A stretch of DNA of 44,177 nt from contig JALUUH010000067.1 in the NCBI GenBank assembly GCA_027021445.1, positions 1-44,177 of the forward strand. Direction: 5' to 3'. Positions 1-44,177 of the stretch are shown here, piece after piece; position 1 is the stretch's first letter, and each line of letters begins with the position of its first letter. The notes under the pieces are model-generated. The model ran no database searches. It had not been told where the DNA came from and worked only from the letters and a program-made list of their open reading frames with translations. This DNA comes from Gammaproteobacteria bacterium. GTDB taxonomy: Bacteria; Pseudomonadota; Gammaproteobacteria; S012-40. The translations under genes were made by a program, and so were the position numbers.

Positions 1-1
1 T

Positions 2-1075
2 CCAGGTGGTTATACTTATACACCTCTGGCTGACGCCAGTGGTTTTGATTTTTTTAAGTTTCGTGCCTGTGACCCATACGATGCATGCTCAGATGAAATG
101 ACTATTTTTATCACGATTACTGACGGTGAGGTTGCTGATGAATTGAGCATAGATCTCACACCTGACGATGGTCAGGTGAATGGCTTGGTTATTCTATCAA
201 AAACGGAGCTAGCAGAAATTGCGCCTGATAATACGTATACCTACCCACTCGGCGGATATTTTTTTAGCATCGAAGATGTTCCTATGAATGATGATGGGTC
301 TCCCGCTCAAACCGTTGTTACGATTCAGTTAGCTGCTGGCGTGGATATTCCAGACAATGCCGAGGTTCGCAAACTTGATAATACTGGTGTATGGCAAACA
401 GTCAGTAATGTCGCGAGTGTGAATACCTCTAGTGCTATTTTTGATCGAGTGAATAAAAAAATCATTCTAAGCTTGGTTGATAATGATATTTTTGATTTGA
501 ATCCAGAGCTAGGCATTATTAACGATCCGATTGCTCTGGGTTTTGCACCGAATAATGCGCCGGATGATGCTGATGGTGATGGTGATGGATTCACAGACGG
601 CAATGATGCCTATCCAAATGACCCTAATCGAGCCATTAATTGTCCAGCGGGTCAGTATGGTGCATTTGAGTGTGTTACAGCAGCACCCGGTTATTTTGTG
701 GCTGAAAGCGGACAGATCGTGCCAACGGCTTGCCCACTTGGATCCTTTTCTGCTGCTAGTGGAGCCGTCGCGTGCACAGCCGCCGCTTTGGGAAATTATG
801 TAGATACCACCGGCTCATCAAGCACGCAGATTTGCCCTGAAGGCACAACCACTGCATCGACCGGATCTATCAACGCTCAGGCATGTTTGCCAATCAACGA
901 TAATACCGCGCCCGATAATAGTAGTAACGATGCTAAAGCTAGTAATACGGATAGTAGCGATGCTGACACGAGTAACACGGTTAGTGTAGGTGGATTCGGT
1001 ATCTGGTTTGCCATTGTATTGTTCGCCAATGTTTTCGTGCGACTTGTGCTGAAAAACCGCAGAACAATATTTTAA
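2..1075 (+). CDS. C-terminal part of a large surface protein (choice-of-anchor U-like, Ca-binding and Eph-receptor-like repeats), 5' truncated
   Basis: The reading frame is open from base 2, so the gene starts before the window; the first ATG inside (98) is internal. The visible part begins with the end of a cadherin/Ig-like repeat. A domain resembling the choice-of-anchor U family follows (about 220-540). Next is an Asp-rich thrombospondin-type-3-like calcium-binding stretch (DADGDGDGFTDGNDAYPND, about 565-625). Then come Cys-rich repeats resembling the ephrin-receptor-like GCC2/GCC3 family (about 638-890) and a Ser/Asn/Asp linker. The end is VGGFG, a hydrophobic segment and a basic tail (KNRR), the layout of GlyGly-CTERM or a similar C-terminal sorting signal. 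The likely role is an exported, envelope-anchored adhesin-like protein. Domain names rest on pattern recognition; the sorting class is inferred. Confidence 0.8.
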   Translation, partial: PGGYTYTPLADASGFDFFKFRACDPYDACSDEMTIFITITDGEVADELSIDLTPDDGQVNGLVILSKTELAEIAPDNTYTYPLGGYFFSIEDVPMNDDGSPAQTVVTIQLAAGVDIPDNAEVRKLDNTGVWQTVSNVASVNTSSAIFDRVNKKIILSLVDNDIFDLNPELGIINDPIALGFAPNNAPDDADGDGDGFTDGNDAYPNDPNRAINCPAGQYGAFECVTAAPGYFVAESGQIVPTACPLGSFSAASGAVACTAAALGNYVDTTGSSSTQICPEGTTTASTGSINAQACLPINDNTAPDNSSNDAKASNTDSSDADTSNTVSVGGFGIWFAIVLFANVFVRLVLKNRRTIF

Positions 1076-1145
1076 TTGTGGTTTATTCCCTATTTCCGAA
1101 GATCTACTCAAGTTTTACTTTACGAGAGACGATATTAGTTAAGCA

Positions 1146-1799
1146 ATGAATATTTTCTTGAGTATTCACAAAGCAGATGATTTAATCATTAACATGAAGA
1201 ATTCGAATATAAACCAAGACACTGAAGAATTACGCGATAGGATTATAGATGCGGCTGAAAATCGCTTTCTAACCTACGGTTTTGGAAAAACCACCATGGC
1301 TGAAATTGCCAAAGACGCTCATATGTCAGCGGCCAATCTTTATCGGTATTTTCAAAATAAACACGATATTGCAGGGTGTTGCGCTGAAAGGTGCATGGAC
1401 GACCGCAACGAAAAGCTTCGCATTGCCGTACGCCAGGCCCATTTATCTGCAGCAGAGAAACTACTGGTTTTCGCTACAGAAGCTTTTAAGTTTAATCTCG
1501 ACATGCATAAAGACAGACCTAAAATTAATGAGTTAGTTGATCTTATCTCAAGCCAACAACAAGGACTCGTCAAAGCAAAAATTGCTGCACAAGTCTCTCT
1601 AATTGCCGAAATTTTATCTTTGGGTGTCGAATCAGGAGAGTTTGAAATAGATGATGTGATAGCGACAGCAGGAACCGTTTATATCAGTTTAATTGTTTTT
1701 GATGTACCGACTTTCTTATCACTGTATTCTAAAGAAGAATTTGAAACGATGGCGGCCAACGTAGTCAATTTATTGCTGAAAGGCTTGGAGAAACGCTAA
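1146..1799 (+). CDS. TetR/AcrR-family transcriptional regulator
   Basis: This 217-residue protein has the TetR helix-turn-helix near the N-terminus: RIIDAAENRF, then TTMAEIAKDAHMSAANLYRYF (split here only by naming), with NKHDI after it. The C-terminal ligand and dimer half is variable, as usual. ATG 1146 has only a weak purine stretch upstream (GAGAG). An internal ATG at 1194 would remove 16 atypical residues and may be the true start. The gene lies 126 bases before a co-oriented RND exporter, so it probably represses the exporter locus in response to a hydrophobic ligand. That link is inferred from position. A terminator-like hairpin follows the gene, so the exporter probably has its own promoter. 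Confidence 0.88.
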   Translation: MNIFLSIHKADDLIINMKNSNINQDTEELRDRIIDAAENRFLTYGFGKTTMAEIAKDAHMSAANLYRYFQNKHDIAGCCAERCMDDRNEKLRIAVRQAHLSAAEKLLVFATEAFKFNLDMHKDRPKINELVDLISSQQQGLVKAKIAAQVSLIAEILSLGVESGEFEIDDVIATAGTVYISLIVFDVPTFLSLYSKEEFETMAANVVNLLLKGLEKR

Positions 1800-1821
1800 T
1801 TTTTGGACGGCAGAGAATACG

Positions 1822-1845
1822 CCAGCGGCTTGAAGCTGGTTTTTT
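1822..1845 (+). terminator. Rho-independent terminator after the tetR gene
   Basis: A 5-bp stem CCAGC (1822-1826) / GCTGG (1835-1839) is followed at once by a run of six T (1840-1845), 22 bases after the tetR stop. The stem is short, so it may be a moderate terminator. Confidence 0.5.
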
Positions 1846-1925
1846 AATATCCATGCACTGAATATTGTATTTTTTATTTTGTGTTTATTATTTACCATTC
1901 ACCTCTGTAAAAGTGGAGTTTTATT

Positions 1926-4268
1926 ATGAAAAACTTTGAGCAAGCTTTCGGTCATTGGATACTCAAATACCGTTGGTTAGTGATTATCTTAAGCCTCATT
2001 CTGGTATTTGCTGCTGCATCAGGGGGCAAACATCTCAAATTCACGACGGATTATCGCGTGTTTTTTAGTGCTGATAATCCTGAGTTACTGGCCTTCCAAG
2101 ATTTAGAAAACACCTATACCAAAAACGATAATGTACTTTTTGTTCTCACGCCCAAAAGTGGCGAAGTATTTACCACCGAATCATTGGAGGCCGTGGAGTG
2201 GCTAACTGAGCAATCTTGGCAAATGCCCTACTCCATTCGGGTAGACTCGCTTACCAACTTTCAACACAGCTGGGCTGAGGAAGATGACCTCGTCGTTGAA
2301 GACTTGGTTTCTGATGCAGCTAGTTTGACTACTGACGATCTTAAAAAAATCAAGCAAATCGCTTTGCATGAACCCTTGCTCGTTAATAGGTTGATTGCAC
2401 CGGATGCCAGAGTTACCGGTGTCAATATAACCATTCAGTTACCCGGTATCAATGAAACCGTAGAAACACCCGCCGTTGTTGCATTTGCTCGTGATATTTC
2501 GCAACAACTAAAAAGCAAATATCCATCAATGGAAGTTCACTTAACCGGCATGGTGTTAATGAATAATGCATTTTCTGAAGCATCAATGCTCGACATGCAA
2601 ACACTCATACCTTTGAGTTTTGCGGTTATGTTAATTAGCCTAGGATTATTAATAAAAGGATTTACCGGCACACTAGCCACTTTGAGTGTAATAGGTTTGA
2701 GTATCGCAGCAGCTATGGGTGCGGGCGGCTATTTGGGTTTTCCAATTTCACCGCCTTCAGCGAGTTCCCCCATCATCATATTAACCATCGCCATTGCAAA
2801 TTCGGTTCACATCCTGGTTTCCATTTTACAACAGATTAGAAAGGGCTTAACAAAAAATGCAGCAATTGTTGAATCTCTCAGAATTAATCTACAACCTGTT
2901 ACGTTAGCCAGTGTGACCACGGCAATCGGCTTTTTAACCATGAATTTTTCAGATGTGCCGCCGTTTCAACACTTGGGTAATTTTGTTGCGATGGGCGTTT
3001 TAACTTCATTGATTTTATCACTTACTTTTTTACCCGCCTTAATGTCTTTTCTACCGATTAAAGCCAAACCAAGAGCGGAGAATTATAAAGACCCTTTCGA
3101 AAGATTTGGTCATTTTGTTGTTGAGAAGCGCAAGGTATTTTTTTGGAGCTCCTTGCTTGTTATTGTCACGCTCATTAGCTTTCTTCCGCGCAATGAATTA
3201 AACGATGTTTTTGTCAACTACTTCGACGAAAGCGTCGCATTTAGAGTAGATACCGATTATGCAACGGAACATTTAACCGGTACATACAACATCTCTTATT
3301 CTTTAGAAGCCAAAGGCAAAGGCGGTATTAGCACGCCTGAGTTCATGCAGGAAGTGGATGCTTTTGCGCAATGGTTTAAAGAGCAGCCCGAAACAATCCA
3401 TGTCAGCACCTACACCGATATTTTAAAAAAATTAAACAAAAATATGCATGGTGATGATGATGCGTGGTACAAATTACCTGATGAGAGAGATCTAGCCGCG
3501 CAATACCTACTGCTTTATGAAATGTCATTGCCGTATGGTTTAGACTTAAACAATCAAATTAATATCGATAAGTCTGCAACCCGATTTGTGGTCACTTTGA
3601 TAACCTTATCTTCCAATGAACTGATCTCGTTATCAGCACGTGCGAATCAATGGCTACAAGACAATACCACACACATTACTAAATACGCAGCATCTGGCCC
3701 CTCGGTTATGTTTGCGAATATTGGAAAGAGAAATATTCAAAGCATGTTGTTAGGAACCACCATTGCATTATTATTAATCTCTTTCATTCTAATTATCGCC
3801 TTTCGTTCATTCAAAATGGGAATTGTGAGTCTCATTCCTAATCTTGCTCCCGCCGCTCTTGGATTCGGTTTATGGGGAATAATGGTCGGCGAAGTTGGCC
3901 TGGCACTCTCGGTGGTCAGTGGAATGACACTGGGAATTGTGGTTGATGATACCGTCCACTTTCTAAGTAAATATCTCAGAGCAAGGCGTGAAATGGGCTA
4001 TGATGCGGCAAATGCCGTACGTTATGCATTTACCACCGTAGGGCGTGCTCTGTTAATAACATCTATCGTATTAGTGCTTGGTTTTTCTGTCTTAGCGCTT
4101 TCAAGCTTTGAACTTAATTCAGGCATGGGGCTATTGACCGCTATTATTATTACCTTTGCAATATTGGCTGATTTTCTATTTTTGCCAACGCTATTAATCA
4201 AACTTGAGGAGAAGAAAAATGCAAAAGCTACTGTTGATCCCGCTACTATCACTCATACTTCCGCTTAA
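1926..4268 (+). CDS. RND superfamily (MMPL/HAE3-like) inner-membrane exporter
   Basis: The 780-residue product has the duplicated RND layout: one N-terminal membrane helix (about 15-32), a periplasmic loop, five to six helices (about 215-375), a second loop, and a second helix bundle (about 605-765). At about 400 residues per half it is the compact MMPL/HAE3 type rather than the 1000-residue drug pump. The second half carries an acidic pair in a membrane helix (GIVVDDTVHFLSKYLR), a likely proton-relay site; the first half has IANSVH at the matching place and lacks the acids. A good ribosome site (GGAG, 7 bases before ATG 1926) supports the start. Its 3' end overlaps the LolA-like gene by 50 bases, indicating translational coupling. 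The substrate is unknown; such loci often move lipids, sterols or hopanoids. Confidence 0.9.
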   Translation: MKNFEQAFGHWILKYRWLVIILSLILVFAAASGGKHLKFTTDYRVFFSADNPELLAFQDLENTYTKNDNVLFVLTPKSGEVFTTESLEAVEWLTEQSWQMPYSIRVDSLTNFQHSWAEEDDLVVEDLVSDAASLTTDDLKKIKQIALHEPLLVNRLIAPDARVTGVNITIQLPGINETVETPAVVAFARDISQQLKSKYPSMEVHLTGMVLMNNAFSEASMLDMQTLIPLSFAVMLISLGLLIKGFTGTLATLSVIGLSIAAAMGAGGYLGFPISPPSASSPIIILTIAIANSVHILVSILQQIRKGLTKNAAIVESLRINLQPVTLASVTTAIGFLTMNFSDVPPFQHLGNFVAMGVLTSLILSLTFLPALMSFLPIKAKPRAENYKDPFERFGHFVVEKRKVFFWSSLLVIVTLISFLPRNELNDVFVNYFDESVAFRVDTDYATEHLTGTYNISYSLEAKGKGGISTPEFMQEVDAFAQWFKEQPETIHVSTYTDILKKLNKNMHGDDDAWYKLPDERDLAAQYLLLYEMSLPYGLDLNNQINIDKSATRFVVTLITLSSNELISLSARANQWLQDNTTHITKYAASGPSVMFANIGKRNIQSMLLGTTIALLLISFILIIAFRSFKMGIVSLIPNLAPAALGFGLWGIMVGEVGLALSVVSGMTLGIVVDDTVHFLSKYLRARREMGYDAANAVRYAFTTVGRALLITSIVLVLGFSVLALSSFELNSGMGLLTAIIITFAILADFLFLPTLLIKLEEKKNAKATVDPATITHTSA

Positions 4269-5001
4269 TGTATCTGCTACAACCGCTGAAGATAGAGGCA
4301 TGCAAATAGCCATTGAAGCTGATCAGCGAGATACCGGCTGGCGTGACCAGCAAGCAAAAATTGTTATGACGCTACGCAATAAACAAGGTGATGAAACAAC
4401 ACGCGAAAATCGCATGAGCATCTTAGAGGTTGCAGATGATGGTGATAAAAGTCTCATCGTATTCGACACACCTGCAGATGTTAAAGGCACTGCATTTTTA
4501 AGCCATACACATTCTCTAAGGGCCGATGATCAGTGGTTATTTTTACCCGCATTAAAAAGGATAAAGCGCATCTCTTCGTCCAATAAATCAGGACCGTTCA
4601 TGGGAACTGAATTTGCCTATGAGGACTTATCATCTCAAGAAGTAGAGAAATATGCCTATAAATACCTTAGAGATGAAGAAAGTAATGGGTATCAAACTTT
4701 TGTGATTGAACGAATTCCCCAGTATAAAAATTCAGGATATAAACGCCAATTAGTCTGGATAGATAAAACCATGTATCAGCCGGTCAAGATCGAATATTAT
4801 GACCGCAAGGGAGAATTGCTTAAAACCTTGACTTACCATGAGTACAAGCAATATTTAGACAAATTTTGGCGTTCAAGTCGGATGGAAATGATCAACCATC
4901 AAACAGCAAAAAGTACGACACTCTCTTGGTTTGACTATAAATTTAATACCGGCCTAAAAGATAGAAATTTTGATAAAAATAGCCTTAAAAGAGCACGCTA
5001 G
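4219..5001 (+). CDS. Outer-membrane lipoprotein-sorting-like (LolA-fold) periplasmic protein
   Basis: A signal peptide (MQKLLLIPLLSLILPLNVSA) is followed by a domain resembling the LolA-like family often paired with MMPL exporters. Recognisable pieces are the FDTPADVKGTAFLS stretch, QWLFLPALKRIKRI, and a C-terminal VKIEYYDRKGELLKTLTY. The start is set at ATG 4219, because GAGGAG lies directly upstream and the signal peptide begins there. A longer reading from TTG 4204 would place charged residues before the signal. The gene begins inside the exporter gene and ends 9 bases before the barrel gene. It probably works as the periplasmic carrier or adaptor between them. It is not the housekeeping LolA, which is shorter and sits elsewhere. 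Confidence 0.87.
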   Translation: MQKLLLIPLLSLILPLNVSATTAEDRGMQIAIEADQRDTGWRDQQAKIVMTLRNKQGDETTRENRMSILEVADDGDKSLIVFDTPADVKGTAFLSHTHSLRADDQWLFLPALKRIKRISSSNKSGPFMGTEFAYEDLSSQEVEKYAYKYLRDEESNGYQTFVIERIPQYKNSGYKRQLVWIDKTMYQPVKIEYYDRKGELLKTLTYHEYKQYLDKFWRSSRMEMINHQTAKSTTLSWFDYKFNTGLKDRNFDKNSLKRAR

Positions 5002-5010
5002 GTCATAAAA

Positions 5011-6198
5011 ATGAATCCATCAAATGAAACGATTCATTTTTTTTATCTGATCTTGCTCTTACTAGGAATAACATCAACCAGTATAGCGGCTGAATGGTCC
5101 GGAAATCTATCGACCGAAGTGCGTGGATTTAAGAATAATGCTCCATCGGATCAACAAGAAGATCTCTATTCATCCATCGCATTTAAACCTGAGTTTTTTC
5201 ATCAATGGGAAAATGGCCAATCAATTACATTTTCTGCATTCGGGCGAGCAAGTGATAATAATGAATCTCGAACCCGTGCTGATATCCGGGAACTCTACTG
5301 GAACTATAGTGCCGATGCATGGGAGTTACGACTCGGTATTCGTAAGATTTTTTGGGGCGTCACCGAATCAGTACATCTGGTTGATATCATCAATCAAACT
5401 GATTTAGTGGAAGGGTTTTATGGTGAAGAGAAACTCGGTCAACCGATGCTAAATTTTGCGTGGATTACGGATCTAGGCACGACCGACTTTTTTATACTAC
5501 CAGGATTTAGAGAGAGAAATTTTTCAAGTCAAGATGCCCGCTTACGCCCTGCACTTCCGATTAATTCAAATAATGCTGTTTATGAATCTTCGCGAGAAAA
5601 GCAACGCATCGATGCAGCGGTACGTTGGTCTCACTATTTTGGCGATTGGGATATTGGAATCAGTCATTTCTATGGCACCAGTAGAGAACCGCGGTTAGTC
5701 TTTGAGAGTGGGCGGCTAGTACCGAACTATGACATCATTAACCAAACCGGCTTAGACTTGCAATCCACGTTAGGAAGCTGGCTTTGGAAAACAGAAATTA
5801 TCCGCCGTAGTTCCAATATAAAGACCTATTATGCGTCCGCAATTGGGCTTGAGTACAGTTTCTTTGACCTAAATTCAACCGGTGTTGATATCGGCCTGGT
5901 GACAGAGTGGTTATATGATTCAAGAGAGCAACAAGCCACAACGCCTTTTGACAATGATACTATGTTCGGTTTGCGATTTGCGTTAAATGATGCGCAAAGT
6001 GCTGAATTTCTCGCCGCAATTATTATCGACAATAATAATAAAGGCAATATCTTTAGCCTAGAGGCTAGTCGACGAGTGGGAGAGCAATTTAAACTGAGTA
6101 TTGAGGCTAATCTATTTCAGAATATTGACACAAATACGCTCTTGGCATCCTTTGCAAACGATGATTATGCTCAAATCGAACTGGCCTATTATTTCTAA
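5011..6198 (+). CDS. Predicted outer-membrane beta-barrel protein of the exporter locus
   Basis: The 395-residue product has a signal peptide ending near SIAA (residues 24-27). It then shows alternating amphipathic segments rich in aromatic residues and ends in ELAYYF with a terminal Phe, the usual Bam recognition end of outer-membrane barrels. No lipobox is present. It starts 9 bases after the LolA-like gene and completes an exporter, carrier and barrel set. I do not recognise a named family with certainty; it resembles the unnamed barrels that accompany MMPL/LolA-like pairs. Porin or channel function is inferred from fold and context only. Confidence 0.75.
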   Translation: MNPSNETIHFFYLILLLLGITSTSIAAEWSGNLSTEVRGFKNNAPSDQQEDLYSSIAFKPEFFHQWENGQSITFSAFGRASDNNESRTRADIRELYWNYSADAWELRLGIRKIFWGVTESVHLVDIINQTDLVEGFYGEEKLGQPMLNFAWITDLGTTDFFILPGFRERNFSSQDARLRPALPINSNNAVYESSREKQRIDAAVRWSHYFGDWDIGISHFYGTSREPRLVFESGRLVPNYDIINQTGLDLQSTLGSWLWKTEIIRRSSNIKTYYASAIGLEYSFFDLNSTGVDIGLVTEWLYDSREQQATTPFDNDTMFGLRFALNDAQSAEFLAAIIIDNNNKGNIFSLEASRRVGEQFKLSIEANLFQNIDTNTLLASFANDDYAQIELAYYF

Positions 6199-6238
6199 AC
6201 AGCTTATTACTTCGGAAAATTTAGAGTAAGATAATCAC

Positions 6239-6252
6239 TATACCCGTGGCGT
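6239..6252 (+). repeat. Possible remnant end of the TATACCCGT repeat family
   Basis: The sequence TATACCCGTGGCG here matches the left end of the 164-bp element at 43961 (TATACCCGTGGCC) in 12 of 13 bases. No partner end was found nearby, so it may be a decayed copy or chance. Confidence 0.3.
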
Positions 6253-6310
6253 TATGGATTAAGGCATCTGTTAGCGGCCTTTACATTCAATACTAGGAAT
6301 TGGCAAATCA

Positions 6311-7351
6311 ATGGAATATCGTAAATTAGGCCGTACAGGATTAGATATCAGCGTTATTGGTCTGGGTACTATGACTTGGGGTTTTCAAAACTCGCAAGCC
6401 GAAGGCTTTGCGCAAATGGACTATGCGCTTGAACAAGGCGTAAATTTTTTTGATACCGCCGAAATGTACGCGGTTCCCCCCTCTAAAGATACCTTTGGAA
6501 GCACCGAGACGATTATTGGCAATTGGTTTGCCTCACGAAAAAATCGTGAAAAAGTCATTCTTGCGTCGAAAATTACCGGGCCAGGCTTACCCTGGGTAAG
6601 AGGTGGCACGTACAAAATAGACCAAAAAAATATTCTACTCGCCGTTGAAGCTAGCTTAAAAAGATTGCAAACAGAGTATATCGACCTTTATCAATTGCAC
6701 TGGCCCAACCGAGGCTCTTATCATTTTGGACAAATCTGGAATTACGCACCTAAATTTGATGCCAAAGCCGAGGAAGATAATTTTCTAGAGGTATTGCATA
6801 CCTTTCACACCTTAATTCAAGCCGGGAAAATTCGGCATATTGGTTTATCCAATGAAACCGCGTGGGGAATGACTAAATGGTTGCAAATAGCGCAACAAAA
6901 TAATCTTCCACGTTTTGCTTCCATACAAAATGAATATTCGTTACTGTGCCGCATTTTTGAACCCGATCTAAGTGAAATTGCCTTGCATGAAGACTGTGGT
7001 TTACTCGCATGGTCTCCGCTCTCAAGAGGCATGCTAAGCGGTAAGTACCTGGATGGTGCTCGCCCTGAAGGTGCGCGATTAACCATTGAGACACGCCCAG
7101 AACACCGTATAAGACCCCAAACTGACGACGCGATTAAAAAGTATGTCGAGCTGGCGGCAAAAAACCAATTAGATGCTTGTCAGATGGCCTTGTCATTTGT
7201 GAATAACCAGCCTTTTGTCAGCTCTACGCTGATTGGTGCGACCAATATGGAGCAGTTAAAAACTAATATCGATTCTATTTCGCTTAAACTCTCTCCAGAG
7301 GTCAAACAGGAAATAGAAAATATAAGACGCGATTACCCCTTACTTTATTAA
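6311..7351 (+). CDS. tas: NADP(H)-dependent aldo-keto reductase, Tas type
   Basis: The 346-residue protein matches the Escherichia coli Tas family along its full length, with GLGTMTWG at the N-terminus and SLKRLQTEYIDLYQLHWP in the middle. It also has GLSNETAWG and the C-terminal STLIGATNMEQLKTNI. The aldo-keto reductase tetrad is intact: Asp48, Tyr53, Lys87, His130. The product should be a cytosolic TIM-barrel oxidoreductase that reduces aldehydes or ketones with NADPH; the natural substrate is not known for the family. The gene stands alone on the plus strand and converges, with a 6-base gap, on the cyclophilin gene. Confidence 0.93.
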   Translation: MEYRKLGRTGLDISVIGLGTMTWGFQNSQAEGFAQMDYALEQGVNFFDTAEMYAVPPSKDTFGSTETIIGNWFASRKNREKVILASKITGPGLPWVRGGTYKIDQKNILLAVEASLKRLQTEYIDLYQLHWPNRGSYHFGQIWNYAPKFDAKAEEDNFLEVLHTFHTLIQAGKIRHIGLSNETAWGMTKWLQIAQQNNLPRFASIQNEYSLLCRIFEPDLSEIALHEDCGLLAWSPLSRGMLSGKYLDGARPEGARLTIETRPEHRIRPQTDDAIKKYVELAAKNQLDACQMALSFVNNQPFVSSTLIGATNMEQLKTNIDSISLKLSPEVKQEIENIRRDYPLLY

Positions 7352-7357
7352 AATAAA

Positions 7358-7954
7358 TCACAACTGCTCTACGTCAGAGCACATCACTGCTCTCGCAGTT
7401 TCAATCATAATTGTTTCAGTTGGTACATCACCTGGAAAACCCTCAGCGGCTCCAGTATCAACTTGTTCTATACTGTCAACTACCCTCATGTCGCTAATTA
7501 CCTGTCCAAACACCGCATAGCCCCACCCAGCAGCTGTATCTGATCTATAATTTAAGAAATCATTATCAACGGTATTAATAAAAAATTGAGACGTTGCCGA
7601 ATCCCGCGTATTAGTACGGGCCATTGCAATCGTACCCCTTTTATTCAATAAACCATTATTTGCTTCACTAACGATAGGTGATTTTGTTGTTTTTTTATTT
7701 AAATCCGCATCATAACCACCACCCTGGATCATGAAACTTTCTCTCACTCGATGAAAAATAGTCCCATCGTAAAAGCCATCATTGGTATATTCCAAAAAAT
7801 TAGCCACAGTAATCGGTGCTTTACTTCGATCTAAGTCAATCACTATATCGCCTTCAGTCGTACTAAGAATCACACACCCAAATTCCTCCTCTTCTGATGC
7901 ACAACCTGCGACCAAAAGAGAAACCAAAATTACCGCTACAGTTTTAATTTTCAT
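7358..7954 (-). CDS. Cyclophilin-type peptidyl-prolyl isomerase, lipoprotein
   Basis: The 198-residue product begins with a lipoprotein signal with lipobox LVAGC (Cys18), then an acidic linker and a compact cyclophilin domain. Catalytic-type residues are present: IFHRV (Arg), FMIQGG (Phe, Met, Gln) and SQFFIN. The family catalyses cis-trans isomerisation of Xaa-Pro bonds. The lipobox places this copy at the periplasmic face of a membrane, where it would help fold envelope proteins. It differs from PpiA by being lipid-anchored. It is convergent with tas and appears monocistronic. Confidence 0.9.
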
Positions 7955-8088
7955 TTTATATAAATAATATTCTCATTTGTAATAAGGAATAAGCATTACA
8001 TTTAACTACCTAAATATCAATCAACTCCACTATGGACATGTCAGTATTATCGGCATAAGTAACAAAGACTAGAACCTCTGCTTACACT

Positions 8089-9564
8089 TTACTTAAAAAC
8101 AGGTCTCTCCTCTTCAGGCGACCAATACCAGTTCTTCTGCTGAGATTTCAATTGCACGCCACCAATCCAACGCTCACGGGTTGGCAAGTCCATCCAATTC
8201 AATTCACCCGCTAAAAGTTGTTTGCCAATCTCAGTGATAACTAAGAGTTCACGAAACATGGGAGGTTCACTACTATCGCATGATTGTACAGCAAGCGCCG
8301 CCGGCGTATTTTCCCATAAACCGCGCAGAATATACAAAAACATAATGTCACCTAAAAACGGCAGCGGTTCTGATTCAGACATCAAAAAATGGAATGTCGG
8401 GGCCGCCTGGATTGGCCCATCCCGGTTGATTATTTTTAAGGCTAATTGCTCGGTTAAGCTTAAGCCATTCGATGTCCACGGCAATTCTTGCAACATCCGT
8501 TTAAGTGCGCTTGGCATAAAGGGTAATAACGCCATTTGCTTAGAACTCAGTATTGACAACTCGGTAGGATCAACCGAAGTATAGGCATTCCAACAACGTG
8601 CTCCAAATACTGTCATCGCTGTTGTTACTTTCTTTCGTTGTTGCCATAGTACAAAAATATTCTCAGGCTGTCGACATAACTGACCTATTCCAATAAAGTG
8701 GTTTACGCCAGGATATTGCCCGATTTGAATTAACTCAAGCTTAATACCCTCTAAGCTCACATTCGATAAATGATATAGCACATAGGCTAAGCAAAGCTGA
8801 TCAAACGGATCATGCTCGAACCATAGAACGAGTCTCTCATATTTTTGATTATTTTCACTTCCTATGTTTCTCAACACTTCTTCTACATGCGCGATTTCTT
8901 CATAAGCACTTTTGTCTCTTTTAACGGGCACGTAATCCATGTAAGCAGAATTAATAAACTTAGCGCGTATATTAATAAATGTTTTAATTGGATCGACTGT
9001 CGGCACTGGCCCTTGGGCAAAGGGATTACTAATTCCTAAAAAATCCCCGTTAAATCCACAGGTGCGCAACGCTTTGTGGATATCATCTCCACAACGGATA
9101 TGTAGAGTTCTCAAATCATTATCAAGACATGCTTTCTTAGTTTGTATTTTCTTTTGAGCAATATTTATGAATTCAATATGCGCTTTAAGCTTCGCCCAAC
9201 TCGCCAGACCATTTTCTTTAGCAATGACATACTGAACATGTGCGAGCTTAATGCCATTAGGCAATTCCAGCTTCGGATACCGGACAACTACACGCTCTAG
9301 TGATAAAGAGCAACCCGATTTAACTCCTTTCAATAATCTCTTGGCCTCTTTTTTCAAATGCTCTAAAGATAAAGACTTAACTCGGTTGTTTTGAGAACAA
9401 ATGACCAGCCTTGCATCTTGCAAGTTGGGAGAAAAATTGGAATTTCCTGCTTCGGGATGAGTTTCGTGAATCAGCTTAATTGCTGCGGTATCACCACTTT
9501 GGTAGCGATTGAGCAACACTTTTGCTTGCGCAAGATGATGAGTATAACGGTTACGATCTGACAT
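8089..9564 (-). CDS. DUF1835 domain protein with an N-terminal helical extension
   Basis: The 491-residue product has an N-terminal helical region (about 1-145). It includes a segment ending in LAHVQYVIAKENGLASWAKLKAHIE, which resembles the ankyrin-adjacent helical motif seen in some DUF1835 proteins. The DUF1835 core begins at LHIRCGDDIHKALRTCGFNG (about 153) and continues through FAQGPVP and LVLWFEHDPFDQL. The C-terminal half (about 330-491) is like the DUF3658-type region that follows DUF1835 elsewhere. The function is unknown; there is no signal peptide or membrane segment, so it should be cytosolic. ATG 9564 has a good site upstream (GGAG, read on the minus strand). It has no operon partner. 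Confidence 0.8.
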   Translation of the reverse strand: MSDRNRYTHHLAQAKVLLNRYQSGDTAAIKLIHETHPEAGNSNFSPNLQDARLVICSQNNRVKSLSLEHLKKEAKRLLKGVKSGCSLSLERVVVRYPKLELPNGIKLAHVQYVIAKENGLASWAKLKAHIEFINIAQKKIQTKKACLDNDLRTLHIRCGDDIHKALRTCGFNGDFLGISNPFAQGPVPTVDPIKTFINIRAKFINSAYMDYVPVKRDKSAYEEIAHVEEVLRNIGSENNQKYERLVLWFEHDPFDQLCLAYVLYHLSNVSLEGIKLELIQIGQYPGVNHFIGIGQLCRQPENIFVLWQQRKKVTTAMTVFGARCWNAYTSVDPTELSILSSKQMALLPFMPSALKRMLQELPWTSNGLSLTEQLALKIINRDGPIQAAPTFHFLMSESEPLPFLGDIMFLYILRGLWENTPAALAVQSCDSSEPPMFRELLVITEIGKQLLAGELNWMDLPTRERWIGGVQLKSQQKNWYWSPEEERPVFK

Positions 9565-9906
9565 ACGATTCTCCTATTCTACCGCATCCGCTCAACGGCT
9601 GAAAAAATCGTATGAGAAACAATATTTATAAGAAATACCCTTGCCAGGCAAGGCCTTTTCCGCGGATGGGATACGCACAAGGAGCGTAGGCATATAGTGC
9701 GTTTATTTTAAGTCCTTGTCAATATCGTATATCTTTTTAAAGATGTTCCCGCTAAGTGCGGAATGGGTCACTGTTTTTCCGTTCCATGGGCCATCCCTGG
9801 CCCGTCCCGCGTCCATCCCTGGCGCTAGTCACTGCAAAACAGTGACCCATTCCTTTGTGAATCTATTAGTGTGAGCTACTGATCTTTTCAGTTTTATGAC
9901 GGGTGC
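9565..9906. other. Gene-free stretch with two palindromic structures
   Basis: This 342-base gap lies between two minus-strand genes. It holds a short perfect palindrome CCTTGCC-A-GGCAAGG (9639-9653) and the nested inverted repeat at 9760-9853, annotated separately. I see no open frame with a convincing start and no clear T-tract terminator. Confidence 0.6.
9760..9853. repeat. Nested inverted-repeat element (18-bp perfect arms)
   Basis: The left arm GGAATGGGTCACTGTTTT (9760-9777) is the exact reverse complement of the right arm at 9836-9853, with 58 bases between. Inside is a second hairpin GGGCCA/TGGCCC (9788-9793 / 9798-9803) and a direct repeat CCATCCCTGG (9791-9800 and 9813-9822). The word GTCACTG at 9828-9834 can also pair with CAGTGAC at 9840-9846, so two folds compete for the right arm. 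This is the look of a dispersed palindromic element or a structured transcript end. Confidence 0.6.
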
Positions 9907-10479
9907 TCAACGGAAAAAAACGTCTTCAACTCTGTCAATATCAATAATAACACCTTGGTCATCAACATCAATTAACTCAACTGTTTGAGCATGTTCCTGC
10001 AGCATGTTCTGCGCTCCACAATCTCCAGAGAGAAGACAGAGTTGAGAATAATAGTGACGGGAAAATCCAACAGGGTTTCCGCGTTGCATATTGTATCGTG
10101 GAGCAACGATTTGATGTTTTTGCAGTGACTTTTTTAATGCGGATAAAGTACTGACCTGTATGTAAGGCATATCGGATAACGCTATAAACCATCCATCCCA
10201 TTCTGAATTTTGAGTTACACCGAAAGACAAACTCTCTCCCATTCCCTTATCTGCACCTGGGCAAATTAAATAGTTTATTTGCAATCGTATTAAGAGTTCC
10301 TGCACTTGAACATCTTCAGGATTAATAATGACACTAATAAGATCAAAACACTGTCGATATACAGCAAAAGTCTCGAGCAACATAGGTCTGTCATTTATCA
10401 GCGTTAACAGCTTATTCTGTCCAAAACGTGTACTACGACCTGCTGCGAGAAGTATGACGCCAAACTTCTTATTCAACAT
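9907..10479 (-). CDS. MocA/MobA-like molybdenum cofactor nucleotidyltransferase
   Basis: The product (190 residues from ATG 10479) has the NTP-transferase signature LLAAGRSTRFGQNKLL at the N-terminus. It also has the Asp motif ALSDMPYI (metal and nucleotide binding) and APRYNMQRGNPVGFS. These mark the MocA/MobA-like group that attaches CMP or GMP to molybdopterin. Its position after xdhC in a molybdenum hydroxylase operon favours the CMP-transferring MocA role. A longer reading from TTG 10494 is possible, but ATG 10479 is preferred; it overlaps the end of xdhC by 11 bases, so translation is likely coupled. It is the last gene of the operon. Confidence 0.87.
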   Translation of the reverse strand: MLNKKFGVILLAAGRSTRFGQNKLLTLINDRPMLLETFAVYRQCFDLISVIINPEDVQVQELLIRLQINYLICPGADKGMGESLSFGVTQNSEWDGWFIALSDMPYIQVSTLSALKKSLQKHQIVAPRYNMQRGNPVGFSRHYYSQLCLLSGDCGAQNMLQEHAQTVELIDVDDQGVIIDIDRVEDVFFR

Positions 10480-11413
10480 TATTTTTTTTCGCAATCACTT
10501 CAGCCATTATTGATATAGCGATTTCAGCCGGACGTTTGCTTCTTATATCAATACCGGCGGGGCCGTGTAAGCGGGCAATTTGCTCTTCAGATAAATCTAA
10601 TTGACGAAGCCGTTCTCTTCTTTTTTGATGGGTTTTCCTCGATCCCATCGCGGCGACATAGAAAGCCGGTGATCTCAATGCTTCCATTAAGGCCATATCA
10701 TCAAGTTTTGGGTCATGCGCCAATGTTATAATCGCACACCGATCATCGATGATAATTTGCTTAATTAAGTCGTCGGGCATTGATTGGCTCACTGGAATTT
10801 CAGCCAAACTCCAGCTTGCTTGATACAATTCACGTGGGTCACAAACCACGACTTGGTAATTTAAAGATTGAGCCATAGGTGCAAGATACTTCGCAACTTG
10901 TGTTGCGCCGATAAGCAAGAGAATAGGCGGACGATCAAAAATCTGAAAGACTTTTCCATTTTCCCTAAAGACTGTCAAACTATTACATTCTTTGTGATCT
11001 AAAAATTCAACTTCGCCCGTATGCAAGCAAACACTTCGAATAATGCGTTTCTGATTTTCACTCGCACTCAATATCGACGAAATTGATTCTTCCGATGTTA
11101 GCTTTTCAATTAAAAGATCTAGGCTTCCGCCGCAGGGTAACATTAACGCAAGATTATCGTGATCCCAGGCAGATAAGGTTTGCACGGATATAACAGGGAA
11201 TTCATTTAACTGAATGCGTTCCACTAAAAATTCTTCGAGACAGCCGCCGGAGATAGAGCCGCAGACTTCACCATCCGCTCGTATCGCGATAAACACGCCA
11301 ACTTCGCGCGGCGCTGAGCCAGATACTTTTATTAAGCTTATCCACCACACGGGATATCCTGACTGCAACCAGTCAATAGCCATTTCCACGATGACCTGTT
11401 GCTCAGCTTTCAT
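10469..11413 (-). CDS. XdhC-family molybdenum cofactor insertion/sulfuration protein
   Basis: The 314-residue product carries the N-terminal XdhC/CoxI signature ([28 protein letters not shown], written here as SAPREVG ... GSISGGCLE). It also has a central Rossmann-like domain ([20 protein letters not shown]) and the C-terminal motif [14 protein letters not shown] with GLDIRS-like [19 protein letters not shown]. XdhC proteins bind the molybdenum cofactor, help sulfurate it and deliver it to hydroxylase apoenzymes. The start overlaps the end of the large-subunit gene by 4 bases (ATGA), and the end overlaps the MocA-like gene. This strongly supports a dedicated maturation role for the neighbouring hydroxylase. 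Confidence 0.92.
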
Positions 11414-13587
11414 GTGAGCTTAAGCGGTAAACTCCGCAAACGTATACCCGTAGCCGCAAAGATCGCGTTCGCTACTGCGGGTGCAATAGGCGGCGTACCC
11501 GGTTCACCCACCCCGGTAGGTGCATGAGAACTTGGCATAATATAGACCTCAATCTCCGGCATTTCATCCATGCGTAACAACGGATAAGTATCAAAATTAC
11601 TTTCTTTTACTTGTCCATTATCTAGAGTGATCTCGCCATATAATGCAGCAGTCAAACCAAATACAATGCTGCTTTCCATTTGCGACACGACAATATCAGG
11701 ATTAATAACATACCCACAATCCACGACACAAAACACACGATGAACTTTTATCTGTTGCTTGAGCACTGACACTTCGACCACTTGTGCTACATAGGTATTC
11801 ATCGAATAATGCTGCGCAATACCGAGAGAATACGGCGTTATATTTTTCCCCCAAGCAGAAATTTCTGCTACTTTATCTAATACGGCTAAGGCTCTTGTAT
11901 TTTTCTGTAATAACTCTTTACGGATTTCATAACTATCGCGGCCCACCTCATGGGCAATTTCATCCATAAAACTTTCAACCACAAATGCATTATAAGAGCT
12001 ACCTACCGAACGCCAAAAACCAACCGGTAAACCCATGTCATGATGGGTATATTCTATTTTGCTATTTTCAATATTATATTGTAAAGGTGATGCGCCTTCA
12101 GTAGATGTTGGATCATTAGTCCAGTTCTTCATCGCGTAGCGGGTAAAGTCTTCAGTAACATCTTCCAAAAAATCAGGCAGCCAACCAAGCTTCGGTGCCA
12201 TCAAATTAGGCAGATTTTGAACTAATATTCCTGGCCCCACTATGTGGTGATACCAAGCGAGTGGCAATCCATTTTCTTTCATTGCAGCACGTAATCGATG
12301 CGAACTCGCAGGTCGGTAGAAGTCATTTTGCATATCATCTTCACGTGACCAAACGAGTTTTATGGGAGTGCCTGGTAATTGCTTTGCTATTTCTACGGCT
12401 TCTGCCACAAAATCTGTTTCACCACGACGTCCAAATCCTCCACCCAAAAAGGTAGTGTGTACCTGGATATATTTTTGGCGTATACCGGTTATTTTATGTG
12501 CCACAAACTGAGAATGTTGCGGTGCTTGCGTAGGCACCCAAATTTCGCAGCTTCCCTGGTTAACGATTGCCGTACAATTCATTGGCTCCATCGTCGCATG
12601 TGCGAGATAAGGGAGCTGGTAATAAGCTTCCAGGGTTTTTTTGCCAAAATTAATAATTAACTGAGCATCGCCTTTGGAAGAAACCGTGTCGCCATTTTTT
12701 TTTAATAGTTCTTGTTGTTTTTTCTTCAGATTATCGGTATTAGCTTTAGCAAAACTTCCCTCCTCCCATTCAATTTCGACATGTTTTGCGGCTTGTCTTG
12801 CATGCCAATAGTTTGTTGCAATAAGCGCCAAGCCCTGAGGAATAACGATGATCTGAACTAAATGTAATTCTTCTAAGCTCTTTTCAGTTTGATAGGATTT
12901 GAGTTTCCCAAAACGTACGGGACAACGAATAACAACAGCGATAAGCATATTCGGCAAAATAATATCTATGCCAAATTCTGCTTTTCCGGTGGCTTTAGGC
13001 AATGCATCAACACGCGGAATAGAATGCCCAATCCACTTAAAGTTTTTTTTATCTTTGAGGATAATGGTTTTGGGAATAGGAATCCGAGCAGCAAGCTGAA
13101 CAAAATCACCATAGGTTTGTTGCTTACCTGAATTATGCCGGATGTATCCTTCGACAGCAATGCAATCAGCAGCGTTAACATTCCAGGTTTTCGCGGCAGC
13201 TTCGATTAACACCATTCTAGCCGCCGCCCCTGCTTCACGTAACGGATGCCAGGCATCACGGATACTTGAGCTTCTTCCCGTCACCTGGCTGCGATTCGTC
13301 GGATTAATATAGGCCTTATCGACTCCGGCGAATTCTAGGGTCACGTGTGTGGGGGCAATATCTAATTCTTCGGCGATTAAGGTAGGCAACGCCGTCATTA
13401 CGCCCTGCCCCATTTCCGCCCGATCAACCACTAAACGGATATTATTGTCAGGATAGATACGAATCCAAGCATTCGGCTCAAAGTTACTCGGCTTATCCTG
13501 CACAAACAAACTACTGGAAAATGACATACCAAAGACCAAACAACCTCCGGTGCCCATGCCAAGTTTTAGAAAGCTCCTACGTTTCAT
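11410..13587 (-). CDS. Molybdopterin hydroxylase large subunit (isoquinoline 1-oxidoreductase beta-like), Tat-exported
   Basis: The 725-residue product begins [10 protein letters not shown], a twin-arginine signal, followed by a hydrophobic stretch. The body matches the xanthine dehydrogenase superfamily of the IorB type: [55 protein letters not shown], and the C-terminal [19 protein letters not shown] with the expected catalytic Glu. The enzyme would hydroxylate an N-heterocycle or oxidise an aldehyde at a Mo-cytosine-dinucleotide centre in the periplasm. It is the second gene of a four-gene operon, overlapping the iron-sulfur subunit gene by 11 bases. The exact substrate cannot be read from the sequence. 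Confidence 0.92.
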
Positions 13588-14098
13588 CTGACTGTTTCAA
13601 CGTCCCAGTGGTGGCAACATTCTGGATTATACGTTGTTGGCCAACCTCATGGGTCACTACTCGTCGAATGGCTTTTTTGATGCGTTGATAACTTCCGCAA
13701 CGGCACAAATTTTTCGACATCGCTGCATTAATTTGTTGCTCATCAGGCTGCGGAGTTTCGCTCAACAAAGAGACTGCGGACATAATCTGTCCAGATTGGC
13801 AATAACCACACTGACTCACATTCTCTGCTATCCAGGCTTGCTGGACAGGATGAAGACTCTCACGATTGGCCAAACCCTCAATAGTAGTAACTTGCTTCCC
13901 TTCAACCTGAGCAATGGAAATCATGCATGAAAAAATGGCCTTCTGATCGAGAAGCACGGTACAAGCACCGCAAAGACCTTCGCCACAACCATATTTAGTG
14001 CCCGTTAATTGTAAAATATCTCGTATCACCCACAAAAGTGGCATATCCAAATCGACATCTAACCTTATCGGATTATTGTTCAGAACAAAAGAAGTCAC
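13577..14098 (-). CDS. (2Fe-2S) subunit of the molybdenum hydroxylase (isoquinoline 1-oxidoreductase alpha-like)
   Basis: The 173-residue protein has both iron-sulfur clusters of this family. The plant-ferredoxin-type set is Cys38, Cys43, Cys46 and Cys58 (CGEGLCGAC ... C). The second set is Cys97, Cys100, Cys132 and Cys134 (CGYC ... CRC). It passes electrons from the Mo site to an acceptor. It has no signal peptide, so export would require co-transport with the Tat-bearing large subunit. It is the first gene of the operon; ATG 14098 is preceded by GGAG. The spacer to the divergent sensor gene (14099-14387) should hold promoters for both. Confidence 0.93.
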
Positions 14099-14387
14099 AG
14101 AATTCTCCTGTATTTTTGTGCAGTCTCAGCATCAGAAGAAAAAGTTAATAACCATAGCTTTTAATTCCAATATTTTATACTACATTTATAGCATACGATA
14201 ATATCATTTGAATTCATCAAACATTTACTGCAAGTTCTAATTTGAAGCACACGGATTGCTTTAACCCTAGTAAAGTATATTACGCCCCAATTCAGCTTCG
14301 AAAAATCGGTTGAGTGGGTAACGCTAATTTTTCTAGCTTCTATAAAGCAAAAATAAATCTCAGATTGTTAAATACAAGGTAAACATA

Positions 14388-17300
14388 ATGATGCAATTAA
14401 GTGGATTTGAAATCACAGACACTATTACTGAAACAGATCATCGAGCAGTATATCGCGCAAGGCGAAATAAGGATGATCTCTCTGTGGTATTAAAGGTGTG
14501 CAAAAACTCGGGTATCTCACCCAAACTTCTACAACGATTCAAGCAAGCTCAAAAAACCACAAATATTTTAGCCACTAATTCTGTGGTAAAAAATACGGAT
14601 CTTCAACAAATCGGCAACCATATCGTATTAGTTAATGAAGATTTCGGAAATATACCATTGCGTCAATGGATGAGCAAAAAAGATATTTCTATTGAGGATA
14701 AAACACGAGCTTCGATTCGGATTGCCGAAACCATAGGACATATTCATTCACTACGCCTAATTCATCAAAACATTAATACGGAAAGCATTGAAATAAACCA
14801 ACATACATTGGATGTCAAACTAACTGATTTTGAATACTCTGCTTTTTCCAATGATGAAGATAATAAAAATTACACAATGGATCAATCAACCAGTGATTTG
14901 CATTATATCTCGCCAGAACAGACAGGGAAAATAATGTGGGAACGAGATTACCGTACTGACTATTATTCTTACGGTATTGTCCTCTACGAGCTATTCACAT
15001 CCCAACTTCCCTTTCAAACTAGTGATGTCATGGAAATGATAGATTTTCATCTCGCCAAGACTGCAACACCGCCGAATATGATTAATACCAATCTACCCTC
15101 TGCTATTTCAAATATCATAATGAAACTGCTCTCGAAATCAGCGGATGATCGCTACCAGGGATATATTGCAATAAGGAATGACCTGCAAAAATGCTTAGAT
15201 TCCTTACAAAGAGGCGTGGGAATACCGACCTTCCAGCTCGCACTCAATGATGTCGCCGACCAGTTTCACCTTGGAAGAAAATTATATGGTCGTGATAAGC
15301 AACAACAACAATTGCTCGACATATTGAAAAAATCTGCCCATGGGGATATACAAAAAACCATGATTCTATTATCCGGGGCATCTGGAACCGGAAAATCTTC
15401 TTTAATTAATCAGGCAAAAAAAGTAATCGACGACAAATACGGCTTTTTAATTCAGGGAAAATTTGATCAATACCAACAAGGAACTCCCTACGTGGCGTTC
15501 CAGAAAGCGTTTGATCAATTGGCGGCACAGCTCATATTGGAAAGCGAAGAATATCTTGCTCGACTAAACAAACGAGTTAAATCCACTATCGGCTCTTCCA
15601 TCCAAGCAATTGTTGATTTAGTTCCGTCACTCTCTGTCATATTTGGTAAACAACAAAGTTTGGCGGCGGTAGACCCACAGAAAGCCAAAAATCGCCTAAA
15701 CCAAGCAGTACAAGGATTTATTAAGTGTATTGCAAGTCAAGAACATCCCCTAGTATTGGTATTAGACGATATGCAATGGGTAGATGATGCTTCACTAGAC
15801 CTATTAAGCACTATTGTCGCCCGTAATAACCATAAGTCTTTTTTAATCATTTTGTCCTACCGAGATAATGAAGTCGATGACACACATGCTTTAAGCAAAA
15901 AAATTCATGAATATAAAAAACGTAATTTATCCATAGAAAATATTGAACTTAAGGCATTGACTCTAGACGATGTGCGGCACATGGTTGTCGACTGTCTAAA
16001 AAGAGATAGCAAAGATATTCATGAACTAGCCCACTGGGCCATTGAAAATACGGATGGAAATCCATTTTATGTCCGCCTTTTCCTGCAGGATGCCTATCGG
16101 AAAGGTGATCTATCGTTTGATCCGGTCAGCGAGAAATGGGGGCATAAACTAGACAAGGGAAACAATAGAAAAGCTATTGATGTAGTCGACTTCATGGCGA
16201 GCATCTTAAAACTGCTTCCCGATACCACTAAAGACTTATTAAAACTCATCGCATTATCCGGAGGAAGCATTACCCTGGATATGCTTAGTTTACTCAATAA
16301 AACCAGTTATAACGATGTAGAAACCTCAATAAAACCCGCAGTGTCAAACGGCTTAGTATTGAAATATGGGAATATGATCCGTATTTCACATGACCGCATT
16401 CAACAGGCGGTTAACGCACCCTTAAGCCATCAAGAAAAAATCGACTTGCATTTAGATATAGCAAGAAATCTTTACACTGGACTCAACACAAAACAACGCG
16501 AGGAAAAATTATTTACGATAGCTTATCATTACAATCTTGCACGTAAAAAAATAGTCGACAATAATGAACTGATTGAGCTGCTTAAACTAAACATCGAATC
16601 TGCAAGAAAATCCTATGCTTCAGGCGCCTACAAAAACGCATTTAATCACGCGAAAATAGCAAAATCATTGCATAGAAGTTTGCCGGAAGGCCATTCCATT
16701 TTTAGCCATCAAGTTGATTATGAGTACGCAAAATCAGCATATCTCAACGGTGAATATTCACAAGCCTTGGAAGTTACAGCTCCTCTGTTGAAGAGAGCAA
16801 TAAATTTAGAGGAAAAAATACCCGCCTTTTCCTTGCTCAAAGATATAAATATGAGTTACGGAAGTGATTTAGACGAAGTTGTTGCAACCGGCATCGAAAT
16901 ACTTAAAAAAGCGAGCATAGAGATTCCTCTCAATCAAAACATACAAATTGACTATATGAATCAGTTACAGAACGCTCTTTCTGGGTCACTAAATATTGCA
17001 AATACTCAGGAAATTCTGAATCTAGCCAAGATGGAAGATGAAAATACATTACTCATCATGAAACTCTGTATGGATGTTTGTGAAGCAACCTATTATACCG
17101 GCAATATATATTTGATGAAAATCATTATATTAAAAATGATCGAGATGTCATTAAAACATGGAAACTCGGCAGAGTCCGCCTTTGCCTATTCAATGTACGG
17201 CATGACTCTTTCGATTGATGAAGACTATGAGCAAGCTTACAAATTTGGCTACTTAGCGACCCAGCTCATCGAAAAATTAGGTGACAAATATTTTTTACCC

Positions 17301-20300
17301 AAAATAAACAACATATTATGCCTTTATACTAATATTTACAAACGACCTATTGCAAGCAGCATATCGCTCTACAAGGACAACATAAAATGTTGTAAAGAAA
17401 ATGGAGATTTTCTTTACGGCGTATGGGCTGCATATTCTCTTATTTGGTCAGGTTTGATTAGTGGCAGAGATCTAAGAGAGATTTATATACTGTCGACAAC
17501 AAACTACGAGTTCGTTAAAGAAACCAATGATCAAAAGATGATTAAGGCCTATCGACTCATGCGCTCCACAATAAGAGCTTTATTGGGCGATAGCGATAAT
17601 GTCATATTACTCGCAGATGAAGAGATCAATTTTGCAGACCTCGCAGTGAAATGGAAAACAGATGGGTTTTTACCAGGGCCTACATGGTATGCCATATTGC
17701 GCTGCCAAATTTTTGCACTCACTGGCGAGTTCAAACAAGGAGTCCAGGTAATACGTGAATACGCTGAGCATTTATCGCCGATGATAGTGCTTTTTCCTAT
17801 TACTCAATATTACTTCTATTATGGACTATGCTTGGCAGGACTTAGCAAACCGAGTACTGAAACGGACTCGCTTGATCAAGTTGATTACGCCGAATTCAAA
17901 GAATGCAGAGAGAAATTAAAAAAATGGTCTATAACTTGTCCTGAGAATTTTTTAGCACAATTCATTTTACTTGATGCCGAGCATTCGAGAATTACCGGAA
18001 ACTCCTGGCAAGCCGCCGAACGCTACAAACAAGCCGCAATTGAGGCCAAAAAAGGATATTTGCATAATGTCGAAGCATTAGTGCATGAAACAGCCTCTCG
18101 GTTTTGGCTCAGTTCAGATTATAAGACTTTCGCAAAAAGTTGTATTGAACAGGCAATAAACAGTTACTTTCGTTGGGGAGCAATGGGGAAAGTACAGCAC
18201 ATAAAATTTAAATATAGAAAACTTTTAGGCCTAGCAAAAAGCGTCACCCCCAAAATTGCAAATATTACTCAGCAAAAAAATACCCCTAATAAAATTGGCT
18301 CCATAGATATGCTTGCAGTGATCAGGGCATCGCAGGCAATTTCTAGTGAGATCAGTTTAGACAATATGATCAATAATTTGATGCATACAATTATAGTTAA
18401 CGCCGATGCGGAAAAAGCAATCCTTATTAGAGAACACAATAATAGTTGGGAGGTAGCTGCTGACTCAAGCACTAATACATCAGCGACACAAAAAAATCCA
18501 CTCTATCCGATGAGTATTGAAAGTTACCATCAATTACCCATTTCTGTTGTACATCACGTTATCCGCTATGGCGAAAGCATCGTTCTCAATAATGCCTGCG
18601 AATCCGGTGATTTCACTAGCGATCCATATATACAAAGCCAACAGATTCGTTCAGTGGCATGTATTCCCCTACACAGTAAAAACAGACTCAATAGCATCGT
18701 CTATTTGGAAAATAACCAAGCGACTTTTACATTTACTGAAGGGCCGCTTGAGATATTACGTATTCTATTATCCCAAGCGGTTATTTCTCTCGAGCATTCG
18801 ATATTGTACGATCAGCTAAAAAATGAAATACGAAGCCGCGAAGAAGCAGAAAATAGAGCGACACTTTTGCTCAACTCGACCGGAGAGGCAATATATGGGA
18901 TTGATCAACAAGGTGTATGTATTTTTGCGAATCCTGCCTGTTTAAACAAACTAGGTTATGACAACGTATCAGAACTATTGGGAAAAAATATATTTGAGTT
19001 AAACTTATTTACCAAAAGTGATCTTCCATCATCGACCCAAAATAAAATACTTCAAACCATTAACACAGGAAATATAATATACAGCGATGATGAATTTTTG
19101 TGGCGCAAAAATGGTGAAAAATTTTCAGCTGAATATTGGGCACATCCCATAATAGAGAATGGAAAAATAAAAGGAGTTGTAGTCACTTTTAATGATATAA
19201 CTGAGCGCAAAAATATTGCGATTGAATTACAAAAGCACCGACAACATCTTGAAGAATTAGTCGCTGTCCGTACATCGGAACTGGGCGAACAAGCACAAAT
19301 TATTAACCAAATTCAGGATTCTGTATTCAGTATGGATTTGGCGGGTAATATTAAGAGCTGGAATCGAGGGGCGGAAAAGCAATTTGGCTACCACTATGAG
19401 CAAGTCGTTGATAAACATATATCTCACCTCTACCCAGGTATTGAAAACGAACAACTCATTAAGGAAATGCTTTCTTCTGCTATAATCCTCGGAAAATACG
19501 AAGCTGAACTTCTCCTAAACTCAATAGAAGGTGATATTCGATACACCCATTTATCATTATCGATACTCAAAAATGACGCCAATGAGCCACGCGGTATCGC
19601 TGCATATTCAATCGATATTACAGACCGAAAAAAATCTCTTGCATTACTTTCGCAACGTACCGCCGAGCTAACGACGGTTAACCAAGAATTAGAGTCATTT
19701 TCATATTCTGTGTCACATGATTTACGCGCCCCGCTACGTGCAATTGACGGATTTAGCATTGCACTAATTGAAGATTGTACTGATATCCTCAGTGAGCAAG
19801 CAAAAGATTATTTACAACGGGTTCGCAGCGGTGCACAGCAAATGGGAGAACTTATTGACGACTTATTACGCTTGTCACGGATAACCCGTCGCGAACTGAA
19901 ACGCGAAAATATTAATCTCAGTCATGTCGTTGAATCCGTTATCAAAAAAATTAATAGTATGCACCCAGAGCAATCCATATCTTATACAATCACAGCTAAA
20001 ATGTACTGCAATGCTGATCCTGGGCTATTACGCGTTGCGCTTGAAAATTTGCTAGAAAACGCATGGAAGTACTCTAGGAATGTCGGTGACCCACATATCG
20101 AGTTTTCTCGAGAAATGCAAAATAACAGCGAAGTATATTATGTACGTGATAATGGCATTGGTTTCGATATGCGATATGCCGATAAACTATTCGGTGCATT
20201 CCAAAGGCTGCATAGCGCAACTGAATTTGAAGGCAACGGTATCGGGCTTGCCACCGCCCAACGGGTAATCCATCTCCATGGCGGCGAAATCTGGGCAAAA

Positions 20301-20429
20301 TCCGCTTTGCATAAGGGGGCAACTTTCTTTTTCACCTTGCAATCCGATAAGCATTTAAAAAACTGGACAAAAAATGAAAGATTTACTCATCTTTCAACAG
20401 ATTCCATGCCCACCTTTAATAAAGCTTAA
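14388..20429 (+). CDS. Giant multidomain sensor: protein-kinase-like, AAA ATPase, GAF, PAS, PAS, histidine kinase
   Basis: The 2013-residue protein has, in order: a Ser/Thr-kinase-like domain (about 8-270); an AAA_16/Orc-like ATPase with Walker A GASGTGKS (330-337) and Walker B LVLDD (Asp460, Asp461); a long helical TPR-like region (about 640-1290); a GAF domain (about 1310-1470); two PAS domains (about 1490-1610 and 1640-1755); and a HisKA domain with phospho-acceptor His1777 in SVSHDLRAPL. A HATPase domain follows (N box ENLLENAWKYS, then DNGIGF and GNGIGLATAQ). No membrane segments are seen, so it is cytosolic. The kinase-like domain keeps Lys36 but has HQN (126-128) in place of HRD and DFE (147-149) in place of DFG, so it may not phosphorylate. 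It heads a run with two receiver proteins. Confidence 0.92.
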   Translation: MMQLSGFEITDTITETDHRAVYRARRNKDDLSVVLKVCKNSGISPKLLQRFKQAQKTTNILATNSVVKNTDLQQIGNHIVLVNEDFGNIPLRQWMSKKDISIEDKTRASIRIAETIGHIHSLRLIHQNINTESIEINQHTLDVKLTDFEYSAFSNDEDNKNYTMDQSTSDLHYISPEQTGKIMWERDYRTDYYSYGIVLYELFTSQLPFQTSDVMEMIDFHLAKTATPPNMINTNLPSAISNIIMKLLSKSADDRYQGYIAIRNDLQKCLDSLQRGVGIPTFQLALNDVADQFHLGRKLYGRDKQQQQLLDILKKSAHGDIQKTMILLSGASGTGKSSLINQAKKVIDDKYGFLIQGKFDQYQQGTPYVAFQKAFDQLAAQLILESEEYLARLNKRVKSTIGSSIQAIVDLVPSLSVIFGKQQSLAAVDPQKAKNRLNQAVQGFIKCIASQEHPLVLVLDDMQWVDDASLDLLSTIVARNNHKSFLIILSYRDNEVDDTHALSKKIHEYKKRNLSIENIELKALTLDDVRHMVVDCLKRDSKDIHELAHWAIENTDGNPFYVRLFLQDAYRKGDLSFDPVSEKWGHKLDKGNNRKAIDVVDFMASILKLLPDTTKDLLKLIALSGGSITLDMLSLLNKTSYNDVETSIKPAVSNGLVLKYGNMIRISHDRIQQAVNAPLSHQEKIDLHLDIARNLYTGLNTKQREEKLFTIAYHYNLARKKIVDNNELIELLKLNIESARKSYASGAYKNAFNHAKIAKSLHRSLPEGHSIFSHQVDYEYAKSAYLNGEYSQALEVTAPLLKRAINLEEKIPAFSLLKDINMSYGSDLDEVVATGIEILKKASIEIPLNQNIQIDYMNQLQNALSGSLNIANTQEILNLAKMEDENTLLIMKLCMDVCEATYYTGNIYLMKIIILKMIEMSLKHGNSAESAFAYSMYGMTLSIDEDYEQAYKFGYLATQLIEKLGDKYFLPKINNILCLYTNIYKRPIASSISLYKDNIKCCKENGDFLYGVWAAYSLIWSGLISGRDLREIYILSTTNYEFVKETNDQKMIKAYRLMRSTIRALLGDSDNVILLADEEINFADLAVKWKTDGFLPGPTWYAILRCQIFALTGEFKQGVQVIREYAEHLSPMIVLFPITQYYFYYGLCLAGLSKPSTETDSLDQVDYAEFKECREKLKKWSITCPENFLAQFILLDAEHSRITGNSWQAAERYKQAAIEAKKGYLHNVEALVHETASRFWLSSDYKTFAKSCIEQAINSYFRWGAMGKVQHIKFKYRKLLGLAKSVTPKIANITQQKNTPNKIGSIDMLAVIRASQAISSEISLDNMINNLMHTIIVNADAEKAILIREHNNSWEVAADSSTNTSATQKNPLYPMSIESYHQLPISVVHHVIRYGESIVLNNACESGDFTSDPYIQSQQIRSVACIPLHSKNRLNSIVYLENNQATFTFTEGPLEILRILLSQAVISLEHSILYDQLKNEIRSREEAENRATLLLNSTGEAIYGIDQQGVCIFANPACLNKLGYDNVSELLGKNIFELNLFTKSDLPSSTQNKILQTINTGNIIYSDDEFLWRKNGEKFSAEYWAHPIIENGKIKGVVVTFNDITERKNIAIELQKHRQHLEELVAVRTSELGEQAQIINQIQDSVFSMDLAGNIKSWNRGAEKQFGYHYEQVVDKHISHLYPGIENEQLIKEMLSSAIILGKYEAELLLNSIEGDIRYTHLSLSILKNDANEPRGIAAYSIDITDRKKSLALLSQRTAELTTVNQELESFSYSVSHDLRAPLRAIDGFSIALIEDCTDILSEQAKDYLQRVRSGAQQMGELIDDLLRLSRITRRELKRENINLSHVVESVIKKINSMHPEQSISYTITAKMYCNADPGLLRVALENLLENAWKYSRNVGDPHIEFSREMQNNSEVYYVRDNGIGFDMRYADKLFGAFQRLHSATEFEGNGIGLATAQRVIHLHGGEIWAKSALHKGATFFFTLQSDKHLKNWTKNERFTHLSTDSMPTFNKA

Positions 20430-20437
20430 GGAATAAA

Positions 20438-20890
20438 ATGGCCCATTCCGATAGATGTTTTTTGCTGATTGAGGATAACCCTAATGATGAAGAACTTACA
20501 TTACGCGCACTCAAAAAAAACAGTATTTTAAATGAAATTGTTATCGCACGAGATGGTGTTGAAGCACTAGACTATTTGTTTGGAATCGGAGCATACAGCG
20601 GACGGGATATTCAAGTTCAGCCCGAGTTAATACTTTTGGATCTCAAACTACCCAAAATTGACGGCCTTGAAGTATTACGGCAAATTCGATCAAATCCTGC
20701 GACCGCACTACAACCCGTCGTTATATTAACCACATCGAATGAACAAAAAGATATCGCAACGAGTTACCGCTTAGGCGCAAATAGTTATATTCAAAAACCT
20801 GTATTTTTTGAAAACTTTATAACCGCTGTTGGCCAGCTTGGGCTTTATTGGCTAGTATTAAACCAACCACCCAAAAATAGTGAAACCTAA
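20438..20890 (+). CDS. Rcp1-type single-domain response regulator
   Basis: The 150-residue protein is a lone receiver domain. It has the acidic pocket (IEDNPND), phospho-acceptor Asp68 in LLDLKLPK, a Thr pair in VVILTTS, and Lys120 in YIQKP. The long loop between strand 2 and strand 3 (LFGIGAYSGRD) is typical of the Rcp1/CheY-like group that partners phytochrome-type kinases. It starts 8 bases after the giant sensor gene, with a purine-rich site (AAGGAA) before the ATG, so it is almost certainly its direct phosphorylation partner. There is no output domain, so it probably acts as a phosphate shuttle or by binding another protein. Confidence 0.93.
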   Translation: MAHSDRCFLLIEDNPNDEELTLRALKKNSILNEIVIARDGVEALDYLFGIGAYSGRDIQVQPELILLDLKLPKIDGLEVLRQIRSNPATALQPVVILTTSNEQKDIATSYRLGANSYIQKPVFFENFITAVGQLGLYWLVLNQPPKNSET

Positions 20891-20891
20891 T

Positions 20892-22655
20892 ATGCAGAGT
20901 AATACCTTTTCAAGGATTATAAATTCTTCGTACATCGAACCGATTAAATCGTTCGAAGATAAATTAATAAATATTTTAATTATTGAAGATTCAGAAAATG
21001 ATACTTTATTAGTACTCCACGAATTAAAAAAAAATGGTTATACACCTATATCACATAGAGTGGAAACGGCTTCTTCTTTAAAGCTTTCTTTGTCTGAACA
21101 CCAATGGGATATCATTATTTCTGACCATAATATTCCAGGTTTTAATTCTGCATCCGCACTTTCAATTGTTAAATCTACGGATACAGACATACCATTTATC
21201 ATCGTCTCAGGTAGCATAGGAGAAGATCTCGCTGTCGCTGCAATGAAAGCCGGTGCGCACGATTATATCATGAAAGGAAACCTCACTCGATTAGTTCCAG
21301 CCATTGAAAGAGAAATACGCGAATACAAATCTCGCTGTGCTCGTCGTAGTGCTGAGGCTACTATACGCCATATGGCATTTCATGACGCGCTCACGGGCTT
21401 GTCCAATAGAACAGAATTTGAACGACGCTTACAATTAGCCATTGACAACATTTATAATGATAAAAACAAACATGCACTGCTTTATATTGATCTTGATCAA
21501 TTCAAAATAATTAATGATACCTGCGGTCACATAGCAGGTGACGAGTTACTTAGGCAATTAGTCGTTATTCTGGAGCAAATAATACGTGGAAGTGATACGC
21601 TCGCGCGCCTTGGGGGTGATGAGTTTGGTGTATTATTGGAAAGTTGTCCATTAGATCGAGCAATGTTAATCGCAGAAAATTTGCTCAATTCAATTAGAAA
21701 TTTTCGCTTTAGCTGGAATGAAAAAACATTTGTGGTTGGCGCAAGTATTGGTCTGGTGATGATATCCACCACTGAATCGACCATCACAGAAATACTCAGT
21801 GCAGCTGATATGGCCTGTTATACGGCAAAAGACTTAGGCCGAAATCAAGTTCATATCTATCGTGAAGATGATATTGAGCAGATGCAGCGTCGCGGTGACA
21901 TGCAGTGGGTAACACGAATTCAGCACGCATTAGATAATAATCGCCTACAACTTTATAAACAGCGTATATCATCGTTAAAAACCACAAATACATCCCAAGA
22001 ACACTACGAATGTTTGTTACGCCTAGAAGAAATTGATGGCACCATCAATTTGCCCGGATCTTTTATACCTGCAGCAGAACGTTATAACTTGATGCCTACC
22101 ATCGATAGGTGGGTAATTAACAATATATTTTCGCATCTAATGCAAACTCATGATTACAATGCCGGGCCTATTTCTAATAGTATATGTTTTATTAATTTGT
22201 CCGGAGCTTCACTCAGTGATAAAAACATCTTCTCACTTATTCATGATTTACTACAAGAAAGCAAGCTGCCGCCGAGCATGTTCTGTTTTGAGATTACTGA
22301 AACTTTTGCAATCTCAAATCTGTCAGTAGCCATCGACTTTATTAAAGAAATCAGAGCTGAAGGATGCAGTTTTGCACTCGACGATTTTGGATCCGGGTTT
22401 AGTTCTTTTTCTTACCTGCAAACTATTCCATTAGATTATTTAAAAATAGACGGTTCATTTATTCGTGATATGTTAACTGATCCGATTAATTCGGCAATCG
22501 TAGAGTCTATCAATCGTATTGGACATGTTGCGGGATTGAAAACGATCGCTGAGTTTGTTGAGTCAAAAAATACTTTAGTTTCGCTACAAAAAATAGGAAT
22601 TGATTATGCGCAAGGATACGCCATCCATCCGCCTGCACCTATCAAGTACCACTAG
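20892..22655 (+). CDS. Receiver-GGDEF-EAL protein (c-di-GMP turnover)
   Basis: The 587-residue product has a receiver domain (about 25-140, Asp78 in ISDHNIPG). Next is a GGDEF domain with an intact active site (GGDEF 241-245) and an intact inhibitory site RGSD (232-235). Last is an EAL domain with Glu373 in ECLLRL, FEITET, DDFGSG (497-502), LKIDGSF and QGYAI. Both cyclase and phosphodiesterase residues look functional, so direction may depend on phosphorylation. ATG 20892 lies one base after the previous stop; GTG 20880, overlapping it, is the alternative. The stop codon TAG is the CTAG end of a small inserted element, and the protein ends soon after the last EAL motif. Confidence 0.92.
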   Translation: MQSNTFSRIINSSYIEPIKSFEDKLINILIIEDSENDTLLVLHELKKNGYTPISHRVETASSLKLSLSEHQWDIIISDHNIPGFNSASALSIVKSTDTDIPFIIVSGSIGEDLAVAAMKAGAHDYIMKGNLTRLVPAIEREIREYKSRCARRSAEATIRHMAFHDALTGLSNRTEFERRLQLAIDNIYNDKNKHALLYIDLDQFKIINDTCGHIAGDELLRQLVVILEQIIRGSDTLARLGGDEFGVLLESCPLDRAMLIAENLLNSIRNFRFSWNEKTFVVGASIGLVMISTTESTITEILSAADMACYTAKDLGRNQVHIYREDDIEQMQRRGDMQWVTRIQHALDNNRLQLYKQRISSLKTTNTSQEHYECLLRLEEIDGTINLPGSFIPAAERYNLMPTIDRWVINNIFSHLMQTHDYNAGPISNSICFINLSGASLSDKNIFSLIHDLLQESKLPPSMFCFEITETFAISNLSVAIDFIKEIRAEGCSFALDDFGSGFSSFSYLQTIPLDYLKIDGSFIRDMLTDPINSAIVESINRIGHVAGLKTIAEFVESKNTLVSLQKIGIDYAQGYAIHPPAPIKYH

Positions 22656-22818
22656 GAGCCTGTCCGAGAACAGACTGACCTACTGCGGCCAATCCATTGT
22701 GGCCATATTTCCCGATTAAATTCGTTAAAGATGCTCAATATTCGCCTCATTGAGTCGAAAAATCTGACTCAAAATGGTTTGCCCTCGCTACGATCGCTGT
22801 TCTCGGACAAGCTCCTAG
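22652..22818. mobile_element. MITE-like element, CTAG-ended family, 167 bp
   Basis: The ends are 22-bp inverted repeats (22652-22673 and 22797-22818) that match in 21 of 22 positions. They include CTAG followed by GAGCCTGTCCGAGAACAG after one G. CTAG is found at both ends, consistent with a 4-base target duplication. There is no open frame inside. The left end supplies the TAG stop of the GGDEF-EAL gene. A second copy is at 43382-43465; the first 41 bases agree in 37 positions. The ends and target suggest mobilisation by an IS5-like transposase, which is inference; no such gene is in the window. Confidence 0.8.
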
Positions 22819-22872
22819 GAGGTGGAAAGAAAAAATAAAGCTCGTATTTTTTTGGTAGTTTCAACTGAAATA

Positions 22873-25326
22873 TCAAGAAACTCCTTTTGCAGTTAACACT
22901 ATTGCATACTGTTTATCTGTTCCCTTGATATGCTCTGACAACCAATTACTGAGAAACACCAGAAGTTCATCCACTATACCTTCTTCTTGCAGGTTAAACC
23001 GGTCTTGAAGATCAATAATCTGCGCAATAAGTTTTTTATGCTTTTCCTTATGATTCACTAAATCATCATAGTCATTACGTTCCAATAAGCCCTCTTCATA
23101 GCCAAAATGAGAACCCGTATAGTCAACCAAACCTTGTAGAATTCGACCAATGAGATGTCTATTATTGTTGGTTTTTGCATTATAATTTACTTCATTAATC
23201 ATGTTAATCAGAACGCGATGTTGGCGATCTATTTCTTCTATCCCCACGCTGAACGTGTCATCCCAAACGAATAATTCATAACCTTTTATAGCAGCACAGG
23301 CCTCTAAATTTGATTTATTAATTAAAAATCGTTTCAAATGAGATTGAGTTTCGCCCGCCATTGCATTCATTCGCGTACTTCCTTCTACCGTACTCAAGGC
23401 TATTTCCGCTGATTGTTGTGCAGCGTTGGTCATATTAGACACATTATTATTTAAATTAATCGACATATTTCTCTGCTGCTCAGCAGTTGTAGCTATTAAG
23501 CTATTCATTTCACTCATCGAAGAAACAAGATTTGTTACCTCTTGTAAAACCAAACCGGCTTCACTCGCTTGTTCTACACTCATGGAGACTTGCTGATTGC
23601 TGGACTGCATAACCTCTACCGCGTTTGCAGTACCGGCCTGTAATAACTCAATCGTACTTTGTATTTCGAGAGTAGAATCCTGGGTTTTTTTTGCTAAATG
23701 ACGTACTTCATCAGCAACGACTGCAAAACCTCGCCCTTGTTCTCCTGCTCTTGCTGCTTCAATAGCTGCATTTAATGCAAGTAAGTTTGTTTGATCTGCG
23801 ATTTCACGAATAACATTGAGAATGCTACTAATTTTTTGGCTATCTTCTTCAAGTTTAATTATAACACCAGAAACATGTTCAAGCTCACTGGCAAGATGTT
23901 TGATCGAAGCTACGGCTGCTGCGACAACACGCTGACCATTATTTGTTGCCTCACTCGCACGTAGCGCTGATTTTGCAGCGTTTGCAGTATTTTCTGCAAC
24001 ATCCTGGATCGTCGTCGAAAGTTCTTCAATCGATTGGGCAGTCGCAGCACTGTCTTTCACTTGACTGCTGACCGAGTTTTCTGTGAGCTGGCTTGATAGT
24101 GTCAAATTTTTTGCAACATCCACCAGTAAATTACTAATCACTATAACAGATCCAATAGTTTGACTAACTCCCTGAGATATCAAGTTAATAGATGAGTCAA
24201 TCTGCGCCATTTCATCTTGAGTATTTAATTCCAAACGTTCAGTAAGATCGCCATCAGCAATTTTTTTTGAACTGAAAAGCAGCATACTCAGGCTTTTGTG
24301 AATACTGGCATAGAATCCAAATAATAAATAAGCCAATATTGATACCATTACGACAATTACTACTAACGTAATATTTCTTAGTGTTTTATGTTCATTTAGA
24401 TGGCTCTTTAATAGCTGATCAAGCTTAACAATAACAGCATCATATAAATCGAGATTAGCATCGATCAATTGCTTACTTTTTTCCTGGTAAAATTCTACAT
24501 TCGTATTCAATTCGTGTTTTTCTAATAGCTGCTCTTCACTTAAAATAATGAATTGATGCACACTTTCATATGCTAATTGAAATATATTTTCGAGTGATGG
24601 GTATTGTGAAATACTACTCCCTAGGTTTTCTGCAAGAACATCATGACTGAAACGAATTTTATCGAGTAACACAGCTATTTTTTGCTGGGTGACTGGGTTG
24701 ATTAGTCTTTTCGCAGGTATCCTGGCGACTACTACACTTAGTTGCCCTGTATACTCAATTAAAATAGGCAGTTGATTAATCACCGCATCGGTTAGATTCG
24801 CTATTTTTAACTGAGGGTCATGCAACAAATTGCTTTTATGACCGACAAATCTAAGATACGCTTCAATCCTCGCCAACAGCACCGCATGTAATTTAGAACT
24901 TGATTCACGGGTTGATGTTTTTGATTGCTGCAGGATTGTCTTCCACTGTTGCGCAAGATTTTCAGCGCCTCCCCAGGGGCTCATATCATTATACTTTCGT
25001 TCAAGCCCCGTTAGCGTTAATAAATGTGTTGTTATTTCGCTTTGAAGCTTTTTAAGCTGTTCATCAGCTTCCAGTTCGCCGCCTAAATAGAGATCCGTCA
25101 AGGTTTGAGCTTTTAATACACCGACTAATAGCTGTCGTAAAGGAACTAAAAATTCTACTCCTTTACGCTCAGCTTCGATAAAAACGATCTCTTTATTTAA
25201 ATTCGAGAAAGTGATGTAACTTAAAACGACAAGAGGAAATAAGCACAAAGCCAAAATCAAAATAAACTTGCTTCTCAGTCTCAACCGATTCATTAATGAG
25301 ATTGCTGGTAGAAAAAACATCTGCAT
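22873..25326 (-). CDS. Methyl-accepting chemotaxis protein with C-terminal hemerythrin domain
   Basis: The 817-residue protein has an N-terminal membrane helix (about 19-41), a periplasmic helical sensor (about 45-315), and a second helix (about 318-342). A HAMP domain and a cytoplasmic signalling coiled coil follow, with the conserved tip near 505-530 ([20 protein letters not shown]). A bacteriohemerythrin domain is at the C-terminus (about 690-808). All iron ligands of that fold are visible: His703 (DRQH), HFGYEE, HKEKH, and HIKGTD. Such fusions sense oxygen or redox state and signal to CheA. ATG 25326 has a strong site (GGAGG, 6-base spacing). There is no C-terminal CheR pentapeptide. The adjacent c-di-GMP genes fit a motility-control role. 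Confidence 0.93.
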
Positions 25327-25514
25327 TCTAGTCCTCCGAATTTTCGAATTTAGTTAAGCTCATAAACGACCGCAATCCGTTGAATTCAACTCAGAATGCT
25401 TAAGTACTAAACATTAGTTCAAGCACTTATAGCCTTGTTTTTAACGACTTCAATTGCGGATTCTTGAGATTACCTGAGTATTTTTTCGAGAGACAACGCA
25501 GAAGCAGCTGTCGA

Positions 25515-25605
25515 GTTAATAGCAGGTCTATTACGAGGAATTTTCTTCTATGTCCCTTGGCTAGGCGCACCCCGAACTGAAGAAGGTGTGCGATAACACC
25601 TAAGC
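25515..25605. repeat. Diverged copy of the 164-bp TATACCCGT repeat
   Basis: Two blocks match the element at 43961-44124. The first is TAATAG-loop-CTATTA followed by CGAGGAATTT (25517-25543 versus 44035-44061). The second is a 24-base block (25578-25601 versus 44078-44101) that agrees in 20 positions. An extra 18 bases separate the blocks here. The inverted ends are not clearly preserved. The small hairpin TAATAG/CTATTA (25517-25522 / 25528-25533) is kept while its loop differs. Confidence 0.6.
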
Positions 25606-25817
25606 CTCAATCGATTAAATTTCAATCATCAATCAAGCCAAGCTTTAGATCATCAGCCTAATAAATGACTTCATCGTTATGGATTACTATTCCACCGGCA
25701 ATTCCCATGGCTATTGTTTTTCTAAAGACACGCTAGATATGTAACTTGAAAGTAACAGTTGAAAAACCAGTAACCCGGCGAAATTTTTAGACTAGCATCA
25801 AGCTAACCCTTATCAAA

Positions 25818-25839
25818 CTAGGCGACTGTCCGAGAACTG
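25818..25839. repeat. Solo inverted-repeat end of the CTAG-ended element
   Basis: This segment matches the 22-base left end of the element at 22652 in 19 of 22 positions, including CTAGG and CTGTCCGAGAAC. No partner end is found. It lies 3 bases from the stop codon of the SH3 gene. Confidence 0.5.
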
Positions 25840-25842
25840 CAT

Positions 25843-27162
25843 TCAACTCGCCAATTTAAAAGAATTTCGCTTCTTTGATATAAGCCCTTGGGCGACTTTG
25901 ATCCGTATCGTCTCGGCGCGTTTTTGCGAATGCGTCATGCTTGTTACACTTCGAAGCTGCAGATACTTATCAATTAAAACCGCCTCCTCCGTATCTCCCC
26001 ATGATTGTGGGTTATCGATTGGCAATTGATTTTTCAGCGATTCAACAGCTTGGGCGAGAATTTTGGGAACATGCCCAGGGCGATTAACATGTTGATCTAA
26101 TAACAAGGCAACACCGTACTCAGAACTCACATAATCTGCAATGTAGAAATTTCCTATTTTTCGATTATCTTGCTGGTAAAAAACAGCAATACGATCGATG
26201 GCATGCAGCGTTTCAATTTCGCGCACATTATTATCAAAACCCGCAGACCAGAAACGATAAGCCCACGCTAAAGTTCGTAGCTTATTTTTATTGTCTTTAT
26301 TGTTCAACAATACACCATTAAGATCAAAATAGCCGCGCATAGCGACACCTTTTCGATTCGTTATCTTCGCGATAGAAAGGCCATATTGCGCAAAGTACTC
26401 TTGGTAAGTCTCAGGATATGTTTTCTGTAATCGATCAAGCAAAGCAGGTAATTCCCCAGCAGCTGTTGTCGCCCCACATGTCCACTGAAATATACCGAAA
26501 GAAAGAAAAGAATTATCCCAAGTATTTATCGCTTCATATTTTCCTTCATTTTCTGATGCAGCTATCATCACGTTTAGTGATGATTTCAATTTAACAGGGA
26601 AACGAGATTGGTTGCTTTCTATATAATCTTTTATACTTGTTTCACCATAATTAAATATTCCCTTTTTATGCTTAGTACCAAACTTCGTGCCATCGGTTGC
26701 GATAGCGGCTTTATCTTGAAAATAAAAACGTCCCTCAGATTGGCGATTTTTTGTATTGTTCTCATTGATATATTTTTTACTCACGTAACCGACTAAATCA
26801 TTGATGGTAACTTTTAACCAATCATCAGTTTGATCAATAATTTCTACCACGCTATCCTTTGGAATAACTTGTAATATTTCACCACTAGGAGAGGCGCGAA
26901 GATTGAGGCGTGAGGCGGAGACCTTTCCGGTCTTCTTGGTTTGTTTTGGAACTTCCTGGTCAGACATAAGCTTAATATATTGCACCGCAACATAACCGGG
27001 TTTGCCTTCTGTTACTACTTGAAGCCAGTCACCTGTGCGTGCAAGAATATCAACACGAGTAAACTTCGGTAAAACCTTTACCACATCTCCACCTGGGGTT
27101 CTTCGCAAATTCAAAAAATCAACAGCGACTTTACCGGAAGCATAAACAGTATCCATTGGCAT
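25843..27162 (-). CDS. Two-SH3-domain protein with a possible lysozyme-like C-terminal domain
   Basis: The 439-residue product has two bacterial SH3 domains, each with the LNLR motif and a GDWLQV or DDWLKV core (about 9-65 and 78-133). A linker and a C-terminal domain (about 170-380) follow. That domain contains ENEGKYEAINTWD (204-216) and SFGIFQWTCG (221-230). This arrangement, an acidic residue before a Gly-rich Gln-Trp segment, resembles lysozyme-like peptidoglycan or glycan hydrolases; Glu204 or Glu206 would be the catalytic candidate. No signal peptide is visible. ATG 27162 has a good site (GGAG). It might be a spanin-free lysin, a secreted effector or a wall enzyme exported unconventionally. 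The hydrolase call is tentative. Confidence 0.7.
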   Translation of the reverse strand: MPMDTVYASGKVAVDFLNLRRTPGGDVVKVLPKFTRVDILARTGDWLQVVTEGKPGYVAVQYIKLMSDQEVPKQTKKTGKVSASRLNLRASPSGEILQVIPKDSVVEIIDQTDDWLKVTINDLVGYVSKKYINENNTKNRQSEGRFYFQDKAAIATDGTKFGTKHKKGIFNYGETSIKDYIESNQSRFPVKLKSSLNVMIAASENEGKYEAINTWDNSFLSFGIFQWTCGATTAAGELPALLDRLQKTYPETYQEYFAQYGLSIAKITNRKGVAMRGYFDLNGVLLNNKDNKNKLRTLAWAYRFWSAGFDNNVREIETLHAIDRIAVFYQQDNRKIGNFYIADYVSSEYGVALLLDQHVNRPGHVPKILAQAVESLKNQLPIDNPQSWGDTEEAVLIDKYLQLRSVTSMTHSQKRAETIRIKVAQGLISKKRNSFKLAS

Positions 27163-27415
27163 TGCTCTCTCCTAGTTGTTAATCTCCACAGAATGAGTGC
27201 TTCAAAAAAATAATTAAGTTGAATGCAAAACAAATTACACTTTTTATTCTTAGCCGCCTATCCTACACTATACACAATTGTTATTACTATCTTTATGTTA
27301 CGGACACATAAACTCCCTCGCTCTTTATTTCTATTGTCTAGATAGCGTTAGACACGTATAGTATTACATCCCGTTAAACACTAAACTAACCCGATTAAAT
27401 TGATAGGTTTTTAAT

Positions 27416-27937
27416 TTGAAAAGATATAATTATTTTTCCTTACAAACATTAACTACATTTTTTATTCTTTCGTTCTCTGCCTTTTCTGTTTGGGCATGTG
27501 AGTTAAAAAACACACATTTAGTACCACACAAAAACGGTACCGTTTTAGACAAACAAAAGAACCTTACTTGGATGCGTTGCACGCTTGGCCAAGAATGGAT
27601 AGCCGACCATTGTGAAGGTTTGTCTACTCGGTTTCCATGGTGGGATTTAAAAAAGAATGTTTCCACCTTCAATGAAGAGGGTGGATTTAACGAAAAAACC
27701 GATTGGCGATTACCAACTAAAAAAGAGTTGGAAACACTCATTGAACCCACTTGCTTTGATCCCGCTATCAATAAAACACTATTCCCTCTCACAGCCCCAA
27801 GTGGATATTGGGCTTCAGATGTATTTAATCATTCCGCACCAAAATACGCTTGGTTGGTATTTTTTCTCCATGGGCAAGCCTATTTTAGCGATAAATCTGT
27901 TGATTGGTTTGTACGTTTAGTAAGAGATGAGAAGTAG
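27416..27937 (+). CDS. DUF1566 (Lcl C-terminal-like) exported protein
   Basis: The 173-residue product has a signal peptide ending near SVWAC (about residue 28). The DUF1566 features that follow are VLDKQKNLTWMRCTLGQ, DWRLPTKKELETLI, YWASDVF and FVRLVRD at the end. DUF1566 domains are seen in exported proteins of unknown, perhaps adhesive, role. The start is TTG 27416, because no in-frame ATG lies before the signal peptide and an AGG stretch sits upstream. It is 10 bases before msrA and may share its transcript. Several Cys could form disulfides or be MsrA-related redox sites; that is inference. Confidence 0.85.
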   Translation: MKRYNYFSLQTLTTFFILSFSAFSVWACELKNTHLVPHKNGTVLDKQKNLTWMRCTLGQEWIADHCEGLSTRFPWWDLKKNVSTFNEEGGFNEKTDWRLPTKKELETLIEPTCFDPAINKTLFPLTAPSGYWASDVFNHSAPKYAWLVFFLHGQAYFSDKSVDWFVRLVRDEK

Positions 27938-27947
27938 AGAATTATAA

Positions 27948-28448
27948 ATGGCCGTTGAACGTGCAGTGTTAGCTGGTGGATGTTTTTGGGGAATGCAAGA
28001 TCTCATTCGAAAACTTAATGGCATAAATTCAACACGTGTCGGTTATACCGGAGGCGATGTTATTAACGCCACTTATCGGAATCATGGCAGTCACGCCGAA
28101 AGCATTGAGATTTTTTTTGATAACGAGATCATTAGTTTTCGTGAAATTCTAGAGTTTTTTTTTCAAATTCATGATCCTACAACGAAAAATCGCCAAGGCA
28201 ATGATCAAGGAGTTTCATACCGGTCAGTCATCTATTATGTTTCTAACGAACAAATGCAAGAGGCATTGCGTACCATTGATGATGTCAATGAATCTAAACT
28301 CTGGCCAGGAAAAGTTGTAACAGAGTTAGCACCAGTGAGTGATTTTTGGGAAGCAGAACCGGAACACCAGGATTATTTAAAACGCAGCCCCAATGGTTAT
28401 ACCTGTCATTTTCCGCGACCCCATTGGGTTTTACCAAAAAAAAATTGA
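27948..28448 (+). CDS. msrA: Peptide-methionine (S)-S-oxide reductase MsrA
   Basis: The 166-residue protein has the active-site motif GCFWG with catalytic Cys12. It also has [19 protein letters not shown] and FFQIHDPT, all standard for MsrA. It reduces the S-form of methionine sulfoxide in proteins using thioredoxin. There is no signal peptide, so it works in the cytosol. A distal resolving cysteine is probably Cys in NGYTCHF near the C-terminus. It follows a DUF1566 gene by 10 bases. Confidence 0.96.
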
Positions 28449-28483
28449 GCTGATAAAAACACCTGAGTCTTGAAGGAAAAACA

Positions 28484-28528
28484 TTACGCCGCTCTCATGA
28501 CAATTGAAATATTGTGAGCGTAAAGGGG
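28484..28528 (+). terminator. Possible terminator hairpin after msrA
   Basis: An interrupted dyad TTACGC (28484-28489) ... ACAAT (28500-28504) / ATTGT (28511-28515) ... GCGTAA (28518-28523) is followed by AGGGG and five T (28529-28533). The left arm has an unpaired insert, so this could equally be the end of a mobile element. Confidence 0.35.
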
Positions 28529-28673
28529 TTTTTGAATAGGGGGTCTGTTTGCAATAATTGGAGAGATTCTTGCGCTTTCATTAGAAAAAAGAAGCTTGGT
28601 AAAAGTGTGGGGTGGTATGGAAATGTGGGAGCCTGACTGGAAAACAAATATACGTATGAGACTATGCTTCCAT

Positions 28674-29093
28674 CTATTTCTCAAAGGGATTTAAAATATT
28701 TACGCCAGTTCTGAGAAAATCTTTTTCATTACGAGTTACTACAGTCAGGCCATAGATTAATGCGGTTGCAGCAATTTGTTTATCAAGTGCATGCTCGTGA
28801 TGAGGTGAACGTAGTTTCCCCCACATTTGAGCGACATCTTCATCAATTTCTAAAATATTATCTTTGTATTCATTCAAGATAATATGTAGCCATTTTTCCA
28901 ATTGGTTCGCTTGTTTTGTATCACCTCTATGCTGCACTAATTCAACACCTCGTCGCAGCTCACCAATAGTTACAACAGACAAATACAAGTTCACATTATT
29001 TCGAATAGCATCTTTAAAAAATTTAGCGACACCTTTATTAGTACTCGTTTTCTTGCGGATTTCGCTAAGAACACTTGTATCAACTAAATACAT
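28674..29093 (-). CDS. PIN-domain toxin, FitB/VapC type
   Basis: The 139-residue product starts MYLVDTSVLSE, the PIN-domain entry with the first metal-binding Asp. It has the conserved Glu in TIGELRRGVE, then DKQIAATAL and VTRNEKDF with further acidic residues. PIN toxins are Mg-dependent ribonucleases that stop translation. The start is placed at ATG 29093, not at the longer frame start, because the PIN fold begins there and it overlaps the antitoxin end by 14 bases, the usual coupling in these pairs. It forms a toxin-antitoxin operon with the upstream gene. Confidence 0.92.
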   Translation of the reverse strand: MYLVDTSVLSEIRKKTSTNKGVAKFFKDAIRNNVNLYLSVVTIGELRRGVELVQHRGDTKQANQLEKWLHIILNEYKDNILEIDEDVAQMWGKLRSPHHEHALDKQIAATALIYGLTVVTRNEKDFLRTGVNILNPFEK

Positions 29094-29313
29094 CAACGCC
29101 ATCCGAATCATCAATACGGCGAAAATCGCTATCTTCACCAACATTCGGCATCGCCACCAAGAGCTGAGCAAACGACTTTTTCTTAGCCCCTAAAAGAGCT
29201 TGTTTAAGAATTTCGCGATGCTCTGCTTCTGCGCTACGGCCGTGTTTAGCCGCTCGGAGTTTTAAGGCTGTAACCACCTCCGGCTCAAGATCTCGTACTA
29301 AAAGTCTAGTCAT
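29080..29313 (-). CDS. FitA-type ribbon-helix-helix antitoxin
   Basis: The 77-residue protein begins with RLLVRDLEPEVVTALKLRA and HGRSAEAEHREILKQAL, the FitA-like ribbon-helix-helix DNA-binding part. The C-terminal tail (about 45-77) should wrap and inhibit the PIN toxin. ATG 29313 is chosen; GTG 29319, two codons earlier, is possible, since GGAG lies between them and the upstream DNA. It probably represses its own operon through the palindrome at 29333-29349. Confidence 0.9.
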   Translation of the reverse strand: MTRLLVRDLEPEVVTALKLRAAKHGRSAEAEHREILKQALLGAKKKSFAQLLVAMPNVGEDSDFRRIDDSDGVDVFS

Positions 29314-29332
29314 AGTCACAATTCTCCAATAA

Positions 29333-29349
29333 TGCTATCAATGATAGCA
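29333..29349. promoter_or_regulatory. Operator palindrome of the toxin-antitoxin operon
   Basis: TGCTATCA (29333-29340) and TGATAGCA (29342-29349) form a perfect 8-bp inverted repeat around one base, 20 bases upstream of the antitoxin start. A similar half-site GCATTGATAG lies at 29370-29379. The position fits FitA-type autorepression. Confidence 0.65.
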
Positions 29350-29574
29350 CTGATGTGTGTAATATGCAAGCATTGATAGTTGGATAGAAATTATTAAACA
29401 CATATTCACCAAAACCCACAAGTATTCTTTCGGCGCACAAAGGTATTAGCCCCTAAATATCGCCTAATTTTTCCTCTATTCCGAGCGCCCCGATTTTGCC
29501 CTTCAACTTCTCTGCAAGGCGGCTAGATATTGTTCAATTTGACCAAAGAATTTTTACGAGAGCGAGCTGGGCTC

Positions 29575-29842
29575 TCACGCGACTGAGAATAACTGGATTA
29601 AAATGCTCTGGGCGGGCGCTCTTGCCGGCAACCTCAAATGCTTGAGAATATTCACGATGGTCGGTGGGGCTTCTATAGCAGCGATGGTTTTGAGTTTGCC
29701 TTGGCAATGAGGGCAAATCTCTATATCGATGTTGAAGACTCGTTTGAGTCAACGTGTCCAGGAAATGTATTGTTTGCGAATGCTTGTGCAGGCAACCACT
29801 TCTGTATCTTTGCCATCATCAGTACTGTCTGCGGGTGGTTGG
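29575..29842 (-). pseudogene. C-terminal remnant of an IS91-family transposase
   Basis: Read on the minus strand, the frame encodes LKRVFNIDIEICPHC then QGKLKTIAAIEAPPTIV, with NILKHLRLPARAPA after it. This is the zinc-finger-like C-terminal end typical of IS91-type transposases (CPHC, IAAIE, ILKHL). A TGA at 29749-29751 interrupts it just before LKRVF, and the part upstream (ISWTR and about 30 residues more) decays quickly. No helicase or Y2 catalytic region is present. The stretch 29350-29574 and 29843-29875 around it shows no gene. It is a dead fragment. Confidence 0.7.
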
Positions 29843-29875
29843 GAAATTATCTGGGAACGCAATTTTATCACCACT

Positions 29876-30232
29876 CTAAATGGGCAGTTCAACAACAAAA
29901 AACGTAGATGTATTATCTTTTACGACAACAACTTCTGAGCTTTCTTCATAAGTGATTGCATGTAATTCTGTTTTCTTACTGAGCTTAATATCCAGACATT
30001 TATAACCTTTAACCGCATCAAACCACCGCACTTCATTTTGATTTATTAACCACAACTCAGCAAGTGCAGGTGTATCGCTTTGTGTGTTCTTAACTTCCAC
30101 ACAAAGATCACCAACTACATTATTTCCTACCCAAATCGTCACATTCGTGTGCGGAAAATTGTCTGCATGTGCTAACGAACTTAACGAATATAATAAGAAG
30201 CTACCACAGCAGATTGATATTAATGTTTTCAT
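29876..30232 (-). CDS. Small exported protein of unknown function
   Basis: The 118-residue product has a signal peptide (about 1-23, ending SLAHA) and a short beta-rich mature domain with two Cys (GDLCVEV and YKCLDI) that could form a disulfide. I do not recognise a family. It is flanked by an IS91 remnant downstream and the NarL-type operon divergently upstream. It looks like a real gene because of the signal peptide and an acceptable site (AGGGG) upstream of ATG 30232. Confidence 0.65.
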   Translation of the reverse strand: MKTLISICCGSFLLYSLSSLAHADNFPHTNVTIWVGNNVVGDLCVEVKNTQSDTPALAELWLINQNEVRWFDAVKGYKCLDIKLSKKTELHAITYEESSEVVVVKDNTSTFFVVELPI

Positions 30233-30459
30233 TATTTATCCCCTTTGCTAATCAATAAGTTATATTTTTTGAAAATAATCCTTTGGATAATTCTTAACAT
30301 AAAACAGAGGGGTAAAAATTATGTAAAAAATATAAACACACTTTTCGATTGAAAAACCATTGATATCCACTACAAATTTACTCCGCGTAGATTGACAATA
30401 TCCACTAAATAATTAATGAAAAAATATTTTCGACAATAACCGAGGAGTTTCGAAATACA

Positions 30460-30488
30460 TTGGCCCACACGATAAGTTGTATTAGAAT
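30460..30488 (+). promoter_or_regulatory. Candidate sigma-70 promoter of the two-component operon
   Basis: TTGGCC (30460-30465) and TAGAAT (30483-30488) are spaced by 17 bases, 28 bases before the regulator start. The -10 box matches the consensus at five of six positions; the -35 box is weaker. Confidence 0.4.
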
Positions 30489-30516
30489 TACATCAATCAT
30501 ATTGTCAAGGTGAGTC

Positions 30517-31203
30517 ATGAGTGATTCAAGTTTTGTAATTCATAATGTATTTTTGGTCGAGGACGATGAGGCGACTCGTCAACGCTTAGTGCAAGCTATT
30601 AACGCACATAAAAGCCTGACCGTTGTATGGAGCTGTGCAACGCTTAGAGAAGGCTTGGCGGCACTTAAAACTCTACATCCAGATGTTTTGCTGGTTGATT
30701 TAGGTTTACCGGATGGCTCAGGCATCGAACTTATTCGCGCCGCACGTTTACTTAATTATGCCATTGAAATCATGGTAATCTCAGTATTCAGCGATGAACG
30801 TCATACCCTTGAAGCGATTAAAGCAGGCGCTTCTGGATATCTATTAAAAGACAGCGATACCACTTATATTGGAGATGCTATTTTGCGTTTATTAGCGGGA
30901 GAGTCTCCCATTAGCGCTGGCATTGCACGCCATGTGTTAAAATCCTGTCGTAAGGCCAACCACTCTCTTGACTTCGCAGAAAGTCTTAAAAAACGATCAC
31001 CCAAACTAACAAAACGTGAGGTTGAAGTTCTTCAGTGTATCACCAAAGGCTATACCTATTACGAAGTGGCAAGCATGTTGGGCATGTCACGCAATACCAT
31101 AACCTCGCATATAAAAAACATTTATCGCAAATTAGAAGTTCATTCACGCGGAGAAGCAGTATTTGAAGCCATGCAATCTGGGCTTATCGATGCACCGTCA
31201 TAA
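30517..31203 (+). CDS. NarL/LuxR-type response regulator
   Basis: The 228-residue protein has an N-terminal receiver domain (VEDDEAT; phospho-acceptor Asp61 in LLVDLGLPDGSG; Lys in YLLKDSD). A LuxR-type helix-turn-helix follows at about 165-220 (LTKREVEVLQCITKGYT then YEVASMLGMSRNTI). It should bind DNA when phosphorylated by the kinase gene 20 bases downstream. The target genes are not evident. Confidence 0.95.
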   Translation: MSDSSFVIHNVFLVEDDEATRQRLVQAINAHKSLTVVWSCATLREGLAALKTLHPDVLLVDLGLPDGSGIELIRAARLLNYAIEIMVISVFSDERHTLEAIKAGASGYLLKDSDTTYIGDAILRLLAGESPISAGIARHVLKSCRKANHSLDFAESLKKRSPKLTKREVEVLQCITKGYTYYEVASMLGMSRNTITSHIKNIYRKLEVHSRGEAVFEAMQSGLIDAPS

Positions 31204-31223
31204 ACCTAAACTTGTGATCATTA

Positions 31224-33122
31224 ATGCTGCGTAAAACCAAGCTGGGTTATGTACTAGTATGGACTACGTTTTATATACTTTGTGTGGCCATTGCCACATT
31301 GGTTTTTCTCTACGAATTACCGCTACCTAATAACAGTTTGACACTCGCAGAAGCTGAGTTTGCACCGGTCAATACCACTAACCTTAACAATATCCCTGAA
31401 ACGAGCTGGACAACAACAAGCTTACCCGATAATTGGCGCAAGCAGGAAGAGACAAAAGCAGAAATCGTCAACGGTTGGTATCGGGCTAACATCGAACTTG
31501 AGGTAGCACCTGATCAACTATGGGCCATTTTGGTTTCTTCCGCTAGGATGAATATTGCGATCTATCTAAACGGAAATCTGCTGGGACAAGGCGGACGTTT
31601 TGCCGATCCGGTGGCACGAAACTGGTTGACTCCCTTGTTTTTTTCGATCCCCAGCGGCTTGTTAAAAGCCGAAAAAAACATCCTGCATGTACGGATAAAA
31701 GCCGACCAACCCGGCATGGGTTTTCTGCCCAAACTGCATCTAGCACCCTATGAGCAGCTTGTTGCATCGTATGATACCCATTATTTTGTTCGCATTACCA
31801 GCGTGCAAATTATTACCATTTTATTATTCGCTCAAAGTGCCGGGATCGGACTGCTATGGTTTATTCGCAAACGTGAGGTGTATTACGGATATTATGCGCT
31901 TGGAACCTTGCTCTGGGGTTTGCACAACTTCAATATATTTGTAATACATATCCCTATGAATACGCGACTATGGGATTGGTTCGCTTTTTGTACGCTGGGT
32001 TTTTATGCCTTTTTATCGGTCTTATTTTTTCATCGATTTTTTGGTGAAAAAATTCCGAAAATTGAAATACCAATGCTTGTTTTTGCCCTTCTTTGCTCCT
32101 CTATTCTTTTTTTTCTGGACGGGAAAATATTTTATTTTGTCGCATTATCCATTTGGTATCCCGCTGCATGCATAGCAGGTGTTTATGGTACGCTTTATCT
32201 TGCGGTGAATGCCTGGAGGCATCGCAACACAGAATTACAAATTATTACCGCCTCCGGAATCGTCACGATGTTTTATGCGACCCATGATATATTAATGAGA
32301 CACAATGTGATTGATTGGGGAAATGGGTTTTTTATCCAATATGCGGCGGTCATCTTAGTACCGGGTTTTGCTATTATTTTATTATACCGGTTTGCGTCTT
32401 CGTTGGATGAAGCAGAAACATTGAACCTGGATCTTGAAAAACGCGTTGAGGAAAAACATCAGGAACTCAGGAAAAATCATCAAAAACTTCAGCAGCTAGA
32501 AAACGAACGCATACGTACCGAAGAACGTGAACGTTTGATGCTGGATATGCATGATGGCATGGGCGGAAGCCTGGTTTCTACACTAGCCATGATTGAGATG
32601 GGAAAAGTAAATATAGATGAGGTTGCCGACGCCTTACGTAGTTCTTTGGATGATCTGTACTTAATGATTAACTCCATGGATATCCAAGAAGATGAACTCA
32701 TCAGTGTGCTCGGTAATTTCAGGGATCGCATTACCCCAAAACTAAACCACAGTAATATTCAGATAGAATGGAATATTGAAGACATTCCATCTATCCCCGG
32801 CCTTAACCCGCGCAATGCGTTGCATGTATTGCGCATACTTCAAGAAGCGGTAACCAATATCATTAAGCATGCTCATGCGAGCAAAATTAGTTTTTCAGTA
32901 AAATCAACCGGTGATCAATATGAAAACGCGAGTATTGTTATAAAAATTAGCGACAACGGACAAGGTTTCCATGCACAAAACCCAACAGGATTAGGTATTG
33001 ATAACATGCATCAGCGAGCATTGAGTATGGGTAGTACGTTATCTATACATTCAAATTCACTCGGTACACAAGTCAAATTAATAATCCCAACAGTTGCGAA
33101 GCCTAAAATGATAACAGAGTAA
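31224..33122 (+). CDS. Seven-transmembrane sensor histidine kinase (NarX/DesK-type catalytic core)
   Basis: The 632-residue product has an N-terminal membrane helix (about 9-29), an extracytoplasmic beta-rich domain (about 45-185), and about seven membrane helices (about 190-390) in the 7TMR-DISM style. A coiled coil, a HisKA_3 domain with phospho-acceptor His443 (MLDMHDGMGGSLV), and a HATPase domain follow. The latter has LQEAVTNIIKHAHAS, ISDNGQGF and GLGIDNMHQRA. The extracytoplasmic part probably binds a carbohydrate-like ligand, as in 7TMR-DISM proteins; that is inference. It is translated 20 bases after its regulator, and the regulator-first order is normal for this group. Confidence 0.93.
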   Translation: MLRKTKLGYVLVWTTFYILCVAIATLVFLYELPLPNNSLTLAEAEFAPVNTTNLNNIPETSWTTTSLPDNWRKQEETKAEIVNGWYRANIELEVAPDQLWAILVSSARMNIAIYLNGNLLGQGGRFADPVARNWLTPLFFSIPSGLLKAEKNILHVRIKADQPGMGFLPKLHLAPYEQLVASYDTHYFVRITSVQIITILLFAQSAGIGLLWFIRKREVYYGYYALGTLLWGLHNFNIFVIHIPMNTRLWDWFAFCTLGFYAFLSVLFFHRFFGEKIPKIEIPMLVFALLCSSILFFLDGKIFYFVALSIWYPAACIAGVYGTLYLAVNAWRHRNTELQIITASGIVTMFYATHDILMRHNVIDWGNGFFIQYAAVILVPGFAIILLYRFASSLDEAETLNLDLEKRVEEKHQELRKNHQKLQQLENERIRTEERERLMLDMHDGMGGSLVSTLAMIEMGKVNIDEVADALRSSLDDLYLMINSMDIQEDELISVLGNFRDRITPKLNHSNIQIEWNIEDIPSIPGLNPRNALHVLRILQEAVTNIIKHAHASKISFSVKSTGDQYENASIVIKISDNGQGFHAQNPTGLGIDNMHQRALSMGSTLSIHSNSLGTQVKLIIPTVAKPKMITE

Positions 33123-33236
33123 GTACTGCCCATCCCTTATAATGCATATTTCTTGCATTGCGCTATAGATTTATCGCCCCCTCATAACATTGAATAAAAA
33201 GATGAAAAACCGTGAAACCGTTAACTAGGCAATAAG

Positions 33237-33884
33237 GTGCAAGTAAAAATTAGGCCCGCGCGAAACCAAGACATCCCCTTCCTTGCATGGGTGATGTTTA
33301 CGGCTGCGCGCTCTCATCTCGCCGTGTGTCCGTGGAGTGTGATCTACGATGAATCAGAAACACGAACCCAAATACTACTGGCGCGTTTGTCGCAAATTCC
33401 AGCTCTGCATTGGTCCCATGTCTCGAAGTTCTGGATTGCGCAGGTAGACGGAACGTCGGCCGCCGCCATGTGTGGATTTGTGCCTGCGCAGACGACACTC
33501 TCCATTCCAGCCGAACCTGAACTTAGCGTCGCTAAACAAGAATTTGGCTATTCTGAACAACGTCTCGCCGGTATCCGCGAGCGACTCACGACCGCATCGC
33601 ACGGGTTTCCCGAGGACCTGCCCAACATCTGGGCAATTGAAAACGTTGCCGTTCTAGCGAAATTTCGCGGCAAAGGCTTGATTGATCAGCTGTTCGAGCA
33701 TACCCTTGAAGAGGGACGAAAAAAAGGCTTTAAACAGGTACAGATCCTGAGTCTGATCGGCAATGAACCGGGCCAGCGAGCATTTGAGCGCAACGGATTC
33801 AAGGTATTATCACAGAAGACAAACGCGGCGTTCGACGAGTTGTTCGGAACGCCTGGTGCTAAACTGCTTACGCGAAATTTATGA
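33237..33884 (+). CDS. GNAT-family acetyltransferase
   Basis: The 215-residue product has the GNAT acetyl-CoA motif A (NVAVLAKFRGKGLIDQLFEHT) and motif B-like RAFERNGFKVL near the C-terminus. The natural substrate is unknown. The start is GTG 33237; no in-frame ATG is nearby, and a TAA lies just upstream. The gene is markedly richer in G+C than its neighbours: I count 35 of 60 at 33421-33480 against 17 of 60 at 34021-34080 in the next gene. That suggests recent acquisition. Confidence 0.88.
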   Translation: MQVKIRPARNQDIPFLAWVMFTAARSHLAVCPWSVIYDESETRTQILLARLSQIPALHWSHVSKFWIAQVDGTSAAAMCGFVPAQTTLSIPAEPELSVAKQEFGYSEQRLAGIRERLTTASHGFPEDLPNIWAIENVAVLAKFRGKGLIDQLFEHTLEEGRKKGFKQVQILSLIGNEPGQRAFERNGFKVLSQKTNAAFDELFGTPGAKLLTRNL

Positions 33885-33935
33885 CTGAGTCGGCCACGAC
33901 AATTACGCTTTGGGTATAAAGTATGCGAGATAAAT

Positions 33936-34301
33936 ATGAAATTTTCAGATAATGATAAAGTCAATAAGTTCTTGCTCGATTTGCAATCTATAGCGCCGGA
34001 CAAACTGACGATAATCGAGTCAGTAAGAAAGATATTTCTGAGTACTAACAAAGAACTTATTGAAGATATAAAATATGGCGGATTGGTTTTTAACCTATCC
34101 AATGCATTAATAGCCGGTATCTTTCCTTACAAAAAACACATCTCTATTGAATTTAGTAATGGTGTTGATTTCCCTGACCCATCCGGAATGCTTGAAGGAA
34201 AGGGAAAGCAAAGAAGGCATTTGAAGATTGTCGAAAAACAAGACATTAAAACTAAAAATGTCAAAATGTTCGTCACTGAAGCGGTAAAAGATCAAACCTA
34301 A
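33936..34301 (+). CDS. DUF1801 (YdhG-like) protein
   Basis: The 121-residue product matches the DUF1801/YdhG fold: IIESVRKIFLSTNKELIEDIKYGGLVF, then a beta region (ALIAGIFPYKKHISIEFSNG) and KGKQRRHLKI. The function is unknown; the fold is related to the iron-chaperone-like frataxin shape by some classifications. It is AT-rich like the core genome. It converges with arfB across a 47-base gap. Confidence 0.85.
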   Translation: MKFSDNDKVNKFLLDLQSIAPDKLTIIESVRKIFLSTNKELIEDIKYGGLVFNLSNALIAGIFPYKKHISIEFSNGVDFPDPSGMLEGKGKQRRHLKIVEKQDIKTKNVKMFVTEAVKDQT

Positions 34302-34348
34302 TTAACCTCCCCAGTTTGCCATGCCTCAAACGGATAAAAAGATTTTTT

Positions 34349-34777
34349 CTAATCCTGGCTCACTTTCTGGCGCAGTAATTTCAATTTTCCGCGCCTGTCT
34401 TTATTGTTCAGGCGTTTTGTTTTAGACGCTTTCGTCGGCTTGGTAGGCCTTCTCATTCGCTTAACAAGCATCACACTCTCAACTAATTCTGTTAGTCGCA
34501 ATAACGCCACGGCCTTATTCTTATCTTGACTGCGAAATTCCTGTGCCTTTATCACAACAACGCCATCTGAAGTTATTCGCTGATCGCGCAAGGCAAGCAG
34601 TCTTTGTTTATAAACGTCGGGAAGTGAAGAACCGCGAATATCAAAGCGTAGATGAATCGCAGAGTTAACCTTGTTAACATTCTGGCCACCCGCTCCCTGC
34701 GCTCTGATTGCAGTCATATCCACTTCATGAAGAGGAACAACATATCGGGGAAAAATTTTCGTGGTACTTGCGCTCAT
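34349..34777 (-). CDS. arfB: Alternative ribosome-rescue factor B (ArfB, peptidyl-tRNA hydrolase)
   Basis: The 142-residue protein has the GGQ catalytic motif (Gly30, Gly31, Gln32 in RAQGAGGQNVNKVNS), the SDGVVVIKAQEFRSQDKNK region, and the Lys/Arg-rich C-terminal tail (SKTKRLNNKDRRGKLKLLR) that enters the empty mRNA channel. ArfB hydrolyses peptidyl-tRNA on ribosomes stalled at the end of broken mRNA. It starts 9 bases after lptG ends on the same strand and could be co-transcribed with it. Confidence 0.95.
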   Translation of the reverse strand: MSASTTKIFPRYVVPLHEVDMTAIRAQGAGGQNVNKVNSAIHLRFDIRGSSLPDVYKQRLLALRDQRITSDGVVVIKAQEFRSQDKNKAVALLRLTELVESVMLVKRMRRPTKPTKASKTKRLNNKDRRGKLKLLRQKVSQD

Positions 34778-34786
34778 TAGAAAAAA

Positions 34787-35854
34787 TCAATGAATCCTTC
34801 GCAGCATCATCAATGCCACACTCAAAAAAAACAAGGTAGGAGTAACAGCCGTTAATAGCGGATTAAACTCATAGACTAATCCTATATAATTTGCTACCTG
34901 CCCCAAAATATAAAACCCAATACCCATCAAAGTTCCAATCATAATCCGGTGTCCAGAGCTCACCGATCTCAACGGCCCAAAAATAAAAGGAACCGCCAAT
35001 AAAACCATCGTAACCACGGAAATGGGAGCCATAATTTTTGTCCAAAATGCCTGCACAAATGCCCGCGACTCAATATCATTTGCTTGTAAGAACTGAGAGT
35101 AAGTATACAAGGTCGTCAACGACATTGTCTGCGGATTAATAACCACCGTTTGCAATATCTCCGGTTCCAACAAAGACTGCCATGGTAGTTTTTCATACTG
35201 CGAAAATACCACGCCTTCCAGTGATACGTTCTCTTGCACTACCTGTTCCAGCAACCATGCATTTTTTTGTAAATATTTCGCGCTTTCCGCTTGCATTCTC
35301 ATGACCAGCTGTTGATGCTCATCTAATGTATAGATTTGAATATCTCCAGCACCAATTCCAGGAATCATTTTATTCATTTGAATAAAATGATCGCCTTCCC
35401 GCACCCAAAAACCTTTTTTAGTTTCCAGCACCTTACCTTCGGTAAATGCTAAGCTGCGTTTCGTTTCAGCAAACGTTTCAGCAGGTGGAGCAATAAACTC
35501 CCCAATCACAATAACAGCAGCCATCACTATCAATGCTACTTTTAATACCGATACCACCATTCGATTAATCGAAACACCAGCAGCACGAAAAGCGGTTAGT
35601 TCAGAAGAACCCGCGAGTGTGCCCAAGCCCATCAGCGTACCTAATAAAGATGCTGGGGGGAAAATCTCATACAATAAACGCGGCACCGAAAAAAACACAT
35701 ATATTGCAGCTTGCAAAACATCGTATGCACCGCGTCCCGTTTTTGCCAATTCGTCAACAAACTCAGCAAATGTCAAAATAGCAAGCAAAACAAATATTAC
35801 GATGAACATCGATTGTAAAACACTAAGCGCAATATAACGATCAAGCAGTTTCAT
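34787..35854 (-). CDS. lptG: LPS export ABC transporter permease LptG
   Basis: The 355-residue protein has the LptF/LptG (YjgP/YjgQ) layout: two N-terminal and two-plus-two helices around a periplasmic beta-jellyroll domain (about 130-260). Characteristic segments are LLDRYIALSVLQSMFIVI at the start, PPASLLGTLMGLGTLAGSSELTAFRAAG, and the C-terminal helices with GTLMGIGFYILGQVANYIG. It works with LptF and LptB to extract LPS from the inner membrane. Its ATG shares one base with the lptF stop (TGATG), so the two are translationally coupled. Confidence 0.96.
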   Translation of the reverse strand: MKLLDRYIALSVLQSMFIVIFVLLAILTFAEFVDELAKTGRGAYDVLQAAIYVFFSVPRLLYEIFPPASLLGTLMGLGTLAGSSELTAFRAAGVSINRMVVSVLKVALIVMAAVIVIGEFIAPPAETFAETKRSLAFTEGKVLETKKGFWVREGDHFIQMNKMIPGIGAGDIQIYTLDEHQQLVMRMQAESAKYLQKNAWLLEQVVQENVSLEGVVFSQYEKLPWQSLLEPEILQTVVINPQTMSLTTLYTYSQFLQANDIESRAFVQAFWTKIMAPISVVTMVLLAVPFIFGPLRSVSSGHRIMIGTLMGIGFYILGQVANYIGLVYEFNPLLTAVTPTLFFLSVALMMLRRIH

Positions 35855-36948
35855 CAGCGTTGCAACGATTTAAGGCCGGAAAAAAGATAGGCAATCCCGT
35901 ATTGCCTATGCCATATATAAAATACCAGAGAAATAAACAGAGCATGCGCCCACCAAATGCCAAGATAAGAAGGAAGTACTTCTTGTTTCAACCAGGTCTT
36001 TCCTATCATCATCAAATACAAATAGCTAATAAAAAAAATAAGCGCGATAAACAACTTTGCAAACCGGCCTTGGCGTGGATCAGAACGACTCAATAAAACC
36101 GCCAACAAGGCGAGCACTATGCATGAAATAGGCATCGCCAAACGCCAATGAAGCTCAGCAATCTCACTCGGTTGAGATGAACTCAACAACTCACTCATTG
36201 ACTGCGTCGACGCACGTGCTGCGGTCGATTTATCGCCTTGTTGCCACACTTGCACTTCGCCTTTTTCGAACTCATGGAATCGATATCCACGACCCTCAGC
36301 GAGCACCTCGTAGCGCGTCCCCTTTTCCAGGACTAAATAACGCGCCTTACCCTGATCGGCCTTTCTTAAAAACCCACGCTGTGCGGTAAAAATATCGATT
36401 TTTCCATCAATTTCCAGATGCACAAACACATCCCTCATCTGCTTGCTCACAGGATCTATACTTTCAATATAGAAAATGCCTTGTCCTTTTCGAATCTGAT
36501 GAAAACGTCCTGGAGCAATAAATGCGACTTCAGACTCAGCACCTGCCTGGTCACGAATTAAATATTGCGTTTTCTCAGCCCAGGGCGCAACCCAGAAGGA
36601 TAAGCTGGCAACGAGGGCTGCGACCAACAACACAAATACGGCTAAGGCTCGAATTAAGTGTGGTATGCCAATGCCACAGGACTCCATCGCGGTTATTTCG
36701 GAGTCCTTATACATTCTTCCCAAGCTAATCAAAATAGCTAAAAATAAGGAAAAAGGAATAATCAACACCATATAATTCAGGGTAAACAAACTCAGCAGTT
36801 TAAAAATAAACTCAGTCGGTAAATGCCCCGATGCAGCGTCTGACATATAACGGATAAAATGTTTGCTGGCAAAGATCAAAATTAGAACAACCAATACTGC
36901 AAACAGATTAGCCATGACTTCTTTGACTAAATAACGGTTTATCAGCAC
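35854..36948 (-). CDS. lptF: LPS export ABC transporter permease LptF
   Basis: The product, 364 residues from GTG 36948, has the LptF layout: NRYLVKEVMANLFAVLVVL, RYMSDAASGHLP, LGRMYKDSEITAMESCGIG, a periplasmic beta domain (about 125-260) and C-terminal helices. LptF is the paired permease of LptG. A longer reading from ATG 37026 adds 26 residues that are not part of the family; the GTG gives 364 residues, close to the 366 of Escherichia coli, so I prefer it, although its ribosome site is weak. It is divergent from pepA, the common gammaproteobacterial order. Confidence 0.94.
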   Translation of the reverse strand: MLINRYLVKEVMANLFAVLVVLILIFASKHFIRYMSDAASGHLPTEFIFKLLSLFTLNYMVLIIPFSLFLAILISLGRMYKDSEITAMESCGIGIPHLIRALAVFVLLVAALVASLSFWVAPWAEKTQYLIRDQAGAESEVAFIAPGRFHQIRKGQGIFYIESIDPVSKQMRDVFVHLEIDGKIDIFTAQRGFLRKADQGKARYLVLEKGTRYEVLAEGRGYRFHEFEKGEVQVWQQGDKSTAARASTQSMSELLSSSQPSEIAELHWRLAMPISCIVLALLAVLLSRSDPRQGRFAKLFIALIFFISYLYLMMIGKTWLKQEVLPSYLGIWWAHALFISLVFYIWHRQYGIAYLFSGLKSLQR

Positions 36949-37273
36949 AATATTATCTGCCAACCCACAGTAAAAAAGAATAAAGATTGCTTTGCGCTTT
37001 TCTGTAATAATGACGACATTGACCAACCTAAATACGGCATAAATATTTGCGCTAAAGAACTTTTATAGCGGTATATTAATTTAATGATACAATCTACTCT
37101 CGCATGCTCCACCACACGTAGACATCTAAACATATAGGGATTGAATTTTAGCACGCGGCGAACATAAAAAGACTTAAACTTTTTTCGTTGCAATGTTACT
37201 AACAATCTATTACCCGTGAGTACCTCTGGAAACTGCTCTCCAAAGGTCTCCATATAGCTTTTGAGGATATTTC
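36949..37273. promoter_or_regulatory. Divergent lptF / pepA intergenic region
   Basis: This stretch separates two divergent core genes, so both promoters should be here. I see no strong, unambiguous sigma-70 box pair. A poor ribosome site (GAGGAT, 6 bases before the pepA ATG) is at the right edge. No RNA gene or hairpin with a T-tract was found. Confidence 0.45.
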
Positions 37274-38776
37274 ATGGATTTCAACGTAATAACCGGCACC
37301 TTAAATACGCTGAAAACAGGCTGTCTAATAATCGGTGTTTTCGAAAAAAACAAACTGAGCGCAAGTGCCAAAGATCTCGATAGTGCGGCAGAAAAGTACC
37401 TCTCTCGTTTTCTGAAAAAAGGGGATTTTAAAGCAACTATCGGTGAGACCTATGTATTACACGATCTGCCAAATATTACCGCTGAACGGATCTTACTCGT
37501 TGGATGCGGCATAGAAAAAGACTTAAATCCGGCAAACTACCTTAAAATTCTGACACATTCTGCCGAAACATTAAACACTGTTGCCACCACGAATGCCATC
37601 TCTTGCTTACCGGAGCTAACACTTAAAGACCTTGACCTACGGTGGAAAACAAACGTCGCAACACGCGCCATAATCACCAGCACCTACCGTAGCGACACCT
37701 TAAAAACTCAACAAGCTGAGCAAACTTCCCGTTTGAAAAAAGTAAGCTGGTTTGCCGCAGATAAACACGCGGCTAACTCGATGAAAAAAGGCGTAGACTT
37801 TGGCACTGCAATCGCTGACGGCATCAATCTGTCACGCGAACTGGGCAATCTTCCTGGAAATGTATGCACTCCTAGCTATCTCGCAGAACTAGCAATCTCT
37901 CTCTCCAATCAGCATAAGAAGCTTAAAAGCAAAATACTGGAGGAGCAAGATATGGAGCGTCTGGGTATGGGCGCTTTATTATCCGTCTCGCGCGGGAGTC
38001 GACAGCCAGCCAAGCTCATTATTATGGAATACTCCGGTACCGCAAAAGATAAAAAACCAGTGGTCTTTGTAGGCAAGGGACTCACCTTTGACTCCGGTGG
38101 AATATCCATAAAACCTTCGCCATCAATGGATGAAATGAAATATGACATGTGTGGCGGAGCGAGCGTCTTTGGCGCCATCAAGGCAATTGCAGCATTAGAA
38201 TTACCGATTAATGTCATTGGCGTAGTACCCAGTTCGGAAAATATGCCCGATGGCGACGCCAATAAACCCGGCGATATCGTGACGAGCTTATCCGGCCAAA
38301 CCATTGAAGTATTAAATACGGATGCAGAAGGCCGTTTGATTCTTTGCGATGCACTCACCTATTGTGAAAAATTCAAACCCGATGTCGTCATTGATATTGC
38401 CACCTTAACCGGTGCCTGTGTCATCGCCCTGGGAAGTCACGCAACGGCTTTATTTAGCAATAATGATAAATTAGCACAAGATCTAGAAAAAGCGGGCAAC
38501 ACTAGCCTAGACCGAACCTGGCGAATGCCACTTTGGGACGATTACCAGGAACAACTAAAAAGCAATTTTGCAGATATGGCAAACATCGGTGGACGTGAAG
38601 GAGGAAGCATTACCGCCGCCTGCTTTTTATCTCGATATACCAAGGATTACCGCTGGGCACACCTGGACATCGCGGGATCTGCATGGATAGGTGGTAGCAA
38701 AAAAGGCTCCACAGGCCGACCGGTTTCGTTACTCGTACAATATGTCATTGATCGCTGCGGAAAATCTATAAAATAA
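37274..38776 (+). CDS. pepA: Leucyl aminopeptidase PepA (M17)
   Basis: The 500-residue protein matches the M17 family along its length. The two-metal ligands are visible: Lys268 and Asp273 in GKGLTFDSGG, Asp350 and Glu352 in NTDAEGR, with catalytic Arg354. The N-terminal macrodomain-like half is present. It removes N-terminal residues such as Leu from peptides; in Escherichia coli it also binds DNA in Xer recombination, which cannot be judged here. It is divergent from lptF and followed by holC after 71 bases. Confidence 0.97.
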   Translation: MDFNVITGTLNTLKTGCLIIGVFEKNKLSASAKDLDSAAEKYLSRFLKKGDFKATIGETYVLHDLPNITAERILLVGCGIEKDLNPANYLKILTHSAETLNTVATTNAISCLPELTLKDLDLRWKTNVATRAIITSTYRSDTLKTQQAEQTSRLKKVSWFAADKHAANSMKKGVDFGTAIADGINLSRELGNLPGNVCTPSYLAELAISLSNQHKKLKSKILEEQDMERLGMGALLSVSRGSRQPAKLIIMEYSGTAKDKKPVVFVGKGLTFDSGGISIKPSPSMDEMKYDMCGGASVFGAIKAIAALELPINVIGVVPSSENMPDGDANKPGDIVTSLSGQTIEVLNTDAEGRLILCDALTYCEKFKPDVVIDIATLTGACVIALGSHATALFSNNDKLAQDLEKAGNTSLDRTWRMPLWDDYQEQLKSNFADMANIGGREGGSITAACFLSRYTKDYRWAHLDIAGSAWIGGSKKGSTGRPVSLLVQYVIDRCGKSIK

Positions 38777-38847
38777 AGCAGACTTTCAAAAACTTAGCGC
38801 GGCATATATATTGCTTTTCTTACCCAAACTAATAATTGACACGATAG

Positions 38848-39279
38848 ATGACGCAAGTAGACTTTTACGTAATCGATGATGATGTTAAGCACGGCGCAGA
38901 AAAATTCGCCTGTAAACTCACCGAAAAAATATACAAACAAGGTTATTCCGTCTACATCCATACGGAAGACGATAAACAGTCCGCACGCATGGACGACTTA
39001 TTATGGACATTTCGGCAAGGTAGCTTTATACCTCATGCCAGAGCGGAGAATACACCGGATGAAAATATCAAAGTCATTATCGGCGCTAATGATCAGCTAC
39101 AATGCAAGGGTGAAGTATTAATTAATCTCGCTTCGGAAATACCCGCTTCTTATCAAAAATTCAGCCGAATTGCTGAGCTAGTAGTCAAAGAACCACAGCG
39201 CAAAGCAAGCGCACGAGAACATTATCGGTATTACCGGGATCAAGGGTGCGCAGTGGCATCCCATCAAGTAAGTAGGTAG
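38848..39279 (+). CDS. holC: DNA polymerase III chi subunit
   Basis: The 143-residue protein has the chi pattern: TQVDFYVIDDD at the start, VYIHTEDDKQSARMDDLLWTF in the middle, FIPHARA, and the C-terminal REHYRYYRDQGCAVASHQ. Chi joins the clamp loader to single-strand-binding protein. The order pepA-holC-valS is conserved in Gammaproteobacteria and confirms the call. An unrecognised acidic gene follows after 4 bases. Confidence 0.93.
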   Translation: MTQVDFYVIDDDVKHGAEKFACKLTEKIYKQGYSVYIHTEDDKQSARMDDLLWTFRQGSFIPHARAENTPDENIKVIIGANDQLQCKGEVLINLASEIPASYQKFSRIAELVVKEPQRKASAREHYRYYRDQGCAVASHQVSR

Positions 39280-39283
39280 CTTT

Positions 39284-40258
39284 ATGGCAGATCAAAAATC
39301 AGCAAAACCAACAACAGACTCAAGCACTCCTTCGACCACAAACCCCTCAATCCCCATTGAAAAAGCCTCTATTTCTCATGCACTTGGCAGCCTTGAAGAC
39401 TCTGACAAAAGCACCTCAATTGATCCACAATCAGAACACCAACTTGGCGATATTAGCTCAATGATCGAGCAAGCAGATGAAGATGCCGGCGATTTCGCGT
39501 TATTAGATGAAGCGATTGCTGAACTCGAAAGCGATGAATCAGTAACCGATCCCAATATTCCAACTTTGTCAGATATTGTAGAGCCTGGCTCCCATATCGC
39601 AACTGCAATCGACGACGCATATACCGAAGCCGAACTCGGCGTAGTTCCGACGTTAAACCATGTAGCCACCGAAGTTGCAACACCTGAGAGCGCACATAGT
39701 GAACCTAGCGCGATCAACAGCACTCCAGCAAGCCAAGCAGAAACACTTGAGACTGTCGTCGATTCAGCACAAATGAGCGCCAGTACCATCGAGCCACGAA
39801 CAGAGCAAAATGCGGCAAATGCCACACTTGAATTCAACCATACCGACAAGCCACCCGAAGAAGAAATGTTTACCGCGTCCGAACTTATCCTCGCCGAAGA
39901 AGAAGATCCCTTAAGTACATACTCCAGACCGGTTCCTGCTACCGAGCATCATGTTAACCTAGGTGCTGAAAACACCGCAGGTTTATCCATTTCGATACCT
40001 TATTCATTGCATAACCAGCTTTCGAAAAAAATTGACAATTTAGTCATTGAAGCCACCACCTCAATGACCAATGAACTACACCATCAACTCACATTGCGCT
40101 TAAATGGACTGGTAGCCAAGTCCGTAGAATCGGTACTACCCAAGCTCATTGACCAAATGGTAACCAGCTTAAGAGATGAGGTTAATGGCCAAGTTAAGCA
40201 TGAACTTCCCAGTATCATTAATGAAGTACTGGGCAAGACCAATATCCCTAAAGATTAA
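39284..40258 (+). CDS. Acidic low-complexity protein between holC and valS, unknown function
   Basis: The 324-residue product has no signal peptide or membrane segment. Residues 1-225 are rich in Ser, Thr, Glu, Asp and Ala and look disordered. Residues 230-324 form a predicted helical domain (LSISIPYSLHNQLSKKID, then LHHQLTLRLNGLVAKSVE and QMVTSLRDEVNGQVKHE), with heptad-like spacing. The gene starts 4 bases after holC, with AGGTAG before the ATG, so it is probably co-expressed. I do not recognise the family. A role next to the clamp loader is only a guess from position. Confidence 0.8.
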   Translation: MADQKSAKPTTDSSTPSTTNPSIPIEKASISHALGSLEDSDKSTSIDPQSEHQLGDISSMIEQADEDAGDFALLDEAIAELESDESVTDPNIPTLSDIVEPGSHIATAIDDAYTEAELGVVPTLNHVATEVATPESAHSEPSAINSTPASQAETLETVVDSAQMSASTIEPRTEQNAANATLEFNHTDKPPEEEMFTASELILAEEEDPLSTYSRPVPATEHHVNLGAENTAGLSISIPYSLHNQLSKKIDNLVIEATTSMTNELHHQLTLRLNGLVAKSVESVLPKLIDQMVTSLRDEVNGQVKHELPSIINEVLGKTNIPKD

Positions 40259-40387
40259 ATAAATGAGACCTTTACACGAAAAATAGTTTTCGAGTCTGCT
40301 AATCCATCACGAGCAACATCCAATACTCGCAATCAGTAAGCATTTCTAGGATAATTCGGCCACTTTCATTAACACAGCCAGAGCATC

Positions 40388-43198
40388 ATGGAAAAAACCT
40401 ATAAGCCCCACGAAATCGAGCAACGTTGGTATCAGACCTGGGAGTCTGATGGTCACTTCACCCCAAGCGGCGAAGGCGAACCCTATAGTATTATGATCCC
40501 ACCGCCCAATGTAACGGGCAGCCTCCACATGGGGCACGGCTTTAACAACACAGTGATGGATGCAATGACCCGTTTCCAGCGCATGAAGGGGCGTAATACC
40601 TTGTGGCAACCCGGCACCGACCACGCCGGCATTGCCACGCAAATGGTGGTAGAACGTCAACTCGCTACAGATAATAAAACTCGCCACGATCTTGGCCGTG
40701 AAGAATTTATTGAACGAGTATGGAAATGGAAAGAAGAGTCTGGTGATAATATTAGCCGCCAACTACGACGCATGGGTAGTTCTCTGGATTGGCAGAACGA
40801 ACGCTTCACTATGGACGAAGGCCTCTCGAATGCCACCAAAGAGGTTTTTGTGCGACTACACGAAGAAGGTCTCATTTATCGCGGCAAGCGCCTGGTTAAT
40901 TGGGATCCCGTTCTCCATACCGCAGTTTCAGATTTAGAAGTATTAAACCAAGAAGAAAACGGCTTTCTTTGGCATTTACGTTACCCGTTAGCCAGTGGCG
41001 AAGGCTTTCTGGTGGTCGCCACTACCAGACCCGAAACCCTGTTAGGAGATGCTGCTGTGGCCGTACACCCTGGAGATGATCGATACAAACATCTCATCGG
41101 GCAAAAAGTGACACTGCCCTTTACCCAGCGACTCATCCCCATCATTGCTGACGATTATGTTGACCCAGAATTTGGTACCGGTATCGTAAAAATTACCCCT
41201 GCTCACGATTTTAATGATTATCAAATTTGGCAACGACATCGTGATGAAACAGCCATCGTGAATCTACCCAACGGCGGACTCATCAATATCTTTACCATCA
41301 GCGCATCTATCATCGATAGTGATGACGAGCATGGTGATTTGATTCCACAGGAGTTTCGTGGACTTGATCGTTTTGCCGCACGCAAACTACTGATCGAAGA
41401 ATTAGCAGAAAATGATCTATTAGAAAAAACCGATGATCATAAGCTTGTAGTACCTCGCGGTGATCGCTCCGGTGCGGTGATTGAACCTTTTCTCACTGAT
41501 CAATGGTATGTCAAAGTCGCCCCACTCGCCGAACCTGCGATCAAAGCCGTAGCAGATGGCTCGATACGCTTTATCCCCGACAACTGGAAAAACACCTATT
41601 ATGATTGGATGCACAACATCGAAGACTGGTGTATCTCAAGACAAATATGGTGGGGACATCGTATTCCAGCATGGTATGACAAGCAAGGTAATATATTTGT
41701 AGGACGTTCAGAAAAAGAAATACGAGAAAAACACCAGCTCGCTGACGATATAATACTCAAGCAAGACGAAGATGTTTTAGACACCTGGTTTTCCTCTGCA
41801 TTATGGCCTTTTTCTACCTTGGGCTGGCCTAGCAACAAAGAACGGGTAACAACATTTTACCCCACCAGTGTTTTAGTCACGGGTTTCGACATTATCTTTT
41901 TTTGGGTTGCCCGAATGATTATGATGGGCATTAAATTCATGGGTGACGTTCCCTTTCGAGATATTTATATTCACGGCCTAATACGTGATACCCAAGGCCA
42001 AAAAATGTCTAAATCAAAAGGCAATGTATTGGATCCCATCGACTTAATCGACGGCATAGAACTAGAAGCCTTGGTCGAAAAACGCACCAGCAGCTTGATG
42101 CAGCCGCATCTCGCCAAGCGTATTGAAAAAGCCACACGCAAAGACTTCCCCAATGGCATACCCGCGTTTGGAACCGATGCCTTGCGTTTTACTTTTGCAG
42201 CACTCGCTTCAACCGGGCGTGATATCAGCTTCGACTTACAACGCGTAGAAGGCTATCGTAATTTTTGTAATAAACTGTGGAATGCTGCGCGCTATGTATT
42301 AATAAACACCGAAGGCCAAGATTGTGGTACCAACGATGAGACCCAGGAACTCAGCTTACCCGACCGATGGATCACCTCTCGCCTACAAGAAACCATTGAA
42401 CAGGTTAACCGCCACATGGCCTCATATCGGCTTGATCTTGCTGCACAAAGTATTTATGAATTCACCTGGAATGAATACTGTGATTGGTATTTGGAGTTAT
42501 CCAAGCCCGTATTGCAAAATGAAAAAAGCAGCGCTAGCGAATTAAGAGGAACTCGCGCAACACTGGTTGGCGTACTCGAAACCCTGCTTCGTCTCGCTCA
42601 TCCGATCATGCCTTTTATCACCGAAGAAATTTGGCAACGCGTCGCCCCACTCGTAGGAAAAAAAGGCAACACCATAATGTGTGAAAGCTATCCTAATCAA
42701 AATGAGGCTTTAATCAATGCCGCAGCGGTCGAGCAAATGGAGTGGGTAAAAACGTTCATACTCGGTATTCGGAAAATTCGCAGCGGAATGGATATCGCTC
42801 CAGGAAAAGCATTATCGATACTGCTACAAAATGCATCTGACAATGACAAATCATGGCTGGAGGCCAATCGAATATTCTTGCAACGTCTCGCTAGGCTAGA
42901 AAAAATTGAATATATTGGCGAACAAGCACCAGAAGCCGCAACCGCGCTCGTGGGTAATATGCGCATATTGATTCCACTGGCAGGATTAATTGACCAAGAG
43001 GCAGAATTGGCACGCTTAGAAAAGGAAATTACTAAAATTCAAAAGCTAGCCAATGCAACGAGTGGAAAGCTGGCTAATGCAAAATTTGTAGAGAATGCAC
43101 CACCGGCGGTCGTGACGAAAGAAAGAGATAAGCTTGCTGGGTTTAAAGTCTCGTTAGACAATTTAAACGAACAGCTTGAACGCATTCGTAAAATGTAA
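40388..43198 (+). CDS. valS: Valyl-tRNA synthetase
   Basis: The 936-residue protein is a class I synthetase. The HIGH motif is HMGH (47-50) in [15 protein letters not shown] and the KMSKS motif is at 539-543. The editing (CP1) domain lies between, with [10 protein letters not shown] and its [16 protein letters not shown] segment. The C-terminal coiled-coil arm ([17 protein letters not shown]) that embraces tRNA is present. It charges tRNA-Val and edits Thr-tRNA-Val. The end TAA at 43196-43198 is followed by a terminator for the opposite gene. Length is usual for the family. Confidence 0.98.
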
Positions 43199-43249
43199 AT
43201 ATTTAGGAATGCAGGGATTATAAGGAATGGCACGTAATAACGAATAAAA

Positions 43250-43300
43250 TCAATAAAAACTCTGGCAAAAAAAACCAAATCCCTTCGAACATTGCCAGAG
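43250..43300 (-). terminator. Rho-independent terminator for the minus-strand gene at 43462
   Basis: CTCTGGCA (43260-43267) pairs with TGCCAGAG (43293-43300) in a perfect 8-bp stem with a 25-base loop. Read on the minus strand, the stem is followed by TTTTTATT (43252-43259). The loop is long, so it may be weak. It lies downstream of the minus-strand gene but beyond the inserted element at 43382-43465. Confidence 0.5.
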
Positions 43301-43381
43301 CCTTGCTATGAACCTGCTAACACTCCATCGAACTTAGGAAAACTCTACTGCGCCGATTTTCCAAGTCGGACAAACAGCCTC

Positions 43382-43465
43382 CTAGGAGCTTGTCTGAGAA
43401 CAAACTGACCTACTGCGACCAAAACCAACGTGCGTGACGTTCACTGTTCTCGGACAGGCTCCTAG
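43382..43465. mobile_element. MITE-like element, CTAG-ended family, 84-bp internally deleted copy
   Basis: The ends are at 43382-43402 and 43444-43465; the right end matches that of the 22652 copy in 21 of 22 bases. The first 41 bases (43382-43422) agree with that copy in 37 positions, then about 83 internal bases are missing. CTAG is at both ends. The right end supplies the TAG stop of the minus-strand gene. No open frame is inside. Confidence 0.78.
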
Positions 43466-43758
43466 CGCGCACTATATGAAATAATAACCGGGTTAGGATT
43501 GTTCAACGCTCGTTTGCCCTTTTTGCTATTCATTCTCACCATTTCTAGACTCTCGCATTTAGGGCACTTAACAGAGTTAAAGCGCGCAATATGATAGATA
43601 GTCCAAGCCAATGGAACAAGTAACAAGGGCAAGAATTGAGACAATGCTGTTAAAAAAATAAAATAAAGCCACATTCCCACGTCAACTGCAAAGCTTGATT
43701 TCAGCTGGGGAATAGGTCTTCCCACATAACTGCATTCAGTACAGACTTTGTTTTTCAT
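43462..43758 (-). CDS. Small membrane protein with a split Cys-Cys (zinc-ribbon-like) pair
   Basis: The 98-residue product starts at ATG 43758, chosen because GGAGG lies about 6-7 bases upstream; the longer frame from 43848 has no such site. It has CTEC near the N-terminus, a hydrophobic stretch (about 22-55, one or two membrane helices), and CPKC near the C-terminus, followed by a basic tail. The two Cys pairs could form one zinc ribbon if both ends are on the same side. I know no named family. The stop is the CTAG of the adjacent small element. Confidence 0.75.
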   Translation of the reverse strand: MKNKVCTECSYVGRPIPQLKSSFAVDVGMWLYFIFLTALSQFLPLLLVPLAWTIYHIARFNSVKCPKCESLEMVRMNSKKGKRALNNPNPVIISYSAR

Positions 43759-43960
43759 CACACACCTCCAATATATTCTCAGGTGAAATAAAAAAATAGT
43801 TAACTCTATAATATAACTGTAGTCCTTAATTTGAGTTTTTAACAGCATTATCGGACTATAAATACGATATTATTTAAAAAAATTTCTGCAACTTAAACAC
43901 TAACACCCAGGCTCAGCTAACATTCATTTAAACTCAAATTAAAAACCCTTTTGTCGCTTC
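43759..43960. other. Upstream region of the zinc-ribbon-like gene; otherwise empty
   Basis: This AT-rich stretch holds the promoter area of the minus-strand gene and no convincing open frame or hairpin. A TATAATATAACT-like stretch at about 43808-43819 might contain a -10 box on either strand; it is too loose to assign. Confidence 0.4.
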
Positions 43961-44124
43961 TATACCCGTGGCCATTTGAGGTATAGGTTTTTAGTGTGCG
44001 TCATATTCATTTCATGGCAAGGCGAAATGACAAGTAATAGCTGGACTATTGCGAGGAATTTCAACGAAGCCATGGAATGAAGAGGGCGTGCAATAAGACC
44101 TATATTCCAATCGCTACGGGTATA
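43961..44124. mobile_element. 164-bp MITE-like element with TATACCCGT ends
   Basis: The left end TATACCCGTGGCCATT (43961-43976) pairs, with mismatches, with the right end reading TATACCCGTAGCGATT on the opposite strand (44109-44124). The similarity continues imperfectly through TATAGGT on both sides, about 35-40 bases. If the element is counted as TACCCGT to ACGGGTA, it is flanked by TA on both sides, the target duplication of IS630/mariner-type elements. An internal hairpin AATAG/CTATT (44036-44040 / 44046-44050) is present. There is no open frame. A diverged relative is at about 25515-25605. The 53 bases from 44125 to the window end show no feature. Confidence 0.65.
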
Positions 44125-44177
44125 TACCCAGTAAAAAACGAATAGCTAATAAACTTTATCGCCCACTTATTTTTAGC

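Follow-up and report, generated by a model that had tools for sequence, protein, structure and literature searches.

How can a mobile element lie exactly on the stop codon of a gene and leave the encoded protein unaltered? This question is raised by the contig analysed here (44,177 nucleotides from a gammaproteobacterium, hereafter the window), in which two copies of a short element, both starting and finishing with CTAG, share the TAG of one end with the stop codon of the adjacent gene. An earlier note on this DNA had proposed that insertion into CTAG with duplication of these four bases leaves the stop and the protein unchanged, so that TAG stops preceded by C may act as safe sites, and had kept as an alternative that the element itself created the stops.

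Two copies of one element at two stop codons

Copy 1 (22652-22818; no strand is assigned to either copy or to the CTAGs) is complete and consists of 167 bp, a 159-bp element with CTAG on each side. The left CTAG (22652-22655) is a copy of the target, as read from the sequence and from the duplication seen at paralogous sites (see later in the text), and the right one (22815-22818) is the second target copy. The TAG at 22653-22655, preceded by C, is the in-frame stop of a forward-strand gene for a receiver-GGDEF-EAL protein (20880-22655), whose EAL domain is complete (236/236); this C-TAG stop is the insertion site of the copy. An inverted repeat search delimited the left terminal inverted repeat, GAGCCTGTCCGAGAACAG (22656-22673, plus strand), and the right one (22797-22814, minus strand); with CTAG included, the arms of this repeat (I9) are 22 nt long and 95% complementary. 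Copy 1 as a whole is an imperfect long palindrome (DNA fold z-score -7.4), and its termini are also present on IS1182-family elements. A search for terminator and promoter patterns at copy 1 returned none.

Copy 2 (43382-43465) is a short but complete copy (84 bp, the two CTAGs included) that has lost internal sequence and which folds end to end (z-score -4.9). Its right CTAG occupies 43462-43465, and positions 43462-43464, read on the complementary strand, form the in-frame TAG stop, again with C before it, of a minus-strand gene (43462-43848) encoding a zinc-ribbon-like membrane protein of 128 amino acids. A 66%-identical relative of this protein, in genome G005, ends one residue later. Neither copy (167 and 84 bp) contains a plausible gene. 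The sequence thus confirms the two complete CTAG-to-CTAG copies reported before, as members of one family of miniature inverted-repeat elements (MITEs), and the coincidence of one end with the stop of the neighbouring gene holds in frame for both.

Only two C-TAG gene stops were found in the window, and the copies occupy both of them, the zinc-ribbon open reading frame having been added to this count by hand after the simple gene caller overlooked it. The terminal 21-mer of the element occurs five times in the window with at most three mismatches and in none of 100 shuffles. One 21-mer match is a degenerate solo family end (25818-25838, plus strand), which is intergenic and close to a gene stop at 25843. 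The window also carries, between genes, a 34-nt inverted repeat with 79% complementarity and a 26-nt loop (9760-9853).

A repeat family with IS1182 ends

The genome to which the window belongs (G000, a 2.65-Mb metagenome-assembled genome, 67% complete) contains 148 matches to the family end at three mismatches or fewer, against 0 for the reversed control pattern, and more than 100 copies of the non-coding element, which were studied in 60 stretches (1.07 Mb, including the window). A standard copy is a 159-bp element that reaches 167 bp once its two CTAGs are counted; shorter forms (50, 59, 62, 77-87 and 130 bp) and longer ones (208 and 219 bp) are also present in this genome. A 30-bp palindrome, CTAGGAGnCTGTCCGAGAACAGnCTCCTAG, barely more than the two ends fused, was observed as well, in about 15 copies (for example L031:6840-6869, L033:2920-2949, L053:7734-7763, L066:3770-3799 and L072:11095-11124); none was seen in the relative G088, and one close match was found in the loci of mixed taxa. 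They may be deletion remnants or a mini-element.

Among 143 other genomes of the class, 12 carry family ends, which were also detected in named genomes of Gamma-, Beta- (Nitrosomonas) and Zetaproteobacteria and of Desulfobacterota, and on one contig filed as Verrucomicrobia. Copies of 165-169 bp occur in the own genome, G088, Nitrosomonas, Mariprofundaceae and a plasmid of Pseudomonas MPC6, the last with 77% identity across the full length. In most other taxa the interior of full-length copies is 49-86% identical to the window copy, which indicates that this is largely one family; in Desulfocapsa the ends are common to the family and the interior hardly is (0.29-0.38). The median nearest-neighbour identity of the copies in G088 is 0.97, pointing to recent copies. 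Spread by viruses was rejected, because a 22-base end search gave 0 hits in 2.9 million viral contigs and no phage record carried the family. No Rfam model matched at its gathering cut-off, the best weak match having E=0.22.

Both window copies are very probably non-autonomous MITEs of the IS1182 family that insert at CTAG with a 4-bp duplication. At four loci a transposase gene lies between identical family ends: two identical 1847-bp autonomous copies in Desulfosediminicola flagellatus, one 1752-bp copy in Marinobacterium profundum and an element in the relative G121 (L283), all with the same ends as the MITE. Their transposases are 502-516 amino acids long, and those of D. flagellatus and G121 score 383.8 and 384.2 bits, respectively, against the IS1182 model NF033551 (cut-off 270). 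The terminal inverted repeats of the MITE are thus common to these autonomous elements (L189, L219, L221 and L283) and to ISMno8, and D. flagellatus contains the insertion sequence together with MITE-like ends in one genome. A search with PF13751 alone missed the parent transposase. No IS1182 transposase was found in G000 (67% complete), and no intact one in G088, where the copies look recent. An IS5/IS4-type parent was rejected, since no PF01609 match in G000, G088 or G086 is enclosed by family ends; a partial transposase found close to a MITE in C28 (L037) was likewise set aside, as no pair of family ends flanks it.

Of nine annotated plasmid IS1182 elements, ISMno8, ISKpn6, ISAzo1 and a P. 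putida element start and finish exactly at CTAG. In a P. aeruginosa element CTAG lies slightly inward of the computed ends, and the remaining four are bounded by other sequences. The ISMno8 terminus, CTAGGAGCCTGTCCGAG, is nearly that of the MITE. Like the MITE, ISMno8, ISKpn6 and ISAzo1 are CTAG-ended, their CTAG being followed by GAGCCTGTCCGAG, GAGCCTGCGCGG and CAGCGTGTCGGAC, respectively; however, these are 1.5-kb elements encoding a transposase, whereas the MITE is non-coding. ISKpn6 adjoins blaKPC in L357, a Klebsiella oxytoca plasmid with blaKPC-3, and its ends are CTAGGAGCCTGCGCGG; the same CTAG insertion rule may therefore apply to it.

From the shared ends we infer mobilisation in trans: an IS1182-type DDE transposase, supplied from elsewhere, would recognise the terminal inverted repeats (GAGCCTGTCCGAGAA...) and insert the MITE into CTAG with a 4-bp target duplication, and would require no further target sequence or structure. 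The closest described relative is MITEPye1 of Paracoccus yeei, an intergenic 159-bp element with IS1182-like terminal repeats, 4-bp direct repeats and a long hairpin (PMC11578231). By description the likeness extends to the length (167 bp minus two CTAGs), the IS1182-like ends, the 4-bp repeats, the intergenic location and the hairpin. However, MITEPye1 is alphaproteobacterial with one to three copies per chromosome (PMC11578231), whereas the CTAG MITE exceeds 100 copies and is present in several phyla. A 4-bp target duplication has been reported for both ISPse1 and MITEPye1, and the short duplication expected of an IS1182-derived MITE was found here at paralogous empty sites, where CTAG is duplicated. 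MITEPsy1 of Pseudomonas syringae is comparable as a short MITE (100 bp) that inserts at CTAG (or YTAA) with a 4-bp duplication; its terminal repeat is GGAAGGTCTGAAAAAGCC, and its authors linked it to ISPsy2, listed as IS5? (PMC3189936). Membership in that group was rejected, as the terminal repeat differs and the transposase here is of the IS1182 type.

Target duplication at CTAG

The state of the target before insertion could be read in G088, where the CTAG MITE has inserted into another multicopy repeat, MITE-B. The latter (L311-L340) has the terminal inverted repeats AGGGATGTAGAA...TTCTACATCCCT, occurs in many places and carries CTAG at its palindromic centre. Its 17 empty copies in G088 have a single central CTAG, within ACCCTAT-CTAG-ATAGGGT or a variant. 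A small CTAG-flanked hairpin of 42 bp (hairpin H) has been taken up at this centre, and 13 MITE-B copies hold it between two CTAGs or between CTAG and TTAG. In L102 the centre reads CTAG-element-CTAG, and in L117 and L128 the element stands beside an intact hairpin H with one extra CTAG. The comparison of empty and filled sites therefore shows that insertion duplicates CTAG and removes nothing. The earlier note had suggested comparing empty sites in related strains; the sites compared here are paralogous repeat copies within G088, not orthologous strains. At the flanks of the MPC6 plasmid copy no empty site was found.

Furthermore, 20 back-to-back junctions between elements (10 in the own genome, 4 in G088 and 6 in the mixed loci) have exactly one CTAG in common, as would result from insertion of each element into the CTAG beside its neighbour. 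The proposed insertion into CTAG with its duplication is therefore borne out, and it follows that a C-TAG stop and its protein are unchanged on insertion. Outside CTAG the flanks have neither a consensus nor an excess of palindromes, and the search for an extended or palindromic target found none. Two further observations concern CTAG in these genomes. CTAG outside the elements is depleted, with observed/expected ratios of 0.46 in the own genome (L031-L090) and 0.22 in G088 (L101-L158). A CTAG-flanked terminus of the CTAGCAGGCTGTCGGACTT type, resembling the ISAzo1 ends, lies back to back with the MITE with one CTAG between them (L184:7845 onwards and L098:2980-3004).

The parentage raises the possibility that the element replaces a stem-loop, such as a terminator, without target duplication, as reported for IS1272, an IS1182-family element with inverted-repeat ends that replaces inverted repeats (PMC5678879). 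Hairpins in some flanks and the clustering of copies near gene 3' ends would fit such a process, and L102 could be a site where hairpin H was replaced. However, in L117 and L128 hairpin H is still present next to the element and one CTAG has been added, so that the removal of a target hairpin without duplication, as in IS1272, was rejected there, and at least three matched pairs were present at 0 of 71 insertion sites compared with 16 of 692 control CTAGs. Stem-loop replacement is thus very improbable. Even less can be said for palindromes of the REP/BIME kind moved by a tyrosine (HUH) transposase of the RAYT type, a reading that we regard as having almost no chance of being correct. The ~30-bp palindromic forms, the high copy number and the intergenic location recall such repeats, but a REP bears its GTAG or CGTC tag on just one side (PMC3733652), whereas the CTAG MITE has symmetric terminal repeats, CTAG at both ends, a 4-bp duplication and relatives in which IS1182-type DDE transposases lie between identical ends.

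If CTAG were instead part of the element, the TAG would have arrived with it and the stops would be of its making, with the genes truncated or lengthened by the insertion. The case for this is RmlB (L062:11462-11628 and following), which stops in frame at TAG about 20 residues before close solved homologues and whose missing C-terminal part was sought downstream and is absent; at least one stop is thus not at a natural end. This site is a composite array of two family ends, where DNA may have been lost locally or the target may have been mutated. On the other side stands the target duplication at the paralogous sites and junctions: a duplicated CTAG keeps its upstream copy in place and is in frame only if the TAG was already in frame, and an in-frame C-TAG beside a copy should therefore, on the sequence comparison, predate the insertion. 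Moreover, most testable abutting proteins reach the last or next-to-last position of their family model, namely UvrA (942/943), AlgH (187/187), RsfS (99/99), MsbA (572/572), TrpE (454/455), SrkA (326/327) and EAL (236/236) in the own genome and LpoB (189/189) in G088, and the relative of the zinc-ribbon protein ends only one residue later. The ends at AlgH, TrpE and LpoB read TTAG, not CTAG. As judged from these matches, nearly all testable abutting genes appear complete, with the truncated RmlB as an exception, and the idea that the element made the stops is very improbable and largely excluded. By the preferred route, insertion with CTAG duplication, the stop would stay inside C-TAG and the protein would be unaltered.

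Stop codons, gene ends and the hairpin

Whether C-TAG stops are preferred over other CTAGs was assessed with gene calls from a simple home-made caller based on codon usage, run on three sets: 1.07 Mb from the own genome, 0.41 Mb from G088 and 80 mixed-taxon loci. Insertions with intact CTAG fell at stops, between genes and in coding sequence in 13, 78 and 3 cases in the own genome (n=94), 8, 62 and 3 in G088 (n=73) and 8, 88 and 5 in the mixed loci (n=101), with solo ends counted as insertions. The corresponding background CTAGs, drawn from stretches chosen around elements, numbered 29, 421 and 1349, 9, 112 and 230, and 7, 162 and 164. Insertions at coding CTAGs are thus strongly depleted (odds ratios 0.011, 0.023 and 0.054 in the own genome, G088 and the mixed loci), whereas 8-14% of the insertions, depending on the set, are at C-TAG stops. 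This suggests that selection acts as a filter: CTAG insertions inside genes would be removed, survivors would lie between genes and about one surviving copy in ten would fall exactly on a C-TAG stop.

A true preference for C-TAG stops, favoured as a safe harbour by the transposase or by selection, is doubtful. Insertions are about twice as frequent at stops as at other non-coding CTAGs, a control of our own choice (odds ratios 2.4, 1.6 and 2.1 in the same order; pooled Mantel-Haenszel odds ratio 2.09, p=0.005). The share of element sides at C-TAG stops in the own genome is 0.124 against 0.033 in the background, and long open frames reaching an element end do so mostly in the TAG frame (14, 7 and 9 cases, against 4, 3 and 7 for the other two frames together); a few copies occupy the remaining reading frames at gene ends. 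However, significance is uneven between the sets (p=0.017, 0.43 and 0.17), the flanks lack a consensus beyond CTAG, and 228 of the 268 counted copies (~85%) lie between genes and not at stops. Insertions are also mildly overrepresented 1-60 bp downstream of genes, so that part of the excess at stops reflects a general tolerance of gene 3' ends. The location of most copies away from stop codons, named by the earlier note as a refuting outcome, thus refutes a strict target preference, and the notion of safe sites is supported in part only. The simplest account is CTAG targeting combined with purifying selection against coding insertions, stops being one tolerated kind of site.

The element is also structured throughout. 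The whole of it forms one hairpin (z-scores -7.4 as DNA and -7.5 as RNA), and when 21 copies from different taxa are aligned, both partners have changed in 31 of the 57 pairs. There are 139 double-change cells, whereas shuffles give 40.8 (sd 5.4) and slid controls no more than 40; the shuffle counts are not probabilities, because this alignment also served to derive the structure and tree effects are included. Pairing is kept in 93% of cells, and in interior helices 4 and 5, where every pair varies, in 89-95%. The covariation extends over the full-length hairpin and spans Gamma-, Beta- and Zetaproteobacteria. It possibly reflects selection for structure, in transposition or in a transcript, or else template switching, in which one arm is copied from the other. 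More speculatively, and in our view rather unlikely, the MITE is more than a passenger: the 159-nt hairpin, and not only the terminal repeats, would be held by compensatory changes and, from its position at stop codons or shortly behind them, serve host genes as a transcribed 3'-end module, which insertion at CTAG makes harmless.

Altogether, these results explain how a transposon can occupy stop codons exactly and without damage, and they link a repeat that is abundant in environmental proteobacteria, and apparently new to the literature, with one defined family of transposases and a precise target of 4 bp. The sequences show CTAG duplication in this branch of IS1182, in contrast to the stem-loop replacement by IS1272, and ISKpn6, which lies next to blaKPC on plasmids, has ends of the same kind as the MITE. 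The covarying hairpin, found in several phyla, makes a case for asking why a non-coding element keeps its structure.
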